NCBI RefSeq assembly: GCF_003966565.1
Contig: NZ_AP018719.1
Location: forward strand, 1-64,000
DNA from: Sulfuricystis multivorans
GTDB taxonomy: Bacteria > Pseudomonadota > Gammaproteobacteria > Burkholderiales > Rhodocyclaceae
DNA length: 64,000 nt
Direction: 5' to 3'
The position numbers were made by a program, and so were the translations under genes. Shown in pieces: positions 1 through 64,000 of the stretch. Within the stretch, counting starts at the first letter, position 1, and the number at the start of each line of letters is the position of its first letter. The notes under the pieces were generated by a model. It was not told where the DNA came from. It made no database searches and worked only from the letters and a program-made list of their open reading frames with translations.

Positions 1-394
1 GCGCTCGATGTCGTCCTCGAATCTTTGCCAACCCAAGATAGTCAATGAGAGTGATGGCTGATTCATCGCTCGACAGAGGGAATCGGTTATGTGTTCGGTC
101 AGTTCGTTGATGTCTTCTTGACCGGCAATTGGCCACGAACGATTCGCCTCTATGTTGCCGAATCCATGCCCTCCATTCTTCAAAAAATAAGCGTATGCGA
201 CGAAATACTTGGCCATACTAATCGACTGCAATCAAGAAAGTACACAAAAGTCCGCACGGTTCTCTTCCTGCCCCAACGAGTCTTGTTGACCACAGCCGTA
301 TCTGACAGGCGCGATCGAAATTATCGTCCTGCGCAGTCGTGGGCAAGAGAGCGATCTTGCTAGTCAGTTGCATCGCCTGCTGGTTCATGCTCAA
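1..394. other. Stretch with no recognised gene
   Basis: The first 394 bases hold no reading frame that looks like a protein I recognise. The longest candidate, on the plus strand at 91-363, has no convincing ribosome binding site and an unremarkable composition. It lies just downstream of the minus-strand rep gene, so its left part may be the tail of a feature cut by the window edge. Confidence 0.4.
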
Positions 395-1666
395 TCATGA
401 CCGACGATTATTGAGCATCCATCCTACGAATGCATTTCCAGTGAGTGGATGATCCAGTCCTGACTTTTGGAATGCCTTAAGGGGCGGCCCTTTGAGCGTG
501 GCGGCAAAGGCATCGAGCAGTTCCCGCTGCTTTTCGCCTGGAAGTGCATTAAATTCAGCGATAGCGGCTTCTCGAGCGGCTTTGCGGGCTGGATCTTCGG
601 CTTCGGCACCTTGTTTAACAGTTGCTACAACTTGTTTAGGCTTAGTTTTCTTTGTAGCCACATAACAGTCACGCAGTGCTGCCTTGAAGAAAGCTGCGGG
701 AGAAGCTAGCGCCGGCAGTGATGAGTTCGCCGCCCGCTCTCTTACCAGGTCAAGCGTTGCCAGCAAGTCTTTCTCTGAGTGCTTTGATGCCAGGCGCTCG
801 GCCTCTGGGAGCGTCAAGCCGATTTCAGTAAGCTTGGACAGTATTCCCGTGTCCACAGGCGGCGGCCCCATGTCCAGGTTTCCTTGCTTTTTTGCTCGAA
901 CGGAAAACTGGATCTGCTTAACGAACTTACCAACCTTGTATTCGAGCAGGTCGACCTCGATGTCGGTCACACTATTGATCTCATCGATCCCGCGCTTGAA
1001 TACATCGCGCTTCGCGTACTTGTACTCCGGTGGCTCAGCATCTAACGTTGCTCCAGTGAGAATGCGCCACCAGTTCTGCCAGTCGTCCCGGTTGGTTACA
1101 CCCCCAGGGTTGGTAACATACCGTCGACAAATCTCGTAAAGCGCTAAGGCCGGGACGGATCTCAACGCCGCCATAATTGCGATCGGTAGCCGTGTGTATT
1201 GATTAGGATCGAGCAGTTGGCTCTTGAGCTCTGGCGGCAACATATACCAAAGCCAAAGTTCCCCGCCTCGCTTCTTTTGCCCCGGCTTAAGCTGCTCGTT
1301 GCCGGAATGCTCGACATTATCCAGGGTAAAAGATGGGATCAGGACTTCACAAGTAACACCACCGCCTCTCGCTGGCCGGATAACCCGCGTTTCTTGCAGC
1401 TCATCAAGAGCATTTCTCAAGAGGGAGTAATCGCGGCTATTGAAATTCGCATTACGAATCAACTTCGACACCGGCAGCTTCCAGCGTCCGTGATCATCTT
1501 CTTGATCCTTGAGATCTTGAGCGTGCCAGATCAGGATATTGAGAAACTTGCGCGACAGAAGAGACAAGCTGCCTGACTTGATGCGATAGCCAATCTCGTC
1601 ATTGTTCTTGCGAACGACGTGCCCCTCGTCAATGATTGCCGGCAACTTCTTCGGTGCTCTCACCAT
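395..1666 (-). CDS. Plasmid replication initiator, Rep_3/RepB type
   Basis: This 423-residue protein should bind iterons and open the plasmid origin. The N-terminal half looks like the tandem winged-helix fold of Rep_3 initiators (residues about 25-250), including the stretch LSLLSRKFLNILIW and a following LRNALDELQE helix. The C-terminal third is Ala/Lys rich. The ATG at 1666 follows an AGGA-type ribosome binding site. Nine iterons lie directly upstream at 1695-2061, and an inverted copy of the iteron core (AGGTGAG, about 1684-1690) sits in the likely promoter, which fits autorepression by Rep. The gene points away from parA-parB, a normal layout for low-copy plasmids. The family call is firm; I cannot assign an incompatibility group. 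Confidence 0.85.
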   Translation of the reverse strand: MVRAPKKLPAIIDEGHVVRKNNDEIGYRIKSGSLSLLSRKFLNILIWHAQDLKDQEDDHGRWKLPVSKLIRNANFNSRDYSLLRNALDELQETRVIRPARGGGVTCEVLIPSFTLDNVEHSGNEQLKPGQKKRGGELWLWYMLPPELKSQLLDPNQYTRLPIAIMAALRSVPALALYEICRRYVTNPGGVTNRDDWQNWWRILTGATLDAEPPEYKYAKRDVFKRGIDEINSVTDIEVDLLEYKVGKFVKQIQFSVRAKKQGNLDMGPPPVDTGILSKLTEIGLTLPEAERLASKHSEKDLLATLDLVRERAANSSLPALASPAAFFKAALRDCYVATKKTKPKQVVATVKQGAEAEDPARKAAREAAIAEFNALPGEKQRELLDAFAATLKGPPLKAFQKSGLDHPLTGNAFVGWMLNNRRS

Positions 1667-1694
1667 GACTTATCCTATCACCGAGGTGAGTTTG

Positions 1695-2061
1695 TTTCCA
1701 CTAGCGGACTCACCTGAACACATTTCCTTTTTTCCTCACCTCTTGCCACGGCGCCAATTTCCTTTTCCGCTCACCTGAACTGAGCAGATTTCCTTTATGA
1801 CTCACCTGAACGGGGAAGATTTCCTTTTAGACTCACCTCGTTTCCTTTTCCGCTCACCTGGTTTCCTTTACCCCTCACCTGAAGCTCTTTTATTTCCTTC
1901 CTGACTCACCTTCAATCGTCGAGATCATTTACTGGCGCGGGTTTCAGCCTCCGGTAAACAGGCTTTTAATCTGTATACAAAACACTCAATAGGCCGCGCG
2001 TTTCTTTGTGCAACAACCAAAGTCAAAACCTGACGCACAGTATTTCCTTTTTCGCTCACCT
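1695..2061. repeat. Iteron array of the replication origin
   Basis: Eight 19-bp copies fit TTTCCTTTTNNNCTCACCT, usually followed by GAA. They start at 1723, 1758, 1789, 1820, 1841, 1862, 1893 and 2043. A ninth, degenerate 21-bp copy starts at 1695. Starts are spaced 21-35 bp apart, with 150 bp between the last two. Single inverted cores (AGGTGAG) occur at about 1684-1690 in the rep promoter and 2099-2105 beyond the array. Such arrays next to a Rep_3 gene are the Rep binding sites of oriV. The 1912-2042 and 2062-2250 stretches contain no gene I can support and may hold the AT-rich opening region or partition site. Confidence 0.9.
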
Positions 2062-2250
2062 GAACAGACCTGCGGAGCTGCGGAACTGTGGAATAGTTAG
2101 GTGAGAAGATTTGTGAAATATCATTGAAGTCCCACAATCCGCAAAACAAGCCGCCAGGCGATTCAAAGACGCAGGACGACTCGATGCATTACCGGCCTCC
2201 AGAAAATCACTCTGGCGACGATCTGGAAGGCAATTTTCCTCTCTATTCGA

Positions 2251-2280
2251 TTGACCGGTCATCGAATCAGCAGTTATTAT
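2251..2280 (+). promoter_or_regulatory. Sigma-70-like promoter of parA-parB
   Basis: TTGACC at 2251-2256 and TATTAT at 2275-2280 are separated by 18 bp and lie 35 bp before the parA start. The match to the housekeeping consensus is good; the activity is inferred. Confidence 0.65.
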
Positions 2281-2314
2281 ACGCTTTATATTCATTTAAC
2301 AAGAAAGCGTCGAT

Positions 2315-3502
2315 ATGCCGGTAACCCCAATTCTTCCAGACATTGATCGCTCGGTCAGCATCGAACAGATCAGCGAAATCTCGGATCGCCTAACAACCAT
2401 GATGGCCGAGCTGCGCGAACAAATGTTGGCTCCTCGACCACGCAAGAAGTCACCAGTCTTTGGTTCTGGTCAGGTTGCTTTACTCTGCGGGATTGATCGC
2501 AGCCGTTTGAATTACCTGGTTGGGAAAGAAGACATCGGGCTTCCGCCTGGCGTGCTGCACGGTAACGGCCGCAGTCGGAGTTTTACGCTTGATGAAGCCC
2601 AGGTTTGGATCAGAAAGCTGTCAGGATTCCCCGCACGTCCAGCCGGCACTCCTGGTCAAATTCTTATCACCGCGAATTTCAAGGGTGGCAGCACAAAAAC
2701 AACAACAGCCATGAGCCTTGCTCAAGGGCTGACGCTTCGTGGCCGCAAAGTCCTCGTTGTTGATCTTGATCCTCAGGCATCTTTGACCGAGCTCTGTGGC
2801 CTCTACGCCGAACGAGATGTCGAAGAAGAGGACACCGTGATGCCCTACATCTACCACGACCAGAAAGATCTTCGGTACGCTGTAAAGCCGACATACTGGG
2901 CAAACCTCGACGTGATTCCGGCCAATCCGTCGTTATTCAGTGCCGAATTTGTCATCCCGTCCTACATCATCAATGATCCCAAACTGCGCTTTTGGGAAAT
3001 CCTCGCTAACGGCCTAGCGTCGCTGCGTCATGAATACGATTACATCGTGATTGATACCGCGCCGTCATTGTCGTACCTAACAATTAACGCCCTGATGGCG
3101 TCTAACGCGATGATCATGCCACTGGTGCCTGAGAGCCTTGACTTCATTTCGAGCGTCCAGTTCTGGAAGCTGTTCTCCGACTTGACGCAGACCTTTATGA
3201 AGCTGGATCCGGGGAAACGGTTCGACTTTATTTCGGTATTACTCTCAAAAGTCGATTACGGCACCACCTCGTCTTCGCGGGTGGTTAGGGCCTGGGCGCA
3301 GCGCGCATATGGTGACTGGTTACTGCCGGTCGAGATTCCAGCATCTAGTGTCGTTGGGTCTGAGGCCCTTGAGTTTGCCACGGTCTATGACATCGACTCC
3401 TGGGAGGGCAGCAAGAAAACGCTGTCTCGCATCAAGGACCCCTTCGATGCTTTTGTGAAGATCATCGATGAACGCACAGCTCAGAAATGGAGTCGCTCAT
3501 GA
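2315..3502 (+). CDS. parA: ParA partition ATPase (type Ia, with N-terminal DNA-binding domain)
   Basis: This 395-residue deviant-Walker ATPase drives plasmid segregation with ParB. Residues about 45-105 form a MerR/HTH-like DNA-binding region, the mark of the large P1-type ParA that also represses its own operon. The deviant Walker A is KGGSTKTTT near residue 123, Walker A' is VVDLDPQA, and the YIVIDTAPSL motif follows. A sigma-70-like promoter lies just upstream. The stop overlaps the start of parB by 16 bp, so the two are probably translated together. Confidence 0.95.
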   Translation: MPVTPILPDIDRSVSIEQISEISDRLTTMMAELREQMLAPRPRKKSPVFGSGQVALLCGIDRSRLNYLVGKEDIGLPPGVLHGNGRSRSFTLDEAQVWIRKLSGFPARPAGTPGQILITANFKGGSTKTTTAMSLAQGLTLRGRKVLVVDLDPQASLTELCGLYAERDVEEEDTVMPYIYHDQKDLRYAVKPTYWANLDVIPANPSLFSAEFVIPSYIINDPKLRFWEILANGLASLRHEYDYIVIDTAPSLSYLTINALMASNAMIMPLVPESLDFISSVQFWKLFSDLTQTFMKLDPGKRFDFISVLLSKVDYGTTSSSRVVRAWAQRAYGDWLLPVEIPASSVVGSEALEFATVYDIDSWEGSKKTLSRIKDPFDAFVKIIDERTAQKWSRS

Positions 3503-4575
3503 GTTCCCGTATCGAAAAAATGCTGGCCAAAACGCAGGGAATCCGCGCAGCTAAGGACATCCCGGAAGCTGAAGTGGTTCGTTCTGCAGCGCCCAAAACA
3601 GCGGTTGGCACCATGGCGGCATGGCGGGCAAGCCAGGCCAGGATTGAAGAGCTTGAGAAACAGTTGGCCGCCGGCAAGATTGAAGCCATGCTTCCTGTTG
3701 CTGCCATCTTTCCCAACCCCTGGCAGCCCAGGCGTGTTTTCGATGAAGCTGAAATTCAGAAGCTGGCCGGCAGCATCGCCGAAATTGGACTAATACAGCC
3801 AGTGATCGTTCGTTGTGTTGGCAATACCAACACAAATGTTGATAGCCAGAAAGGTGTTGGCAATACCAACACAACTGACGCGAATGAAAGAAGTGTTGGT
3901 AATGCCAACACGACTTACCAGCTCGTTGCTGGCGAACGACGTTGGCGAGCACACAAGTTACTTGGAAGGCAAGAGATCAAAGCCATTGTGATCGAAGCGA
4001 CTGATGAAGAAATGGCGTCACTCGCGCTGGCGGAGAACTTCGATCGAGAGGATTTGACTGCTTATGAGATTGCCTTGGCGATCAGGAATACCGAAGCTGC
4101 ATTCCCGAACAGAAAAAGCTTAGCATCAGCACTAGGTATTAACCGCTCGGATCTTTATGACTACCTTGCGTACTTTTCCTTACCGGCGTTTGTCGTCAAC
4201 GATCTAGAGGCTGAGCCGGGCCTGCTTGGGCGAGCAGCTGCCAAGGACATCAAGGTTGCCATCGATAAGTACGGAAGAAAGGCCGAGGACGCACTTCGCC
4301 ACTTATGGCCCCGCGTCAAATCCGGCGACCTAGACCAAGGCAAGATCGCATCGCTCATTGAGACATCCATTTCCCGTGGTAGCCAAGCCCCGATTCAGCG
4401 CGATATCAGAAAGCTTTTCATTGGCAAAGAGCAGGCCGGCAGTATTATGAGGGATTCCGGGAAACTAAAGATCGAAATCAAGGCGTCAGCACTGACCCCG
4501 GAACGAGAAGCAGAGCTTAGACGATTCGTAGAAGGGATGTTTAGGAAAGAGGAATCGCAGCAACCTGGTACGTAA
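3487..4575 (+). CDS. parB: ParB partition protein with a palindrome-encoded insertion
   Basis: This 362-residue protein should load onto parS and stimulate ParA. The ParB/Sulfiredoxin CTPase domain spans about residues 65-190, with the LVAGERRWRAHKLLG box and the ENFDREDLTAYEIA segment. A helix-turn-helix follows (ALGINRSDLYDYLAYFSLP). Between IQPVIVR and YQLVAGERR, where most homologues have a short loop, there are three 13-residue repeats of the type VGNTNT. At DNA level these are 39-bp units, each with a 19-bp palindrome. The insertion sits in a hairpin loop and keeps the reading frame, so the protein is probably functional. parB converges with the recombinase gene at 4606. Confidence 0.93.
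   Translation: MESLMSSRIEKMLAKTQGIRAAKDIPEAEVVRSAAPKTAVGTMAAWRASQARIEELEKQLAAGKIEAMLPVAAIFPNPWQPRRVFDEAEIQKLAGSIAEIGLIQPVIVRCVGNTNTNVDSQKGVGNTNTTDANERSVGNANTTYQLVAGERRWRAHKLLGRQEIKAIVIEATDEEMASLALAENFDREDLTAYEIALAIRNTEAAFPNRKSLASALGINRSDLYDYLAYFSLPAFVVNDLEAEPGLLGRAAAKDIKVAIDKYGRKAEDALRHLWPRVKSGDLDQGKIASLIETSISRGSQAPIQRDIRKLFIGKEQAGSIMRDSGKLKIEIKASALTPEREAELRRFVEGMFRKEESQQPGT
3813..3911. repeat. Three 39-bp tandem units with palindromic cores inside parB
   Basis: The cores are at 3815-3833, 3854-3872 and 3893-3911, exactly 39 bp apart. Copies 1 and 2 are identical (GTGTTGGCAATACCAACAC). Copy 3 changes only the centre, keeping the arms GTGTTGG/CCAACAC. The spacers differ, so selection or recent copying seems to act on the palindrome. 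They could be ParB-binding sites or a coding palindromic insertion of the kind described in Rickettsia and Wolbachia. Confidence 0.85.
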
Positions 4576-4605
4576 CCGGTTGGTAATAGTTTTCACCGGC
4601 AACAG

Positions 4606-5796
4606 CTATTTTTCCTGAACTGAGTCCAGCTTCATCACGCGGTCAGTTTCGCGGTGGCGATCACGATCGTCCTGGTGCAGATAGCCCATCGTGGTATTGA
4701 TATCCTCATGGCGGGCATTAGCTTGAATCCATCGCAAATCCATCTTCATGTCAGCCTGATGGGTGAGCGCCGTGTGCCTTAGCCAGTGAGGCGAGGCGAC
4801 ATCGAGGCGGTCTCCGAGATCAGGATCGCTTTCCCTGGCAAGGAAGGCAGCCTGTTTGAATAGTTTTTTGAGGGCTACGTAAATAGTGCTCTCAGCTGCA
4901 GGTCCGCCACCTCGGAGAGATGGAACAAGCGGGCTGTCATCATCTGCAGTGGGAAGCTCAGGCATCCTCATGGATGCCCGGTATTTCATGAATTCCGTGA
5001 GAAGATCTCTAGGGACTGGCACCTCTTCGTCCTTGTCTCCTTTACCTGTCACCGACCACCACCATAGTCCATCTGGATTGCGGTGTATGCTTGCCATAGT
5101 GGCCGAAGGCAAATCTGAGAGACGAGCACCGGTTAGCGAGAACAGACAGACCAGGAAGCGCATCCGGATTTTGTAGAGGCGCTGCTCAGTGTTTTTCTCT
5201 GGCAACCGATCGGCAGCGTTCAGTAAATGTCCAATCGCCTCCCAAGGAAGATAACGATCGACCTTGCGCTTACGCACTTTGGCGATCTTCATTAGTGTCG
5301 CCGGCGAGCGGTCCACATACCCTGTTTTTTCCAGCCAGCGCAACATAGCGCCGATGGCTACCAAGGCCTGTCGCTGACTGGCCTTTGATAGTGGGCCTTG
5401 GAACGGGCGCCAGCGGATGTCTGTCTTTGGCCAGCGACGAGACGAGATCCACTGTTCCGCGTCTTCAGGAGTCAATTTATCAAGACGGCTCAGAAAACTG
5501 CTGTACGCAGCCAAGTCTTCTACCACCAGCGTCCGAAGGTCGCGGCCGCGAGCCTTGATCCACATAAGGAACCGATCAGCTTCCTTTCGGTAATTCGCAG
5601 CGGTTGCAGGGGAAGAGCATTGCAGCAGCCATGCTTCGATGGCCTGCTCATCGGTCTCCGCGGCGATTAGCTGCCGCTGCAGGAACATGACCGCGCGTGT
5701 GCTACCGCCACCCCGGACCGGTGCGAGGGGAGGGTTTGCCCGGATAGGCGGCACGGCACCATCCACCGATGGTGTTTTGGCTTTTCGTTTGCTCAT
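4606..5796 (-). CDS. Tyrosine recombinase / phage-type integrase
   Basis: This 396-residue recombinase has a SAM-like N-terminal core-binding domain (about residues 50-160) and a catalytic domain. The six expected residues are visible: R225 in LTGARLSDL, K252 in TGKGDKDEEVP, H337 and R340 in PHWLRH, H363 in ARHEDINTTMGYL, and Y372. An intact active site means it can probably resolve plasmid multimers or drive integration. It converges on parB and is divergent from the kfrA unit. I cannot identify its attachment or resolution site. Confidence 0.9.
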   Translation of the reverse strand: MSKRKAKTPSVDGAVPPIRANPPLAPVRGGGSTRAVMFLQRQLIAAETDEQAIEAWLLQCSSPATAANYRKEADRFLMWIKARGRDLRTLVVEDLAAYSSFLSRLDKLTPEDAEQWISSRRWPKTDIRWRPFQGPLSKASQRQALVAIGAMLRWLEKTGYVDRSPATLMKIAKVRKRKVDRYLPWEAIGHLLNAADRLPEKNTEQRLYKIRMRFLVCLFSLTGARLSDLPSATMASIHRNPDGLWWWSVTGKGDKDEEVPVPRDLLTEFMKYRASMRMPELPTADDDSPLVPSLRGGGPAAESTIYVALKKLFKQAAFLARESDPDLGDRLDVASPHWLRHTALTHQADMKMDLRWIQANARHEDINTTMGYLHQDDRDRHRETDRVMKLDSVQEK

Positions 5797-5973
5797 TTAT
5801 TTATGATAGCACCCTTTCGAAAGTTTTTCAACATTATTCTGGTAATCATTAACAACCCGAAAATAACGGACAGGTCTAACCGGATAACGGACAAATCCTA
5901 TTGATAAAGCTGTCGCCGGTTGATATGATGACCACATTCTGTGATCGTCCGTCGCGCATTTGAAGGAGAAAGC

Positions 5974-6135
5974 GTGTCGAATACCCTCGTACGTGTGCCG
6001 CAAATCAAGTCCGAGTCATTAGCGTCCCTATCCTTCGAGGCTGCCATTCAAAAAATTCTGAAGACTGTAGATTTCCGCTCAGCACTATGCTTGTCGCGTG
6101 GTCAGCTCATCGAGCTCCTTCACCTAAGGGTTTGA
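5974..6135 (+). CDS. Small protein translationally coupled to kfrA
   Basis: A 53-residue frame starts at GTG 5974, about 7 bases after a strong GAAGGAG ribosome binding site, and ends 2 bp before the kfrA ATG. I do not recognise the product; it contains a short amphipathic stretch (FEAAIQKILKTVDF). The strong binding site and tight spacing argue it is real and that kfrA translation depends on it. Confidence 0.5.
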   Translation: MSNTLVRVPQIKSESLASLSFEAAIQKILKTVDFRSALCLSRGQLIELLHLRV

Positions 6136-6137
6136 AA

Positions 6138-7205
6138 ATGAGTCGTGATTCCGGCGTGACCTTCGATCATGTGCGGCGGGCCTGTTATGAGATTCTGAGT
6201 CGTGGCGAGCGGCCTTCCCGTCCTGCTGTCCAGGAATTGCTGGCCACCGACCGCTATATCGGGCGAAAAGGGGGCAATGAACTAGTCCAGAAACTCATAA
6301 ATGATTTCTGGAAATCGATGTCCAAAGCCCTCCAGGTTCCCGAGAGGACAGTCGATGGCGTGCCGGCGGCGTTCGTGCCAATCATCGACAAGGCATTAGG
6401 CGACATGGTGGCCATCGCGCGGCAGATTGCTGCCGACGAACTTGCCGATCGGACAGCGGCGCTGGATGCACGGACAAGGGAAATTCAGGACTCGATCCAG
6501 GAAGCAAGGGATGCAGCTTTGGCTGCCGACCAGCTCCGGGTGCGTGCAGAAGGCGAGCTATCTGCCGTTCAAGCCCACGCCAAAGAGTTAAGAGTGAGTC
6601 TCGGCGAGGCAGAACGGAAGCTTGCCGATGAGTCGGCGAAGGTGACAGCGCTCCAGAAAATCATCTCAGAAAAAGACGCGGAGCTGCGGAGCCAGTTTGC
6701 CTCTCTCGATGCTGCAAACCGGGCGCTGGAGCAAGCCAATGAACAGCATAGACGGGAAACGCACCATCTGCTGCGGCAACTGGACAATGAGCGCCAGGCA
6801 ACTCAGAAGGAAATCCAGCGGCTGATGGACCAGATGGAAAGGTTCAGGGAAGAAACGATAGCTGTCCGGCGGGAGTCAGCTACGCTGCGGGAAGAGGTCA
6901 GTAGGCTAGGTGCCGAGAACGCAGCGGGGGCAGCCATGCGAAATGCAATCGAAGAATCGTTGCGGGATGCCAGGGCACGGCTTGAAGATACCATCTCTAA
7001 GCTAGAGGCTGCCCAACAGGAGGCAACCGAGATGCGCGTCCGATACGAAACCGCCGAACAGCAACGACAAGAGACCGCCAGCCTGTATGCCTCTCAGGCG
7101 GAGGAGATTAGTGAACTCAGAAAATTAGTTGAACAACTTCAGTCCAACCTAGCTGCAGAGCGCAACCTAGCTGCAGAGCGCGCATCTACTAGGGAACGAG
7201 AGTGA
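6138..7205 (+). CDS. kfrA: KfrA-like plasmid coiled-coil DNA-binding protein
   Basis: The protein has 355 residues from the ATG at 6138, preceded by AAGGG; an in-frame upstream start at 6087 is less likely because it overlaps the small gene before it. Residues about 5-110 match the KfrA N-terminal DNA-binding domain, VTFDHVRRACYEILSRGERP onward. Almost all the rest is a long alpha-helical coiled coil rich in E, A, R and Q. KfrA proteins act as autorepressors and help plasmid maintenance, possibly as a nucleoid-associated scaffold. The extreme C terminus has a short duplication (NLAAER twice), visible as a repeat at about 7149-7181. Confidence 0.87.
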   Translation: MSRDSGVTFDHVRRACYEILSRGERPSRPAVQELLATDRYIGRKGGNELVQKLINDFWKSMSKALQVPERTVDGVPAAFVPIIDKALGDMVAIARQIAADELADRTAALDARTREIQDSIQEARDAALAADQLRVRAEGELSAVQAHAKELRVSLGEAERKLADESAKVTALQKIISEKDAELRSQFASLDAANRALEQANEQHRRETHHLLRQLDNERQATQKEIQRLMDQMERFREETIAVRRESATLREEVSRLGAENAAGAAMRNAIEESLRDARARLEDTISKLEAAQQEATEMRVRYETAEQQRQETASLYASQAEEISELRKLVEQLQSNLAAERNLAAERASTRERE

Positions 7206-7274
7206 TCGTTAATCGAGGTCACTCGATCAGGGTCAAGCGAGAAGAAGATATCCGACCACGACAACTGTCCGTCG

Positions 7275-8014
7275 TGGATTCAAATTCGAAGTGCAATTTT
7301 GATTAACTGGAAGGTGGGTCAGAATGCGTGAGCATTTTGCCCCATCAACCGCCAAGTCGAAGTTGCCCAATGAACTACACGCATCTGACCCAGAACGAAC
7401 GATACCAAATTTAGGCGCCACCTCCGATGTCAGAAACAGCGCCGCAAACGCTATGCCTCGGGCCGAAGCCTGCGCGGCCATATCCCCGGTCGCAGGCCGA
7501 TTGCCTTGCGCCCGCAGGCTGTCGAGTCGCGCAGCCTGGTCGGCCATTGGGAGGGTGACACCCTCATCGGCGCTGGCCGCAAACAGGCCATCGTCAACCT
7601 CACCGAGCGTAAGTCGGGTTTCTGCCTCTTGGCCCACGTGCGCAACAAGACCAGCGAGGCGGTAAGCGAGGCCATCATCCGCTTGCTTTCACCCTTCAAG
7701 GCCCGGGTGAAGACGCTCACCTTCGACAATGGCCTGGAGTTCGCCCGCTATGGCGAGATCGACCGGGCACTCGAATCCACGTCCTATTTCGCCGACCCTT
7801 ATGCCTCCTGGCAACGCGGCACGAACGAGAATACCAACGGCCTCATCCGGCAGTACCTGCCCAAATCCAGTCCCTTTCACACCGTCACCCAGGAGGAACT
7901 GGCCATGATCATGGATCGCCTGAACCATCGCCCCAGAAAACGCCTAGGCTGGAAAACCCCGCATCAGGTTTTTATGCAATCATTCAGTCGTGTTGCACTT
8001 CGTGGTTGAATCCG
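7275..8014 (+). mobile_element. IS30-family element with a large internal deletion
   Basis: The ends carry imperfect inverted repeats: GGATTCAA, three variable bases, CGAAGTGCAA on the left at about 7276 and its complement on the right, ending at about 8013. The element is only about 740 bp, while complete IS30 elements are usually around 1.1-1.2 kb. I see no clear target duplication. It separates the plasmid core from the PaaX-like gene. Confidence 0.75.
7370..8009 (+). pseudogene. IS30 transposase, internally deleted
   Basis: The original start is still present at ATG 7370, encoding MNYTHLTQNERYQI and then a stop at 7412. The frame resumes at about 7419 in the middle of the family with HLRCQKQRRKRY and runs to 8009 through the catalytic core (GHWEGDTLIG, TFDNGLEFARY, YLPKSSPFHTV). 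About 150 residues, including the helix-turn-helix region, are missing. An ATG at 7506 could yield a 167-residue catalytic fragment, but without the DNA-binding part it is unlikely to transpose. Confidence 0.8.
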
Positions 8015-8068
8015 CCCGTGAATACAACCGCCCGAACTTTCATTTTCGTTTTTCTGCTTTAATTAGAA

Positions 8069-8998
8069 ATGGAAATACCCCAAACGATTACCGAGTGGTT
8101 GAAGAAACGAGCCGCTAGAACTGCGCGAGCACGATCGATGGTCGTTACCATTTTTGGTGATGTCATCATTCCTCATGGTGGAGAAGTAGCACTAGTCAGC
8201 CTTATAGAAGCTGCATCTCTGGTCGGTATTTCCGAGCTAGCCATTAGATCGGCAGTGAATCGACTGGCCGATGATGGATGGCTAGTGAGTGAGGCCCACG
8301 GGCGATGCTCAATCTTCAGCATATCGGAGCAGGGTTTCCTGCGATCAATTGTTCCGATGCGACGCGTCTATCAGTGCCCGGATGTTCAGTGGACGGGTCA
8401 GTGGAACATCCTGATCGCAAAAGAATGGGACCTTGAGCGCGACGTTTACGCGCAGGCATCGCATGATCTGCAATGGGCGGGCTATGGGCGCGTTTGCGAT
8501 AACGTGTTCATCCGACCGCAGATTGATGGCGACAACATGCTTTGTTGCGCAGGTTCTCTCCTGGAGAAAAAAGTCGTTTGCTTTATGGGTTCCGTTAAGC
8601 AATGCCCAATAAATGGCAGGATTGAAGAGGTAATCAACCGCGTATGGGATATTTCTACCGTCGCCGCCCGCTATATGGCCTTCAATGACTGCTACTCTCC
8701 ACTATTGGAGGAGTTGTCGAAGTCACCTTCCATGCGTTCGGCACAGGCGTTTGCATTACGGTTGTTCATGATGCATGACTTCCGCCGCATCAGAATCATA
8801 GATCCCCTATTGCCGTTGAGCCTGCTGCCGAGGGACTGGGATGGGATCAAAGCTTTTGATCTGGCGCGCAAGATCTATCAAGCGTTGTTGCCTCTTTCCG
8901 AGCACTACATCACCGAGTTCATGAACGTTCGTGACGGATCAATGCCGGCTGCCCAAAAATCGTTCTATGAGCGCTTCGGCGGTCTATCGCCGACATAG
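8069..8998 (+). CDS. PaaX-like transcriptional regulator
   Basis: The 309-residue product follows the PaaX pattern: a winged helix at about residues 20-90 (VTIFGDVIIPHGGEVALVSL, then ISELAIRSAVNRLADDGWL) and a larger C-terminal domain. PaaX represses phenylacetate degradation genes and responds to phenylacetyl-CoA. No paa genes are visible, so this copy may control genes elsewhere or have been recruited for another ligand. It follows the IS30 remnant directly and converges with the CoiA-like gene. Confidence 0.8.
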   Translation: MEIPQTITEWLKKRAARTARARSMVVTIFGDVIIPHGGEVALVSLIEAASLVGISELAIRSAVNRLADDGWLVSEAHGRCSIFSISEQGFLRSIVPMRRVYQCPDVQWTGQWNILIAKEWDLERDVYAQASHDLQWAGYGRVCDNVFIRPQIDGDNMLCCAGSLLEKKVVCFMGSVKQCPINGRIEEVINRVWDISTVAARYMAFNDCYSPLLEELSKSPSMRSAQAFALRLFMMHDFRRIRIIDPLLPLSLLPRDWDGIKAFDLARKIYQALLPLSEHYITEFMNVRDGSMPAAQKSFYERFGGLSPT

Positions 8999-9081
8999 CT
9001 CAACAGCCGGCAGTCTCCTCGGTCGGATCATCAGCAGCCTGCGCAGAGGCGATAGCCCATTACCTCGGGCGCCGTCACAGA

Positions 9082-11262
9082 TTATTTCCATTTACACACC
9101 CAGTTGCGATCCCATTCCCAACTCCATTCATATTGGGTTTTGGCAAGCCCTGCCTCGATCAACAAACGTAGTACTCTGATTCCATCAAGAATCTGGATCG
9201 AGCTGTTGTAGGTCTGCGCAAAGCTTCCTGGATTCAGGCCGCGTTTTGCTGCAGCACTGGCCGCTTGCAGAAGTTGTTTTTTCTCGGCGTCTTGTGCCCA
9301 TGGGTGGTTCTCAAACGGGTCGTAATCAACAAAGACAGTTGCAACATCTTTGGATTGCGTCTGATGGTGGTTCAACTTTGCGGCATGGATTCTGGTGCTT
9401 CTTTTGGCAAGAATCAAATCATCAAAGTCGTCATCTTGCACGTTATACAGCGGCGTCCCAAACGGGTTTGCCAGTGCTTCCCTCATATCCGGGAACAGCA
9501 GGCCGAGTAACCGATCATAGATGGTCTCTCGCACATAGACGTTCTTCCCACTGCGAATGCTCTCGACGACTTCATGTCGCCAGTCATCAACCTTTTTCTG
9601 CTGGCTTTCGGTCAAGTCTGGTGGCCAGATCTTCAGGGCGATCAGGTAGAGGGTGTGCCATTGCCTAGCATGCTTACCATCGCAACGGATGGCATTGATC
9701 ACGCCCCAGACATCGGTCCGATACTCGATGCCGGTGCCATCACGAATCGAAAGGATGCGGGCAATCACCGTCCGCAGCGGATACTCGTCCAGTATAGAAG
9801 CTGGATAGCCATGTGCGGCTAATCCATTGAGGGCGATAGCTACATCTAGCTGCGCCTGGCGCCAGCCGTCGGTCTCTAGCAACCCTTTGCCAAATGCTTG
9901 TTGCTTTTCGTGCCAGCGTCGGCGGAATGCATCGAGGTAGCGTTTCCCCCACTCTGCTGCCGATACATCCAGGATCGCTTGACGCTGCCGTTCAGTTTCG
10001 ATGGCCTGCGCTTCTTCCTGCTGCATTACCGCGAGCAGATGGGTACGTTCTTTCTCGATGGTAGGGTGATAAAGCCAGCGCTTGCCTGCCACCTCGTCGA
10101 GTACGAGACGGGCAAGCTCATCGCGTGTAACGTTACCGCCCATGCGGCTGATGTCTATTTCCAGCACTGGCCAGCCGATCGATGCCAACCGCTCGATGCG
10201 TTCGTCGCTAATCGGATTGGTCACAGTCACTTCGATCAATAGGGAGTGCGAAAAGCCATCTTCTTCAACCCAGGACGCCACTACATCCGGGACGGAATGT
10301 CCCAGATGCACTTCGAGATTCACCGAAGATAGTTGGAGTTCCCTGTCTGAGCTCGACCATGTGCGTTTGTCGATAAAGCCGCTTGCTCGATGCCATTCCG
10401 CTACCGTTTTCAGTTCCGGTACCCGTATCCGACGTTCTCGCTCCAGGATCGCCTTAACCTCGCGGTGTAGCAGAGTTTCCCTGCGCTCAGATGGGCTCAG
10501 ATCGTCAGGCAAGTCGCCAGCATCAAGCCAGTCGAGTGCATCGATCGCCTTCACGATAGCCAAAGCTTCGGCCTCGGCATCCAGTTCGTTATCGGCCCAA
10601 TGATTCACCCAACAGCCTGTGTTCCAGGCCAATTCAAGGCGTGCGAGGATTTCCTCGGGATTCATGTTGGCGACCTCCGGATCGTCGGCCTGGATTTCGA
10701 TGTGTGCCATCAGGCGGTCTGCATTTCTGGGGCCGCTGGCGACTTCTCCACGGCCGACCAGCCGGACGTGCAGCCGCCGGCCATCATCAAGCTTCAGGAT
10801 AGCATTGGCCTCATCCTCGAATGAGCAGTCGGAGATACAGATCGTTTCGGCCGGCCGCTCAACCCAGGCATCGTGATATCTGCCACTCAACCCCTCGACT
10901 TCACGAGAACGGCGACGGCGGGGCAGGACAATTCTTTCCTGTCGACCGAACATTGCATCAATGGCCCTGCGGGCGGCAACGATGATGCACTTTTCGCGAG
11001 CAGCCCCCTTGGGGTGTCGAAAATGCGGCCTGCGCTTCCCGGTTATCTTGCCGGCATTGACGGCGGTCAGCGGCAGGTTGCAATTCGGGCATTTGCAGTT
11101 GCATCTCTTGCCCTTCTGGGCTACCCGATCAAGTTCGAGGATGTAGCGTGGCCGCCCGGTCTCTACATCAACCGCCCACGCCATCACGAAATCATCACGC
11201 GATGGAGACTCCGGCTTTGAGCTTTCGTCGTTGATTGATAAGCTTATTCGCTTTAGTTCCAT
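9082..11262 (-). CDS. CoiA-like nuclease with zinc finger, large form
   Basis: At 726 residues this is about twice the size of competence CoiA. The N terminus holds a Cys cluster (CNCKCPNCNLPL, about residues 53-66) and then RRPHFRHPKG, as in the CoiA finger. The nuclease core is around residues 310-390: SVPDVVASW, then LLIEVTVTNPISDERIERL, a plausible PD-(D/E)XK site with E-x-T in place of E-x-K. The C-terminal 330 residues are helical and of unknown function. CoiA family proteins process DNA during recombination of incoming strands; here a role in plasmid DNA processing or defence is inference. Confidence 0.65.
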   Translation of the reverse strand: MELKRISLSINDESSKPESPSRDDFVMAWAVDVETGRPRYILELDRVAQKGKRCNCKCPNCNLPLTAVNAGKITGKRRPHFRHPKGAAREKCIIVAARRAIDAMFGRQERIVLPRRRRSREVEGLSGRYHDAWVERPAETICISDCSFEDEANAILKLDDGRRLHVRLVGRGEVASGPRNADRLMAHIEIQADDPEVANMNPEEILARLELAWNTGCWVNHWADNELDAEAEALAIVKAIDALDWLDAGDLPDDLSPSERRETLLHREVKAILERERRIRVPELKTVAEWHRASGFIDKRTWSSSDRELQLSSVNLEVHLGHSVPDVVASWVEEDGFSHSLLIEVTVTNPISDERIERLASIGWPVLEIDISRMGGNVTRDELARLVLDEVAGKRWLYHPTIEKERTHLLAVMQQEEAQAIETERQRQAILDVSAAEWGKRYLDAFRRRWHEKQQAFGKGLLETDGWRQAQLDVAIALNGLAAHGYPASILDEYPLRTVIARILSIRDGTGIEYRTDVWGVINAIRCDGKHARQWHTLYLIALKIWPPDLTESQQKKVDDWRHEVVESIRSGKNVYVRETIYDRLLGLLFPDMREALANPFGTPLYNVQDDDFDDLILAKRSTRIHAAKLNHHQTQSKDVATVFVDYDPFENHPWAQDAEKKQLLQAASAAAKRGLNPGSFAQTYNSSIQILDGIRVLRLLIEAGLAKTQYEWSWEWDRNWVCKWK

Positions 11263-11385
11263 GGCGTGCCGCCTGTTTCAACCGCTCGGTCCGCTGGGGC
11301 GTCTTAGTGATCCACACTCCGATGATAGGCTGCCACGGCTTCGGTTTGCAGGCGTGGGCCATGGCTCAGCGTTGGAGGTCTTGGC

Positions 11386-12876
11386 TTAGACCGGAATCAG
11401 GCGTTCACGGTGAATTTTCCATTCACCATCGACCTTCACCAGTTCGATGGACTTCAGCACACGTGATTTGAAGGACTTTGATTCGTAGGTCTGCCAGAAG
11501 CGGACGGACGTTTTGTCGTTCTTTTCCTCGACGTTGACGATCTTAACGTTGACGCTGATCGTGCCGGGTCGAGTCATGACGGAGCGCCGTTGCTGTTCCC
11601 AGGTCGACAGACTCTTGGCCTGGCCGTAGCTTGGCAAGAAGTCTTTCGCGTAGAGTCTGAAGTAGGCATCGGCGTCCTTTGCGGACCACTTGCTTGCCCA
11701 GCGAAGAAGGAAGTTTTCAGCTTGAGTTTTGCCGCTGACGCGGGCCGCTGTGCTCTCCATAGCGTCGGAGGGGGCATTGGCTTTTCCCGGGAACACCCTT
11801 TTGTTGGTTTTCGGATTCGAGGTGGTCATGGGGGTCTCGGCGACCCGGACATCTGCCTTCACGCCACCAACGGCTTTGCGACCCATGACGGTGTTGGTGC
11901 TGGCCAGCATGGGGTCACTGGGCACCGAGGCCTTCGCCGAGGGGGATTCCGGGACGCGGATGCCGGAAGACGGCAGGACCGGAAATTTATCCAGCACGGA
12001 CGGCTTTGCTGCGGGCGCCGGGGTTTTTATCGGAGCCGGGACGCTCCCTTCTCCCAGTGTCTTCACAGACATTTTTGGGGCGGTTACAGGTGAAGCTGGG
12101 CTTTGCTCGACTCCTGCGGCGGCTTGAATGGCACGGCGTTGCTCGTTGAGCTGCGCGGCAATAGCCGCGGCAGTCGCATTGTTGGAAGCCGTCTTCGGAG
12201 TGGCGAGCGTTTCGCGTAATGCCTTGCGGGTTTCGGCCGGGTCGCGGCTCGGGGAGATGGTTTCTCCCTTCGAGAACGCGGCGTTCTGTTCTACGGTGGT
12301 TGTTGTGCCGTCCGGATTGATCTCCGTGACGACAGATTTTCTCTGGGCGGGTTTTTTCGGCGTCGGCGAGGGGCACTCATCGCCCACGCAGAAGCGATAG
12401 ACCATGCTGCCAGTATGATTGTTGTAGAACTGCTCGATGCGCTCTGGCGGCTGAGTTCCATCGGGGTTGTAGGGCTTCACCACCGGTGCTGGTGTCGATT
12501 GAGTCAGCGCCTGGAACGTGTTGCAGCCAGTAGTTGCAGTGGCCAACGCGGTGGCGGTCAGCAGAGGAATGACGATCGACGGCTTGCCTTTCTTTCCTGA
12601 GATAGCTGAGCATTCCCGTTGCGTATCGGCCCAACGGCAAACGAAGTCCGGGGCGACGCAAAAGCGCACTCCCTGACGGTTTTGAATCTGGATCACGCGA
12701 TAAACGGCGAGCAACTCAATGGTCAGACGAATTTCGTTGTCCCATTCCGCAATGGACATTCCCTGCAGCTCCCGAGCGGGCAGCAGGGACTTGGCCAACT
12801 GGTCAAAAGGCATCTCCCGATTCGTGCCCAGTTTGATGAGGATTTGAACTTGCAGGGGGTTCAACTTCAGTTTCAT
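11386..12876 (-). CDS. Protein with C-terminal Cds6/SnoaL-like domain
   Basis: From ATG 12876, preceded by AGGAGA, the product has 496 residues. An earlier in-frame start at 13044 would add a low-quality, Arg/Pro-rich stretch and is rejected. Residues 1-80 look like a small winged-helix-like domain (LNPLQVQILIKLGTN). A single hydrophobic segment follows at about residue 105 (IVIPLLTATALATATTGC). A long Pro/Ala/Thr-rich linker comes next. The last 110 residues (FLLRWASKWSAKDADAYFRL to WKIHRE) resemble the Cds6 C-terminal domain found after L,D-transpeptidase or TPR modules in betaproteobacteria. The layout suggests a membrane-anchored, periplasmic protein with a cytoplasmic sensor head; this is inference. 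Confidence 0.6.
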   Translation of the reverse strand: MKLKLNPLQVQILIKLGTNREMPFDQLAKSLLPARELQGMSIAEWDNEIRLTIELLAVYRVIQIQNRQGVRFCVAPDFVCRWADTQRECSAISGKKGKPSIVIPLLTATALATATTGCNTFQALTQSTPAPVVKPYNPDGTQPPERIEQFYNNHTGSMVYRFCVGDECPSPTPKKPAQRKSVVTEINPDGTTTTVEQNAAFSKGETISPSRDPAETRKALRETLATPKTASNNATAAAIAAQLNEQRRAIQAAAGVEQSPASPVTAPKMSVKTLGEGSVPAPIKTPAPAAKPSVLDKFPVLPSSGIRVPESPSAKASVPSDPMLASTNTVMGRKAVGGVKADVRVAETPMTTSNPKTNKRVFPGKANAPSDAMESTAARVSGKTQAENFLLRWASKWSAKDADAYFRLYAKDFLPSYGQAKSLSTWEQQRRSVMTRPGTISVNVKIVNVEEKNDKTSVRFWQTYESKSFKSRVLKSIELVKVDGEWKIHRERLIPV

Positions 12877-13201
12877 TGGTGTGTCTCCTGGCGGATCATA
12901 AGGAAACCTTCGAGGCTCTTTTGAAAAATGAGTGGGTGCCAATGTCATTGGCAGACCCCCTTTGCCCTGACGGGCGGACAACGGTCCCCGCCCCAAGGCG
13001 GGAAAGTCCTCGCCGCAGGACAGACATTGGGACAGGCGCAGCAAGGCTTTGCCTGCCCCAAGCCCTTGAGCGTGGTGGTGAGATTGTCCGCGTCAAGTGT
13101 TCGCTTCGCCGGGCTCTGTCCGCCCGTGACCTGGCCAACCTCACCCTTTCCAGAGTCTTGTATAACCCCTCGAAATTCAAAAGAGGCATCTTCGTCATGA
13201 A
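12877..13201 (-). promoter_or_regulatory. 325-base leader with strong hairpins before the Cds6-like gene
   Basis: I see no gene here. On the minus strand there is a GC-rich hairpin (CCCGCCTTGGGGCGGG) and a later perfect stem TGCCAA/TTGGCA closing the loop TGACA, at about 12943-12957. The second resembles the GACA-loop hairpins found before genes at 53-61 kb. Confidence 0.35.
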
Positions 13202-14302
13202 TCAGTGATCCTTGGAGAGATGAGCGCCGCCAGCGGGCCTGAGTTGGCTTCTGGCGTATGCGTTACGTAGGCGTTGCGCTGTCACTGAGGCCTGCAGGCC
13301 GAGGTAATCCACGAGGTGATCATCTGTAGCACCGCCGTCGATCAGAAGACCGGCGTAGGTGTTACGCAGGGTCTGCGCGCTGGCGCGCTCGCCGGTAATA
13401 CCGGCCATGGCCAGAAACCGTTGCGTCCGGCGGTGGATCGAGGAAGCCGAAAGAGTCACCGTTTTGCTGTTGCGACCGAAGCCGGAGGACCGGTCGGCCT
13501 CGAAGATCTTCTGCGTCGGTTCCAGCTTGCGGCCGTGCATCTGTTCCTGTACGGAGAGCCAGGCTTTCACGGCCGGTACGGCGAAGGCCAGCAGCCGGGC
13601 GCGGTGAGCATGGCCTGGTTGGGAGAGGTCAATCCGCTCTTCCACCATATCCATGCAATTAAGCGTCAAGCGTCTGATGTGGCTCACCTTGAGTCCCCCT
13701 CCTATCATCACTCCGATCATCGCGATGTCTCGGTATTTCAACCACTCGTCTGTGCTTTTCTCTTCTTGTCTTAACTCATCTAGTTCTGTCTGGATGAGCT
13801 GAATCACTCTTTGGGTTTCCTCTCGGTTCAGGAATCGGGTAGGTTTATCTGAACCGGTGCCGATGCGCTCATACCCTGCTATTCGGCCTGGGTTGGTGCC
13901 GGAGTGACCAAGTGAGCTTAGATGAGCAAAGACTTTTTCAAGTTGGCGAACGTACTGTTGCCGCTGGCGGCCGCTGTTGGTGCGAGCTTTCCGGCTCTGA
14001 GGGAGGTTTGGATTTGCACTGTCGAGGAATCTTCTAATGTCGTCAGCCTCTAGTTGGTCAAGTCGTCTTCCCTGTTCGTTTAGCCACTGACAGAAGCGTC
14101 CAAACATGGCCATGTATACAGTTTTGGTTGAGTCTTTTAGTTTTTGCTCAGATAACCATGAGGAATAGGCAAGACTAGGTGAGTCGAGCCAGTAGGAAAG
14201 CGAATCGAAAAAGTCCTTTCGAAGAGGATGATTGTGGCTTTGCTGCGGTCCTTGACGCTTAATTGCATGGCTACCGGTATGGGTCGAGTTGGCCGTTTCC
14301 AT
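13202..14302 (-). CDS. Tyrosine-recombinase-like protein with degenerate active site
   Basis: The 366-residue product starts at ATG 14302 after AAAGGACC. It has a core-binding domain (about 35-120) and a recombinase-type C-terminal domain. The catalytic positions are altered: the first Arg motif reads GGGLKVSHI (Arg to Lys), the HxxR motif reads QTLRN (His to Gln), and the second His position reads YLGLQ (His to Leu). The final Tyr (LRNAY) is kept. It is therefore probably not a standard recombinase and may bind DNA or partner an active enzyme. It is the last gene of a minus-strand operon of small membrane and nuclease genes. Confidence 0.7.
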   Translation of the reverse strand: METANSTHTGSHAIKRQGPQQSHNHPLRKDFFDSLSYWLDSPSLAYSSWLSEQKLKDSTKTVYMAMFGRFCQWLNEQGRRLDQLEADDIRRFLDSANPNLPQSRKARTNSGRQRQQYVRQLEKVFAHLSSLGHSGTNPGRIAGYERIGTGSDKPTRFLNREETQRVIQLIQTELDELRQEEKSTDEWLKYRDIAMIGVMIGGGLKVSHIRRLTLNCMDMVEERIDLSQPGHAHRARLLAFAVPAVKAWLSVQEQMHGRKLEPTQKIFEADRSSGFGRNSKTVTLSASSIHRRTQRFLAMAGITGERASAQTLRNTYAGLLIDGGATDDHLVDYLGLQASVTAQRLRNAYARSQLRPAGGAHLSKDH

Positions 14303-14314
14303 CAAGAGGTCCTT

Positions 14315-14485
14315 TCAGCGGATGGAGATGATGAGGATGTGGATCGCGCTGGCCAGCGCGGCAAACACCGTGGTCAGACCTACCAGGAGTGCAGCAGCGA
14401 TTGTCCGATGGGACAGCGGCCACCAGGCAAACCACTGGCGCTTGCCGCCGAGGCCTGGATGGATATCGCTGGAAACCGCGATCAC
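14315..14485 (-). CDS. Small single-pass membrane protein
   Basis: A 56-residue frame starts at GTG 14485, whose GTGA overlaps the stop of the DUF559 gene, with AGAGGAGA about 9 bases upstream. The C-terminal half is one hydrophobic helix (AAALLVGLTTVFAALASAI). I do not recognise it. Tight overlaps with both neighbours support it as part of the operon. Confidence 0.55.
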   Translation of the reverse strand: MIAVSSDIHPGLGGKRQWFAWWPLSHRTIAAALLVGLTTVFAALASAIHILIISIR

Positions 14486-14895
14486 AGAAGCGCTCTCCTC
14501 TGCTTGACCGCAGCCTCGATGATCGCTGTAACGCCAGCAAGGTCTTTGAAAATCTGGCCAGGGGTGAAGCGCAGGACAATCCAGCCCTCCACCGCCAGGA
14601 GGTTCTGGCGCTCCCGATCAGTCGCATGGGCGCTCTTGAACTTCCCGTGGTACTGCCAGCCGTCGCACTCGATGGCGATCTTATCGTCCACCAAGGCCAC
14701 ATCGATCCGAAAGCGCCGTCCCGGGACCGCGCCCTGGTATTCGCGGACGGCTTCCGGATAGGACGAGCGGACAGACATCCAGAGAATGTCTTCAGGCATC
14801 TGGCCCTTCCGGAGCCGGCCGTTAGTGCCTCTGGTGGTGGGTATGGGGGCAACGCTCAGGCCAAGACGCTTGGCCTCGGTCAGCGAAAGACGCAT
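14482..14895 (-). CDS. DUF559 / Vsr-like endonuclease
   Basis: This 137-residue protein has the DUF559 core. The segments are RFRIDVALVDDKIAIECDG (D and E-x-D of a PD-(D/E)XK-like site), WQYHGK, and WIVLRFTPGQIFKD. The family is related to very-short-patch-repair nucleases and cuts DNA in repair or transposon contexts. ATG 14895 overlaps the previous stop by one base (TGATG), so I prefer it over GTG 14904. It sits between a secreted protein and a small membrane protein. Confidence 0.75.
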   Translation of the reverse strand: MRLSLTEAKRLGLSVAPIPTTRGTNGRLRKGQMPEDILWMSVRSSYPEAVREYQGAVPGRRFRIDVALVDDKIAIECDGWQYHGKFKSAHATDRERQNLLAVEGWIVLRFTPGQIFKDLAGVTAIIEAAVKQRRALL

Positions 14896-15395
14896 CACGG
14901 GCACAGCCTTCCAACATTGTAGGAGACCAGCATCCCCTCGGACGACACAATCGTTTCGACTTGGGCGCAGCCATAGGAATCCACGGCGGACAAGCGGCGG
15001 ATATCGAGGCGATAATCGTTCCAGTCGCGATGCTGAATGCCATAGCGCAGCGCGCTTCGGATCGCCATCTGAACAACCTGCTTGAACTGCGGATCATCCG
15101 GCAGCGCCGGCGACACTTCGTTGATGCGCTCTGGCTCGGCTCCCGGACACACCTGGTAGTTGTCGATTCGCGGGCCTCCGCGCTGGTGCTTCCTTTCCTG
15201 ATAGACAACGCCAACAGTCATGCAGGGACGGTTTTGCACTGGCACGACGAGCGCAGGCTGGCCATAAGCTAGTACCTCGCCAGCCTGTCCGTTGTTGGCG
15301 GCCTGCTCGATTGCCATGAGGAGATCGCGGCTTTGCGCTTGGGCGGACGCGGCGAATACGACGCAGGCGACGAGGGTGAGGAGCCGGAAGATCAT
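14895..15395 (-). CDS. Secreted protein of unknown function
   Basis: The 166-residue product starts at ATG 15395 with a clear signal peptide (MIFRLLTLVACVVFAASAQA, cleavage likely after AQA). The mature part contains four cysteines (PCMTVG, YQVCPG, YGCAQ and the C-terminal LCP), consistent with periplasmic disulfides. No family recognised. The start overlaps the stop of the upstream 46-residue membrane protein as ATGA, so the two are probably coupled. Confidence 0.65.
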   Translation of the reverse strand: MIFRLLTLVACVVFAASAQAQSRDLLMAIEQAANNGQAGEVLAYGQPALVVPVQNRPCMTVGVVYQERKHQRGGPRIDNYQVCPGAEPERINEVSPALPDDPQFKQVVQMAIRSALRYGIQHRDWNDYRLDIRRLSAVDSYGCAQVETIVSSEGMLVSYNVGRLCP

Positions 15396-15532
15396 GGATT
15401 TTTCCTTTCGGCGGTAGCTGCAGGTGGCGGCAATACGACATCTTGTGCCGTCATGCGGCGCAGCAGCGCGTCGTAGAGCGCTAGCACGATCACTACGGTG
15501 GTAAACAGGATGGCAGCCTGTTTTCCGTTCAT
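15392..15532 (-). CDS. Small membrane protein, 46 residues
   Basis: The frame from ATG 15532 encodes MNGKQAAILF then a hydrophobic stretch TTVVIVLALYDALL and a polar tail. One membrane segment with the tail probably outside or inside cannot be oriented. Its TGA overlaps the ATG of the secreted protein gene. No family recognised. Confidence 0.5.
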   Translation of the reverse strand: MNGKQAAILFTTVVIVLALYDALLRRMTAQDVVLPPPAATAERKNP

Positions 15533-15641
15533 ATATCATCAGATTCGCGCGTTACCATTGGGATCTGCCTCCGGCCCAAAGATACGGTATGGGCACGTCA
15601 CTTTCTGGATAAAGTACGGACGATCGCCATGCTGCGTTCGC

Positions 15642-16100
15642 TCAATGCAGGAAACGGCGTCTGCCGGCACCAACGCCATCGAGAATTTCGACGAACCGGT
15701 CAAACTGGATCTTCGTTGCCTCGATCAATGTGACCTCGAGACCGTCGTAGTCGCGCACCACGCTTACCCGATCGCCGACTTGAGTGACTAGACAGATCAC
15801 ACGATCAACGCCGACGATACTGGCGACCATTGAAAGGTCGATATCCAGATCACTATCCCCGTAGTACGGTGGGAGGTTCTCGTCAAAACTCAGAAGAGCG
15901 TCGCTGTAGTCACCCTCCATCTCGAGGGCGTTCCGGAAGGACGCCGAGCAGTTGTCTCCGGGCGTGATGAATGCGGTAATTGAGGCATGGGCGCCCTCGC
16001 CCACCGCACACACCATGGCAAGCGCAGAGACTTCGGCGCCAGCCAGGCGACTCACTATGGCAGGGATCGAGGTTACATCTGAAACTACTGAAGGATTCAT
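15642..16100 (-). CDS. Hypothetical protein downstream of the UvrD-like helicase
   Basis: The 152-residue product (ATG 16100, overlapping the helicase stop as ATGA) is acidic and has no membrane segment. It contains beta-rich stretches (SITAFITPGDN, DRVICLVTQVGDRVSVVRDY). I do not recognise a family. Coupling to the helicase suggests joint expression, not a proven shared function. Confidence 0.6.
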   Translation of the reverse strand: MNPSVVSDVTSIPAIVSRLAGAEVSALAMVCAVGEGAHASITAFITPGDNCSASFRNALEMEGDYSDALLSFDENLPPYYGDSDLDIDLSMVASIVGVDRVICLVTQVGDRVSVVRDYDGLEVTLIEATKIQFDRFVEILDGVGAGRRRFLH

Positions 16101-17989
16101 TGCGTCACCTTTTCTTTGAGGTCGTTGGTTTGGGTCTTGTCGAACCATAGTTCGGCTTCGGCCAGGAATTCGCTGGTTGGCTTGTCTGTTCTGGTGAAGA
16201 TGGTCAGCTCATCCCGGGCGCGAGTCATCGCTACGTAGAAGACACGCCGTTCTTCGGCTATCTCTTCTTCAGAGCAAGACTCCGAGACCTTGGGTACGAT
16301 GCCACCATAGCAGTCGATCAGATAAACGTGATCCCACTCCAAGCCTTTGCTTGCATGAAAGGTGGAAAGGATTACGCGTGGTATCTCGGCTCCGTCGCCT
16401 TCTTGGAGGCGGCGGATGCGGGTGGCGAGCGACCCCCGGGCATCAGCCAGGGCATCGCGGGCTGCCTCGAGACGATCCAGATCGCGGATCTCTCTTCGGC
16501 CGCACTCCCGAATGGTATTCCCGTCATCATCCTCACCGCAGGTCTTGGTCATGACACGGGACATCCAGGAGGCTACACCGTAGATTGGCCCTTGGGGGCT
16601 CGTTTCCGCACCCTTGCCGGTCATTTTGGCGGTCCAGCCGCGTCCTAGTCGCACCATGCTTTCGAGCTCGGCAATACCGGTGTCGGGCAGCGGTACGGGG
16701 TCCGTCGGGTCGATGAAATTCCAGATGGTACCTCCTGCGATTTCAGTGAGCTGACGGATTTGGGCATCGCTGATCTTGGCCCAGCGAAGGCCGATTTCCA
16801 GCCCCATGCCATCTTTATGGATCAGCGAATTGAGAATAGCCAGATAGACCTGAAGCACTGGTGCGTCCCAGAAAGATCGACCATTGCGCATGTATGGAAC
16901 GCGGTGATTGATGAACACTGACTCAATCTCGTGAAGGCCAGCGTTCGTCCTAGATAACACGGCAACCTGTCCGGGGAGGACGCCAAAGCGGTAGGGCTCA
17001 CGGTTAGGCAGAGGCTCTGGAATGGCATTCTTGGCGCATACCTTGTCCAGTAGATGCACGATTCGCATCGCCTGACTGTCTTCGCTCCCTAGGGGGATGA
17101 CCTTCGGCGCCGGCCCGGGGCCCCGAGCGGATTTGATGTTCTTCGGTACGCGGTCAACGTTGTAAGCGATCAGCTTGCTCGCGGATTCGATGATTCCCGA
17201 AGTCGATCGGTAGTTGGTGTCGAGTGTGATGATCTCCGCACCAGTGGCGGCCACGAAATCCATCATCCCCTTGTATCCCAAGCTGCGACGGAAGCCGTAG
17301 ATCGACTGATCATCATCACCGACGGCACAGGCACAGGGAGTGGGTTTCTGTCCCAGGTGGTGCATTAACCACTCGTACTGCATATCGTCGATGTCTTGAA
17401 ACTCGTCAGCCAGAATATGAGTGGCCCTGATTGGTTTCAGCTTGCCCGCGGCCATGAGTTCATTGGCCGTGATCATCAGGTCAGTGAAGTCCTGGCCGTC
17501 GGTTGCTTCCTGATGCTCCCTGTAAACCGCCGTGAGGTGCGCGAGTTCCGGGTAGGCCTTGCAGAATTCCCTGTCGGCTTTGCATCGCGCAATGTTCGCC
17601 TCGGCTTCTTCTAGCGTGATCTCAAGGCCAGTATCGTGGAGCGCACGGTTAATCAGGTGGCGTGTTTCAATGTCGGAGAGGATTTTGCCGATCTTCCCAA
17701 TCTCCTTGAGTTGACGTAGGGCCAGGGAGTGGAATGTGCCGATTGTCAATCGGCTCAGTTGTTCGGGAGACAGGTCTTTTTCCCTCCGGATGCGGTCAAG
17801 TATCTCTTCGGCCGCATCACGGCTGAAGGTTGTCATCACGATGTAAGGATCGTGGTGGGTTCTGAGGATATGCCGTACTTTGGCTATGAGGACGCGCGTT
17901 TTGCCACTACCAGGACACGCGCAACACAGAATCGGGTCTTCGGACTCTACTGCCCGCTGTTGTGCCTCATTGAGCTTGACCGCGGACAT
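16097..17989 (-). CDS. UvrD/Rep-like superfamily 1 DNA helicase
   Basis: This 630-residue helicase should unwind DNA 3' to 5' using ATP. Motifs in order: Q-motif LNEAQQRAVES, Walker A CPGSGKTRVL (about residue 25), Ia TTFSRDAAEEI, II ILADEFQDID, III GDDDQSIYGFR, IV LDTNYRS, V STFHASKGLEWDHVYLID and VI VFYVAMTRARDEL. It is slightly shorter than chromosomal UvrD (about 720). It forms an operon with the unknown gene upstream (7 bp gap) and the hypothetical gene downstream. A divergent dnaG gene suggests a plasmid replication/repair block. Confidence 0.92.
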   Translation of the reverse strand: MSAVKLNEAQQRAVESEDPILCCACPGSGKTRVLIAKVRHILRTHHDPYIVMTTFSRDAAEEILDRIRREKDLSPEQLSRLTIGTFHSLALRQLKEIGKIGKILSDIETRHLINRALHDTGLEITLEEAEANIARCKADREFCKAYPELAHLTAVYREHQEATDGQDFTDLMITANELMAAGKLKPIRATHILADEFQDIDDMQYEWLMHHLGQKPTPCACAVGDDDQSIYGFRRSLGYKGMMDFVAATGAEIITLDTNYRSTSGIIESASKLIAYNVDRVPKNIKSARGPGPAPKVIPLGSEDSQAMRIVHLLDKVCAKNAIPEPLPNREPYRFGVLPGQVAVLSRTNAGLHEIESVFINHRVPYMRNGRSFWDAPVLQVYLAILNSLIHKDGMGLEIGLRWAKISDAQIRQLTEIAGGTIWNFIDPTDPVPLPDTGIAELESMVRLGRGWTAKMTGKGAETSPQGPIYGVASWMSRVMTKTCGEDDDGNTIRECGRREIRDLDRLEAARDALADARGSLATRIRRLQEGDGAEIPRVILSTFHASKGLEWDHVYLIDCYGGIVPKVSESCSEEEIAEERRVFYVAMTRARDELTIFTRTDKPTSEFLAEAELWFDKTQTNDLKEKVTQ

Positions 17990-17995
17990 TGATCA

Positions 17996-18826
17996 TCAGG
18001 CGGCGGCAACAGCTGGCGAGGAAAGATTGTCCATCTCGGACTGCACGGCACTCAGGTTCTGCTGTTGATTCGCTAAGCGCTTCTTGCGCTGTTCGCTCTG
18101 ACGCTGCTTGGCAGCAGCCAGACGCTTGGCCTCCTTCTCCGCCGCCTTCTGGCGATCGCGTTCGGCCTGAGCCAAACGCTCTTGACGGCGTTTCTCGACG
18201 ACGCCATTGCAGAGGCGCCGAATGTTGTTGTAGTGGGTGTTGCTCGCGCGGACGATCCCGTACAGATGATGCCGAACTTCACGCTCGGTGTTGAGCTTGA
18301 CGCGCCGGGCTTCATCCGGGTTGTCAGAGAGCTCACTGGTGACCCAAAGATAATGCAGGATGGTGATGTAATAGTCAGCCTTGGCCAGGATATCCAGATA
18401 CTGCGTAACGCCGTTGGTGACTGTCATAGTCTCGTAGTTATTGACCAAGCGCTGCATCTCACTGGGATTGAATCCAGCCATCACCAGCTTCTTCTCGCCC
18501 TGGTCGATCCGCGTGTCGAAGTATTCGTGCAGACGCTCGAAGTGTTCATCCATTGCCCGTTCCGCGGCGAATATCTCGTCTTCCCTGAAGACTTTTCCCT
18601 TCAGGTTATAGGAGAGAATCTGGCGGGACCGACAGGTGATGAAGTAGGTATCACGGGAGATTACCTCGAACCCCGTCGACATGATGTCGACGATCATCTG
18701 ATTGCACAACGGCACGAAACTCGGCGCGGCTATGGCGTCTTTGTTGCGCTCGAAGAAGTTGATGGTGCTCTTGCGCATCCATTTCTTCATCCTGATCAGC
18801 TGCGGGGTCGGTCTATTCATCTTCAA
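17996..18826 (-). CDS. Hypothetical protein with charged C-terminal coiled coil
   Basis: A 276-residue protein with a helical globular part to about residue 195, then a Lys/Arg/Glu/Ala-rich coiled coil with blocks such as RDRQKAAEKEAKRLAAAKQR. No family recognised. It is first in the helicase operon and diverges from dnaG across a 148-bp gap. The basic coil might bind nucleic acid; this is inference. Confidence 0.65.
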   Translation of the reverse strand: MKMNRPTPQLIRMKKWMRKSTINFFERNKDAIAAPSFVPLCNQMIVDIMSTGFEVISRDTYFITCRSRQILSYNLKGKVFREDEIFAAERAMDEHFERLHEYFDTRIDQGEKKLVMAGFNPSEMQRLVNNYETMTVTNGVTQYLDILAKADYYITILHYLWVTSELSDNPDEARRVKLNTEREVRHHLYGIVRASNTHYNNIRRLCNGVVEKRRQERLAQAERDRQKAAEKEAKRLAAAKQRQSEQRKKRLANQQQNLSAVQSEMDNLSSPAVAAA

Positions 18827-18974
18827 TGTCCACGGGTCTGAGAGATGTGACGAATGATTGCACGTTGGCCGATGCTCTGCCGATAGCGAAATACAGCCGA
18901 AATAACGCCCTTAGACGTATAAATGGACGGTTGGCGTTGTTTCCTTCGTCATTTCGCGGCTTACTTCAATCTAT

Positions 18975-20444
18975 ATGATTCCTCAATCCGTGATCGACGC
19001 CATCCTAGCAGCCTTGGATCTTCCCGAGTTTATTGGGGAGAGGGTTGCGCTCACCAAACAGGGATCAACTTACAGCGGCCTTTGCCCATTCCACAGAGAA
19101 ACCACTCCCAGCTTCAAGGTATTTGCCGACCATTACCACTGTTATGGCTGCGGTGCGCACGGTAACGGCATCGATTTTGTCATGCAAACGCAGGGGCTGA
19201 CATTCCCAGAGGCGGTACGTATGCTGGCATACAGAACTGGAGTTGATTTTCCTGTCAGTAAGCACAATCGGGTTCTGTCCAATCACAATGCGATGGCGCT
19301 GGATGTTATGCGGCGGGCTTGCGCCAAATACCAGCAGCTGCTCCTCGGACCCAATGGAAGGCCGGCAATGGCTGCTCTCACCGAGCGAGGCATTGATTAC
19401 GACACCATCATCCGCTTTGGCATTGGATTCGCTCCTGAAGCTTGGTCGACGCTCTGCGACGATCGAACCTTCCAGCGTGATGCTCTACTCGAAGCCGGTC
19501 TAGCTGTGCCACGCAAGAAAAAGAAGGGGTGTTATGACTTCTTCCGCAATCGCCTGCTGTTCCCGATACGAGCCGACAATGGCAACGTGATCGGCTTTGG
19601 TGGGCGTCGCCTAGGGGAAGAAGGCCCCAAATACCTCAACTCTCCTGAAACTAAACTCTACCGAAAGGGTAGCGTTCTATTCGGACTCCAACAGGCTCGA
19701 CAAGCGATCCGTATGACCCGCTCCATCATTGTCTGCGAGGGATTCTTCGACGTGATTACTGTGTCGCAGGCGCAGATCGAGCACATCGTCTCAACTTGTG
19801 GAACTGCGCTGACCGAGACGCAAGCCGAAATAGTGCTGTCTCTCGCGGATCGGGTGTTCTTCTGTTTCGACGGGGACACCGCCGGCGCAAAAGCTACTTG
19901 GCGGGCAGCCGAGATGCTGGTGCCGCTGGTCAGTGACCAACATGAGATTCGTTTGTGCCGACTTCCGGCAGGTGAAGATCCAGACAGTTTCGTCCGCAAG
20001 TTTGGGGCTCCGAAGTTCCAGGAAGCTCTGGACGCTTCTCCAACTCTGACGGCCTACCTGATCGGAGAGATTACGCGAGGGGCAAAGTTGCCCGAAGCAC
20101 GGGCTCGATCTTTGTCCGTTGCGGCTTCTCTGTGGCGGCAGTTCTCCGCCCCTGGCTTGGGGATATTCTTCCGGCAGTTTGCTTGCGAAGCCTTGCGGCT
20201 TACCTCGTCTGAGTTTGATCGAATTGCTGCGAGCGCGTCACGGCGGGACGGCGAAAATGCGCTGCGTAACTGCCCATGCTGCTCTGGCGAGGCCTCTCTT
20301 ATTTCATGCGACGATGGATTTCAAGTTCAGTGCAACCACTGCCGTATTACAACTCCCGTGACTAAGACCCATGACGAGTGCCGGACAATCTGGAACCGCC
20401 GGGAACGCCCTCGTATGCGGTCGACAACAACAATAAAGCAATGA
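18975..20444 (+). CDS. dnaG: DnaG-type primase with extra C-terminal zinc ribbon
   Basis: The 489-residue product has the CHC2 zinc finger (C37, H40, C56, C59 in LCPFHRETTPSF and YHCYGCGAHG), the primase core (NRLLFPIRADNGNVIGFGGR) and Toprim (IVCEGFFDVITVSQ, then FCFDGDTAGAKATWRA). Chromosomal DnaG is about 580-600 residues and ends in a DnaB-binding domain. Here the helicase-binding domain seems reduced. The last 60 residues carry a four-Cys ribbon (NCPCCSGEASL, then QCNHCRIT) like restriction-alleviation Lar proteins. The stop overlaps the next start as ATGA. Confidence 0.9.
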   Translation: MIPQSVIDAILAALDLPEFIGERVALTKQGSTYSGLCPFHRETTPSFKVFADHYHCYGCGAHGNGIDFVMQTQGLTFPEAVRMLAYRTGVDFPVSKHNRVLSNHNAMALDVMRRACAKYQQLLLGPNGRPAMAALTERGIDYDTIIRFGIGFAPEAWSTLCDDRTFQRDALLEAGLAVPRKKKKGCYDFFRNRLLFPIRADNGNVIGFGGRRLGEEGPKYLNSPETKLYRKGSVLFGLQQARQAIRMTRSIIVCEGFFDVITVSQAQIEHIVSTCGTALTETQAEIVLSLADRVFFCFDGDTAGAKATWRAAEMLVPLVSDQHEIRLCRLPAGEDPDSFVRKFGAPKFQEALDASPTLTAYLIGEITRGAKLPEARARSLSVAASLWRQFSAPGLGIFFRQFACEALRLTSSEFDRIAASASRRDGENALRNCPCCSGEASLISCDDGFQVQCNHCRITTPVTKTHDECRTIWNRRERPRMRSTTTIKQ

Positions 20445-20758
20445 AGAAACTGGTCAAAAACTTTCCTGAGTACGACTTCGTTATTTATCATGAGCTTGGC
20501 TACGATGAATATGCTGTCATGCTCGAAAAAAACGGAGCCTACTCAGTGTGCAGAATGCAGCCCAAGCGCCTTATCGCCATGTCCCCGAACTATCAGGCCA
20601 ACGGTTACGGTCTACTCTCCGGCCCTTTGACCCGTGCAGGTCTTGCAGATCTTCTCCAATGGACCGACCGTGACACCGCGTCCGAACGTTACCGGCTGCT
20701 CGCGGGCCTTCCTGACAACGTTGTCGCCTTTACCCCGGACAAGCGGTCACCAGGATGA
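20441..20758 (+). CDS. Hypothetical protein between dnaG and DUF1173 gene
   Basis: ATG 20441 overlaps the dnaG stop, giving 105 residues; a longer frame from 20378 would lie inside dnaG and is less likely. Part of the sequence (YDFVIYHELGYDEYAVMLEKNG) looks like a small alpha/beta domain. No family recognised. Its stop overlaps the next start as ATGA, so three genes are chained. Confidence 0.6.
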   Translation: MKKLVKNFPEYDFVIYHELGYDEYAVMLEKNGAYSVCRMQPKRLIAMSPNYQANGYGLLSGPLTRAGLADLLQWTDRDTASERYRLLAGLPDNVVAFTPDKRSPG

Positions 20759-21870
20759 AATCACAAGTCCAGCGCATCGATGTCGGCACCGGTGTTCACA
20801 CTGCGGAATGGCTGGTTTCGACTCGCGCTGGACAGGAGCTGCTGGCCAACTGCCATAAATCCGCTCGCCGCCCCCGTTGCGTGTGCGTCCCTGGCGGAGT
20901 GGAGATGTATGTGGGCCGCCGTGGCGGTCTCTATTATCTGTCTCGCATGCCAGGCACTGGCTTCCTGCATGCTGATCATTGCTGCTCCGTTGAGAACAGG
21001 TCGTTTTTTTCTGGGGCCTGCGCCTACATGCCTGGTGTAATCCTTGAGAAGGAGGACGGCTCCCTTAGCATTGCTGCCAACCTTGAAATCCGGGAGCGGA
21101 TGGAGGAACCCGTTGCCCAGGTAAGCATTGACGGCGTGCTGGATATTCTGATGGAGCAGGCCGCCCTCAACCAGGTCTCACCAGGCACTGATCATCGTAC
21201 CTGGTTGACAGTTCGGGACCGTGTGCTTGAGGCGGCTACCTGGATCAGACTGGGCAACCACCCACTTACCGACTTCCTGTTTGTCCCAGATCGATACTCG
21301 CGCGATACTGGCATGTCCTCGGTGCCCGAGTGCGAATCGTTCCTGAAGGCTCAAGCTGGACACGCCTTGATCTTCGCTCCTTTCAAGGAGCTTCGACTTA
21401 CCACCTACAGCTGGCAGCTTGTCCTAAAGCACCTGCCACGGCTTCGCTTGTGGGTAGCAAAGGAGATTGCCAAGGAGATCGAGGAAAGGTGCGGCACTCC
21501 CTACTTCAGCGCCCCCCCGACCTACGCCTTGTGCCTGGTGGCGGCCAAACCAGGGCGCCGCGATGGGAATTACACCGTCTCCAATTTGGCTTGCCTTCCC
21601 ACCGATGCCAATTACTTCCCGTGCCGGAATGAACGAGAGGCTGCAGTCGCCCGCCAGCTCATTGATGAGGGGAAGTCGTTGCTTCGGCCCCTACGTTTTG
21701 ATAGTGATCCCACTCATCCCCTGGCAGACTTTGCCATTCTCTCGAACGGCATGGTTGATCCGGTATTTGTACTATCTCCGTCCGGCAACGACGAGCTCGA
21801 CTCAGCGAAGCGCAGTCTGGCTTCGCTGATGCAGCGCAATCATTCCCGGGTCCTGGTTTTCAAGGAATAG
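20755..21870 (+). CDS. DUF1173 family protein
   Basis: This 371-residue protein has the family signature near its N terminus: RPRCVCVPGGVEMYVG, then LYYLSRMPGTGFLHADHCC, with Cys/His spacing suggestive of metal binding. The central part is helical, and the C terminus has a beta-rich stretch. DUF1173 proteins occur on plasmids and integrative elements of Proteobacteria and have no established activity. Translation is probably coupled to the gene before it. dnaN follows after a 178-bp gap with its own promoter. Confidence 0.75.
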   Translation: MKSQVQRIDVGTGVHTAEWLVSTRAGQELLANCHKSARRPRCVCVPGGVEMYVGRRGGLYYLSRMPGTGFLHADHCCSVENRSFFSGACAYMPGVILEKEDGSLSIAANLEIRERMEEPVAQVSIDGVLDILMEQAALNQVSPGTDHRTWLTVRDRVLEAATWIRLGNHPLTDFLFVPDRYSRDTGMSSVPECESFLKAQAGHALIFAPFKELRLTTYSWQLVLKHLPRLRLWVAKEIAKEIEERCGTPYFSAPPTYALCLVAAKPGRRDGNYTVSNLACLPTDANYFPCRNEREAAVARQLIDEGKSLLRPLRFDSDPTHPLADFAILSNGMVDPVFVLSPSGNDELDSAKRSLASLMQRNHSRVLVFKE

Positions 21871-21956
21871 ATTTCTACGATAGTTCCCGCCGTCCACTCT
21901 GGATGGCGACAATGATGCACAGAGCGTTGACGGACTCCGAATTCTAGTTTCTTGCG

Positions 21957-21994
21957 AATTTAATTCAGAAACGCCTCCTCTCGGTCGGTATCTT
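21957..21994 (+). promoter_or_regulatory. CAGAAA-type promoter before dnaN
   Basis: TTCAGAAA (CAGAAA at 21966-21971) is followed after 17 bp by TATCTT at 21989-21994. It is one of six related sites; the others precede 23269, 32282, 36022, 62470 and 63121. The dnaN start is 55 bp downstream, after a CTCAGGAGAT ribosome binding site. Confidence 0.6.
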
Positions 21995-22048
21995 GATTGG
22001 CGATGCGACAGAAAGTCGCCCCACTCACCAACTCAGGAGATACCCGAC

Positions 22049-23176
22049 ATGCAGATAACCACCACCAAGGAAAGCCTCGCTTCTCCCCTCGCTCTCGTCG
22101 CCGGTGCCGCCGATACTCGTGGCACGGTTCCCATGCTTGGCGCTGTGCTTTTGAAAACCACCGACGCCGGGAAATTGAGCATGATCTGCTCGAGCACCGG
22201 AATGCTGGCGAAGGCGCAGATCCCGGTCGAAGTCAAGCAAAGCGGCGAGATTGCCGTCGACGTGCGTCGGATCAACGAGCTTGTTCGTGCTCTGCCAGAA
22301 AAACAGCCTATCGAGATCAGCATTGAATCCGACAAAGGCACTCTACTCGTAAAGTCGGGGCGCTCCCGCTTCCGTCTGCCCGCATTTGCTGCAAGCGCAT
22401 ATCCGCGTATGACGCCTGCGAAGGAAGAACGGATTTCGATCACGATGAGCGCCCATCGACTGGCCGACATGATCGCGGACGTTACTCCGTCGATTGCCGA
22501 CGCCGATGTGCGCGTGTTCCTCAACGGCGCTCTCTTTACGCTGGACAACGTGGGCCTCTTCATCGTCTCGACGGACGGCCACCGTATGACCGTCAGCCAT
22601 GAACCAATCACCGGGGCGGACACGCTGGTTCCCCGCAACGTGATCGTTCCGCGCAAGACGGTTCAGCTGGCGAAGAAGCTGCTCGGCCAGGGCGGCAACG
22701 TCACGCTGACGCTCGGCTCGAAGAACGTCCAGTTCACCTTCGAGGACGGCACGGTTCTCTTTGGCAACTCGGTGGATGGGCAATTCCCTGCGTGGAAGAA
22801 CGTGATCCCTGCCAGCACGGAACGGGTCATCGTCTCCGCCGATCGTCTTGCGGCTTCCCTGACGATGTTGGCTGCAGCCCAGGACGACAAGGCAAAGCAA
22901 GACGTGATGAAAACCAAGGTCGAGATTAGCTTCACGAAGGCGACCACCACCCTGCGCCGTGGCGATGCCGGTCTGTGCGAACTGGACTCCGTTTCCTCGT
23001 CGGACGTTCCGCATGAGTTGGCCTTCAACATCAACTACCTGTCCGATGCGGTGGCGACGATTCGTTCCACCAGCGAAGAAGCCGTCATCGGCTACTCGCC
23101 ATCCGCGACAGCAATCACGATACGTCCGAAGGGTAAGGACTATCCACTTACCGTGGTCATGCCGATCCGTGTCTGA
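22049..23176 (+). CDS. dnaN: DNA polymerase III beta sliding clamp
   Basis: The 375-residue product is of normal length for the beta clamp and shows three repeated clamp domains. Recognisable segments are VPMLGAVLLKTTD, VDVRRINELVRALP, VSTDGHRMTVSHEP and QFPAWKNVIP, and the C terminus VMPIRV stands for the usual VMPMRL. It would tether a polymerase to DNA. Clamps are rarely plasmid-encoded, so it may support replication or repair of this element. It starts a plus-strand block that continues into the PRTRC cassette. Confidence 0.93.
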   Translation: MQITTTKESLASPLALVAGAADTRGTVPMLGAVLLKTTDAGKLSMICSSTGMLAKAQIPVEVKQSGEIAVDVRRINELVRALPEKQPIEISIESDKGTLLVKSGRSRFRLPAFAASAYPRMTPAKEERISITMSAHRLADMIADVTPSIADADVRVFLNGALFTLDNVGLFIVSTDGHRMTVSHEPITGADTLVPRNVIVPRKTVQLAKKLLGQGGNVTLTLGSKNVQFTFEDGTVLFGNSVDGQFPAWKNVIPASTERVIVSADRLAASLTMLAAAQDDKAKQDVMKTKVEISFTKATTTLRRGDAGLCELDSVSSSDVPHELAFNINYLSDAVATIRSTSEEAVIGYSPSATAITIRPKGKDYPLTVVMPIRV

Positions 23177-23197
23177 TGGACTTCTACGCAGGATAGA

Positions 23198-23233
23198 AGT
23201 TTTCCAGAAATTCACGATGCAGATAGGCAAAAT
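23198..23233 (+). promoter_or_regulatory. CAGAAA-type promoter before the PRTRC cassette
   Basis: TTTTCCAGAAA (CAGAAA at 23205-23210), 17 bp, then CAAAAT at 23228-23233. A small hairpin (CTTCTA/TAGAAG, 23181-23199) just before it may end dnaN transcripts. Confidence 0.6.
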
Positions 23234-23268
23234 GCCCTTGTAACCCGCACAGATCAAGGAGATTCCGA

Positions 23269-23964
23269 ATGTTCAAAGCTCTGCAACCGCTGCTTACCGA
23301 ACGCAGCATCCACATCCTTCTCTCGCCCGCAAAGGACGGCAAGGTTGGCGTCTATGTCGAGCCGGTCAAGCTGGACGACAAGGAGGACAATGCTTTCATC
23401 ACGCCCTTCCGTTGCGAAGGCACCCCGGAAGAACTCGATGCCGAATTGCCGGGTGTCCTGGCCCAATGGCTGACCTCTCGCGCTGCCGTCACGAGCTCGC
23501 TGCGTGATGCGCTGGCCGCAGCCGAGGCTCAAGCCAAGGCTGCTGCCGACGAAGCGAAGAAAAAGGCTGCGGATCGCAACAAGAAGCTCGCCACGACCAC
23601 CGGCAAAGCCAATGCTACCGCCAAGTCCAGTGTCAAGGTCCCGGCTCAAGTTGTTACTCCTTCGCTGCTCGATGGCTGCGGGGTTGACAAAGAGGATAAA
23701 GATGAAACCTGTGAGGGCGGCACTCTGCAGGGCGAAGGCGCATCCCAACCGTCTGTTATCACTACTCCTGCCGCTGCTGCCGTAACCCAGGCGACTTCCT
23801 CCGCGCAGAGTGCCGACGCCGCTGCATCGACCTCTGCCGTTACCGCCCCGGCAGCGGCTTCCGTAGCCGCCCCTATCCCGGCGCAGCAGGCTGCCGAACC
23901 GGCCCCTGTTCAGGCTACCGCTGCCGTCGTCACCGTCGATCCAGTTACCGCCGAATTGTTTTGA
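23269..23964 (+). CDS. PRTRC system protein E
   Basis: The 231-residue product begins MFKALQPLLTERSIHILLSP and has the family segment TPEELDAELPGVLAQWLTSR, matching PRTRC protein E. The first 80 residues look folded. From about residue 90 there is an Ala/Lys-rich coiled coil and then a long Ala/Pro/Thr low-complexity tail. The role is unknown. AAGGAG precedes the ATG. It is the first gene of the cassette, 90 bp after dnaN. Confidence 0.85.
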   Translation: MFKALQPLLTERSIHILLSPAKDGKVGVYVEPVKLDDKEDNAFITPFRCEGTPEELDAELPGVLAQWLTSRAAVTSSLRDALAAAEAQAKAAADEAKKKAADRNKKLATTTGKANATAKSSVKVPAQVVTPSLLDGCGVDKEDKDETCEGGTLQGEGASQPSVITTPAAAAVTQATSSAQSADAAASTSAVTAPAAASVAAPIPAQQAAEPAPVQATAAVVTVDPVTAELF

Positions 23965-24006
23965 CCCTCAGATCAATTCCAACACCCACCAATACAGGAG
24001 ATTTCT

Positions 24007-24216
24007 ATGAGCATCACTCCCGTCGCCGTCCGTCGCGTTTTCCTCTACAACGGTCGTACCCTGCCTGATCCTAATCCACAGATGACCCCGGAGGCGGTTA
24101 AGCAGTTCTATTCGGCAATCCATGCCGACCTGACCAATGCGGTCGTCGAGGGCGGCGCCTTCGTGGGCGACACACAAACCTTCGAGTTCAAGCGCGGACT
24201 TGGCACCAAAGGCTGA
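24007..24216 (+). CDS. PRTRC system protein C, ubiquitin-like
   Basis: This 69-residue protein matches PRTRC protein C: RRVFLYNGRTLPDPNPQMTP, then FYSAIHADLTNAVVEGG. It ends GLGTKG, with a terminal glycine. Comparative work on bacterial ubiquitin-like systems treats this family as a beta-grasp modifier encoded beside E1, E2 and JAB proteins. The exposed C-terminal Gly fits activation by the ThiF protein without trimming, although JAB processing cannot be excluded. CAGGAG precedes the ATG. Confidence 0.88.
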   Translation: MSITPVAVRRVFLYNGRTLPDPNPQMTPEAVKQFYSAIHADLTNAVVEGGAFVGDTQTFEFKRGLGTKG

Positions 24217-24240
24217 TTTTCCAATCTACGGCAACACACC

Positions 24241-24465
24241 ATGAAACGCGAGGTATTCGAGGAAATGGTCCAGAAAGCTCTCAATGGGCTTGCAGCCAGT
24301 CCCGTCGAAGGGAAGCGGAAAAGTCGCAAGGCGGGCATCGGTGGCGTCCGCTACGGCAAGGCCGAGAAGCTGGTCGGTCAAGCCGTTTCCCGTCTCGCGG
24401 CCATCAGCCGCTCGAACAAGCCGATTGCCATCCCCTCTCCTGACATAGTGCCGCCGTGCTTCTGA
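24241..24465 (+). CDS. Small basic protein inside the PRTRC cassette
   Basis: A 74-residue Lys/Arg/Ala-rich protein (KRKSRKAGIGGVRYGKAEKL) with no family I recognise. It starts 24 bp after gene C and overlaps the next gene by 10 bp. The position is unusual for a pure E-C-F order but the overlaps argue that it is translated. Confidence 0.5.
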   Translation: MKREVFEEMVQKALNGLAASPVEGKRKSRKAGIGGVRYGKAEKLVGQAVSRLAAISRSNKPIAIPSPDIVPPCF

Positions 24466-25466
24466 CCCTGCCCGTGTTCGCCCCCGAAGTTCCCGCCGTC
24501 ATCGAGTTCTCCCCGGCGGGTGAGTGGCATCTTCGCCTTGTCTTGGCAATGAGTCGCCTCGGCATGATTTCTGACGACGACCTAGCAGGCCTGCGCCGGA
24601 GCAGCATGAGTGCTAGCGTAATCCGCTCCCTGATCGAGAAAGGCTGGCAGCGGGAGGTGGGTGACGATTACACCTTCAAGTTGATTTCGGCCTATGCGCG
24701 GCTGATTCTGCCGCACCACGATGAGGAGGGTGAGTTCTCCACTGAGAACGGTGAGCCGCTGGTCGGCGTAGCGATCAATGCTGGTAATCCCGAATGGATC
24801 GCCATCGGCAAGGCGTTCTCAGCAATCGAGGCGTTGCAAGCGGGTCTTGGCCGGAAGGCTCTCGGTATCCTCGAAAGGTCGCTTTGTCACTTCGGTACGC
24901 CGCATACCGCTGGTGGTGCATTTGAAATGGCGCAGCATCTTTACTGGTGCGGAGAGGATGACGAATCAGTCGTTCTGAAAGAATGCGGTGATGACTCCGA
25001 TGTTCCCCGCCGCGCCGATCTATTCGACGGTATACCGGAATGGGCCTACTTCTATGCCTCGGTAAACCTCCCCTATGCAACCGACGAAGAGTTTGCGGAA
25101 GCTTCCGAGCGGCTGTCTGGTCATCCCGTCGGAAAGCTCCTCGCAGCCTTGCTGCATCTAAACCACGTCGACTCCGACAATGGACTTTTCGCCACGCCAT
25201 ACCAGAGCGACTATTGCAGCATCCCCAATGAGCCACCTGTTGTCTGCGGCTGGCACGGTGAGGACGATTTCGATCAAATCTTTGACGACAATTTTCGCTA
25301 CTTTGCCGAGAGTGGCGAGGAACCTCCTTGGTGCGGGTGCGTAATGTTCGCCCCGACGGAAGCAGGTATTTTGGAAGCGTTGCCACGCATACGTCATACT
25401 GGCATTGTCCTCCGGGCCTTGGATACGGCCCTCTGTGAAGCAAGGAAACTGAACAATGAGCTTTGA
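24456..25466 (+). CDS. PRTRC system protein F
   Basis: This 336-residue protein, from GTG 24456, matches PRTRC protein F: LTLPVFAPEVPAVIEFS at the start and a Cys-containing C-terminal stretch (EPPWCGCVMF). No catalytic motif is evident and its role is unknown. It overlaps both neighbours (10 bp with the small gene, 11 bp with gene B). Confidence 0.82.
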   Translation: MLLTLPVFAPEVPAVIEFSPAGEWHLRLVLAMSRLGMISDDDLAGLRRSSMSASVIRSLIEKGWQREVGDDYTFKLISAYARLILPHHDEEGEFSTENGEPLVGVAINAGNPEWIAIGKAFSAIEALQAGLGRKALGILERSLCHFGTPHTAGGAFEMAQHLYWCGEDDESVVLKECGDDSDVPRRADLFDGIPEWAYFYASVNLPYATDEEFAEASERLSGHPVGKLLAALLHLNHVDSDNGLFATPYQSDYCSIPNEPPVVCGWHGEDDFDQIFDDNFRYFAESGEEPPWCGCVMFAPTEAGILEALPRIRHTGIVLRALDTALCEARKLNNEL

Positions 25467-26211
25467 AGTCCACGACTGCGCTGCCATGAGCGTGAGGCTG
25501 AGAACAGCGATCCTCCTTTACGAAACTCACGGCTATCCACACATCAGTTATGCCACGATCCATCCAGTAGACTGCGGCGATGACAATGGGCCTCCAGTGA
25601 TTCGGGCGGGTCGTCCTGCTGACCGTTCCAGTCTCAAGGCTGTCTGTGCTTCCCTGTTGAAATCCTCGCGGGTACGCTCTGGCGTTCTTGCGGACAACAT
25701 TTTGAGCGTTGGTCTTGAACACGTGGTTTGGTGGCAACGCCCCGGCAAGCGCACCTATTTCTTCGATTGCCGCCCCAGTGCTGAAGGTAGCGTCAATGTT
25801 GGCAAGCGGGCTGGCATAGGCCCAACCCCCGGGATTGTGTTCGTCGCCAAAGATCAGTCCATGTGGGCTTATGCGGTCAAAGGCAATAATCGCCCGGATG
25901 CGGACACGCAGCTTTACCATCTGCCCGCGATGAACGTGTGGGAGGATGGCAAGATCTGTACTGGTTCCATGCCTATCCCGGAAAACACCCTGGCCGAATC
26001 CGTCTCAGCCTGGGAGAAGTCTTTTTGGGACAGCAATTTCAGCCACCCGAACCACCCGAAGCCGGTGAATTACAAGGGCGGCATCCATCAATTTTGCATC
26101 GACCTTCTGGACGGCAAGTTCAAGAAGTTCCCACAGCGTGTCTTGCGCCCTATCAAGGGGCTGACGTTAGGGAGACTGGTGGATCGCCTCGATGGGGTAA
26201 CGGAGGGATGA
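25456..26211 (+). CDS. PRTRC system protein B, E2-like conjugating enzyme
   Basis: The 251-residue product matches PRTRC protein B, which is grouped with prokaryotic E2 (ubiquitin-conjugating) enzymes. The likely active-site Cys is C168 in MNVWEDGKICTGS, preceded by YHLPAMN, the conserved strand before the E2 cysteine. In such a system it would receive the ubiquitin-like protein C from the ThiF protein. Conjugation has not been shown for this family to my knowledge; this is homology-based. Its stop overlaps or abuts the start of gene A. Confidence 0.82.
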   Translation: MSFEVHDCAAMSVRLRTAILLYETHGYPHISYATIHPVDCGDDNGPPVIRAGRPADRSSLKAVCASLLKSSRVRSGVLADNILSVGLEHVVWWQRPGKRTYFFDCRPSAEGSVNVGKRAGIGPTPGIVFVAKDQSMWAYAVKGNNRPDADTQLYHLPAMNVWEDGKICTGSMPIPENTLAESVSAWEKSFWDSNFSHPNHPKPVNYKGGIHQFCIDLLDGKFKKFPQRVLRPIKGLTLGRLVDRLDGVTEG

Positions 26212-26213
26212 AC

Positions 26214-26903
26214 ATGCTCGACGCTACCCTGCAAGCGGCCTGTCCTTGCGTCATGTGTCCGCGCTACGAGCCTCTCACGCTGCTGACCGAAGATAGCCAT
26301 CGCTTTTTGATCTGCGGCGACGGCCTCTATGTGGAGGTTTGCCGTCCCTGGATTCACGCAATCCTGAAAGTTATGGATTCGCCCATTCCCCTCCCCTACG
26401 GCCAGCCGCCTAAGCTCTTTTCGATTCAGTTGCACCGCCGCGCCCTGATCGCGGGTCTACAACATTTCATCCGGCGATCTCGTGAAATTGCTCCGTTGGA
26501 GCATGCGGCCTGGCTTACTTTTGATCCAGATCAAAAAACGTTGGGCTACGTAGAGCCGGAAGTCATCAGTCGGGGGGCTGGCCACATTTGCTACTACCGC
26601 CCGGATGCGACGCCACACTGTCTTCCGGTTGTGGACTGCCACTCCCACGGTTATCTGCCGGAAGGTGCGTTCTTTTCGGACGAGGACGACGCCGACGACA
26701 TGACCGATGATGCGAAGCTGGCCTTCGTTGTTGGCAATCTCGACAAACCAGAGGTCAGCGTTGCCATGCGTTTCGTTGGTTTCGGGCTTTCGATCAAATT
26801 GTCAGAATGGGTGCGGAGCCTTCTATATGATGACCACATAACGGGCGAAATCGAATTGGGGAATGACAAACATGACGACAGAGAACGTCCATATCCTCTC
26901 TGA
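26214..26903 (+). CDS. PRTRC system protein A, JAB-type metalloprotease
   Basis: From ATG 26214, 6 bases after GGAGGG, the product has 229 residues; ATG 26208 lies too near that site. The C-terminal half has a JAMM-like motif, DCHSHGYLPEGAFFSDEDDAD (H-S-H, then S and D), with an upstream glutamate probably in the VEPEVIS region. JAB enzymes remove or process ubiquitin-like proteins. The spacing between the second His and the Ser is two residues longer than the classical motif, a small uncertainty about activity. Confidence 0.78.
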   Translation: MLDATLQAACPCVMCPRYEPLTLLTEDSHRFLICGDGLYVEVCRPWIHAILKVMDSPIPLPYGQPPKLFSIQLHRRALIAGLQHFIRRSREIAPLEHAAWLTFDPDQKTLGYVEPEVISRGAGHICYYRPDATPHCLPVVDCHSHGYLPEGAFFSDEDDADDMTDDAKLAFVVGNLDKPEVSVAMRFVGFGLSIKLSEWVRSLLYDDHITGEIELGNDKHDDRERPYPL

Positions 26904-27678
26904 GGAGCTGTTGCACCGCACCGTTGAGGTCCATGTTATTGGCTGCGGCGGCACCGGATCGCAGTTGCTTCCGCGCCTCGCCCAACTGAGCAAGTGTATG
27001 GTGGCTCTTGGCCATCCACACGGTCTCAATGTGCATGTGTGGGACGCTGATACCGTGTCCGAACACAACTGTCTCCGTCAGAATTTTTTTCCTTGTGATG
27101 TAGGCCACAACAAGGCCAGCATCATGGTCAATCGGTTGAATATCGGTTTTGGTCTTGCATGGCATGACGAGCCGCGACTATTCACCAGTGATGCGCTTGA
27201 GCTTAAATCGGTGGACTTCATCATCGGCTGCGTGGATTCCAAGGCGGCGCGTCGAGAGATTGATGCCTTTGCTCGGAAGTCGTATCACTCCGGGTACTGG
27301 ATTGATGCCGGGAACGATGCCGTATCGGGACAGGTGGTCGTCGGTCAGTACGGCAAAGCCGTGGCCAATGACCCGATGCGCTTGCCTTTGGTATCGGAGC
27401 TTTACCCCGAAATCGTAACCGGTCCGGACGACAATTCACCATCATGCTCGGCTCGGGAAAGCATCCTAAAGCAAGGGCTAGCCACCAACGCGATGGCTGC
27501 GGCATGGATTTATGGATGGCTGGCCGAGGCGCTGCGTTACGGTCAGATCAGCTACTCCGGTATTTTCTTCAACCTCGCTACCGGGCGCTCCTCGTCCATT
27601 CCGGTCAAATGTTATCCACAAAATCTGTGGATAACTAACCCACCTAACTTCGCGGAAACGGCCAACTCTGCGAGCTAA
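26872..27678 (+). CDS. PRTRC ThiF-family E1-like activating enzyme
   Basis: This 268-residue E1-like protein would adenylate the C terminus of the ubiquitin-like partner. Visible motifs are HVIGCGGTGSQLLPRL (ATP-binding glycine loop), WDADTVSEHNCLRQNFF with DVGHNKA, the Rossmann strand IIGCVDSKAARREID, and YWIDAGNDAVSGQVV. A candidate thioester Cys is C192 in SPSCSARES. ATG 26872 is preferred because GGGGA lies about 10 bases upstream, while ATG 26863 abuts it. The gene overlaps gene A by 32 bp. Its 3' end contains two DnaA boxes (27612-27634). Confidence 0.88.
   Translation: MTTENVHILSEELLHRTVEVHVIGCGGTGSQLLPRLAQLSKCMVALGHPHGLNVHVWDADTVSEHNCLRQNFFPCDVGHNKASIMVNRLNIGFGLAWHDEPRLFTSDALELKSVDFIIGCVDSKAARREIDAFARKSYHSGYWIDAGNDAVSGQVVVGQYGKAVANDPMRLPLVSELYPEIVTGPDDNSPSCSARESILKQGLATNAMAAAWIYGWLAEALRYGQISYSGIFFNLATGRSSSIPVKCYPQNLWITNPPNFAETANSAS
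27611..27635. promoter_or_regulatory. Two head-to-head perfect DnaA boxes
   Basis: TTATCCACA at 27612-27620 and its reverse complement TGTGGATAA at 27626-27634 form an inverted pair with a 5-bp centre. Both are exact matches to the consensus. They lie in the last codons of the ThiF gene and mark the left edge of a repeat-rich gap. Confidence 0.7.
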
Positions 27679-27726
27679 AGTTGGTCGTGATCAATTTCTA
27701 GCCAATTCTCGAAATAAACCCAGATT

Positions 27727-27750
27727 GTCCATTAGGCCGTCCATTAGGCC
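27727..27750. repeat. 12-bp perfect tandem duplication
   Basis: GTCCATTAGGCC occurs twice without spacer (27727-27738 and 27739-27750), in the non-coding gap after the PRTRC cassette. Confidence 0.8.
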
Positions 27751-27913
27751 GTCTTGTGACCCGATGAGCGAGAACAGGTCTTGAGATGTCGGACTGATCA
27801 GGCACTATCAAACTGCGGGCGGGTTCGTCGTGCGGACGCAAACGGCCTCGCCCTCGCCGCAAAATCGCCTCGCGCCCTAATGAACAATCCTGGATAAGTG
27901 CAACGAGATTGCT

Positions 27914-28041
27914 CGCAATAGCTGCGACGCCGTTCGGTTCGGTCTGAAATAGCTGCGACGCTGTTGCGTCCTACGCCAACTCACAAAGACATTTCAAGCA
28001 ACCTTGTCGCGATTATTTCTGAACTGTCGCAACTATTTCTG
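27914..28041. repeat. Four copies of an AATARYTGCGAC motif, two in each direction
   Basis: Direct copies lie at 27914-27930 and 27944-27960 (AATAGCTGCGACG). Inverted copies lie at 28004-28021 and 28024-28041 (TGTCGC, about 5-6 bases, TATTTCTG), with TGTCGC exactly 20 bp apart. The same pair with the same 20-bp spacing recurs at 34432-34469. The 27679-28112 gap has no gene I can support. Together with DnaA boxes and the 12-bp tandem repeat it looks like an origin, centromere or operator region. Confidence 0.75.
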
Positions 28042-28112
28042 TCAGCTTTTGTTACGACGGCGGACGCAAAAAAAAACAGAAACACCCAGTGCCGTTCAGT
28101 AGCCTTGGCTGC

Positions 28113-28838
28113 ATGGATATCAAACACATCTCCCCTCTCCTCGGGGCCCTTGACGACGGATATCGCCATCGCCCTCATGAAATGCTTGGCTTCTTCATCA
28201 GTGGCGTGATGTCTCTTTGTGGACTGTCAGAATGGCATACGATCCCGGAAGAAATCCGGCCCAAAATCAACGAAGCAGTCGAGGTCTACGCCGACATCGT
28301 TGAATCCAGCAAGCCCTTCGAGGACGTCATGGGACCGCTCTACATGGAGCTTGCTTCTCGCGGCGGTCGCCAGCAGCTCGGGCAGTATTTCACGCCCTGG
28401 GATGTGGCATCGATGATGGCCCAGGTGATTGCTGGAGAAAAGCCGGAGGACACCGGGCGTCTGCTGAAGGTCTGCGATCCTGCGTGTGGAAGTGGGGTGA
28501 TGCTTCTCGCCTTTGCACACCATGCTCTTTTCAACTGGGGCGAAGATGCCTTGATTCGCCTGTCGATGACCGGCTGCGACATCGATGCCTATTGTTCCCG
28601 GCTCACGGCAGTCCAGCTGGTGGCTAACTGCAACATCTTCAATTTCAGTTTTGGCGAGATCCTTGTTCTTTGTGGCGACTCTCTCTTCCCCGAAAAAGGC
28701 ATGGAAACCATTGTTCATGCTACGGCTCCGACGGTCTCAAGAGTGTTGCCTGCCCAGGCCCCAGAACGTCTGACTGCCCTAGCTGAGGCAGCTCATGCCC
28801 ATCCAGACGTATATCAGCACGAGTTATTCGCCGCCTGA
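28113..28838 (+). CDS. N6-adenine DNA methylase-like protein lacking motif IV
   Basis: The 241-residue product contains GQYFTPWDVASMMAQ and motif I (CDPACGSGVMLLAFAHHA), typical of HsdM/N-6 methylases. The chain ends soon after ILVLCGDSLFPE, where the catalytic (N/D)PP(Y/F) motif would be expected. It could bind S-adenosylmethionine without methylating or act with a partner. ATG 28113 is preferred, GTG 28089 is possible, and neither has a good ribosome binding site. The gene follows the repeat-rich gap. Confidence 0.75.
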   Translation: MDIKHISPLLGALDDGYRHRPHEMLGFFISGVMSLCGLSEWHTIPEEIRPKINEAVEVYADIVESSKPFEDVMGPLYMELASRGGRQQLGQYFTPWDVASMMAQVIAGEKPEDTGRLLKVCDPACGSGVMLLAFAHHALFNWGEDALIRLSMTGCDIDAYCSRLTAVQLVANCNIFNFSFGEILVLCGDSLFPEKGMETIVHATAPTVSRVLPAQAPERLTALAEAAHAHPDVYQHELFAA

Positions 28839-28856
28839 TGGCATGGGGGGATCGCT

Positions 28857-29129
28857 TTGCTAAATGATGCCTACGATCCACTGATCGAAGCCGCCAGAAA
28901 CAACTCGCCGGATGGGCCTGAGCTGCTGCGACAGTTGGGCGAAAAGCTATACGCCGCAAATAGCGACCGCCTGAGATCCATTGACGAAGGTATTATGGCA
29001 GCCAAGCGCAACCTGGTGCTTTACTCGAGATTCTTCCCCCCTGAAGTTGCAGCGGCGGTACACGTCTATTACGGACTGGATGAGCCGCTTCTCCTTTCAC
29101 GCTCGAGTTCCACATCTCCTGTGGCCTGA
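28857..29129 (+). CDS. Small hypothetical protein
   Basis: A 90-residue frame from TTG 28857, with a GGGGGGA stretch about 6 bases upstream. It is mostly helical (DPLIEAARNNSPDGPELLRQL). No family recognised. The final residues run into a Ser/Thr-rich tail close to the IS605-like hairpin, so the C terminus might have been altered. Confidence 0.45.
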   Translation: MLNDAYDPLIEAARNNSPDGPELLRQLGEKLYAANSDRLRSIDEGIMAAKRNLVLYSRFFPPEVAAAVHVYYGLDEPLLLSRSSSTSPVA

Positions 29130-29137
29130 TCAGGTAC

Positions 29138-29174
29138 GCGACAGTCCCCGGCCTTTAGGCCGGGGAAGGATGTC
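29138..29174. mobile_element. Solo IS200/IS605-type right-end hairpin
   Basis: The hairpin CCCCGGCCTTTAGGCCGGGG (29146-29165) is flanked by GACAGT and AAGGATGTC. This arrangement resembles the right end of IS605-family elements and the 3' end of the TnpB guide RNA. No tnpA or tnpB is present nearby. A related copy is at 62851-62884. Confidence 0.5.
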
Positions 29175-29276
29175 GAGATCTCCAGAAGGCAAACAGAGAA
29201 AAGTTTGCCTTGCACGGCCTAGAATTGTTCGGTAAGGCGGCCGTCCAGGCATGCATGAACATCGGAATGGGGCGTA

Positions 29277-32192
29277 ATGATTCAGGCTATCAGGCACCGG
29301 GAAGAGACGATCAACACTCAGCTTGCAATCGTTCTCAGCAAGCTGGGCGTCAATGCGGATGCCGAGACGATCCATCGACATGGACAGCAGCGACCGGATG
29401 TGATGTTTCTGTTGGGTGGCGTCCGTGTCGTGATCGAGGGCAAGTATGAGGACGTTCCCGATGCGGAAAACACTGTGCTGCGCGACGCCAGGCAGCGCGT
29501 TCAAAGCGGCATCTGTCACATCGCCGTAGCGCTGATTTATCCCAAGACGCTTCGAGCGGTTCGCGTAGGGGATCTTGAGGCGGCGTTGTCGAAAAGCAGG
29601 TTGAGGCACCTGGTCATTTCCGAGACAGGAGAGACGGACTGGGCTGAAGGAAGTCCCGACGAAGTGCTTGCATCTTTGCGTCGGGCGCACGAGGCGATGA
29701 CGAAAGACGACATCGTTGCAGCCTCGGCAGAGAGGTTGTCTCAGCGCATCCAGTCCATCGCCGATCTGTGGGCAGGCGCTGGTGGTGTATGCGACAAGCT
29801 CTCCGATGTCCTGGGGATGCCTCCGAGGCGCGGGGAGACTGCGGATGAGCGTGATGGCCGCCGCGAAACGGCGGCCAAGGTAGCTGCGCTGGTACTGGCA
29901 AACGCCATGATCTTTCAGGAGCAACTGGCGGCAACGAACGCGGATGGACGCATCGACTCGCTGCGGGCCTACGACAACGCCGCAGACCCGATCAATGAGA
30001 TCAAGGCGCACTGGCGCTGGATTTGGACGCGCATCAACTACGTCCCGATCTTTCAGATTGGTGAGGCCATACTCGAAGAAGTGCCGATCACCCAGGGCGC
30101 CATTGCGGCGGTTCGCTGGCTCAAGGACGAGGCCAAGGCGATCTGCGCCAATCAATCGGCGCTGAGGCACGACCTGATGGGACGCATCTACCACTGGCTG
30201 CTGCATCATGCCAAATACCTTGGGACGTATTACACGGCCACCTCATCGGCCACGATGCTCCTCAAGCTCACCTTCGCGCAGAAGTGGGACATTGATTTCG
30301 GCTCGCTGAAAAAGCTGGTCGATTTCGTTGCTGCCGATCTGGCTTGCGGCACGGGCACGCTGCTGATGGCGACGGCGCAGGCCATCACGGACCGGTTCAT
30401 CGTCGACCGGGTGAGTTCCGGGAGGAAGATCGAGCAGACCGATCTGAAGCATCTGCACGAGACCCTGATGGAAAACATCATCTACGGCTACGACGTGCTT
30501 CCGTCGGCGGTGCATCTCACCGCATCGACACTTGGAATGCTTGCGCCAGAGGTGACATACCGCAGGATGAACCTATTTACGATGCCGATGGGTGTTCAAG
30601 GCCGCACGCTGCGGCTTGGCAGCCTGGACTTCATCGGACATCGCACGGTGCCCACCCAGTTCACGCTCGACTACAGCCAAATGGAGGTCAAACAGACGGG
30701 CGTTGTCTCCGAGCACTACACGAAGGCCGAGGTGCCGGTCCTCGACCTGTGCGTGATGAATCCCCCGTTTGTGCGCTCCGTGGGCGGCAATCTGCTCTTC
30801 GGCAGCCTGCCGGACGATGAGCGTGACAAGCTACAGGCGGAGCTGAAGCGGCGCGCACAGAATCTCAAGGCGTCGATCACGGCGGGCCTGGGCAGCGTGT
30901 TCATGGCGATTGCGGACAAGCACCTACGCGCGGGCGGGCGCATGGCGTTCATTCTTCCTGCGGCCCTGGCGACGGGGGAAGCCTGGGGTGAGAGTCGCAG
31001 GCTCATTGCCGACGGATACCACCTTGAGGTCGTGATCGTCAGCCACGACGCGGAGCGGCCAAACTTCTCCGAGAACACCGACCTGTCCGAACTGATGTTC
31101 GTTGCGAGGAAGCTTAAGCGCAATGAGACGCCTGGTAGAACGCTCTACGTGAACCTGTGGCACAACCCGGCCACGATCTACGAGGCTATGGATATGACCT
31201 CGCGCATTGTGGGCACTCGTGCGGCAGACGTAGAAAGCGGGGCGGTCGCGCCCATCACAGGCAGCGACGGGCGCAAGCTCGCAGAGATCGTATCCCTTCC
31301 TGCGGCCCAAGGTGAGGAGCAATGGATCGGGGTGCAATTCGCGCAAACATGGACGCTACGGGTGGCGGTTCAGCTGCTCAGAGACAAAGTGCTCGCTGTC
31401 CCAGGGAGTCAGCCAGTTACCGTGCCTCTGTGCCGCGTTTCTGAGATTGGCGGTCTTGGGAATGATCAACGCGACATTCACGACGCCTTCGAGCTGTCGG
31501 ACTGGTCGCCTTATCCGGCGTTTTGGAATCACGATGCGAAGTCCGTGCTCTCCATTGCGCAGAGACCAAACGCATTTCTTGCGCCACGCACGACGCCGGC
31601 AAAAGGGCGCACCAAGATCAAAAACCAGGAGTCCGTCTGGGGCAAGGCCGGGCGCATCTTGCTGGTCGAGCGGGTTCGTACAAACTCGCATCGCGTTTTG
31701 GCGGTCGGATTCGAGCAAGCGGTTCTCGGCAATACCTGGTGGGCGCTCAAAGCCAACCTGGCAGCCGAGCAAGAAAAGGCCCTGCTGCTGTGGCTCAATT
31801 CAACCCCGTCTCTGCTTTTGATGCTATCGCGTCGCGTTGTCACGCAAGGCGCATGGATGAAGATCAAAAAGCCGCAGTGGGAGGCGATGCCGGTCCTCGA
31901 TGTGCGCAACCTGGCCGACAATGCTCTTCACCAACTGGCAGACGCCTACGACCGTCTCAGCGGTCAAGAACTGCAAGCGCTCGCCAGGCTCAACGTCGAT
32001 CCTGTGCGCGCGGAAATCGACGCGGCAATCAGCGCGGCACTCCACCTGCCAGACATGAAGGCCTTGCGCGAACTTCTCGCGCGTGAGCCTGGGTTGACGG
32101 GAAAGGGCATCTCGTTCAAGCCTGGACAGACCGGGTTATTTGGCAAAGACGAGCTACCTGGGACACATCCTGTTCAAATCGAGCTTCTTTGA
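29277..32192 (+). CDS. Type IIG-like restriction-modification enzyme
   Basis: This 971-residue single-chain enzyme joins a nuclease and an adenine methylase. The N terminus has a PD-(D/E)XK site: P40, D41, then E54-G-K56 in RPDVMFLLGG and VVIEGKYED. Methylase motif I is ADLACGTGTLL (about residue 353) and motif IV is MNPPFVRS (about 494). The last 350 residues are probably the target-recognition domain. No separate specificity or restriction gene is nearby. It would protect the element or kill DNA lacking the mark; the site is unknown. Confidence 0.85.
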   Translation: MIQAIRHREETINTQLAIVLSKLGVNADAETIHRHGQQRPDVMFLLGGVRVVIEGKYEDVPDAENTVLRDARQRVQSGICHIAVALIYPKTLRAVRVGDLEAALSKSRLRHLVISETGETDWAEGSPDEVLASLRRAHEAMTKDDIVAASAERLSQRIQSIADLWAGAGGVCDKLSDVLGMPPRRGETADERDGRRETAAKVAALVLANAMIFQEQLAATNADGRIDSLRAYDNAADPINEIKAHWRWIWTRINYVPIFQIGEAILEEVPITQGAIAAVRWLKDEAKAICANQSALRHDLMGRIYHWLLHHAKYLGTYYTATSSATMLLKLTFAQKWDIDFGSLKKLVDFVAADLACGTGTLLMATAQAITDRFIVDRVSSGRKIEQTDLKHLHETLMENIIYGYDVLPSAVHLTASTLGMLAPEVTYRRMNLFTMPMGVQGRTLRLGSLDFIGHRTVPTQFTLDYSQMEVKQTGVVSEHYTKAEVPVLDLCVMNPPFVRSVGGNLLFGSLPDDERDKLQAELKRRAQNLKASITAGLGSVFMAIADKHLRAGGRMAFILPAALATGEAWGESRRLIADGYHLEVVIVSHDAERPNFSENTDLSELMFVARKLKRNETPGRTLYVNLWHNPATIYEAMDMTSRIVGTRAADVESGAVAPITGSDGRKLAEIVSLPAAQGEEQWIGVQFAQTWTLRVAVQLLRDKVLAVPGSQPVTVPLCRVSEIGGLGNDQRDIHDAFELSDWSPYPAFWNHDAKSVLSIAQRPNAFLAPRTTPAKGRTKIKNQESVWGKAGRILLVERVRTNSHRVLAVGFEQAVLGNTWWALKANLAAEQEKALLLWLNSTPSLLLMLSRRVVTQGAWMKIKKPQWEAMPVLDVRNLADNALHQLADAYDRLSGQELQALARLNVDPVRAEIDAAISAALHLPDMKALRELLAREPGLTGKGISFKPGQTGLFGKDELPGTHPVQIELL

Positions 32193-32217
32193 GCGCGGTC
32201 TTGATTTCAGATATCTG

Positions 32218-32255
32218 TAACTTTTCCAGAAAAGCACGGGGCGGGTTGGCAAAAT
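32218..32255 (+). promoter_or_regulatory. CAGAAA-type promoter before the WGR-like gene
   Basis: ACTTTTCCAGAAA (CAGAAA 32227-32232), 17 bp, then CAAAAT at 32250-32255. The ATG at 32282 follows AGGAGAT. Confidence 0.6.
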
Positions 32256-32281
32256 GATCTCGTGCCCAATAGGAGATCGCT

Positions 32282-32689
32282 ATGCCCCGTCCTGTGATTT
32301 TCGGAACCGTCATCCGTCAAATCGATATGCATCACTCCAGTCCCGGCAAAGATAAGGATTATCGGATCACCATTGCTCAAGATCCGGACGGTTTATGTCG
32401 GGTCTATACGGAATATGGCCCCGCCTGCAAGCTGCAGAACGGAAAGGAGCAGACTAAAAAGCCTACTTCCGTCATTCTCGCCGAAGTCATGGCAAACGAC
32501 CTCCGCGACAGGAAGATCAAGCAGACCGACTCCTATGCGGTGATCAGCGATCAGCGGTTTTCCGCGGCTGCAACGTCGCCGGCCAAGCCCGCCCTCGCCC
32601 AAACGCCCCCCCAGGCGCCGGTGCGCAAGCTGATCAGCGCAGATTCCCTTTCCCCCGCCAGCCGCGCCGCTCTGGCCGCCATTTTCTGA
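32282..32689 (+). CDS. WGR-like small protein
   Basis: The 135-residue product has an N-terminal beta-rich part with a WGR-like pattern: KDYRITIAQDPDGLCRVYTE, then YGPACKLQNGKEQTKKP in place of the WGR turn. WGR domains bind nucleic acid in MolR and PARP-like proteins; the similarity is weak. The C-terminal half is Pro/Ala rich and disordered, ending LSPASRAALAAIF. It is first in a three-gene unit with a metal-binding protein 11 bp downstream. Confidence 0.5.
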   Translation: MPRPVIFGTVIRQIDMHHSSPGKDKDYRITIAQDPDGLCRVYTEYGPACKLQNGKEQTKKPTSVILAEVMANDLRDRKIKQTDSYAVISDQRFSAAATSPAKPALAQTPPQAPVRKLISADSLSPASRAALAAIF

Positions 32690-32700
32690 GGAGTATCGAT

Positions 32701-33795
32701 ATGGAAGCCGTTGCCGAAACAACCACCTCAAAGGCTACTCGCCTCTCCGTCAATCGTGGTATCACCCTGACCATTCCGGTCATTGGCCGTATCACCGTCG
32801 GCCATACCATCGTCAAGAACGATAAGGTCCTGCCAGTAAAAGACGATCACTTCACCCTGACCACGCTCTTCCAGGACAAGAAAACCCGTGTCTGGGAGGA
32901 GCATCCCCTTCAAAAAACCCTGACTAAGGGCGAAGAGAAGCTGCGTGCCATCCCAGTGCGGATCGCCTACAACGACGTCAATCTAAACCTGCACAACAGC
33001 TTCAGCGCGTTCGACCCCCAAAAGGGGCGGGCGCTATGCGTCGGCAATGGCGACCGGGCGCGTCGTGTCACGGAAGATGGTGTAAAGGAAATCGATTGCC
33101 CGCGGCCAGAAGCTTGCGAATATGGCCAGCGTTATCGCTGCAAGAACTTCAGCCGTGCATATTTCCGCGTCGAAGGGCAGGAGGACGAGCTGGGCGCCTT
33201 TATCCTACGCACGACGTCGTTCAACTCCCTCGACCGGCTTGGCTCTCGCCTCAATCAACTCTCTGGTCTCACCGGCGGCTGCATCGCCAATATGCCCATG
33301 CTGCTGGTTCTTGAGACCAAGACCACCACTCAGTCTTTCCGTGAGCCGATTTATTTTGCGGATCTGGTAACCCGCCCGGGCATGAAGCTCCTGGATGCCG
33401 TCAAGGAAGCACGGGAGTACCAGGAATCCATGGAAAAGGCTGGCTTGTCCATTGAAGGACTGGAAGAAGCGCTGCGCGCCGGCCTGGGCAACAGCGACTT
33501 CGCCGATGACCTTGAGGATGCCGATGAATGGCTGTCCGACGAGGATCTGATCACCGCGGTTGAGCAGCAAGGGCGGCGCACCGGTCTGCGCGGAATGGAC
33601 AGCTTGACCCAGCGCCTGAATTTGCTCGCAACTCAACAGCCTGGTGGCGAGGAGGATGAACAATCGACCGGCCAGGGCGCCGAAGGTGCGCCGGCGGAAC
33701 AGCTTGGTGGGCCAGACGGCGCTCCCGTTGCCGGGGAAACATCGGCGCCCCCGGAAACCCCGGACGCCCAACAACCGGATCTGCTTGCGGCCTGA
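32701..33795 (+). CDS. Gp3-like metal-binding / recombination directionality factor-like protein
   Basis: The 364-residue product resembles a plasmid and phage family often labelled hydrolase or metal-binding protein, with a Gp3-like fold. It contains a Cys cluster (CPRPEACEYGQRYRCKNF) and the strands YFRVEGQ and GAFILRTTSFNSL. Gp3-like proteins include recombination directionality factors. A role in plasmid recombination is inference. The C-terminal 90 residues are Gly/Glu/Pro rich and probably unstructured. Confidence 0.6.
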   Translation: MEAVAETTTSKATRLSVNRGITLTIPVIGRITVGHTIVKNDKVLPVKDDHFTLTTLFQDKKTRVWEEHPLQKTLTKGEEKLRAIPVRIAYNDVNLNLHNSFSAFDPQKGRALCVGNGDRARRVTEDGVKEIDCPRPEACEYGQRYRCKNFSRAYFRVEGQEDELGAFILRTTSFNSLDRLGSRLNQLSGLTGGCIANMPMLLVLETKTTTQSFREPIYFADLVTRPGMKLLDAVKEAREYQESMEKAGLSIEGLEEALRAGLGNSDFADDLEDADEWLSDEDLITAVEQQGRRTGLRGMDSLTQRLNLLATQQPGGEEDEQSTGQGAEGAPAEQLGGPDGAPVAGETSAPPETPDAQQPDLLAA

Positions 33796-33807
33796 TAGGA
33801 GCGAAGC

Positions 33808-34068
33808 GTGGAATCTCAGCGCTTCCTCCTCCGCAGCACCCGCGGCGTGGCCCAGGAACTCGATTTCCGAGTAGAGCCAGTCGCGGGTGGCTACTGCGTC
33901 AAGAGCCAACATCGAATCGACGGTTGCCTGCCCCGCCCCGGCCCCTGCATGCTCACCCCTCTCCCGTTGTCCGCGGCGATGATCTGGGCCAACGATCGAG
34001 CCGCAAAGCTGGCCCGCTCATCGGCGGCATTACTCGCTGGACAGGATAGGGTTGGGTTTCTTCTCTAG
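33808..34068 (+). CDS. Small hypothetical protein
   Basis: 86 residues from GTG 33808, with TAGGAG about 7 bases upstream, 12 bp after the previous stop. Two strands (RFLLRSTRG, DFRVEPVAGG) precede a helical tail. No family recognised. Its 3' end overlaps the convergent gene at 34030 by 39 bp. Confidence 0.55.
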   Translation: MESQRFLLRSTRGVAQELDFRVEPVAGGYCVKSQHRIDGCLPRPGPCMLTPLPLSAAMIWANDRAAKLARSSAALLAGQDRVGFLL

Positions 34069-34413
34069 ATGGACAGCGTCGTACGGAGAAATGATTTTCC
34101 ACCCCTCAGGGGAAAAGGAAAGATCGAATTGCTCGGATTTCAAGTCGATTCTGGTGTTGCTAACGCCCTTGCTCCAAATTGACCCTATACGAAGTTTTCC
34201 CAGAAGTGTCAGCGCCTTGTCTCGTCGGATTATTTCCCCGAGGTTCCCGTTCTTGTCGATACGACGGAAGAAAACACGGACCTTCGGTACCGAATCGGCT
34301 TTTTTGTTTTTGGTGACTGGCCCATACCACCATGTAACAAGGTCCCCGTCCTCATTTCTCAGCTCGGGATCCTCGATGTTGAGCGTGCTGGTTTTGCGGA
34401 TGGGGATCTTCAT
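34030..34413 (-). CDS. Hypothetical protein, 127 residues
   Basis: A basic, beta-rich protein (VRVFFRRIDKNGNLGEIIRR, LKSEQFDLSFSPEGWKII). No family recognised. It overlaps the 3' end of the XRE-like gene by 62 bp and the convergent plus-strand gene. The repeat pair at 34432-34469 lies just upstream and may be its operator. Confidence 0.5.
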   Translation of the reverse strand: MKIPIRKTSTLNIEDPELRNEDGDLVTWWYGPVTKNKKADSVPKVRVFFRRIDKNGNLGEIIRRDKALTLLGKLRIGSIWSKGVSNTRIDLKSEQFDLSFSPEGWKIISPYDAVHLEKKPNPILSSE

Positions 34414-34789
34414 GATGCGATCCCCGCAATCCTGTCGCGTTTATTTCTGAAATGTCGCAGTAATTTCTGAAAATGACATGAGCGATTCGGTTCAGCTGAG
34501 GGATGGACGGGTACGGCCTGACAAAATCCGCGACGGACATGCCAAAGAATTCGGCTATGTCGTGGATGGTTCTGAGTCGGACGCGCTGGTCCTGTTCCTC
34601 TGCATCGATGCCCAGTCTGATGTTGGTAAACGTGTTGGGCCCTCCGCTGATCTTCCTGGAGAGGGATTTCCGGGTGATCTGCCCCAACGATCCCATGACC
34701 AGCAGATTCTGGTTCTCAACGTGCAATCCAAACCAGGAATGCACCGCACGCAAATGCAGCAACAGCAACCCAGTATGGTATTCCAGCAC
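34352..34789 (-). CDS. XRE-like helix-turn-helix protein
   Basis: The frame encodes up to 145 residues. The helix-turn-helix region is visible: MGSLGQITRKSLSRKISGG, then NIRLGIDAEEQ and VRLRTIHDIAEFFGMSVADF. The start is uncertain: GTG 34789 overlaps xseA by 74 bp, while ATG 34696 would remove the preceding helix (LRAVHSWFGLHV). The last 40 residues overlap the repeat pair and the next gene and may not be conserved. A regulator placed on its own candidate operator is plausible. Confidence 0.55.
   Translation of the reverse strand: MLEYHTGLLLLHLRAVHSWFGLHVENQNLLVMGSLGQITRKSLSRKISGGPNTFTNIRLGIDAEEQDQRVRLRTIHDIAEFFGMSVADFVRPYPSIPQLNRIAHVIFRNYCDISEINATGLRGSHHEDPHPQNQHAQHRGSRAEK
34432..34469. repeat. 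Second copy of the TGTCGC/TTTCTG repeat pair
   Basis: TGTCGCGTTTATTTCTG (34433-34449) and TGTCGCAGTAATTTCTG (34453-34469) have the same layout and 20-bp spacing as the pair at 28004-28041. They lie inside the end of the XRE-like reading frame and 20 bp upstream of the 34413 start. Confidence 0.75.
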
Positions 34790-35768
34790 GGGCGTTCTTC
34801 AGCAACTCGGTGGACGTCTGGAGTTGAACCTGAGCCGCATTCCGTTCCTTCTCGAGACTTTCTGCGCGCTCGCGCGCCAGGCGTAGCTCTTTGCCAACTT
34901 CGTCCAGTAGTCGCTGTCTCTGCTGGACGCGCTCCCGGACATAGGCTCCGGCCTGCGCCGGCGTATTGGCCGAATAATCGGCAACGAGATCCAGGAGAGT
35001 TGCATTCCCGGTGTGCCCCAGGCCGACGACGCGGTGCGCTTTCTGTTCCGCCATGGCCGTCAGGACTCTCGGGTCCTCGAAGACTTCAAAGTCAGCCGCA
35101 TCGCCGCCACCGCGGATGACCATCAGGATGTCGGCGGTGGCTTCCCGGATCGCCGTTGCAATAGCCACGGGATCGAGCATGTTCACCCGGACAGGGGAAA
35201 CTCTCACCGCGTCGCCGAGCTTGGTCAGCTCCGCCATGCAATCGTTGGCAACCTGGGCGGCCGCCGAGGTGGATTGAATCAGGGTGATGGAGATCGCGTC
35301 ACGATCCGGGAACGGAACGCGCCATAGGGATAGAGCCCGCAAGCGCTCGAGTGTCATCCTTCCCTGCTGGACCATCGCAGTTGGCGCCGCCTCTTCCTGC
35401 TCCCCAAGCTGGATATCCGTTGCTGCCAGCTTTACCTCGACACCATAGTTGCCGGACTTGATTACCAGGCGGCCGGAGAGGATTACGTTCTGCCCGGGGA
35501 CGATTCCCCGGCTGGCCACCAGGGAGGCCATGATTTCGACCTTGGCTTGAGCACCACCATCGTCAACAACCTTTGCCCCGTAGAAATACTTGCCGCTCGC
35601 ACGCCCAGGGTCTGTCCAGCGCCCTCGCAAGCGGATCATCCCCGCCATCTCGGGCAGCTGAGTGACAGCCAGGCGCTCCAGGAGCAGCGCTGTGAATTGT
35701 TGAAAGGTGCCGGGCGTCACGTCGGCAAAGAGCACCGCGGCTTCGGGCATCGTAGCGTTATCGTTCAT
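34716..35768 (-). CDS. Exonuclease VII large subunit-like protein with C-terminal membrane anchor
   Basis: The 350-residue product follows XseA: an N-terminal OB-fold (MIRLRGRWTD, VILSGRLVIKSGNYGVEV), the catalytic core (ITLIQSTSAAAQVANDC, ILMVIRGGGDAADFEVFEDPRV, RVVGLGHTGNATLLDLVADY, SANTPAQAGAYV) and then a coiled coil. It is shorter than typical XseA (about 440) and ends in one hydrophobic helix, YWVAVAAFACGAFLVWIAR, which could anchor it to the membrane. No small subunit XseB is visible. Two tiny overlapping frames precede it. Confidence 0.85.
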   Translation of the reverse strand: MNDNATMPEAAVLFADVTPGTFQQFTALLLERLAVTQLPEMAGMIRLRGRWTDPGRASGKYFYGAKVVDDGGAQAKVEIMASLVASRGIVPGQNVILSGRLVIKSGNYGVEVKLAATDIQLGEQEEAAPTAMVQQGRMTLERLRALSLWRVPFPDRDAISITLIQSTSAAAQVANDCMAELTKLGDAVRVSPVRVNMLDPVAIATAIREATADILMVIRGGGDAADFEVFEDPRVLTAMAEQKAHRVVGLGHTGNATLLDLVADYSANTPAQAGAYVRERVQQRQRLLDEVGKELRLARERAESLEKERNAAQVQLQTSTELLKNARAGIPYWVAVAAFACGAFLVWIAR

Positions 35769-35823
35769 CGTGATCTCCCCACCAGAGGGAAGCCTTTTCG
35801 GGTTTGAGGCGAGCAGGTTTCAT
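35758..35823 (-). CDS. Possible 21-residue coupled peptide before the XseA-like gene
   Basis: ATG 35823 with AAGGAA upstream encodes MKPARLKPEKASLWWGDHDE plus Arg. Its stop lies 8-10 bp inside the XseA-like start and its start overlaps the stop of the 25-residue frame upstream (ATGA). It may serve translational coupling; no family recognised. Confidence 0.3.
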   Translation of the reverse strand: MKPARLKPEKASLWWGDHDER

Positions 35824-35897
35824 TGCGGTTCCTTTTTAACCTCGAACGTACCAAAAGGTGGCCGCTGGTTCTCAAATTTCTCCGGCGCGAATGTCAT
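35820..35897 (-). CDS. Possible 25-residue coupled peptide
   Basis: ATG 35897 encodes a Pro/Phe/Lys-rich peptide (MTFAPEKFENQRPPFGTFEV...). It would be the first of three chained frames ending in the XseA-like gene. No family recognised, and the evidence is only the overlap pattern. Confidence 0.3.
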   Translation of the reverse strand: MTFAPEKFENQRPPFGTFEVKKEPQ

Positions 35898-35953
35898 TTC
35901 TGCTGTCCCGAATGGACGCTGAAATCACTGCTTATGCGTCGTAGCGGAGGCGG

Positions 35954-35991
35954 TACTTTTTCCAGAAACGCCTATGGCAGGTTGGCATACT
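35954..35991 (+). promoter_or_regulatory. CAGAAA-type promoter before the RecE-like gene
   Basis: ACTTTTTCCAGAAA (CAGAAA 35963-35968), 17 bp, then CATACT at 35986-35991. It is the cleanest of the six sites and lies 31 bp before the ATG. Confidence 0.65.
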
Positions 35992-36021
35992 TGGCTGAGT
36001 AGAGAATAAGGAGAGCCCGCC

Positions 36022-36909
36022 ATGTCCGCCGCCGTTGCCATAGCTGCCGTACTAGAGCCAAACGTCGCCGATGCACCGTCGCCGTCGCTTTTGGATATCT
36101 TCGGGCAGTTGCGCTGTCGCCCTGACATTCCGAACGAGGTATATCACGCTGATCGCTCCTGCGTCTCAGCATCTGGCCTCAAGGAAATCCTACGTTCACC
36201 GGCACACTTCCAAGCCTATTTGCAGGGAGCTAACCGCAAGGAAACTCCGGCGATGTTTTTAGGTACCGCGGTACATACCCGGTTGCTCGAACCGCATCTG
36301 TTCGCCTCTGAATACGTTGTTGCACCCATCTCGGACAAGCGTCTGAAAGAGTACAAGGAATTTGAGATCGCCAACGCCAACAAGAAGATCCTGACGCCGG
36401 AGCAGATGGTTGTCATTGAGGGAATCGCTCATAGCGTTTCCCGGCACACCTCGGCAGACACGCTGCTACGAGCTGGTCTCGTCGAGCATTCGATCATCTG
36501 GCAAGACGAAGAGACCGGTATCTGGCTAAAAATCCGTCCCGACTGTCTGTGTGTCGATTTCGACACCGGCATTTGTCTGGACGTGAAGAAGACTACGGAT
36601 GCCTCGCGGCAAGCCTTCAGGTGGGCATGCGATCGCTACCTCTACGACCTGCAAGCGGCGATGTATCTCGAAGGTCTTCGCCAAGTATTCAAACGCGACT
36701 TCGACTTTGTTTTCCTTCCTGTCGAAGAGGAAGCCCCCTATGGATGCGCTCTCTACGGTGCCCCCGACGATATGCTGCAAGACGGAATGCGTCTATTCCG
36801 TAAGGCCGTGCGCAAACTCAAGCATTGCATAGATTCTGGCCTCTGGCCGTCGTATCAGCCTGATGGCGACTACGAGCTTTTGGACTGGCGTCCCCGCCGG
36901 AACTATTGA
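36022..36909 (+). CDS. RecE-like PD-(D/E)XK exonuclease
   Basis: The 295-residue product resembles the nuclease domain of RecE / phage exonuclease VIII. Motifs are PNEVYHADRSCVSASGLKEI, FLGTAVHTRLLEP, VEHSIIWQDEETG and the active site LKIRPDCLCVD followed by GICLDVKKTTDAS (D then D-x-K). Such enzymes make 3' overhangs for single-strand annealing. No RecT-like annealing protein is nearby. TTG or ATG starts of the next gene follow within about 110 bp. Confidence 0.8.
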   Translation: MSAAVAIAAVLEPNVADAPSPSLLDIFGQLRCRPDIPNEVYHADRSCVSASGLKEILRSPAHFQAYLQGANRKETPAMFLGTAVHTRLLEPHLFASEYVVAPISDKRLKEYKEFEIANANKKILTPEQMVVIEGIAHSVSRHTSADTLLRAGLVEHSIIWQDEETGIWLKIRPDCLCVDFDTGICLDVKKTTDASRQAFRWACDRYLYDLQAAMYLEGLRQVFKRDFDFVFLPVEEEAPYGCALYGAPDDMLQDGMRLFRKAVRKLKHCIDSGLWPSYQPDGDYELLDWRPRRNY

Positions 36910-37019
36910 TTCGACACAGATTCGCAGTTCATGCGGCCTTTCAAGGCACACGCCTGCCGGGCTTCGATGGTTATCATGAGGCCCAGTTTCTCAAGACACC
37001 ATATGGCATGGAGGCAAAG

Positions 37020-37520
37020 ATGTTTAGCGCGAAAACTGTTCGTGTAGTGATTCCCTCTGCATTACTTCAATTGTGCGGAGAAGCGCACTCTTCTTTTCAC
37101 GAGAAGCTGCTTTCCGTCGTCGCTGACAAAAAAGGCTGCATTCGTATCAGTGTTGCCGCTGGTGAGCTTCGCTCAATTCTTGACAGCATCTCGTGTGCAG
37201 TGGATAAGCTCAATGGGTCGAACAAGAGAAAGGCGCTGCGTTTCATTGATCGGTATGAGCCGATGTGGAAAGAAATAGCGCCTCATGAGCGTCCAGACGG
37301 AATTAAGCCCGGCGATGAAGTGATTCTTCGCCGTGGCAGTTGTGGCCGTGGCCCTGAGACGGGCCCGGGATATGGCCGTGATGTACGAGCTCGCTATCTG
37401 GACGGCAACGAGTTCTACGTCTTCTGCGAATTGCTGGAAGATGATCCAGGCGCATCAGTTCCTCCGTTTAAAGCTGGCGAGGAAGGCTGCTGGCACTATT
37501 CGGCAATTCGAAATCTGTGA
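37020..37520 (+). CDS. Hypothetical protein, 166 residues
   Basis: ATG 37020 has GGAGG five bases upstream, which decides this start over in-frame options at 36906 and 37008. The N-terminal part has alternating strands and helices (TVRVVIPSALLQLCGEAHSS); the C-terminal part is beta-rich (GDEVILRRGS, EFYVFCELLED). No family recognised. The next gene begins 7 bp after its stop. Confidence 0.55.
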   Translation: MFSAKTVRVVIPSALLQLCGEAHSSFHEKLLSVVADKKGCIRISVAAGELRSILDSISCAVDKLNGSNKRKALRFIDRYEPMWKEIAPHERPDGIKPGDEVILRRGSCGRGPETGPGYGRDVRARYLDGNEFYVFCELLEDDPGASVPPFKAGEEGCWHYSAIRNL

Positions 37521-37527
37521 GGTGATC

Positions 37528-38466
37528 ATGATTTCAGAGATTTCCATCGACAAAGAAGTTATCAAGCGGACGAAGGGGCATTTGCTGCCTTACATTTCCG
37601 AATGCAAAAACGTTCCTGAGCATCTTGTGCTCGATAAAGGATTGACGCTGGTGGTTGGCCCGAATGGTAGCGGCAAGACCGCCCTGCTCTATTCCGTCGC
37701 GGCAGGAAGCGCTTGTCTGTCTGGGCGTCAGGAAATCTCTGATAGAGCCCTTTTCGATTATTTTGGATTCGATAACGAAGATCGCTTAGATGGAGTGTCC
37801 GTTTCGCACGACGGGCAAGTGTTTTATCTTGCTCCATCGGTGGATGCCTTGAGTCGTGGAAATGGCGACTACCTCGCCCCGATGCTTGTTCAACGTGCAG
37901 CCAGATCGAGATCGAGCGGCGAGTTCGTGCTGAATGCTATTTCAGACGTTATTCAGTTGTTGGCCCAGGTCGTTACTCCGCATCAGTTTTTCGATCTGGA
38001 TGCCGAAGTCGAGAAAGCTGTTTCTCGTCGAAAGTATGAGCCTGATGAAAACGAGATGAAGAAGATTACCCAGAAAGTGGTCGAAAAATTCAGTAAGAAA
38101 GGCATGTCGCCTGTTATCAGGTTCCCGGAAGCGACCGATCTCATTAAAAAAGGCTTTCTGGATTTCAATAAGACGTGGCAATACAGGTATGAGCATTTCA
38201 AGGCGCGTTACTTCGATCCGAAGATTCCGCGCAGCAAGCCAACCCTCATACTGGATGAGCCGGATCGCCATCTGAGCCTGCCGATGCAAGCGAAACTGTG
38301 GTCTCTGCTGCTCGATCCATTGGTGATCCAGTCGTTCCAGATCGTCGTTGCAACGCATTCCTTGTTTGCGTTCAGCGCCATCAAGAGCAAGCGTGCATCA
38401 GTCATTGAAATGGAAAATGGTTTCGTTAATTCTGTTTTGAATGTATTGCCAGGGCTCGAAAAATGA
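37528..38466 (+). CDS. AAA/ABC-type ATPase
   Basis: The 312-residue ATPase starts at ATG 37528 and has Walker A LVVGPNGSGKTALLYS (about residue 50), Walker B PTLILDEPDRHLS and the switch region IVVATHSLFAFSAI. The layout is that of small AAA_21-type ATPases found in defence and DNA-repair modules. A 150-residue helical insertion separates the two halves. A small Cys-rich protein is coupled downstream. The substrate is unknown. Confidence 0.8.
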   Translation: MISEISIDKEVIKRTKGHLLPYISECKNVPEHLVLDKGLTLVVGPNGSGKTALLYSVAAGSACLSGRQEISDRALFDYFGFDNEDRLDGVSVSHDGQVFYLAPSVDALSRGNGDYLAPMLVQRAARSRSSGEFVLNAISDVIQLLAQVVTPHQFFDLDAEVEKAVSRRKYEPDENEMKKITQKVVEKFSKKGMSPVIRFPEATDLIKKGFLDFNKTWQYRYEHFKARYFDPKIPRSKPTLILDEPDRHLSLPMQAKLWSLLLDPLVIQSFQIVVATHSLFAFSAIKSKRASVIEMENGFVNSVLNVLPGLEK

Positions 38467-38711
38467 GTAGAAAATCTCTTACCGATTACCAGCTTGAGAC
38501 CATCGTTTCTTACGCGGATGGTATTTATAGGGTTGCGAGAGAAACCGGGCGGTCTATTGACGATCTGGAAACCGAGCTGGTCGATCATGGCATTGAAGAG
38601 TGTCCAAATTGCGGATGGTATACGGACATCTGCCATCTCACAGACGACGAAGGTGAAGTCGATGGCTATTGCGACAACTGTCGTCGGTACGATAGGCCAG
38701 ATTACGATTAA
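38463..38711 (+). CDS. Small zinc-ribbon protein coupled to the ATPase
   Basis: 82 residues with four cysteines in two pairs (ECPNCGWYTDIC and GYCDNCRRYD), a likely zinc ribbon, after an acidic helix. ATGA overlap with the ATPase stop argues for a joint role. The tRNA-like gene follows 5 bp after its stop. Confidence 0.65.
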   Translation: MSRKSLTDYQLETIVSYADGIYRVARETGRSIDDLETELVDHGIEECPNCGWYTDICHLTDDEGEVDGYCDNCRRYDRPDYD

Positions 38712-38716
38712 ATTTT

Positions 38717-38822
<106 letters not shown>

Positions 38823-38858
38823 GCCATTGCAAGCATTGTTTAATGCCTTGATATTGCC

Positions 38859-39128
38859 ATGGAAACAAAACCAATTGGGAAACTCGCAATTCTTCTTGGT
38901 AAAGACGGCCGTGAAATCAAGAGACCGAGTCAGGTCGATGCCATAATTTCCTGGAACCACAAGGATGGTGTTGCTTACGCCTTCGGAAAGGATGGAAAAT
39001 TGATTGCAGAGTTGCATAATGCGCGCATCGAATATATCGAGAACAGAAATATCAGAATCTCGGGAATTGAGCTAATCGATATTGAAGGGAATGTATATCT
39101 AGCTCAGATGTGGCATTATGTGATGTGA
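38859..39128 (+). CDS. Small hypothetical protein
   Basis: An 89-residue, mostly beta protein (KLAILLGKDGREIK, RISGIELIDIEGNVYLA) without membrane segments. It starts 37 bp after the tRNA-like gene. No ribosome binding site of note and no family recognised. Confidence 0.5.
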   Translation: METKPIGKLAILLGKDGREIKRPSQVDAIISWNHKDGVAYAFGKDGKLIAELHNARIEYIENRNIRISGIELIDIEGNVYLAQMWHYVM

Positions 39129-39142
39129 TATGAATTTGTGAT

Positions 39143-39631
39143 ATGGGTAACGAAGCTTTGATCTACACAAAGTTTATGTTGACCCCTGGCGTTCAGTGGG
39201 TCCAGGCCGAGTCAGCCATGGAGCCGGACGGGATTTACTTCCGGCCGTTGGCTGATAGCACCAGTGCAGCAGAACTCGCGGTGCAGCACGATGAGGATGG
39301 CTTCATTGGCCGTCCAGCTGTAGCCCTGATGGGTTTCGACCCGGAAGGAGACCGCTGGGAGGTCCTCGTGGTGGCCTATACCAGTCATGGGCTCGTGCGG
39401 AAAGTCCGCATGATGTTCGGCCTTGCTCTGGAGTGGGACGGCCAGAACCCGGTCGAGTTTGACCGCGGTGAGGGGATCGAGATGATCGAGTACAGTATCG
39501 ATAGGGGTAGGACTGTTATCTCGTTCCATGGTCTGCTCACAGGCATGATGGCCGCCATATCGCCTGACGAAAAACGTAGGGCCAAAGCCATCGCTGCACG
39601 CGTCGGTGTCGCTATCCAGGATGAAACATGA
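39143..39631 (+). CDS. Hypothetical protein, 162 residues
   Basis: An acidic alpha/beta protein (GRPAVALMGFDPEGDRWEVLVV, SIDRGRTVISFHG). No family recognised. It lies 14 bp after the preceding gene on the same strand. Confidence 0.5.
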   Translation: MGNEALIYTKFMLTPGVQWVQAESAMEPDGIYFRPLADSTSAAELAVQHDEDGFIGRPAVALMGFDPEGDRWEVLVVAYTSHGLVRKVRMMFGLALEWDGQNPVEFDRGEGIEMIEYSIDRGRTVISFHGLLTGMMAAISPDEKRRAKAIAARVGVAIQDET

Positions 39632-39758
39632 TGGTGAGATGACGGGTTGCGGTTGGCATGTAGATCACCTTCGCCTTGATTGTTTTCTTGGGTGGTCTAC
39701 AAATAAACCGGCCGGCGGCCAGTAGCGGCAAGCTTGCAGAATTTAAGGGAGGATAGAT

Positions 39759-40259
39759 ATGCTTCCAGAAAAGATCACTTTGCCCGCCAGCTTAATCGAT
39801 AGCACATACGTCATAGCAGTTGATGGGCCCGTGCCAATTTCTATCGATTCTGGTGTGCTGAAAGTGTATGCGGGTTCGCCTGATCGCCCACTTCCATCTG
39901 CTGAGGGCACACTGGAACTCTTGAAGGCAGGCATTCCGCCTGTCGAGCCGATGACTATCGGGTTGTCGACGTTCTGGTTGGCCGATGGCCGGCAGATCTT
40001 CGTCTGTACTGAGCTTGCGGAGAACAAAGGCAAATCGGTTACCAATGCCTGGCCTGAATTGGCCGAAAAGATCCTGCACCTCGCCGGTGATGTGCCACCG
40101 CAGCGAGCAGTATTTGTCGAACACTATTTTGGCGGCTCATACGATGTCGGCCAATGCGGCCTGGATTATCCAGAGACATTCGATCTTGTGGAAATCGAGT
40201 GGGATGGCAGTCGTGCGGTTGGAAACGGATGGAAGAGCCTTAAACTTGGTTTCCGATGA
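39759..40259 (+). CDS. Hypothetical protein, 166 residues
   Basis: AGGGAGG upstream of ATG 39759 supports the start. The sequence is beta-rich (YVIAVDGPVPISIDSG, GRQIFVCTELAENKG). No family recognised. Its TGA overlaps the start of the gene cut by IS256. Confidence 0.55.
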   Translation: MLPEKITLPASLIDSTYVIAVDGPVPISIDSGVLKVYAGSPDRPLPSAEGTLELLKAGIPPVEPMTIGLSTFWLADGRQIFVCTELAENKGKSVTNAWPELAEKILHLAGDVPPQRAVFVEHYFGGSYDVGQCGLDYPETFDLVEIEWDGSRAVGNGWKSLKLGFR

Positions 40260-40321
40260 GGTCATTGAAGATGCTTCATCTCGAGCAGCATAAAGCCGCT
40301 CTTAATATGCTCAAGGGGGCG
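40256..40321 (+). pseudogene. Gene start truncated by the IS256 element
   Basis: ATG 40256 overlaps the previous stop and begins MRSLKMLHLEQHKAALNML. The frame then enters the left end of the IS256 element at about 40322. I see no continuation to the right of the element. Confidence 0.35.
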
Positions 40322-41737
40322 TATCAGAAATTTTGTGTTGAGGCGGAGAGCGACTTTTTCACGGCGCCGCCGCCGGCCCTTGTATGGCCGGGGGCGAGCG
40401 GCGCGGTGGGAAAGTCGGTGGTCATTCTATCCCCGGGCCTCGGTAAAGCGTTCGGCATAGAGGAGGGCGAATTGATTCATCGCGGCCTTCCATTCCTTGG
40501 CGGCCTTGCCCCAGTCGGCCGTGATGTTGCGCAGCGCCAGCCAGAGCAGCTTGATTGCGGCCTCGTCGCTGGGAAAGTGGCCGCGGGTCTTGATGATCTT
40601 GCGCAGGCGCATATGCAGGCTCTCGATGGCGTTCGTCGTGTAGATCACGCGGCGGATGTCTGGCGGGAAGGCGAAGAACGGGATCACCCGCTCCCAGTTG
40701 CGGTGCCAGGCGGCCGCGATGGTCGGATGCTTCTGGCCCCATTCGCCATTCTCGAAGGCGGCCAACGCTTCGCGGGCTGCCGCTTCGATCGGTGCCGTAT
40801 AGACCGGGCGCAGGGCGGCGGCCACCGCCTTGCGGTTCGTCCAGCTGACATAGTCGAGCGAATTGCGGATCAGATGCACGATGCAGGTTTGCACCGTCGC
40901 CAGCGGAAACGCCGTTTCGATGGACTCCGGGAACCCCTTTAAACCATCGACCACGGCAATCAGGATGTCCTGCACGCCCCGGTTGCGCAGCTCGTTGAAG
41001 ACTTTGAGCCAGAACTTGGCGCCTTCCGTCTGCTCGATCCACAGCCCGAGCACATCGCGGCTGCCGTCGGGCAGCACGCCCAGGGCCAGATAGACCGCTT
41101 TGTTCCTGACCGTGCCCTCATCGCGAATCTTGACACGCAGGCAATCAAAGAACACCACCGGATACATCGGCTCAAGCGGCCGGTTCTGCCATTCCGTCAC
41201 CTCAGCCATCACTGCGTCGGTGACGTCGGAGATGAACTGGGGCGAGACTTCGACGGCGTACATTTCCAGCAGATGCCCCTGAATCTCGCGTACGCTCATG
41301 CCCCGGGCGTACATGGAAACGATCTTGTCGTCGAAGCCGGTGAAGCGCCGCTCGTGCTTGCCGATGATCTGCGGCTCGAAACTGCCCATCCGGTCGCGGG
41401 GAATGTCCAGTGTCAGCGGCCCGTCATCGGTCAGCACGGTCTTGGGACTGCTGCCGTTGCGGTGGTTGCCGGCTTCCGCGGGCGCTTCGCCCTTGGCGTA
41501 GCCCAGATGGTGGGTCAGTTCGGCGTTCAGCGCCCGTTCCAGCAGCGCTTTCTTGATTTGCCGGAAGATCGATTCGACGCCTTCGGCCGTCATCGGCCCA
41601 GGGATCAGTTCCTCCAGCACTTCCCGCTTGATTTGATACGGCGCCTCAACCACCGGCGCTACTTTCGTCTTCTTGATGCTCGGCATACCGCCTCCTTTCA
41701 GGTCTCATGGTATGCCTCACACACAAAATTCTGGATA
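40322..41737 (-). mobile_element. IS256-family insertion sequence
   Basis: The ends carry imperfect inverted repeats: left TATCAGAAATTTTGTGTTG (from 40322) and right, on the other strand, TATCCAGAATTTTGTGTGTG (to about 41737). At 1.4 kb the element is of normal size. No clear 8-9 bp target duplication is visible. Confidence 0.8.
40427..41686 (-). CDS. IS256-family transposase
   Basis: The 419-residue product is full length for the mutator family. It has VLTDDGPLTLDIPRDRMGSF, MYARGMSVREIQGHL, the catalytic region FFDCLRVKIRDEG, LGLWIEQTEGAKFW, IAVVDGLKGFPESI and TTNAIESLHMRLRKI. No frameshift is seen, so it should be able to transpose. Confidence 0.93.
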   Translation of the reverse strand: MPSIKKTKVAPVVEAPYQIKREVLEELIPGPMTAEGVESIFRQIKKALLERALNAELTHHLGYAKGEAPAEAGNHRNGSSPKTVLTDDGPLTLDIPRDRMGSFEPQIIGKHERRFTGFDDKIVSMYARGMSVREIQGHLLEMYAVEVSPQFISDVTDAVMAEVTEWQNRPLEPMYPVVFFDCLRVKIRDEGTVRNKAVYLALGVLPDGSRDVLGLWIEQTEGAKFWLKVFNELRNRGVQDILIAVVDGLKGFPESIETAFPLATVQTCIVHLIRNSLDYVSWTNRKAVAAALRPVYTAPIEAAAREALAAFENGEWGQKHPTIAAAWHRNWERVIPFFAFPPDIRRVIYTTNAIESLHMRLRKIIKTRGHFPSDEAAIKLLWLALRNITADWGKAAKEWKAAMNQFALLYAERFTEARG

Positions 41738-41805
41738 GGCTCGGTTTCAGAGGACATTTAGTCCTTCCTGAATTGCATAGATCTTCTGTTCTCGGACCCT
41801 TTTTT

Positions 41806-41880
41806 GTGCGCCCGGCACGGGCGCACTCTTGGAAGTGAAAGTCCTCCCGTAAGTTGATCACAGCGAACGAAGCGCAACTG
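41806..41880 (-). repeat. Copy 1 of an ~80-bp inverted repeat with a terminator-like hairpin
   Basis: Starts with GTGCGCCCGGCACGGGCGCAC, a 9-10 bp stem, then continues with CTTGGAAGTGAAAGTCCTCC. The reverse complement recurs at 53130-53209 with only a short CGCTT insertion. A T-run precedes the hairpin at 41799-41805. Confidence 0.8.
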
Positions 41881-42010
41881 CAAAGCCAACTTTTGCTTTA
41901 TCTCCACTGCCCTTTATGGACATTTGCGCTTGCTTTTATGCAGCGCATTTTTTCCTGAAATACTCCTCCATAGTTGGCAAACTGTCCTCGTCATCAATAC
42001 GAGTCTTCTC

Positions 42011-42190
42011 ATGGACGACGCAGCAATCAGAGACCACCTGCGGGAAATTATCCGCGACTACTGGGGAATGAGCATGAAGGAAATCGAGCACGTTACTGGC
42101 TTTTCGCGCCGGATGCTCCAGAAAAATCTGAACGCCATGCTGGCTGCCAAAACTGTCATCCAGGAGGCGGGACGCTATGTTGCCCGCTGA
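42011..42190 (+). CDS. Small helix-turn-helix-like protein
   Basis: 59 residues from ATG 42011, with a helix-turn-helix-like pattern (MSMKEIEHVTGFSRRMLQKNL). No strong ribosome binding site. It overlaps the next small gene by 14 bp. No family recognised. Confidence 0.5.
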   Translation: MDDAAIRDHLREIIRDYWGMSMKEIEHVTGFSRRMLQKNLNAMLAAKTVIQEAGRYVAR

Positions 42191-42431
42191 CACTTTTCCC
42201 AGTGAAGCACGTGTCATTGTCCCCGATGATCACGAGCGACTGATCGATGTAGCCACTAGAGCCGTCCGGGACGGAATGTTTGTGATTCACAATGGCTCCC
42301 GGGTAATCGTGTGCTCCATCATCCCGGTGGGTTGGAAAAAGCTGGCCATCGTGGATAAGGGCATGGTGAATCGCCACAAACTTCGTTTAACCCCGAGTCT
42401 GGAGCGGCATTCCCTCCATTGCCACCAATGA
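42177..42431 (+). CDS. Small hypothetical protein
   Basis: 84 residues; GGAGGCGGGA lies shortly before ATG 42177. Two strands (FVIHNGSRVIVCSIIPVG) suggest a beta fold. No family recognised; expressed with the HTH-like gene. Confidence 0.5.
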   Translation: MLPADTFPSEARVIVPDDHERLIDVATRAVRDGMFVIHNGSRVIVCSIIPVGWKKLAIVDKGMVNRHKLRLTPSLERHSLHCHQ

Positions 42432-42456
42432 CAACGGCACCCAGATTTAGGCCGCC

Positions 42457-43032
42457 ATGGAAAATACCCTCTTCTTCACCTCGCTTACTGCTGTGCAGCA
42501 GCGCAAATTCATGGCTTATGCCGAGGCTTACAGTCGCGCTTACGAAAAAAGTCTTGGCTGCACCGACCCTCATATTCTCTCGCTCCCGCATCATAAGCGG
42601 GTAGCCTTAAACAACGCACTGGCCCTCGAAGTACGTTTCCTCGAGGAATTTGCGCCAGCTGTCGTTGCTGCGTCAAAGCTCCCTGGAACGTCCCGCCACG
42701 ACATCGCTACGGTGATGTTTGAGTGCTATCCTGATCTGGCCTATGTCATGTACCAGGGGCGAATGGACGTGCTCTGCGATATCGGTCTCCGACTGATGGT
42801 CTATCATCAGCGGATACGTTACTTCCAGACCACCGATGCCCTGGAATCGATGCTTCACGATACGGACTTTGGTCAGGATATACCAGCTGAATGGTTTCGC
42901 CCTCCCTTCGATGAGATCTACATCGAATTCGGCGAGCACCGCCACTTCCCGGCCAATATGTTCGACCCCTCGTCTGGTGAGCATGTGGTCGAAGGGTGTT
43001 ACCTGTTTTGGGTATCCGATTTCCATGATTGA
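42457..43032 (+). CDS. Hypothetical protein, 191 residues
   Basis: A helical protein (QQRKFMAYAEAYSRAYEKSL, HDIATVMFECYPDLAYVMYQ) ending SDFHD eight bases before the ISL3 transposase stop. The C terminus may have been set by the insertion. No family recognised. Confidence 0.5.
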   Translation: MENTLFFTSLTAVQQRKFMAYAEAYSRAYEKSLGCTDPHILSLPHHKRVALNNALALEVRFLEEFAPAVVAASKLPGTSRHDIATVMFECYPDLAYVMYQGRMDVLCDIGLRLMVYHQRIRYFQTTDALESMLHDTDFGQDIPAEWFRPPFDEIYIEFGEHRHFPANMFDPSSGEHVVEGCYLFWVSDFHD

Positions 43033-43039
43033 AACGGGT

Positions 43040-44446
43040 TCATAGCTCGCCGTTCTCGATCATGCGGATGAGGGTTGATATATCAACGCCGTAATTCTTC
43101 TCTGGCCTCTCCGATTCTGTTGATTTCGGGACGTATGGCTTCGGCTCAGGTGGTGGTTTCGGTGTCATCCGTGCAAAGGAATCGCACATCTCGAAGTGCT
43201 TGATGTTGCCGGGTAGTCCGTAACCCATTTCAACTGGCTCAGGCTCACGCCTGCGCTCGAACTTGGGCCGCGATAGCTTGTGTTTGTGCGCGCCCTCGGC
43301 AAACAGAATCTTGGCGCGTAGCGCCTCGAACGAGTAGCCACGCCCCAGCCGGTTCATGACCCGTATCAGGCTGTTCAAGCTCTCTGTGTAGGCGTTGGTG
43401 ACGGGGTGATTGAAGTAATTGAGGATGGGCATCGTCCAGTTGCCCCATGCTCGCTCGATGTCGGCAAAGGCGTCAGCGATTTCGGACGGGATGCTTTTCT
43501 GCCACTGGATGAACTTGGCCTGCGCCTCGCCGGGCGATTCAGCGTCGTAGATACCAAAGAACTCCTCCTTGAGCCGGTAGGCAACGCCTAGCTCCGGGTA
43601 ATTCTTCGTCCAGCCGTCAAGGTTCACTCGCTCTTGGTCATTCAGATCGCGTTCCCGCTTCAGTAGCACAAAGCGGTCGTGCATCAGGCCACGACGCTGT
43701 TTCGGCGTCAGTGATTCGCGCAGACGCTTCCTGACACGCTCCATTGCATCGTTTGCCATCCGGACGACGTGGAACTTGTCCACCACGATCTCGGCTTGTG
43801 GAATGACAGCACGGACGGCATCGCGGTACGGTGTCCACATGTCCATCACCACGTACTGGATGCGTTCCTTGCCTTCCAGATGGTGCAGGAAGCGCACCAC
43901 GGTATCCTTGTTCCGGTTCGGCAGTAGTTCGACGATGGTGTTGTTCTGGATGTTGGCAATGACGCCACGAGGCTTGATGAGGTGGATTTCGTCGATACCC
44001 ATCCACTTTGGCGTCTCGAAGCGGATGGTTTTTTCCAACTCGTTCACGTAGTCTCTGAACACCGCCCGGACAGTGAACTCCGTGCAGCCGACTTCTTCCG
44101 CAATGCTGGCAAAGGTGCGCTTGATGGCCTGCTTGCCCATCCATTGCGCAAGCCGCTTGGTCATTAGCCGCTTCTCGTCGATCTCGGGCAGTGCCTCATA
44201 GAAGGTCTTGTCACAGTTACGGCAGCGGTAGCGACGGGTGTCGATGTAGAGTCCGACACGCCGACCGTGCATGGGCAGGTCTTTGACCATCTGCTCGCGG
44301 CGACCAAAGCCAACGAGGTTCGCAGACTGGCAGTGCGGACAGGACGTTGGCGCTTCCAGCGTTTCAACATCGATGTGGTAGTCGTGCTCGTTCTCTTGAA
44401 TGCCCAAGACCTTGTAGCAGGGCAGGTTGAGGATGTTGGCGGGCAT
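43040..44446 (-). CDS. ISL3-family transposase
   Basis: The 468-residue product has an N-terminal zinc finger pair (SCPHCQSANLVGFG and YRCRNCDKTFYE), the helix-turn-helix region SIAEEVGCTEFTVRAVF and the DDE core (MGIDEIHLIKPRGVIAN, YVVMDMWTPYRDAVRAVIP, VVDKFHVVRMAND, NAYTESLNSLIRVMNRLGRG). It is intact. I could not find convincing terminal inverted repeats. It begins 23 bp after the stop of the type IIG gene on the same strand. Confidence 0.9.
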   Translation of the reverse strand: MPANILNLPCYKVLGIQENEHDYHIDVETLEAPTSCPHCQSANLVGFGRREQMVKDLPMHGRRVGLYIDTRRYRCRNCDKTFYEALPEIDEKRLMTKRLAQWMGKQAIKRTFASIAEEVGCTEFTVRAVFRDYVNELEKTIRFETPKWMGIDEIHLIKPRGVIANIQNNTIVELLPNRNKDTVVRFLHHLEGKERIQYVVMDMWTPYRDAVRAVIPQAEIVVDKFHVVRMANDAMERVRKRLRESLTPKQRRGLMHDRFVLLKRERDLNDQERVNLDGWTKNYPELGVAYRLKEEFFGIYDAESPGEAQAKFIQWQKSIPSEIADAFADIERAWGNWTMPILNYFNHPVTNAYTESLNSLIRVMNRLGRGYSFEALRAKILFAEGAHKHKLSRPKFERRREPEPVEMGYGLPGNIKHFEMCDSFARMTPKPPPEPKPYVPKSTESERPEKNYGVDISTLIRMIENGEL

Positions 44447-44469
44447 GGTTATGACTCACCGTTCGGTGG

Positions 44470-47400
44470 TTATCGAACGCATCCCTGCTGGCACCGGCGC
44501 GCGATTTCAGCTTCAATGATTTCGTCGGCCGCAATTCTGACCTTGGCGACGATACTGGTCCGCTTCCTGGAGTCATGCTCTCGATGGGCCTGCTTCACTA
44601 GCTCAGCAAGCGCCTTGTGCTCGGCCAAACTGGCGTCATACTCAGGCAGGCTCACATGCTTGAAGATGTCGCCCATATTGGTTGCCACGTTGTGCGCCTC
44701 GATCATCTCCTTGACGATCTCCGAGTGCAGCAATCCGCACAAATAAAAGGCTGGCTCCGGTTGATCGAAGTCCGCAAAGTAGAGCTTGTGGTCAGGGACA
44801 TAAACACGCGACCCGTAGCCCGGCACAGACCCAGACGCCACGACGGCCGCAGAAAAATCGCCCGTCATCTCGGCCCAAATGACCTTGTAGGGTGCGAAGG
44901 TGTAGTCGCCCACGTTGTAGATTGCGAAGAAGGGAGCACCCTTCATGCGCGTCTTGAAGGTGGAACGCGACTCCAAAAGTGACTTGTAGGCTTTGAAAAA
45001 CTTGAATGTCTTGGGATTCGTGTGACTGTTGTAGCGCGCCGCAGCGCTGTCCAACGATGCCCGGTCAATGCCCTTATTAGGCACGAACGCATAGAGTGTG
45101 TTCTCCGGCAGGAAATAGCATGGATGGAGGTCGCCTGCGCCCTTTGCCAGGGGAAACAAGCTCTCAGCCTCAACCCAGAATTCGCGCGGCTGCCCCAAGT
45201 CGGTTTTGCCTTCATGTGGCCGAGTTCGCACCTTTACCGTCTTTGTCGCAGGGTTCGAGTCAATGACATCCACAAAATAGACGCCATTCAGGTCAGTCGT
45301 GATGCCCTTACGGCCGTTGACCCAAGTAGAGGGGCCAAACATCGGCTGACATGCGGCGAAGTGCCCCGGCTTCATGATGGCCCAAGGAGCCCCCTCCATA
45401 ATCTGCGAGACGGGATTGGCTTCCATCTGGATCACATCCACAAGATCAGCCACCTCTGCACGATGTAGACGTGGGTCGATTGCCTTCAGGCGAGCCACTT
45501 GACCGCCGCGCCCCTTCTTCGGATTGCCTGCGTTGTCGGTCTTGGGCTTGCCAAGCCAGACCCGGTAGTCCAACGGATAGCGGGGCGCGCCCCCTATCTT
45601 CTTCGTGAACATGGCGACAGCCGTTTTATTCGCCGCGTCTGGAAACGGCTTTAGCTCCTTCATGTCATCGATGGAGATGGGCACCAAGCGGTCGGTCGCA
45701 TTGATGCGGAAACGCCGAAAGCCTTGCGACGAAGGCGACTGGAACACCGTCTGCGTGATGACAAACACCAACCGTCCATCTTCGACCAGCCACTTATCAG
45801 CCGTCGTGTAGGTAATGATGGCGGAAATGTCTAATTCGTTGCCACCGTGGAACTTGGTGTCCGAGAAGATGGCGTACTTTTCGCAGGTGGGCTTAACTCG
45901 GTTCCGGTATGCCTCTGGGAGATTCGACCATCGTACCCAAGGCGGATTACCCACAATGGCATCAAACTGTCCGGCAGTAGCTGACCAAAAGAAGTTGCGC
46001 ACAATCCTGAACCAAATGCCGTTCCAGTTCTGCCGATGCAGTGCGAGCACTTGGTCATAGGTTGTCTTGAGGTGGTCATTCCACTCATCGGCCTGCGCCT
46101 TGCTCAGTATCTTGGCTTTCACCAGCGCCTTAGAGACGAGCGGGAATTCAGTGTCGTTTTCAACCTCTTCTCCCATGAGCTGGAATACTTTGTCGAGCAA
46201 CACGCGATCACGCGCCAAATCGGCAGGTAGAACAACTTGCAGATTTGCTTGCTGACTGCCAATGCTGTACTCAACCACCTTTTGATCGCCGTCAGGGTGG
46301 GGGGCAGGGGAGTACACAGCATCAGCCAAGAGAACAGGAATATCAACGTCTTTACCCTTGCACTGCTGCAACAGGTCTGCGATAGCGATCAAGAAGTTGA
46401 CGCGAGAGGATTGCACAGCAAGTGGGTTGAGGTCGAAGCCCCAGACCGTCGTGGTCAGCATGTCCACGGTCTGCTCAGCAGTCCATCCCGCCGTCAGCGC
46501 TGCTAGGCGCTTCTGCTCAATAGCCTCCAGCAAGAACGAACCCGACCCGCATGTCGGGTCAAGTAGCCGAGCAGCAAGCCACTCGTTTCGCTTGTAGCCG
46601 AGCTTGGCCACAGAGTGCTCGACCAACCAGTCCGGCGTGTAGAACTCGCCAAGGCTCTTGCGCAATTCCTCCGGCACCAAGTCCTGATAGAAGTCACGCA
46701 AAACATCGCGCGAGTGCCCGGTCTTCTTGATGGTATCGAAGCGATAGACCGAAAGCTTGGCCAGCAAGGTGCGAAGCGCCGAACACATCGACGCGCGGAT
46801 CGCTTTTTTGGTTGTGGCATCCAGATACCAACTAAAGATGGCTTCTTCGACGAAGCCATGCAAACCGACTGCGTTGAAAAACCCGCCGCTCTCGATATCC
46901 GAGCGTAGGGCCTCAATCAAAGCCTTGTCCGATCTGAGAGCCAGTAGCTCATGGATCAGGGAAGTGCTTGACGCCATGCCATGTGCAGCCACGATCTCGG
47001 CCGCGATTAGCTTCATCAGCAGAGAATGAAAGGTGTGGGTAACGAAAAGCTTGGCCGGCAAATCAATGGCGGCTGGTCCTGCGAAGTCAAATCCCAATGA
47101 CCCATTGATCTTCTTGCGCTGTTGAATGCTGAGGTCAGCAGCCTGCCCATACAAGGCTGCCCATTCCTCGAAGAGCATCTTGATTTTGCGGTTGCCGGGC
47201 TGTCCAAGAGCATCAGCAAGAGCATTGGACAGTTCCTGCATGAACTCGCGGCCTGTCTCGGATAGATGCCCAAAGTCCTCGGCCAGGTTCTCCGATGTGA
47301 CGGCTCGCCGGAAATTGGCTCTCAGCGCATCGACCACCATCTGGAAGGCAATGGTCGAGAACGGCATCAGTGGCTGGTGAAATATCTTGCCGTCTTGGAC

Positions 47401-47742
47401 TTGCGCAAAACCCACATGATCGCCGTCGATGGCGATACCGATGTAGTCCTTCTCATCCAGCCCTTGCTCAGCAGCCAAGCGCGAAATGTATTTCAAGAGA
47501 CGACCATCGGTTGCCTCGATGAACTTCGGACTTGCCTCACTCCCCTTGAAGAGACCGGGGCCTTTGAACTCGATGACGACGTTGTTGTAGCTGGAGTCGC
47601 GCTTGGCCCGCTCCGCGTCCAAGTCGATCTGCAATGCCTCTTCAAGCCCCCTCATCCATGCGTGGCGTACTTCCTCCTCGTTGCTCCACTGCTTGCGGCG
47701 GCGATTGATGAGGTCGTAGCCCTTTTTGGTATTGGCATCCAT
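44470..47742 (-). CDS. Type IIG restriction-modification enzyme
   Basis: From ATG 47742 the product has 1090 residues; the in-frame extension to 47958 is Cys/Arg/Ser rich and unlikely. Residues E58 and K60 in YNNVVIEFKGPG give the PD-(D/E)XK nuclease. Methylase motif I is LDPTCGSGSFLLEAIEQ and motif IV is VGNPPWVRWSN, with FSTIAFQMVVDAL and EFYTPDWLVEHSVAKL between. The C-terminal 400 residues are probably target recognition. This is a second single-chain system, unlike that at 29277. It sits directly upstream of the ISL3 transposase, which may have carried it in. Confidence 0.88.
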   Translation of the reverse strand: MDANTKKGYDLINRRRKQWSNEEEVRHAWMRGLEEALQIDLDAERAKRDSSYNNVVIEFKGPGLFKGSEASPKFIEATDGRLLKYISRLAAEQGLDEKDYIGIAIDGDHVGFAQVQDGKIFHQPLMPFSTIAFQMVVDALRANFRRAVTSENLAEDFGHLSETGREFMQELSNALADALGQPGNRKIKMLFEEWAALYGQAADLSIQQRKKINGSLGFDFAGPAAIDLPAKLFVTHTFHSLLMKLIAAEIVAAHGMASSTSLIHELLALRSDKALIEALRSDIESGGFFNAVGLHGFVEEAIFSWYLDATTKKAIRASMCSALRTLLAKLSVYRFDTIKKTGHSRDVLRDFYQDLVPEELRKSLGEFYTPDWLVEHSVAKLGYKRNEWLAARLLDPTCGSGSFLLEAIEQKRLAALTAGWTAEQTVDMLTTTVWGFDLNPLAVQSSRVNFLIAIADLLQQCKGKDVDIPVLLADAVYSPAPHPDGDQKVVEYSIGSQQANLQVVLPADLARDRVLLDKVFQLMGEEVENDTEFPLVSKALVKAKILSKAQADEWNDHLKTTYDQVLALHRQNWNGIWFRIVRNFFWSATAGQFDAIVGNPPWVRWSNLPEAYRNRVKPTCEKYAIFSDTKFHGGNELDISAIITYTTADKWLVEDGRLVFVITQTVFQSPSSQGFRRFRINATDRLVPISIDDMKELKPFPDAANKTAVAMFTKKIGGAPRYPLDYRVWLGKPKTDNAGNPKKGRGGQVARLKAIDPRLHRAEVADLVDVIQMEANPVSQIMEGAPWAIMKPGHFAACQPMFGPSTWVNGRKGITTDLNGVYFVDVIDSNPATKTVKVRTRPHEGKTDLGQPREFWVEAESLFPLAKGAGDLHPCYFLPENTLYAFVPNKGIDRASLDSAAARYNSHTNPKTFKFFKAYKSLLESRSTFKTRMKGAPFFAIYNVGDYTFAPYKVIWAEMTGDFSAAVVASGSVPGYGSRVYVPDHKLYFADFDQPEPAFYLCGLLHSEIVKEMIEAHNVATNMGDIFKHVSLPEYDASLAEHKALAELVKQAHREHDSRKRTSIVAKVRIAADEIIEAEIARRCQQGCVR

Positions 47743-48119
47743 TCTTGTTCTTCTATCTTCAGCTATGCGGTTTTCGCCCCAATGTTCCCCGCATCCGGGT
47801 GACACCCCGCGAGGAAAGCCATCAGCCTTCGAGCACCGACGCATCCCATACAAACTCCGGCAGCATCTTGTGGAAGCGGAATCAGACGCGCTCAATCGAG
47901 TGTGCCGGGATAGAAGCTGGCACTGCCGACCTGTCCCACCGGAAGCCAAGAGCGTCAAAGAGAGTCATGTCGCAGCACCTATCAATCATTTAACACGGTT
48001 TTATGATAACGCGACATCACGCCAGCGTCAATCACAAAACACGATGTGTCGATAACCAGCAGCAAGCCTAACGACACCACATTTCAATCACGGAAATCGG
48101 ATACCCCCTGTTTTCTGGC
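47743..48119. other. 377-base gap, no gene seen
   Basis: It contains AT-rich stretches (around 47990-48010) that could hold the type IIG promoter. I found no ribosome binding site with a sensible frame and no known repeat. Confidence 0.4.
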
Positions 48120-48467
48120 TTGACGCACTCTCTTTACGGCCAAGAACTGGTTCGAGGGTTCGACCTCATCATTTTTGGCAGTCCGGTCGGGAAAAGCGGT
48201 GTCATGGACGATTGCTTCACTCACCTGGGGTTGCCCTTCAGCGACGAGAAGATGCCGATCTCGGCCCTGGTGGACCAGGTTGTCGACCATTACCGGGCGC
48301 GCTCCGACTTCCCCAACGCGCAGGTCGTCAGGCCCGTGATCGAGCACGTTGCTAAGGTCCTAGTGTACCTCGGAACCAAAGAGGCCCGTCAGCGCGAGGT
48401 TCGTGAGGGCACCGAGGCGATCAAGCGGATTTCCGGCCTCAAATCGTCAGCAAAGCGTGAAGCGTGA
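48120..48467 (+). CDS. Hypothetical protein, possibly 5'-truncated
   Basis: An open frame of 115 codons from TTG 48120 (ATG 48204 is the first ATG). It reads RGFDLIIFGSPVGKSGVMDD and ends in a Lys/Arg-rich helix. The lack of a good start suggests the 5' end was lost to the insertion on its left. No family recognised. Confidence 0.4.
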   Translation: MTHSLYGQELVRGFDLIIFGSPVGKSGVMDDCFTHLGLPFSDEKMPISALVDQVVDHYRARSDFPNAQVVRPVIEHVAKVLVYLGTKEARQREVREGTEAIKRISGLKSSAKREA

Positions 48468-48717
48468 GAAAGCGGCGCGTCAGGCCGCCAGGCTCTACGA
48501 CCGCATTGTGGTAGGCCCGTGCAACCTGCCGTCCGAACTGGACGCTATCCAGGCTATCCGCGCCGCTGGCGTCCGCCCCCATATCCGTCGTGGCCACTTC
48601 CGCGCCCAGCCTTACGGTCCGCAGCATTCCCTGCGGCGCCCGCAGTGGATTCAACCGATGCTGATTGGTCGCGAACACTTTGCTGGAACGGCCCTGCCAA
48701 GCTACGTCATTCGGTAG
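48457..48717 (+). CDS. Small basic protein
   Basis: 86 residues from GTG 48457, overlapping the previous stop. Conserved-looking blocks are GVRPHIRRGHFRAQPYGPQ and LRRPQWIQPMLIG, as in small plasmid and phage proteins of unknown function. Rich in Arg and His. Confidence 0.5.
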   Translation: MKREKAARQAARLYDRIVVGPCNLPSELDAIQAIRAAGVRPHIRRGHFRAQPYGPQHSLRRPQWIQPMLIGREHFAGTALPSYVIR

Positions 48718-48724
48718 GTCGCCG

Positions 48725-49009
48725 ATGCTACGCAAGCTCTCCCAAACCTTCGTTGTTGTCATGCTGTTTGCGTCCTGCTGGCTGACCTATTTCATCCTCC
48801 TGGCTGCCAACCTGCCGCTGCTGCAGAAGGTCTTCAAGATGGTCAGCTCCGACGGCGGCTGGCTAACCATCCTTCACCACAAGAACGGCCCCCAACTGAT
48901 CGGCATGTGCGTCGGGATGGTCCTGGCCGGCAATGTCGCTTGGCTGGTTTCCAAGGTCTTCGAGAAGCGATTCGTCGAAATCTGGGCCCGCCCCCGCCCC
49001 TTCGTCTGA
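48725..49009 (+). CDS. Two-helix membrane protein
   Basis: 94 residues from ATG 48725 with two hydrophobic helices (VVVMLFASCWLTYFILLAA; LIGMCVGMVLAGNVAWLV). No family recognised. It is followed 9 bp later by another membrane protein gene. Confidence 0.6.
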   Translation: MLRKLSQTFVVVMLFASCWLTYFILLAANLPLLQKVFKMVSSDGGWLTILHHKNGPQLIGMCVGMVLAGNVAWLVSKVFEKRFVEIWARPRPFV

Positions 49010-49018
49010 AAGACCACC

Positions 49019-49921
49019 ATGATGCGCCGAGCCTTCTTCCCTGTCCGCTTTCTTCTGGCCCTGATGGTGATGCTGGCTTCGTCCTTCGCCAGCGCCACCA
49101 ACTATCCGGCCAAGATTCAACGGATTGACCTTGAGGGCGGTGCGGCGCTGTATGCGATCAATGACGGACCGGCTACGCTGAAGATTTCCCTGGAGCTGAC
49201 CAACTCGATCAACGTCTCGTCCGACCAGGCCTGGCCCGTGACGACAACCATCCCGCCGCACAGTCAGAAGACCCTCGCCTTCCTGTTCCCATCGAACCCC
49301 GGCATTCCTTTCCAATGGGACTTCAAGCCCACCGTCACGGTCTCCTCGGTGACCAACGACAGCGCCGCCCCGGCCGGCAGCAGCGCGTCCGGGAAGGACA
49401 TACGGGAGGAAGCCCAGGCGGAGCTACGGCGCCTTCTCGAGCCGGCTGCGCGGATGTCGATGAAACTGAGTGGCAAGCCGTGGCTCGGAGGCGATGGAGC
49501 GGCCAAGCCTGCCACCGGGCAAACGATAAACGATGCTCTTCCGTTCCTGCTCCGGGCATATGCGCTCTTTCTGTCGATCACCCTGGGGGCACGGCTACTG
49601 GCCGCCCTTCGGATGAAAAACTGGGCCCGTGCAGCTGTTACGTTCATGGCGGCCGCCACCATCGAATATGGCGTGTTGTTCTACCTCGGTGCGGATTTCA
49701 TCGACCTCCGTAGCTGGCACATCGAAGGCTTCAAGGCATTCGCCATGCATCACGAGTGGTCCGTCCCGATTCTGGCCGGCGTTCTGATCACCTGCTGGGC
49801 TACCGCCTACTTCCTGCTCCATGAGGACATGGACCGGACCGTCTATCAAGACTGGCCCCCCAATCCTCGGGACGCGAGGAATACCGTCTACTACAAACCC
49901 AAGACCGACAAGATCGGCTGA
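49019..49921 (+). CDS. Membrane protein with signal peptide and C-terminal helices
   Basis: The 300-residue product begins with a signal peptide (RFLLALMVMLASSFASA). A beta-rich extracytoplasmic region follows to about residue 120, then three hydrophobic helices (LFLSITLGARLLAALR, AAVTFMAAATIEYGVLFYLG, VPILAGVLITCWATAYFLL) and a cytoplasmic Pro-rich tail. No family recognised. It belongs to a run of membrane proteins leading to the Mrr-like nuclease. Confidence 0.6.
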   Translation: MMRRAFFPVRFLLALMVMLASSFASATNYPAKIQRIDLEGGAALYAINDGPATLKISLELTNSINVSSDQAWPVTTTIPPHSQKTLAFLFPSNPGIPFQWDFKPTVTVSSVTNDSAAPAGSSASGKDIREEAQAELRRLLEPAARMSMKLSGKPWLGGDGAAKPATGQTINDALPFLLRAYALFLSITLGARLLAALRMKNWARAAVTFMAAATIEYGVLFYLGADFIDLRSWHIEGFKAFAMHHEWSVPILAGVLITCWATAYFLLHEDMDRTVYQDWPPNPRDARNTVYYKPKTDKIG

Positions 49922-49940
49922 CATCAAGAGGGAGAACACC

Positions 49941-50765
49941 ATGTCCCGTAGAAACGCCAGTCTCTTCGACGCCATGCTCGACATCGCGTCTCTTCTGCCG
50001 TGGCAGGCCAGCCTCATCATTGCCGTGGGAGCCTATTTCGGCTTTCACCACCTTGCCTCGGCGCCCCCGCAGGCCTTGGCCGCGGCCGGGGCTCACGACC
50101 TGGCCAACAACGTTGGCAAGCAGCTCCTGATGGGGTTGTCGGCGATCCTTCAGTACGTGATCCCGTTCATCTTCGTTCTCGGGGCCGGCATTTCCTTCTT
50201 CCGCCGGCGCCGGCAGCGTTCGTTGCACGCCCAGGTGGCGAACCACCCCGGGCACACCGCCCTGGGCGAAATCTCCTGGCAAGACTTCGAGGTCCTGACC
50301 GCCGAGGTATTCCGCCGAAAGGGGTATCGCGTGGTCCAGCGTGGTGGGAACGCTCCTGATGGTGGCGTCGATCTGGAGTTGTGGTCCGGACGGGACAAAT
50401 ACCTTGTGCAGTGCAAGCAATGGAAATCCACTCGGGTTGGCGTGGCCACTGTGCGTGAGCTGTACGGCGTTATGGCAGCCGAAGGCGCCGTCGGTGGCTT
50501 TGTGGTTGCGGCCGGCGAGTTCACCGCCGATGCGAAGAAGTTTGCCGAGGGGCAAAGTATCGAGCTGGTGTCTGCCAACCTGATGCTGCGGCTGATCGCC
50601 CAGACCAACTCGGAAAGCAGCCCCTATCCGGACGAGAAGCCAAGCTGCCCCCGTTGCGGAAGCGAGATGGTGAAGCGATCGGCCACACGCGGGAATATGG
50701 CCGGCTCGATGTTCTGGGGCTGCCCGCGGTATCCGGCCTGTACCGGTACGCGCCCGATGGAGTAG
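49941..50765 (+). CDS. Membrane-anchored Mrr-like restriction nuclease with C4 zinc finger
   Basis: From ATG 49941, after GGGAGAACACC, the product has 274 residues. Two membrane helices come first (ASLIIAVGAYFGFHHLA; LQYVIPFIFVLGAGISFF). The Mrr catalytic domain (about residues 110-210) has FEVLTAEVFRRKGYRVVQRGG, DGGVDLELWSG and YLVQCKQWK (D-x-E and Q-x-K). The last 45 residues are a topoisomerase-type C4 finger (CPRCGSEMVKR, then WGCPRYPACTG). Mrr enzymes cut modified DNA. Membrane anchoring suggests action on incoming DNA, which is inference. Confidence 0.85.
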   Translation: MSRRNASLFDAMLDIASLLPWQASLIIAVGAYFGFHHLASAPPQALAAAGAHDLANNVGKQLLMGLSAILQYVIPFIFVLGAGISFFRRRRQRSLHAQVANHPGHTALGEISWQDFEVLTAEVFRRKGYRVVQRGGNAPDGGVDLELWSGRDKYLVQCKQWKSTRVGVATVRELYGVMAAEGAVGGFVVAAGEFTADAKKFAEGQSIELVSANLMLRLIAQTNSESSPYPDEKPSCPRCGSEMVKRSATRGNMAGSMFWGCPRYPACTGTRPME

Positions 50766-50772
50766 CACCCGG

Positions 50773-51138
50773 GTGGCATCGATGATGGTTCAGTACCTAG
50801 AGAAATTCACCACGCGGGCGCCGGCGGCGGCCAATGATCCGGTCCGGCCGTCTTCTCGAGATCCGCTGGAATTCTCGCTCTGCTACAAACTGCGCCGAGA
50901 CGCCCTGGAAATCACGGCACAGATGCCTGGGGACGGCAACGGCCTGTCGGCCGAAACGCATGCGAAGCGGTTGATCTGGGTCCAGTCCCGACTGCTCGAG
51001 GCCATGTGCAGTGATCCCGCCCTGACAGAAAGGCAGCGGTCTGTTCTCATGGCGTTCCACAGCAAAGCTTTGCGAGACCTGATTGCCGATCGCCGGGGGG
51101 CCCGGCGCCGGGGCAATTTGAGCCCGATGGTGGCCTAA
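50773..51138 (+). CDS. Hypothetical protein, 121 residues
   Basis: GTG 50773 is 10 bases after GGAG; ATG 50782 is possible. The product is helical with Arg-rich ends (CYKLRRDALEITAQMPG, LMAFHSKALRDLIADRRG). No family recognised. It lies 8 bp after the nuclease stop. Confidence 0.5.
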   Translation: MASMMVQYLEKFTTRAPAAANDPVRPSSRDPLEFSLCYKLRRDALEITAQMPGDGNGLSAETHAKRLIWVQSRLLEAMCSDPALTERQRSVLMAFHSKALRDLIADRRGARRRGNLSPMVA

Positions 51139-51292
51139 AGTCGAACCCGGACGCATTTAGGCGTCCATTCCTACGTCCAAGCCCCCGGTTTCGTCTGCTT
51201 TTCCCGATTGCCGCCCCCCTCCCCGGCCCTGAAAATGTCGTCTTCGCCTTGACCAGGGCGAGCAACGACTTCGGGCCTATCAGGGAGTATCT

Positions 51293-52963
51293 GTGGACAG
51301 CAAATCGCAAGTGATCCAACCAGGGATCGAATCCTTCTTCTCGTCCAATCGGGGCGAGGCGTACAAGTCTCGCATGCTGCTTTGGGGCTTTGCCCTGATC
51401 GGTTTCACGATCTCGATGCTGCGTGCGCCTCACACCGGGACAAACGTCGTCGCAATGGTGATCTCCTTTTTGGTCCTCATCGGCTTGGTGGATTACTTCC
51501 TACTTCGGCAGTTTCGTCCTGGGCAACTGGTGATCCAGATCAGCGACGAAGGTATTGAGTCTCCCATGTTGTCCGGGCCGAGGAAGAAACTGTCTTGGAA
51601 AGACATCAAAAACGTCTCGATCCAGGTGATCCATGACCAACCCTACCTTGTTTTTGCACTTTCGCCAGATCTGGGCTTGCCGGACAAGAAACACTTCCTG
51701 ACTGGCATCAATCCCTCTCGGCCGCACATTTCACTTGCAGGACTGGATGCTCAGGCACAGGACCTATTGGCTGAAGCGCTCAGCCGTCACCTGTGCAACC
51801 GGAGCGATCAGTCCGTGGTAGACATTACGAATCCTGTCCGCGAGGTCCGCAAGTTCTTAGAAAGCGTGCGTGAGCTCGCCCCAATGCCCTGGGTCACCTC
51901 TTTCTTGGTCGTGGCCAACGCAATCGTATGGATCGCCATGGTTGCCTCCGGCGCCAAGATCCTCGGTGCTCCGATCTCGATGCTCTACGAGTGGGGCGCG
52001 AACGCTACCTCAGCGGTTCAGAGCGGACAGAGCTGGCGTCTTCTGACCTCGATGTTCCTTCACGGGGACGTTTTTCACTTGGTTATCAATATGGCGGCCC
52101 TGGTCAGTGCCGGCTTGATTGTAGAGCGCATCTATGGGCACCTCCTCTACACACTGATTTACTTTGCATCCGGCATTGTTGGCAGTTCGCTCAGCCTTCA
52201 TTTCGCTTCACAGACCACCGTTGCGGTTGGAGCTTCTGGAGCGATCTTCGGTGTCACCGGTGCCCTGTTCGTTGCGATCTTCCAGCACCGCAAGCGCCTG
52301 CCGAACTACTTCAGCAAGCAGATGATCACCAGCTTGAGCTTCTTCATCACTTACTCGATCATTCAAAGCTTGACGAAGACCGGGATCGACACTGCTGCGC
52401 ATGTTGGTGGCCTGCTGGCTGGTTCCGCGTTGGCGCATCTTCTTCCAGAACGCCTAAATATCGTGGCCTTCCGACAGCAACGTCTTCAACGTGGTGTCAT
52501 TGGTCTGGCGCTGGCCATACTGACCTCAGTGAGTTTGGTGCATTTCGCACCCGAAGCGAGCGTCGATATCGAGAAGTCAATTCACGGTTCGGCGACAGTA
52601 GCTGCCGGTATGAAGCAGTTTGCAGAGCTGATGGAATCGCTCGTTCAGGAGGAAAAAGACGTCGCGGCCGGAAAGATTTCCATCAAGGAAAGCGACGAGC
52701 GTAGCCGGAGCGTCTTTGCCCCCAGAATGGCTGAAGTTCTCAAGACCCTCCGCAATGGTTACTTGCCTCCCACCGACCCGCGACTGCCGTTGCTCAAAGC
52801 AACGATTCGGATGGGCGAGTTGATGGAGGAGTCGCTTGCCATGCAGTCTGTGTACCAGCCGGGAAGCAACATCCCATTACCGGCTGATCCGGCTAGGGCG
52901 GCTGAGATCAAACGAGAGATGGTTGAGGTGATGTCCGCGATCAAAAAGGCCAACAGCCAATAA
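51293..52963 (+). CDS. Rhomboid-family intramembrane serine protease with large extra domains
   Basis: GTG 51293 follows AGGGAG. The 556-residue product has an N-terminal two-helix segment with a PH-like beta domain (residues about 60-160), then the rhomboid core: TSMFLHGDVFHLVINM, the catalytic Ser in VAVGASGAIFGVTGA and the His in DTAAHVGGLLAGS. A C-terminal cytoplasmic helical region of about 150 residues follows. Rhomboids cut membrane proteins. The nearby Mrr nuclease and membrane proteins are possible partners, but no substrate can be named. Confidence 0.88.
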   Translation: MDSKSQVIQPGIESFFSSNRGEAYKSRMLLWGFALIGFTISMLRAPHTGTNVVAMVISFLVLIGLVDYFLLRQFRPGQLVIQISDEGIESPMLSGPRKKLSWKDIKNVSIQVIHDQPYLVFALSPDLGLPDKKHFLTGINPSRPHISLAGLDAQAQDLLAEALSRHLCNRSDQSVVDITNPVREVRKFLESVRELAPMPWVTSFLVVANAIVWIAMVASGAKILGAPISMLYEWGANATSAVQSGQSWRLLTSMFLHGDVFHLVINMAALVSAGLIVERIYGHLLYTLIYFASGIVGSSLSLHFASQTTVAVGASGAIFGVTGALFVAIFQHRKRLPNYFSKQMITSLSFFITYSIIQSLTKTGIDTAAHVGGLLAGSALAHLLPERLNIVAFRQQRLQRGVIGLALAILTSVSLVHFAPEASVDIEKSIHGSATVAAGMKQFAELMESLVQEEKDVAAGKISIKESDERSRSVFAPRMAEVLKTLRNGYLPPTDPRLPLLKATIRMGELMEESLAMQSVYQPGSNIPLPADPARAAEIKREMVEVMSAIKKANSQ

Positions 52964-53129
52964 CCGCGATCCTTCCCGGATCTTGATCGGGATAGGGGCG
53001 ATCAGGATACCTGACCGAGCCCCTCCCACACCGCCCGGCATGCGGGTCCGCACCTGGTGGTTCGAGAAGTTGTCCATCGGCTCGCAGCTTCGCTCCACGC
53101 TTCCTCCCCACACTCGGTCACCCTCATGC

Positions 53130-53209
53130 AGTTGCGCTTCGCTTCGTTCGCTGTGATCAACTTACGGGAGGACTTTCACTTCCAAGAGTGCGCCCGTGCC
53201 GGGCGCACA
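53130..53209 (+). repeat. Copy 2 of the ~80-bp inverted repeat
   Basis: Reverse complement of 41806-41880, with an extra CGCTT duplication near its left end. The stem GTGCGCCC-GTGCC-GGGCGCAC closes it. The 52964-53129 stretch before it has no gene. Confidence 0.8.
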
Positions 53210-53240
53210 CAAAAAAAAAAGCAGCCCTCGGGCTGCTTTT
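53209..53240 (-). terminator. Terminator of the 53254-53714 operon
   Basis: On the minus strand, AGCAGCCC-GA-GGGCTGCT is followed by a run of ten T. The plus strand has a TTTT on the other side, so it may work in both directions. Confidence 0.75.
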
Positions 53241-53253
53241 GATTTCTCGTTCC

Positions 53254-53454
53254 TTAGCGTTTCCGTTTTCTTGTTGAAGCGCAGGAGACTTCGGTGCTGG
53301 CGTTCATGTTGATAAAGCGAGCCGATCCGCTCGCGGACAGCTCTTCATGGATAGCTCTGGCAGCGCCTATCAAAGGCGCGAAATACAACCTTGGACCTTC
53401 GCGAGCGGCTTGCCAGAACTCATTAATGATGCCATGCCCTTTTTTCATTTCCAC
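53254..53454 (-). CDS. Small hypothetical protein
   Basis: 66 residues; AAGGAGATG lies upstream of ATG 53454. It overlaps the end of the membrane protein gene by 10 bp and ends in a Lys/Arg tail (ASTRKRKR). No family recognised. Confidence 0.5.
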   Translation of the reverse strand: MEMKKGHGIINEFWQAAREGPRLYFAPLIGAARAIHEELSASGSARFINMNASTEVSCASTRKRKR

Positions 53455-53714
53455 ATCTCCTTCACAGACTTGAAGGCGGTCACCACCAGGTAGATGATGA
53501 ACAACCCAGCATCTGCTACAAGAATAGCACGCTCTAGGAAGCTGAGCACCACGATGGTGAACCCATCGATTTGTGCAGCACCCAGGGCGTGGACGAGAAG
53601 GGACAGGCCCACAGCGGGAGCGCCAATGATCAAGAAAAGAACGCTACCGATGAAGGTGTGCCCGGCGAACTGGACAATTGGGGTCCAGAAAGACTTCTGA
53701 TTTTTGTTATGCAT
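53445..53714 (-). CDS. Small membrane protein behind a structured leader
   Basis: From ATG 53714, after AAAAAGGAGAAC, the product has 89 residues with two or three hydrophobic helices (FIGSVLFLIIGAPAVGLSLLV; AILVADAGLFIIYLVV). An in-frame extension to 53786 would run through the leader hairpin and is rejected. This is the first of seven genes with the shared leader. Confidence 0.6.
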   Translation of the reverse strand: MHNKNQKSFWTPIVQFAGHTFIGSVLFLIIGAPAVGLSLLVHALGAAQIDGFTIVVLSFLERAILVADAGLFIIYLVVTAFKSVKEMWK

Positions 53715-53751
53715 AGTGTTCTCCTTTTTGGGGTTGAAAAAAACCCGCCGG

Positions 53752-53785
53752 AGACCACACAGCATCCCCGTTAGGGACTTGTGCA
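53752..53785 (-). promoter_or_regulatory. Nested leader hairpin, copy 1
   Basis: On the minus strand: outer GCACA/TGTGT, inner GTCCC-TAAC-GGGGA-like stem. It is the weakest of the seven copies. No TGCGTTAT hairpin is seen upstream. Confidence 0.45.
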
Positions 53786-53815
53786 ATCCCCCAACGGGCG
53801 GTTAGTTGGCTAGGC

Positions 53816-53935
53816 TCAGGAATCGAGCTTCGCCAAATTGAGCAGCGTTTCTGCTAAGTCAGCCTGGTCAGCATACTTCATCTTTACAGCTCGCTTACTG
53901 CGATAAGCCGCAAGACACAGCGAGTTTAGGACCAA
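53816..53935 (-). CDS. Possible 39-residue protein
   Basis: A frame from TTG 53935 (AAGGG upstream) or ATG 53881 reads CLAAYRSKRAVKMKYADQA and LAETLLNLAKLDS, a regular, protein-like helix. It lies immediately upstream of the leader of the 53714 gene. It may be a small gene or the end of a broken one. Confidence 0.35.
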   Translation of the reverse strand: MVLNSLCLAAYRSKRAVKMKYADQADLAETLLNLAKLDS

Positions 53936-54085
53936 GCCAAGGGAAACCCTTGCAGGGTTAACCTAGCACGGGTTGAGACCCCACACCGCAAGGTGCAGGA
54001 TGAAATCAGCCTCTATCGCTTGGCTGCTGGCGTTCGTCCTCACGGATCAAAACCGGCGGCTCTTCTTTCTTAAAGAAGAGAAATA

Positions 54086-54126
54086 CTTTCTTGAGTAGCC
54101 TGTCCATTCAGGACTGCTCAAGAAAG
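54086..54126 (-). terminator. Large hairpin after the GHKL ATPase gene
   Basis: CTTTCTTGAG pairs with CTCAAGAAAG around an inner stem (GTCC/GGAC). A second hairpin, CTCTTCTT/AAGAAGAG, lies at about 54059-54080. The 53936-54085 stretch otherwise holds no gene. Confidence 0.6.
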
Positions 54127-54163
54127 GCCTCTCCCAGAGGGAAAGGCCAGAAGACAGTCGGGC

Positions 54164-55810
54164 TTATTCAGCTGTGACCGTCATGTTGCCGTCTGCGTCG
54201 AACTTCACGCGGAAGCTGCTATTGCGGAGGTTGGTCTTGTTACGGACGCCTGCATTGTAGAGACACTTCTTAAGGGTTTCTACAGCCGGCTCACCGGACA
54301 TGATCGCAACCAAGTCGTCAAAGAGAACAGCGTCGAGCTCGTAGTCGGTTTCGCAGTACTTATCGTTGGAGTCGGTGTAGGTCGATGCCTGCCGTAGTAC
54401 ATACCCGGCATGAGTGATGCCCTTGGGTACTAGGAACGTGCGCGAGCCACCCCACTCACCAGATCCAACAGCAACGGCCTCAGTCAGTGGATGCTTAATG
54501 CCGGCGATCGTGACCGACAGGTTCTCCATCAATTTCACGTCGCCATCGACCCAGCCACCGCTGAAGTGATCGGTGGCCACCGCGCGGCCGCTTACTTTCA
54601 CCTCCTCTTCTCCGAGATTCCGCAGGTGCTTTACTGCCCAATGCTGCTCGGGCAGCTCGCTCGAAACGAAAATGACCTTGGCTTTCTCCGCCCACATGAG
54701 GCGTGCGAAGTAATCGCCACAGTCTTCCTCGTTGTATTCGCGGAAGAGCATTACCGCTCCAGACACCACTTGGGTTTCCGTTATCTGCTCACTGCACTGA
54801 TACAGGAAACCGTCACCGTCTTCTACCAGCCTCGGTGTCTCTCCCACATAGGTCAGGACCTCGGTGGGCAAAACTGGCACGTCAGCCATTAGATCGAGAC
54901 ACTCCGCGTGCCTCGCTTTCGACCAGCAGGTCTTTACGAAGTCCGCAGGTGACATCTCCGCCTTTTTTGCTGCCAGATACTCCCGCCAGATCTCCTTCAG
55001 GGCCATATTGATATCCTTGGCTGCCTGTTGCGGGTCGATCAGGCTGTCGCGGTCCGGCATGCGCGGCATGTATCGCAGGTGGTCGACATGCACAATCGGG
55101 CGGATTTCTTTGCCGTAGTGGGGTGTGAAGCTTGATACATTGACCGGCAGACCCTGGCAGTAGACATAACCATAGGGCACGAACCATGTATTGGAATCGT
55201 CATGGATACCAGGGACGTGGATGAACCCAACGGACGTTTGCTTTCCTACCAGATTTGCTTGCGCGTGCGGCCGCGGCAACTCTTCTCCCCGCCAGAAGAC
55301 GGGAATAGCGAAGCCTTTGGCGTAGATGGCAAGCGCTTGACCTACTTTCTCCGCATCAAGCTTGCAGCCATGCAAAGTGATTCGCGTGCCGCCGATGAAG
55401 CTGGACGGCTCGACTGCGATTTTGCGCTTGGCAATCAGATCCTCCGAGGAGAACTGAATCTGCTTGCCTTTGCTTTCGACACGGACGCTCTCGGCGGCAA
55501 AACAAACCGAGAAAAAGCCAATGCCGAAAGGGCGTTCGCTATCCATCGTTTCCTGAGACCAGCCCGACTCAGCTACCGTGATGAGCGCACGGAAGTCGGC
55601 GATACCGCAGCCGTTGTCCGTGATCGTCAGGGAGGATTCCGAGACGTCGTAATCGAACACGATTGAGCTGGCACCAGCACGCCGGCCGTTCTGCAAACAT
55701 TCCGCGAGGACGGTGGTCGACGTGCTGAAGAGCGTTTTCAGGTGCTCCAGGAAGCGGGATTCGTTGACGCCGCTGGTGATGCTGTTGCTTTCGAGTGCTG
55801 CTTGATTCAT
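54164..55810 (-). CDS. GHKL (Hsp90-like) ATPase
   Basis: From ATG 55810, after AAGGAGATTTGCC, the product has 548 residues; an extension to 55918 would cross the leader hairpin. The N-terminal ATPase has the N box VLAECLQNGRRAGAS, G1 ITDNGCGIADF and G2 PFGIGFFSVCF. A transducer-like second domain follows to about residue 300, with an unassigned C-terminal half. Hsp90-, MutL- and MORC-like proteins share this layout. It is a single-gene unit with its own leader and terminator, next to an unknown gene of similar layout. Confidence 0.8.
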   Translation of the reverse strand: MNQAALESNSITSGVNESRFLEHLKTLFSTSTTVLAECLQNGRRAGASSIVFDYDVSESSLTITDNGCGIADFRALITVAESGWSQETMDSERPFGIGFFSVCFAAESVRVESKGKQIQFSSEDLIAKRKIAVEPSSFIGGTRITLHGCKLDAEKVGQALAIYAKGFAIPVFWRGEELPRPHAQANLVGKQTSVGFIHVPGIHDDSNTWFVPYGYVYCQGLPVNVSSFTPHYGKEIRPIVHVDHLRYMPRMPDRDSLIDPQQAAKDINMALKEIWREYLAAKKAEMSPADFVKTCWSKARHAECLDLMADVPVLPTEVLTYVGETPRLVEDGDGFLYQCSEQITETQVVSGAVMLFREYNEEDCGDYFARLMWAEKAKVIFVSSELPEQHWAVKHLRNLGEEEVKVSGRAVATDHFSGGWVDGDVKLMENLSVTIAGIKHPLTEAVAVGSGEWGGSRTFLVPKGITHAGYVLRQASTYTDSNDKYCETDYELDAVLFDDLVAIMSGEPAVETLKKCLYNAGVRNKTNLRNSSFRVKFDADGNMTVTAE

Positions 55811-55834
55811 GGCAAATCTCCTTGCAAGGAATTT

Positions 55835-55952
55835 GCGGGCAGCACTCCCCGGCGGGAAATGCCCCCGCAGGGTTGAAGATACCCAAGGCCCTTCGGCCAA
55901 AGGAAAAATGCGGTCCATAACGCAGGACGCGCGGGCGTTGGCCTCTCACGAG
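55835..55952 (-). promoter_or_regulatory. Structured leader, copy 2 (GHKL gene)
   Basis: Minus strand, 5' to 3': hairpin CTC-GTGA-GAG (55943-55952), AACGC, hairpin GTCC-TGCGTTAT-GGAC (55913-55928), then the nested hairpin with outer GCGGG/CCCGC and inner TTCCC/GGGGA stems (55835-55868), followed by the ribosome binding site. Confidence 0.7.
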
Positions 55953-55963
55953 ACAAAACCGAT

Positions 55964-56007
55964 GGTTTTCTTGAATGCCCTGGTCTTGCAGGACGCTCAA
56001 GAAAACC
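55964..56007 (-). terminator. Large hairpin after the 56036 gene
   Basis: GGTTTTCTTGA and TCAAGAAAACC pair across an inner GC-rich hairpin (GTCC/GGAC-like). It ends the 56036-57361 transcript. Confidence 0.65.
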
Positions 56008-56035
56008 GCCCTTGCGGACGGTAAGGAGCGAATCC

Positions 56036-57361
56036 TTAATGGTCGGTTTGGCTGTATTTCAGCACCTTCGCAAGCATGATTTCGTTGAGTTCGTCTTTAG
56101 CATGCTTGATACCGAGATAGCCCCAGCTTTCATCTGCTTCGTCCTCGATGATCCGGCCGGTTGAGCGATCGATCACGTAACACAGCACGCCATAGACGTT
56201 GCCGTTCACCCAATCGTTGTACTCCTCGAGGACACCATTGCAGTATTCCACTGCCTTGGCATTCATCAGGGAGTCCAGCGCCTTCCGGTCGATGGGTTTG
56301 GAACTTGCCGCGACCATTTGATCGAGCGCTTCACGCCACTTCCAGCCTTTGCCTTCCCCCACCCAGGTTGAACCGTCCAGGGTGAATCTGGCATGCAGCG
56401 GATCGGTCTCGCTGCCGAGCGCACCAAACCAGGCAACCTGGCCGATGCCAAGTTCAGAAAGCACATTCGACAGGATATTGTCTATGGCATCCTGATCAGG
56501 CACCCACACTGCGGCGGCGCGAGACGTATCCCAAAGGCAATTCATTCCGGTCCCGCTCACAGAGTAGGCGAAGCCGCCGTGCTCATAGATGTCGAGGGGA
56601 ATGGCCAAGGGATTACCCACTTCGCCAGCTGAGAATGCTTCATCCCAGCAGGCCTCAACCTCAGATTCTGAGATAAGGTCTGCTAGCGGTTGAAGATCAT
56701 CCTGCAGCTTGCTGTCCAGTCGATTCCAGAAGCGGACGCCGTAGAGAGCGTCTGCTATGTAATCGAGGGCATATTTCCAGCCTTCCTGGTCAATCGCGAA
56801 CTGAATCACGTTTTCCAGGCTCGCTTTCGATACGGGACGACCGGTAGCACGCAAGCGGTGCATTAGCCGCGTGAGAAGCGAGAGATCGTTGCTGAGCCTT
56901 TTCATCACACGCTTCACGATCCGGTCCGTAACGACTTGGCATGAGAAATCCTTGTTGCCATCGCCGTCAAGGCCGAGCGCAGCGTAATAGCTTCGCTGCT
57001 CATCAGCATCACCACGCCATTTGCTGGCGTGATAGATGTTGCCGTTGGCCATACCCGGTTCACAGGGATTCAGGTAACTCGAATCCTGGTCATAAGCAAG
57101 GCCACCAGCGATGATGATGCCGCGATCGAGGACCACCATGCGTTCTTCGATGTCCGGAGAGATGCGCATGCAGCGGCGAACATCGATGGTGTCTTCGTCC
57201 TGATTTTCTCCGGACACCGGAACCTCGCCGATGCTGTAAGACACTTCCACGACTCCGGGCAACGCTTGCGCGCGTGTGGAGAAAGTGGCGTTTTCCAATG
57301 CTATGACCGTTTCCGGCCGAAGAACCTTCTTATTTAAAGCAGCTTCTTTGTTGCTAAACAT
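56036..57361 (-). CDS. Hypothetical protein, 441 residues
   Basis: A soluble, acidic protein. The N-terminal part is beta-rich (VVEVSYSIGEVPV, ISPDIEERMVVLDRGIIIAGG); a helical middle (VVTDRIVKRVMKRLSNDL) and an acidic C-terminal half follow. No motif or family recognised. AACGGAGGTATCCC precedes the ATG. It shares leader and terminator style with the GHKL gene and could be its partner; this is inference from position. Confidence 0.6.
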   Translation of the reverse strand: MFSNKEAALNKKVLRPETVIALENATFSTRAQALPGVVEVSYSIGEVPVSGENQDEDTIDVRRCMRISPDIEERMVVLDRGIIIAGGLAYDQDSSYLNPCEPGMANGNIYHASKWRGDADEQRSYYAALGLDGDGNKDFSCQVVTDRIVKRVMKRLSNDLSLLTRLMHRLRATGRPVSKASLENVIQFAIDQEGWKYALDYIADALYGVRFWNRLDSKLQDDLQPLADLISESEVEACWDEAFSAGEVGNPLAIPLDIYEHGGFAYSVSGTGMNCLWDTSRAAAVWVPDQDAIDNILSNVLSELGIGQVAWFGALGSETDPLHARFTLDGSTWVGEGKGWKWREALDQMVAASSKPIDRKALDSLMNAKAVEYCNGVLEEYNDWVNGNVYGVLCYVIDRSTGRIIEDEADESWGYLGIKHAKDELNEIMLAKVLKYSQTDH

Positions 57362-57379
57362 GGGATACCTCCGTTAAAC

Positions 57380-57490
57380 AGGGGCCCATGCTCCCCGGTG
57401 GGGAATGTGGCCCCACAAGGGAAAGACGATAGTGATACTCGTCAGTGGCAGGTCATAACGCAGACCAGTTCGCGTCCTCGGACACCCGAG
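57380..57490 (-). promoter_or_regulatory. Structured leader, copy 3 (56036 gene)
   Basis: Minus strand: hairpin CTCGG-GTGT-CCGAG (57477-57490), ACGC, hairpin GGTC-TGCGTTAT-GACC (57451-57466), and nested hairpin with outer GGGGCC/GGCCCC and inner TCCCC-ACC-GGGGA (57380-57414). The stems differ from other copies but pair perfectly. Confidence 0.75.
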
Positions 57491-57575
57491 AGAACTAGAA
57501 ACCCCTATGTCAGTGGGTTATGATCTGTTTGAGGCATTGATTTGCCTCGTATTTCATCACTAGGAGAAAAACGCA

Positions 57576-57860
57576 ATGAATAAATCCGAACTCGTGGACG
57601 CCATCGCTGCCGGCGCCGACATTAACAAAGCAGCTGCAGGCAAGATCCTGGACGCATTCATCGACACCATCATAGCTGCCGTCGCCAAGGGCGATCAGGT
57701 GACCCTGGTGGGCTTTGGTTCCTTCAAGGCTTCCACCCGGGCTGCGCGCACCGGCAAGAATCCGAAGACCGGCGCCAAGATCAAGATTCCGGCAACCACG
57801 GTGCCGAGGTTTTCCGCCGGCGCCGGCTTCAAAGCGGCCGTGGCGAAAAGGAAGAAATAA
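57576..57860 (+). CDS. hup: HU-family nucleoid protein
   Basis: The 94-residue product matches HU: MNKSELVDAIAAGADINKAA, VTLVGFGSFKASTRAARTG, NPKTGAKIKIPATTVPRFSAG and the basic C terminus. HU bends DNA, helps origin opening and partition, and often appears on large plasmids. CTAGGAG precedes the ATG, and a hairpin GAGGCA-TTGATT-TGCCTC lies in the leader. It diverges from the 56036 unit and is the only plus-strand gene in this block. Confidence 0.93.
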   Translation: MNKSELVDAIAAGADINKAAAGKILDAFIDTIIAAVAKGDQVTLVGFGSFKASTRAARTGKNPKTGAKIKIPATTVPRFSAGAGFKAAVAKRKK

Positions 57861-57870
57861 CGCCTCGCTC

Positions 57871-57928
57871 AGTTTTCCAGGCGGCCTGCATCAGACCGTC
57901 TGGAAAACTCCCCGACAAGGACGGGGAG
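57871..57928. terminator. Terminator pair between HU and the Toprim gene
   Basis: AGTTTTCCAG (57871-57880) pairs with CTGGAAAACT (57900-57909) around an inner CGG/CCG stem. A second hairpin, CCCCG/CGGGG, follows at about 57910-57926. The first suits HU, the second the convergent Toprim gene. Confidence 0.65.
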
Positions 57929-57947
57929 AAGTTGGTGAATCACGTGA

Positions 57948-58997
57948 TTAAGCTGCCTTGAGAGCATTGACACCTTCGAGGACATCCAGCCAGTCAATCC
58001 CTTTCCTTCCTTCAGGGATATCGCTAGGTGGGAGTTCTACGCCAGCCTGGATACCGCATTTCCACAGCCGCTCCGCCAACGCCTTTGCAGCTTCCTGCCC
58101 ATGACCGCTTGGGTGGAATTTGCTCGGGCTGTCTTTGTCAGCAAAAATCGTGACGCGCTTGATGCCCGGAGGAGGAATAAATTCCGCCATCAGGCCGGCC
58201 GTAACGGTTGCCCAGCAAGGAATGCCAGTCATTTCCGTCACAGCAAGCGCCGTCTCGATGCCTTCGGCCACCGCGATGGTGTCCATAGCCGGGAAAAGTC
58301 TAATGGCCGCACCTTGCAGCGGGCGGTAGCTCGCATGGGGGCACAGCTTCTTCGGCGACTCGACGGGGGCCTTGCGACCATCCTCCGAGAGGAACGTCCG
58401 GTGAATGGTCACCGGAGTGCCATCGGGTGCCATCACGCAGGCCATGAAACCTGGGAAGTGTCCGACCAGCTCGCCTTTCTCGTAATAGGCCATCGACGGG
58501 TGAAAACGAACGCTCTGGAGATTACGAGGCGGCTTCAGTCCGCGTCCCATCAGGTATATCCAGAACAAACGTGCTTCGTCGCTCTTGATGGAGCGGCCGC
58601 CGTTCCAGAGAGCCATGAGACGCTGCCGGATCGCGGCATCTTCACGGGCAGTGTCACGCTTGCGCGTTTCACGACAGACAGGAGTCAACTCGGGCTTTTC
58701 ACCCAAAATCATCCGACCTATCTCTGACAACGTGTCCTTGAACGTCCAGTCATTCACTGCCCCGATCAGCGCAATACCGTCGGGCCAGTTTCCGCAGGTA
58801 CAAACACCGCCACCAGTGTCAACAACGTCACGATAGACCCGGAAATCACGAGCCCCTCCATGCATCGGGCAGTCTATATGCACGAGCCCAGGACGATCCA
58901 ACGCAGGAGATATCGACGGCGCTAGCGTCCGGATGATCCGGTCCCACATGCCAGCGGCTTTGGCCTTGACATCCTTTTTGCAGATGCTTTTCGACAT
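57948..58997 (-). CDS. Toprim-domain protein with zinc finger
   Basis: From ATG 58997 the product has 349 residues. An N-terminal finger (CPMHGGARDFRVY and CTCGNWPDG) resembles phage primase/helicase fingers. The middle reads FHPSMAYYEKGELVGHFPG. Toprim follows: IAVAEGIETALAVTEMTG, then RVTIFADKDSP and HGQEAAKALAERL (E and D-x-D-like). Such proteins are common on plasmids and may act as primases or DNA-processing factors. An intact catalytic Glu and Asp are visible. Confidence 0.82.
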   Translation of the reverse strand: MSKSICKKDVKAKAAGMWDRIIRTLAPSISPALDRPGLVHIDCPMHGGARDFRVYRDVVDTGGGVCTCGNWPDGIALIGAVNDWTFKDTLSEIGRMILGEKPELTPVCRETRKRDTAREDAAIRQRLMALWNGGRSIKSDEARLFWIYLMGRGLKPPRNLQSVRFHPSMAYYEKGELVGHFPGFMACVMAPDGTPVTIHRTFLSEDGRKAPVESPKKLCPHASYRPLQGAAIRLFPAMDTIAVAEGIETALAVTEMTGIPCWATVTAGLMAEFIPPPGIKRVTIFADKDSPSKFHPSGHGQEAAKALAERLWKCGIQAGVELPPSDIPEGRKGIDWLDVLEGVNALKAA

Positions 58998-59015
58998 GGT
59001 GTTTCCTTTAACAAA

Positions 59016-59124
59016 GGGCACCATGCCCCCTGTCGGGAGATGGGCCCGACCAGAGGATCCTCACCAAACATCGGTGAGGGCAGCAGCTCATTACGCAGAG
59101 CCGTAAGCGTTCTCGGTCACCCGA
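59016..59124 (-). promoter_or_regulatory. Structured leader, copy 4 (Toprim gene)
   Basis: Minus strand: TCGG-GTGA-CCGA (59113-59124), AACGC, GCTC-TGCGTAAT-GAGC (59086-59101), and nested hairpin with outer GGGCCC/GTGCCC-like and inner CTCCC-GACA-GGGGG (59016-59047). Confidence 0.7.
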
Positions 59125-59221
59125 AAAAACCTTGCTTTTCGCCGCCCCCGTTGGCACAGGAGCGCTGAGAAGCCCCCTCCAGCCGGAAGGGGAAAGGATG
59201 CGAACACCTTGAAGTGCAGCG

Positions 59222-59614
59222 TTAGACCTGCATCGCCAGATCGGCGTAGCAGACCTCGAGCGCAGCTTCACGGTCATCCGCTTCAGCCTGGTAGTAATCA
59301 CGACGCTCAAGCAACGCCTCAAGAATGGCGTCCACCAAGAAGGTGTAGGCCATCTTGGACGGGTTCTGGTGGCCAGAGCTGTGACGCCACACCACCCGGT
59401 ACTGCTGATCCGGATAGGCGCGGACTTCGAGGTGATAGTAGTACCGCCAATCACTGCCGACGCGGCACGACCACAACACCGCCCCCTCTTCCGGGATGGA
59501 GTTGATGGCGAGCTGGGCCGCTGCTGCCACGGCATCCAGATAGGCGGCTTTAGCGAGGGGAATGACTTTGTTGCCGGACTTCCGCAGCGTGGCGATCATG
59601 GGAAAGCTTTTCAT
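59222..59614 (-). CDS. Hypothetical protein, 130 residues
   Basis: A helical N-terminal part (LAKAAYLDAVAAAAQLAIN) leads into a beta-hairpin (LWSCRVGSDWRYYYHLEVRA) and a Glu/Ala-rich end. No family recognised. CAAGGAG precedes ATG 59614. Confidence 0.6.
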   Translation of the reverse strand: MKSFPMIATLRKSGNKVIPLAKAAYLDAVAAAAQLAINSIPEEGAVLWSCRVGSDWRYYYHLEVRAYPDQQYRVVWRHSSGHQNPSKMAYTFLVDAILEALLERRDYYQAEADDREAALEVCYADLAMQV

Positions 59615-59633
59615 GGTGCAACTCCTTGGTAGA

Positions 59634-59739
59634 GAGGAGCACCACTCCCTGTCGGGAGTTGTGCCCCCGACGGGAACCTCACGAAGGTGAGGGGATAGCT
59701 GCTCATAACGCAGAGCAGTAGGCGTTTCCGATCACTCGG
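59634..59739 (-). promoter_or_regulatory. Structured leader, copy 5
   Basis: Minus strand: CCGA-GTGA-TCGG (59728-59739), AACGC, GCTC-TGCGTTAT-GAGC (59701-59716), and nested hairpin with outer GGGCAC/GTGCTC and inner ACTCCC-GAC-AGGGAGT (59634-59668). The first stem swaps base pairs relative to copy 4 and still pairs. Confidence 0.75.
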
Positions 59740-59754
59740 GAAAACCGGTCATGC

Positions 59755-59795
59755 AGCTTTTCGGAGCGTCCTCAACGAAGGCGCTTTGAAAAGCT
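59755..59795 (-). terminator. Large hairpin after the 59834 gene
   Basis: AGCTTTTC pairs with GAAAAGCT around an inner AGCG/CGCT stem. Confidence 0.6.
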
Positions 59796-59833
59796 CCCCA
59801 ACCAGAGGTCAGGGAGAACTGCCGGGCTCCTCA

Positions 59834-60298
59834 TCAGAACCGCGCGCGAAGAAAGGCGGAGCGAGCGGCGGCGTCAATCGCCATGCGATTACCGATTACC
59901 GCCGAGGCAGAACCGACCGTGGAATCGACGATGATGTTGCCAATGCTGTTTTGCTGGGCGCGAACGGCTTCTTGACGCTCTTCCATCGTCTTGTACTGTG
60001 CATAGACTTTGGTAAGACGCATCATGACTTCAGGCTTTTTGGCCTCGCGTTGATCTTCGGGATACTGAGCCAGGATCTGATCAGCAGCCTTGTCGATCTC
60101 GGCGTTTTCGCGCGCCTTGCGATCTTCTTCGGATTCCTGAGTTACGGCCTCCTTGGCCGCGTCGACGACAGAATGAACACCCTTGCTCAGAAGACGCGAG
60201 GCAGCGTCGACGAGAAGTCCGGTCAGCAGGTCGGCACGAGCAGGGGTGCTGGCGACAAGCAGGGCGAAAAGAAGAGACAGGGTGATACGTGCTTTCAT
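59834..60298 (-). CDS. Exported protein with charged helical body
   Basis: 154 residues with a signal peptide (ITLSLLFALLVASTPARA). The mature part is helical and highly charged (ESEEDRKARENAEIDKAADQ). No family recognised. GAAGGAG precedes the ATG. Confidence 0.6.
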   Translation of the reverse strand: MKARITLSLLFALLVASTPARADLLTGLLVDAASRLLSKGVHSVVDAAKEAVTQESEEDRKARENAEIDKAADQILAQYPEDQREAKKPEVMMRLTKVYAQYKTMEERQEAVRAQQNSIGNIIVDSTVGSASAVIGNRMAIDAAARSAFLRARF

Positions 60299-60324
60299 GG
60301 TGGAACTCCTTCGATAAACGAAAA

Positions 60325-60437
60325 GGGCACCATGACCCCTGTCGGGGAAGGTGCCCCGATCAGGGAAGTGTCGCCGTGGCGACGGTGAGCGGCTTCGATC
60401 ACGTCCGAAGCAGTAAGGGACGAGCTGATAACTCAGC
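60325..60437 (-). promoter_or_regulatory. Structured leader, copy 6
   Basis: Minus strand: hairpin GCTG-AGTTAT-CAGC (60424-60437), and nested hairpin with outer GGGCACC/GGTGCCC and inner CCCC-GACA-GGGG (60325-60357). The GTGA hairpin is not clear here. Confidence 0.7.
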
Positions 60438-60445
60438 CAAGTAAA

Positions 60446-60486
60446 GGGTCTTCTTTATGCGACCAGTGGTCTCATAAAGAAGACCC
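60446..60486 (-). terminator. Large hairpin after the 60519 gene
   Basis: GGGTCTTCTTTATG pairs with CATAAAGAAGACCC around an inner GACC/GGTC stem, a 14-bp outer stem. Confidence 0.7.
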
Positions 60487-60518
60487 CTCGAAAGATCGAA
60501 AGGGTCTAATGCTGCAAG

Positions 60519-60716
60519 TTAACGACGATGTGTGGAAATGACGGATTTTGCATCCCGAAACGCATGGAGCGCAGCAGAAAGCTTGGCACCGACAAATCCA
60601 AGGACGAAGCCGAAGAGCACGACTTTTCCAGCAAGCAGAGCCTGTTCAAAAGAATGGCCAGCAACCAGATAGGCGATGCTCAGAGCAGCGATCCAAACTA
60701 TCATCATAACTTTCAT
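60519..60716 (-). CDS. Small two-helix membrane protein
   Basis: From ATG 60716, after TAGGAGACACTGTG, the product has 65 residues with two hydrophobic helices (VMMIVWIAALSIAYLVAG; VVLFGFVLGFVGAKLSAAL). A longer frame reaching 61007 crosses two hairpins and is rejected. No family recognised. Confidence 0.6.
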   Translation of the reverse strand: MKVMMIVWIAALSIAYLVAGHSFEQALLAGKVVLFGFVLGFVGAKLSAALHAFRDAKSVISTHRR

Positions 60717-60733
60717 CACAGTGTCTCCTAAAA

Positions 60734-60767
60734 GGGGACACCGTGATCCCTGTCGGGATGGTGTCCC
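60734..60767 (-). promoter_or_regulatory. Structured leader, copy 7
   Basis: Minus strand: nested hairpin with outer GGGACACC/GGTGTCCC and inner ATCCC-GACA-GGGAT, a nearly perfect copy. Upstream, a separate GAATAGCCCC/GGGGCTATTC hairpin lies at 60792-60813. The 60814-61190 stretch has no gene I can support. Confidence 0.75.
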
Positions 60768-60969
60768 GACGAGGGTGGATACGCTGGAGCGGAATAGCCC
60801 CGTGGGGCTATTCACGCTTGATCCAGCGGCGATCAACTTCTGCAGAGCTGATCTGGGGTTCCATTCTTGATATGCGCAGAACATATCTTCATGACGAGCA
60901 TAGACCGCGCGCCAAACGAACCCGGCCCAAAGGCCAGCCAAAATTTGGGGAGTCCGATGCAGAGCATCG

Positions 60970-60993
60970 AAAAAACTGTCACATATGTGACAG
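60970..60993 (-). terminator. Perfect 18-bp palindrome plus T-run
   Basis: On the minus strand CTGTCACATATGTGACAG (60976-60993) is followed by TTTTTT. A further hairpin, GGACGCTTT/AAAGCGTCC, lies at about 61054-61074. They could end a transcript whose gene was broken by the IS to the right. Confidence 0.65.
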
Positions 60994-61189
60994 GTGACCT
61001 GCACCAAGAGGACAGGTCATAATGGCCTACAACCGCAGGCCAGAGTCCGGAAGACGGACGCTTTGTGAAAGCGTCCGCGACCGAAATAGCGGATTGAATA
61101 TCGACAACCCGTAAGACGCCAGTGAGATTGCACCGGAACAAACATCCTGCAGTGCTGAATCTTTGTTAGTTATTCTATCTATTATCAAT

Positions 61190-62299
61190 TCAGATTGCAA
61201 GCCTTTGTATTCGTCCAGTACCTTTGGCACTCTGGGTGATGGGTGAGGAGCCATTGTACTGGGGAGAGGAGTCCTAAGCGATGGTGGGGGATGAGGGTGT
61301 TGTAGGCGACCAGCCAGTCGGTAAATCAGCAGAAGCAAGGTTCAAGGTGAAAGGTGAAAGGTGAAAGGTGAAAGGTGTGAAAGAACGAAACCTTGCCTCT
61401 TTTGCCTTGCGCCTTGAGTCTTGCTCGTGTATTCGGCATGGGCGTTCATTTTGGGGCTCTTAGGGTAGGTCCAGTAGTGGGTGAGGCCAAAGCGTGTGAG
61501 GGTCTGGTGGAAGGCGCCCTTGAACTCCGAGCCGTTGTCGGAGAGGAACAGGAGTTAGCGGGACGTATCTGCAGCAAGCCCTTGCACGAGGGCTTCGGCC
61601 ACGCGCGCGCTGTAGCGGGCATGCTTGCTTGGCAGGGCCACGGCAAAGGCCGTGGCCGAGACGGGGGCGATGGCGGTGAGCACATAGCGGCGGATGCCAT
61701 CGCGCACCCGCTCGATGGTGTCTACGGCCCACAGGGTCAGCGGCGCAGGCTTGAGGTCTTGGGGTTTGCGCGCCTTGCGCGCGCAGCGCACGGGTTTGAC
61801 GCGGCCGCGTGCATCGAGCCGGTGGGGGGTGAGGCGCATCTTGTCCGGCGCGCGGGAGATGATGCGGCCAATGGTGGAAACCGACGGCAGGGCGATACCC
61901 TGCTTGGCACACCAGGGGGCAAGCAAAACGTGGAGCTTTTCCTTGCCCAGGTTGGGGTAGAGCGTGCGCAGCCGTCTCATCTCGGCCACCCGCCGCACAT
62001 CGGTCTTGGGAACCCTGCGCCTTTTGGGTGCGCAGGACTTCGCGGCCAGAGCCGCCGGGTTGCCGCCCGCCTCCTTGAGGGCCCTCTTCCAGCGGTAGAG
62101 GGTTCTGCGCGACACCCCGAAGGCATCGACCGTGGCGGCCAGGCCGTGTTTGTCAAAAAACCGCAGAATCTTCAGTCGTTCTTGGGCATCTTTGGGGATC
62201 ATCCCTGCCTGTGCGTTGCACGCAGACAGGTCCCAAAGATGCCCCAGCTTCGCTATCCGGTAAAACCCCCGAACTCGGTATCCAACGTGCTGAACCCGC
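61190..62299 (-). pseudogene. IS481/IS3-like DDE transposase, decayed
   Basis: The N-terminal part is intact from about 62299 (or 62202): KDAQERLKILRFF, VSRRTLYRWKRALKEAGGN, LTLWAVDTIERVRDGIRRYV. An in-frame stop at 61555 interrupts it. The next segment in the same frame continues LFLSDNGSEFKGAFHQ to PKMNAHAEY, then the sequence jumps to four copies of GGTGAAA at 61343-61379. The C terminus (FTDWLVAYNTLIPHHRLGLL) is found in another frame, ending near 61190. It should be inactive. Confidence 0.75.
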
Positions 62300-62424
62300 A
62301 TGGCGCTCCTTCCTCCACAAAGGAGTGCCAAAGGTTTCTGAACTTATGCAGCCTTTAATTCGCTCTTTTTGATCAGTTTCATCCATCCATCGCGGACGGG
62401 GACTTGGCGGGATGGTCGATCGGT

Positions 62425-62461
62425 ACTTTTTTCAGAAATGCCCTGATCGGTTCCATAAGCT
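62425..62461 (+). promoter_or_regulatory. CAGAAA-type promoter before the 62470 frame
   Basis: ACTTTTTTCAGAAA (CAGAAA 62433-62438), then TAAGCT after 17 bp at 62456-62461 or CATAAG at 62454. It survives immediately beside the decayed IS. Confidence 0.55.
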
Positions 62462-62469
62462 GCCAAGGC

Positions 62470-62610
62470 ATGGACACATCCGCATTCATCGACAAAGAGC
62501 TGCGCAACCTGGAGATTCATGGCCGTCTGGCCCTTAAGGATCTGCCCACGTCATCGCGGAACCTGGCACCATCATCCACTCGTAAGGATTTTCAACCATG
62601 GCTATTGTGA
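62470..62610 (+). CDS. Possible small protein, 46 residues
   Basis: ATG 62470 follows AAGG closely and starts MDTSAFIDKELRNLEIHGRL. It overlaps the next gene by 13 bp. No family recognised; it may serve as a translated leader. Confidence 0.35.
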   Translation: MDTSAFIDKELRNLEIHGRLALKDLPTSSRNLAPSSTRKDFQPWLL

Positions 62611-62840
62611 TCAAGGCGTTCATCCTCTGCTCTACCGACAATCCAGAAGAAGCGGAAAATGCTGTGTTCGCGGCCCTCAACAGCGGCGTATTCGAGTCAG
62701 CAAATCCAATTCTGGATTTCGTCACTGGCATCGAGCAGACCGTACCGATTACCGACAACTACGAAGAAGGCACCTTCGTGCGCATGGTTCCCTCGGCGTC
62801 CCTCCTTCGCACAGCCAATTCCATGCAGTTGCCCTGCTGA
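62598..62840 (+). CDS. Small hypothetical protein, 80 residues
   Basis: TAAGGA precedes ATG 62598. The product reads AIVIKAFILCSTDNPEEAEN and FVTGIEQTVPITDNYEEGTF, a small alpha/beta fold. No family recognised. It follows a promoter of the shared type. Confidence 0.5.
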   Translation: MAIVIKAFILCSTDNPEEAENAVFAALNSGVFESANPILDFVTGIEQTVPITDNYEEGTFVRMVPSASLLRTANSMQLPC

Positions 62841-62850
62841 TCGAAATGCG

Positions 62851-62884
62851 CGACAGACCCCGCCGTTCAGGGCGGGGAGGGTGT
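62851..62884. mobile_element. Second solo IS200/IS605-type end hairpin
   Basis: CCCCGCC-GTTCAG-GGCGGGG (62858-62877), flanked by GCGACAGA and GAGGGTGTC. The layout matches 29138-29174 with compensating stem changes. No transposase or tnpB is nearby. Confidence 0.5.
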
Positions 62885-63050
62885 CAATCAAGCATGCGCA
62901 CCCGACACGCACTACAAGGAATTCGTGGATTTGGTTGGTCGAATGGCTACCGGGTCCCTCGAGTAAGGCCGGTCAAAACCCCAGGGCCTTTTCGAGCCGT
63001 GGATCGCCGCCCCGGCTGCGGTTGATTTGAACGATTACTACGCAGAGTAG

Positions 63051-63088
63051 AACTTATTCCAAACGCGCCTAGGTCAGATCGGTAGTCT
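63051..63088 (+). promoter_or_regulatory. CAGAAA-type promoter before dinG (variant)
   Basis: ACTTATTCCAAAC (63052-63064), then after about 18 bp TAGTCT at 63083-63088. It is the most diverged member, 33 bp before the ATG. Confidence 0.45.
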
Positions 63089-63120
63089 TGAAGACGGATC
63101 TGAAATCACTGACCGACGTC

Positions 63121-64000
63121 ATGCTCACCGAAGACACCAAACAAGAAATCCGCGACAAGCTGGCTGCCATTTCCAAGGCCATCCCAGGTTTCCGTTCGCG
63201 CCCGGCACAGAGAGTGATGATCGCTGAGGTGGCGAAGACTCTGGCCCGCTGTCCTGATCCGGGACTGAGTGTCAGCAAGCCAGTCCCTGGGCAGACCATT
63301 TTGGTCATTCAAGGTGGCACCGGTACCGGCAAGTCCCTGGGGTATGGACTGGCCGGCATGGTCATGGCCAAGCGCAAGGGCAAGAAGCTGGTCATTTCCT
63401 CGTCGACCATCGCTTTGCAGGAGCAACTGACGATTCGCGATCTCCCCCTCTTCAGCCAGGCAGCAGGTCTCAACGTATCGATCGAGCTCGCCAAGGGCAG
63501 GACCCGTTACGTATGTCAATACAAGCTCAATCAGGCGATTGGTGATATGCAGCAGATCGCCATGTTCGACCACAAGGAAGAACGTGCTGGCGCGACTGGC
63601 GACGTCGATTCCGACTCGATCCGGAAGGATATCGAGGCTATGGCAAAGGATCTAGCGGAAGGCCGTTGGAATGGCGATCGTGACTTACGGGATGCTGTAA
63701 CTGATGAGGTATGGAAGTCGATTACTACCGACCGTCATGGCTGTCTCAACCGGATCTGCCCGTTCTACAAAAGCTGCACCCAGATGGCCGCGCGCAAGCG
63801 CTTGCGCGATGCTTCGGTGATCGTTGCCAACCACGATCTACTCCTCGCCGACCTTGCTATGGGCGGCGGCAAGATCCTTCCACCTCCGGAGGAATGCTTC
63901 TACGTCATCGACGAAGCTCATAGTCTCCCCGAGAAGGCTGTCTCGAGCTTTGCCTCTGGCCACTTCATCAATGCCGAGCGCCGGTCGGCCGAAAAGCTGA
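63121..64000 (+). CDS. dinG: DinG-family ATP-dependent helicase, cut by the window end
   Basis: At least 293 residues are present from ATG 63121, with no stop before 64000. Walker A is QGGTGTGKSLGYGLAG, motif Ia region KKLVISSSTIALQEQL, and the four iron-sulfur cysteines are in RYVCQYKLN and CLNRICPFYKSCTQM. VIVANHDLLLADLAM and motif II YVIDEAHSLPEKA follow. DinG unwinds 5' to 3' and resolves R-loops and forks. A TTG at 63088 is a possible alternative start. Confidence 0.92.
   Translation, partial: MLTEDTKQEIRDKLAAISKAIPGFRSRPAQRVMIAEVAKTLARCPDPGLSVSKPVPGQTILVIQGGTGTGKSLGYGLAGMVMAKRKGKKLVISSSTIALQEQLTIRDLPLFSQAAGLNVSIELAKGRTRYVCQYKLNQAIGDMQQIAMFDHKEERAGATGDVDSDSIRKDIEAMAKDLAEGRWNGDRDLRDAVTDEVWKSITTDRHGCLNRICPFYKSCTQMAARKRLRDASVIVANHDLLLADLAMGGGKILPPPEECFYVIDEAHSLPEKAVSSFASGHFINAERRSAEKL

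Follow-up and report, generated by a model that had tools for sequence, protein, structure and literature searches.

What do seven genes of one plasmid-like contig share ahead of their ribosome-binding sites, and could it control their expression? We considered this question in the first 64,000 nucleotides (hereafter the window) of the 149-kb contig NZ_AP018719.1 from Sulfuricystis multivorans. A minus-strand ATG is present at all seven starts (53714, 55810, 57361, 58997, 59614, 60298 and 60716). As the original prediction held, a nested hairpin lies immediately 5’ of each Shine-Dalgarno (SD) sequence on that strand; sequence inspection and duplex folds find it in every case. Judged from sequence, the leaders look like an uncharacterized gene switch common to mobile elements, with a layout akin to that of radC RNA.

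Nested hairpins of the window

All leader genes are oriented in one direction on the contig. The inner loop, predicted to be GACA in most copies, has this sequence in four of seven (60716, 60298, 59614 and 58997); the loops of the 57361, 55810 and 53714 copies read ACC, GCC or TAAC. Duplex folds yield the following outer stems:

Gene 60716, minus strand: GGGACACC/GGTGTCCC
Gene 60298, minus strand: GGGGCACC with GGTGCCCT
Gene 59614, minus strand: GGGGGCAC with GTGCTCCT
Gene 58997, minus strand: GGGC CCAT/ATGG GCCC, one unpaired base inside
Gene 57361, minus strand: GGGGCC CAT/ATG GGCCCC
Gene 55810, minus strand: GCGGG/CCCGC and more pairs
Gene 53714, minus strand: GGGGATTGCACA with TGTGTGGTCTCC

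Two pairings at the ribosome site

The nested hairpin is just one of two alternative states. Among five strands, s1 to s5, s4 is complementary either to the upstream strand s2, which forms the outer stem and leaves the ribosome site free (B), or to s5, which covers the SD/start region and hides the ribosome site (A2). The s2 strand, which resembles a ribosome site, has a second partner in s3 (A1). The seven copies, all on the minus strand, are as follows:

60715..60776, minus strand, switch of gene 60716 (65-aa membrane-like protein): A1 60763-60776/60747-60758; B 60759-60768/60734-60743; A2 60732-60746/60715-60730, hides SD and start
60296..60367, minus strand, switch of gene 60298 (154 aa): A1 60353-60367/60335-60348; B 60349-60362/60318-60332; A2 60321-60335/60296-60313
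59612..59676, minus strand, switch of gene 59614 (130 aa): A1 59664-59676/59645-59657; B 59660-59671/59631-59643; A2 59632-59645/59612-59626
58995..59057, minus strand, switch of primase-like gene 58997 (Toprim_3, Zn_Ribbon_Prim, DUF7146): A1 59044-59057/59026-59038; B 59039-59048/59015-59025; A2 59013-59026/58995-59010, hides SD and ATG
57359..57423, minus strand, switch of gene 57361 (441 aa, no Pfam family): A1 57410-57423/57392-57403; B 57404-57415/57380-57390; A2 57377-57391/57359-57376
55811..55873, minus strand, switch of gene 55810 (548 aa, HSP90-like ATPase domain): A1 55862-55873/55847-55857; B 55858-55870/55833-55847; A2 55828-55837/55811-55822
53715..53799, minus strand, divergent switch of gene 53714 (89-aa membrane-like protein): A1 53787-53799/53766-53777; B 53779-53791/53749-53762; A2 53749-53759/53715-53725, hides SD

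A1 is a strong hairpin in all seven copies, and the folds show that A2 pairs the SD sequence at least partly in each. In five of seven, A2 also takes in two or more bases of the start codon (57361, 58997, 59614 and 60298 by duplex fold, 60716 by a separate fold). The A and B pairings are computed to be mutually exclusive in most window copies; the 55810 copy is the weak case, with a weak A2 that hides the SD only and is barely exclusive with B. By computation, the leaders share with riboswitches two exclusive structures of which one covers the ribosome site, although weakly so at 55810.

The strands have changed together. Permutation tests were used in place of R-scape because MAFFT lost the s2/s4 register. 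In 22 leaders, none of 5000 permutations matched the duplex energy of the leaders’ own partners for s2:s4 (-14.3 versus -10.2 kcal/mol with other copies’ strands), s4:s5 (-10.9 versus -8.5) or s1s2:s3 (-17.6 versus -15.6); the control s2:s5 gave 3250/5000. The s2:s4 result bears out the original claim that pairing is maintained as sequence changes. These leaders were picked by an upstream domain (described below), seven from the window contig (four inside the window) and 15 from a Sulfuritalea contig. They comprise seven of the eight sites that model R1 matches on the window contig (54005 omitted), 13 motif and two R1 sites of Sulfuritalea, and none of ten from the Azospira plasmid pAZI09; the s3 core was placed one hairpin too early in two rows (142443 and 60860). 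A 50-copy test on all collected copies is biased by scanner energy thresholds, and we rely on the 22-leader test and on one of the sequences that follow radC RNAs (RF01754). Eighteen such radC tails, from 30 RF01754 loci, gave 3/5000 for s2:s4, 0/5000 for s4:s5, 2/5000 for s1s2:s3 and 4935/5000 for the control; near-identical tails and locus L104 were omitted, some similar ones kept, and several are segmented imperfectly.

Bias toward the mRNA strand beyond composition is evident in 34 leaders for s2:s4 (0/5000) and s4:s5 (48/5000). In 12 of the 18 radC tails the s2:s4 bias is weaker (163/5000) and that of s4:s5 is absent (4391/5000). For s1s2:s3, strand bias is lacking in all sets.

An upstream domain and its spread

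The original prediction missed a further part of the leaders, which in regular copies extend over ~135-150 nt. Most carry an upstream domain composed of a small hairpin, H1, followed by a hairpin, H2, with a loop able to pair with the linker. R1 matches this domain in five of seven window leaders; it lies ~83-151 bases 5’ of the start codon in four of these, and at 291-341 bases in 53714:

59697..59747, minus strand, 59614 leader: H1 (GTGA loop), linker AACGC, H2 (loop TGCGTTAT), linker:loop pseudoknot; R1 E 1.3e-19, among the copies building the model
59082..59132, minus strand, 58997 leader: H1/H2, R1 model copy
57447..57497, minus strand, 57361 leader: H1/H2, R1 model copy
55909..55961, minus strand, 55810 leader: H1/H2, R1 model copy
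54005..54055, minus strand, 53714 leader: divergent H1/H2, TCC GTGA GGA, AACGC, AGCC AAGCGATAGA GGCT; R1 E 1.5e-5, copy outside the model

By eye, 60298 has a divergent version 5’ of its switch (GCTGA GTTA TCAGC ... CTTCG GACGTGAT CGAAG); no upstream domain was recognized at 60716.

Across 12 copies of the domain, including orthologues, 107 of 108 cells are paired and seven of nine pairs have changed on both sides, with a covariation of 0.694 versus 0.216 when shuffled (0/500). The linker:loop pairing reached 34/20000 in 15 leaders (two of 17 motif strings were omitted, one not found as typed and one radC). The true pairing also ranks best of 720 arrangements of six hand-picked types, in a test chosen after looking. 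H1, H2 and the linker are nearly invariant in the 13 common Sulfuritalea leaders, which thus provide no test of pairing, and linker:loop compensation was not found in radC variants. The conserved letters of this domain follow the element: AACGC/TGCGTTAT in the window and pAZI09, AATGC/GGCACTC in Sulfuritalea and CCCAGG/CUUCAA in radC RNA.

By reading, there are 13 leaders on the window contig, 13 on pAZI09 and ~30 on the Sulfuritalea contig. A strict scanner gave 16 minus-strand and two plus-strand matches on the window contig, and 7, 2, 0, 2 and 0 on both strands of five Markov-shuffled versions. Plus-strand matches were taken as chance. We dropped rows 12948 and 73634 (chance) and 76081 (duplicate register) of the window contig; minus-strand rows 228348, 153374, 216286 and 159320 of pAZI09; and, on the Sulfuritalea contig, 71414, 160123 and minus-strand matches scoring above -38.9 except 108770 and 142443. 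The window shares a gene cluster with pAZI09, a conjugative plasmid, and its seven starts have, as with radC RNA, a 5’ leader of mobile-element genes. Of ten pAZI09 gene starts folded at first, one is the primase start in another register; at 28237 such a leader is absent, and at 27883 the upstream domain is present with an unclear switch. MoxR relatives were found among plasmids only in pAZI09 (E up to 1e-40) and in the genome collection only in Sulfuritalea (two peptide patterns), and were absent from the viral contigs searched.

R1 has eight matches on the window contig at E <=1.5e-5, six of them model copies and two independent; its best match in the rest of the genome is chromosomal (E 0.04). 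A family search at E 0.01 gave matches in 15 genomes out of 297, with the window’s own among them; the 15 matching places outside that genome were all read by eye, and only G117 was convincing. R2, a model built solely from 13 Sulfuritalea leaders, finds window positions 58995-59131, the whole 58997 leader (E 4.2e-7), and 59612-59747, the whole 59614 leader (E 2.5e-5), both matches ending at the start codon, and matches the 57361 leader at E 0.021. It matched five genomes among 399 at order level and six among 369 at class level (overlapping sets, own genome included). By eye, seven of its loci (L079-L085, one of them in the same genome as the window but on a different contig) resemble switch leaders, unlike L086 and L087. 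On the radC-bearing contig R2 gives E 4e-6 to 0.085, and one match overlaps a radC copy.

A proposed switch and its relation to known systems

The complementarities, their compensating changes, the exclusivity in most window copies and the recurrence across plasmids and beside radC RNAs are computed. We propose that each leader is a cis-acting RNA, with an mRNA start probably upstream of H1; sigma-70-like promoters are at chance level (4 versus 3.6 expected). Its 5’ region, the likely recognition domain, consists of H1, H2, a linker able to pair into the H2 loop and, in most cases, a variable hairpin, H3; its 3’ region would be a bistable platform. In state A, s1 and s2 pair with s3, and s4 with s5 (the SD, plus the start codon in most window copies), and translation would be off. 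In state B, s2 pairs with s4 around the small s3 hairpin, the ribosome site is free, and translation would be on. The ribosome-site-like s2 would thereby compete with the ribosome site for s4. We infer control of translation because the SD/start region is paired. A protein or small RNA made by the mobile element may act in trans, binding the 5’ region and tipping the balance, and so set many backbone genes together; an element-made factor is suggested because the 5’ region is largely uniform within an element and different between elements. We consider this two-region switch with its element-made factor probable. The earlier view of a folded RNA or protein-bound hairpin controlling a plasmid regulon gains from the s2:s4 strand bias and from the many genes involved on a plasmid-like contig, and needs widening, as the nested hairpin is one of two alternative states, the regular leaders include an upstream domain and the element is not limited to one plasmid. 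ProQ/FinO is absent from pAZI09 and the window’s genome, with one copy on another contig of the Sulfuritalea genome; CsrA is absent from all four genomes or records searched. Neither was retained as a candidate effector.

Alternatively, the structure could be constitutive, stabilizing the mRNA or shielding the ribosome site from upstream sequence. The strong A1 hairpins agree with this, as do the ribosome sites, which show no significant loss of accessibility compared with the rest of the contig: opening costs 8.6 kcal/mol in 13 leaders versus 7.5 at 31 other gene starts (p 0.10), and the start codon is not more often paired (p 0.39). With no significant difference, ‘off by default’ is unsupported; the result fits bistability and also an absence of regulation. 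However, s4 has kept complementarity to both s2 and s5, where a static hairpin needs one, and s2:s4 is biased to the mRNA strand. We regard a constitutive structure as unlikely. A small-molecule riboswitch, with the H1/H2 pseudoknot as metabolite aptamer and the A/B strands as expression platform, seems slightly less likely again. A compact hairpin and pseudoknot with conserved loops does stand above a two-state platform, but the conserved letters of the 5’ domain change between elements, and R1 has no copy off the window contig below E 0.04 in the genome. To our knowledge, known aptamers retain their conserved letters.

Frpo-type single-stranded DNA promoters of leading regions are hairpins with -35/-10 elements in the transferred strand, beside oriT. 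The leaders could likewise act as DNA, as such hairpins in conjugation or as operator dyads: their genes share one direction on a plasmid-like contig, single-stranded DNA could form the same pairing, and s1s2:s3 lacks strand bias. We find this improbable, as s2:s4 prefers the mRNA strand beyond composition (0/5000), the stems vary freely, unlike operators, and the 3’ partner is the SD/start region. Chance hairpins in a plasmid of ~56 percent GC can practically be dismissed, for although the scanner also scores in Markov-shuffled sequence and its 28 pAZI09 matches are only about twice the 8-18 of controls, the permutation and covariation tests, the cross-species model matches and the minus-strand excess on two contigs (16:2 and 38:10) contradict it.

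If the proposed switch is real, radC RNA and its relatives gain a mechanism that can be tested, and translation is a level at which mobile elements set tens of their backbone genes (primase, ParB-like, ligase, MoxR ATPase and a PRTRC gene). Exclusive hairpins, with the ribosome site hidden in one of them, are also a feature of riboswitch expression platforms and of translation attenuators, the ermC leader for example. The window leaders differ from these in that no leader peptide was noticed, in that s2 resembles a ribosome site and in having at least a dozen copies per element. The STAXI motif (RF01728) is described as pseudoknot-containing and near genes of DNA-handling proteins (PMC2864571), as the window leaders are; it differs in its tandem pseudoknots and its occurrence in Enterobacteriales, and RF01728 matches neither the window nor any of the relatives that were scanned.

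The original prediction named no RNA family. In Rfam 15 only a tRNA reaches the gathering score in the window, and nine sub-threshold matches in 53000-61500 (E up to 10) include none at the leaders; RF01754, with a gathering score of 40 bits, is among the families without a match in that interval. Its best match in the whole genome is chromosomal (21.8 bits), as are all 19 matches listed. Yet, in the copies read, radC RNAs seem to have the same kind of 3’ switch and a like order of parts. Table 1 of Weinberg et al. (2010; PMC2864571) marks radC RNA, from Proteobacteria, ‘Y’ as RNA, ‘y’ as cis-regulatory and ‘?’ as a switch; a limited literature search found no paper on its mechanism. Both are multi-hairpin 5’ leaders repeated before genes of one contig. 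By eye, both run hairpin, linker, hairpin with conserved loop and further hairpin, and the order H1, linker, H2, H3 and nested 3’ hairpin looks like that of radC RNA. In the radC copies read, the same kind of s1-s5 switch comes directly after the Rfam match or overlaps its end, and in most of these the match (149 positions) ends before it. The two differ in their conserved letters and in the linker:loop pairing, which is unsupported in radC variants, unlike in the window leaders. The best reading of these sequences is that the window leaders are radC-type mobile-element leaders controlling translation, in a variant so far new. More tentatively, and with slightly less than even confidence, we suggest that both belong to one superfamily, with a shared ribosome-site-mimicking switch and interchangeable, element-specific recognition domains, through which each element may tune dozens of its own backbone genes by a private RNA code and an element-encoded reader.

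Two alternative folds in the leaders

At each of the seven minus-strand genes starting at 60716, 60298, 59614, 58997, 57361, 55810 and 53714, a nested hairpin, a Shine-Dalgarno sequence and a start codon follow one another 5' to 3'. The original prediction of this hairpin holds up: it lies just 5' of the Shine-Dalgarno sequence in 7/7 copies, the inner loop, described as GACA or similar in most copies, is GACA in four, and each copy has its own outer-stem letters with pairing kept. The leader element is real, and it is larger than first reported. When the window leaders are folded, the letters of the nested hairpin also form a second, alternative structure built from five strands: s1 (CCC..), s2 (GGG..), s3 (CCC-loop-GGG), s4, and s5, which holds the Shine-Dalgarno sequence and start. 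In state A, s1 and s2 pair with s3, and s4 pairs with s5; in state B, s2 pairs with s4 and encloses the s3 hairpin. For gene 60716, s2 is GGGACACC, s4 is GGTGTCCC and s5 is AGGAGACACTGTGATG. Both s2 and the ribosome site are complementary to s4 and are thus rivals for it. In our folds, s4:s5 covers the Shine-Dalgarno sequence, at least in part, in all seven window copies and pairs at least two start-codon bases in five; in the 55810 copy the two states are barely exclusive.

Our permutations used 22 leaders picked via their upstream domain, to keep the switch result out of the selection. Own partners formed stronger duplexes than the partners of other copies for s2:s4 (-14.3 vs -10.2 kcal/mol), s4:s5 (-10.9 vs -8.5 kcal/mol) and s1s2:s3 (-17.6 vs -15.6 kcal/mol), each with 0/5000 permutations; the control s2:s5 gave 3250/5000 in the same leaders. 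Strand bias was assessed in 34 leaders, namely these 22 and 12 radC tails (stretches following or overlapping the 3' ends of Rfam matches to radC RNA, a mobile-element leader RNA). The s2:s4 duplex of the mRNA strand exceeded that of its complement beyond composition (0/5000), which favours RNA over DNA. The bias was 48/5000 for s4:s5 and absent for s1s2:s3 (4063/5000); the 12 radC tails by themselves gave 163/5000 for s2:s4 and 4391/5000 for s4:s5. Ribosome-site closure in the leaders was not measurably above that of other gene starts, a result that fits near-balanced states and is no proof of switching.

Two other genes lie in or beside the cluster. An HU-family gene occupies 57576-57860 (+), on the opposite strand (Bac_DNA_binding, E 6.9e-31), with homologues on the Azospira plasmid pAZI09 and the Sulfuritalea contig. 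A 258-aa ORF adjoining the cluster, 61558-62331 (-), carries a helix-turn-helix domain (HTH_23, E 2e-8) and appears to belong to an insertion sequence.

The upstream domain as putative input

A covariance model of the upstream domain (R1) matches five of the seven window leaders. The domain comprises:

H1: small hairpin, loop beginning GT, followed by a linker
H2: hairpin with loop TGCGTTAT or a near variant

The 60298 leader has a divergent domain recognised by eye, and none was recognised in the 60716 leader. A set of 12 copies, drawn from the window's contig and pAZI09 with orthologues among them, has 107/108 cells paired and 7/9 pairs altered on both sides; its covariation is 0.694 vs 0.216 when shuffled, a level reached by 0/500 shuffles. 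Linker and H2 loop are complementary in sequence, both in the window (AACGC:GCGTT; CGTC:GACG at 60298) and in Sulfuritalea copies (ACGA:TCGT, AAGC:GCTT, AGG:CCT, TGC:GCA). The matched runs were equalled in just 34/20000 permutations of 15 leaders, and for six hand-picked types the true arrangement ranks first among 720. An H-type pseudoknot between linker and H2 loop is supported, not proven, by these sequences. In 13 common Sulfuritalea leaders H1, linker and H2 are nearly invariant and so provide no test of their pairing; a further hairpin, H3, covaries among them.

A candidate 21-aa ORF (MKYADQADLAETLLNLAKLDS; 53816-53881, -) lies between the upstream domain (54005-54055) and the switch of gene 53714. 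By eye, many leaders show complementarity between an A-rich tract, 10-20 bases 5' of H1, and the T-rich end of the terminator that closes the preceding gene (TTTCTTGA..TCAAGAAA; GCTTTTC..GAAAAGC), at 54126-54148, 56005-56022 and 60484-60503 (-) with the stretches following, and also in Sulfuritalea leaders.

We think that translation toggles between state A, which would be off, and state B, which would be on, and that the upstream domain provides the input to the switch. Because this domain for the most part varies little among the leaders of one element and differs from element to element, we expect that the input factor would be encoded by the mobile element. Neither pAZI09 nor the window's genome yielded a ProQ/FinO domain; the Sulfuritalea genome has one, on a contig other than the leader-bearing one. 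CsrA was absent from the four genomes or records searched, and a promoter scan stayed at chance level.

Distribution among plasmids and genomes

On the window's 149-kb contig, R1 has eight matches at E 1.5e-5 or better (six are model copies); outside this contig, the genome's best match lies on the 2.56-Mb chromosome, at E 0.04. Azospira sp. I09 has a conjugative plasmid, pAZI09, with ten R1 matches at E 2e-11 or better (six are model copies); the cluster on this plasmid shows 86.8 percent identity at 91 percent query coverage. At E 0.01, R1 matches in 15/297 genomes of the family, own genome counted. Each of the 15 places found in other genomes was inspected, and one was convincing: a contig of 202,208 bases from a Sulfuritalea MAG, with about 30 leaders on a single strand, mostly before genes other than the window's. 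These include genes for ParB-like, DNA ligase, PAPS-reductase-like and PRTRC E proteins, and a MoxR-type ATPase also found on the window's contig.

Scanner matches (minus:plus) numbered 16:2 for the window's contig, 17:11 for pAZI09 and 38:10 for the Sulfuritalea contig; Markov controls (five each, both strands) gave 0-7, 8-18 and 5-12. Many of the pAZI09 matches are therefore chance. After reading, 13, 13 and 30 leaders were kept, respectively. A whole-leader model (R2), trained on 13 leaders from Sulfuritalea only, matches the window at:

58995-59131, E 4.2e-7
59612-59747, E 2.5e-5
57358-57496, weaker, E 0.021

Further R2 matches occur on the window's contig and pAZI09, the strongest terminating at or near the start codon. 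On another contig of the own genome, a switch-like leader precedes a 140-aa ORF that starts with GTG (C3:81024-81190, +). Locus L073 of the Sulfuritalea contig holds two CRISPR-DR4-like repeats (4628-4715, -), both sub-threshold.

Relation to radC RNA

One R2 match fell in a genome with ten above-cut-off radC RNAs (RF01754), nine of them on that match's contig; radC RNA is present in 8/399 order-level genomes. Thirty radC loci were read, and 18 tails used for permutation gave 3/5000 for s2:s4, 0/5000 for s4:s5 and 2/5000 for s1s2:s3 (control, 4935/5000). Table 1 of Weinberg et al. (2010; PMC2864571) gives the switch status of radC as '?', and a 2020 paper (PMC7657543) places radC among families given, by its method, a proposed structure with covariation support above that of the databases. 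Our literature search, limited to one paper collection, found no paper on the mechanism of radC RNA. Unlike radC RNA, the window leaders are not matched by the RF01754 model, and for this reason we do not class them as radC RNA. Like them, by eye, the nine radC RNA copies on the contig of the R2 match are succeeded by, or run into, an s1-s5-type switch and a start codon. The window leaders are probably a previously undescribed form of a known type of mobile-element leader RNA.
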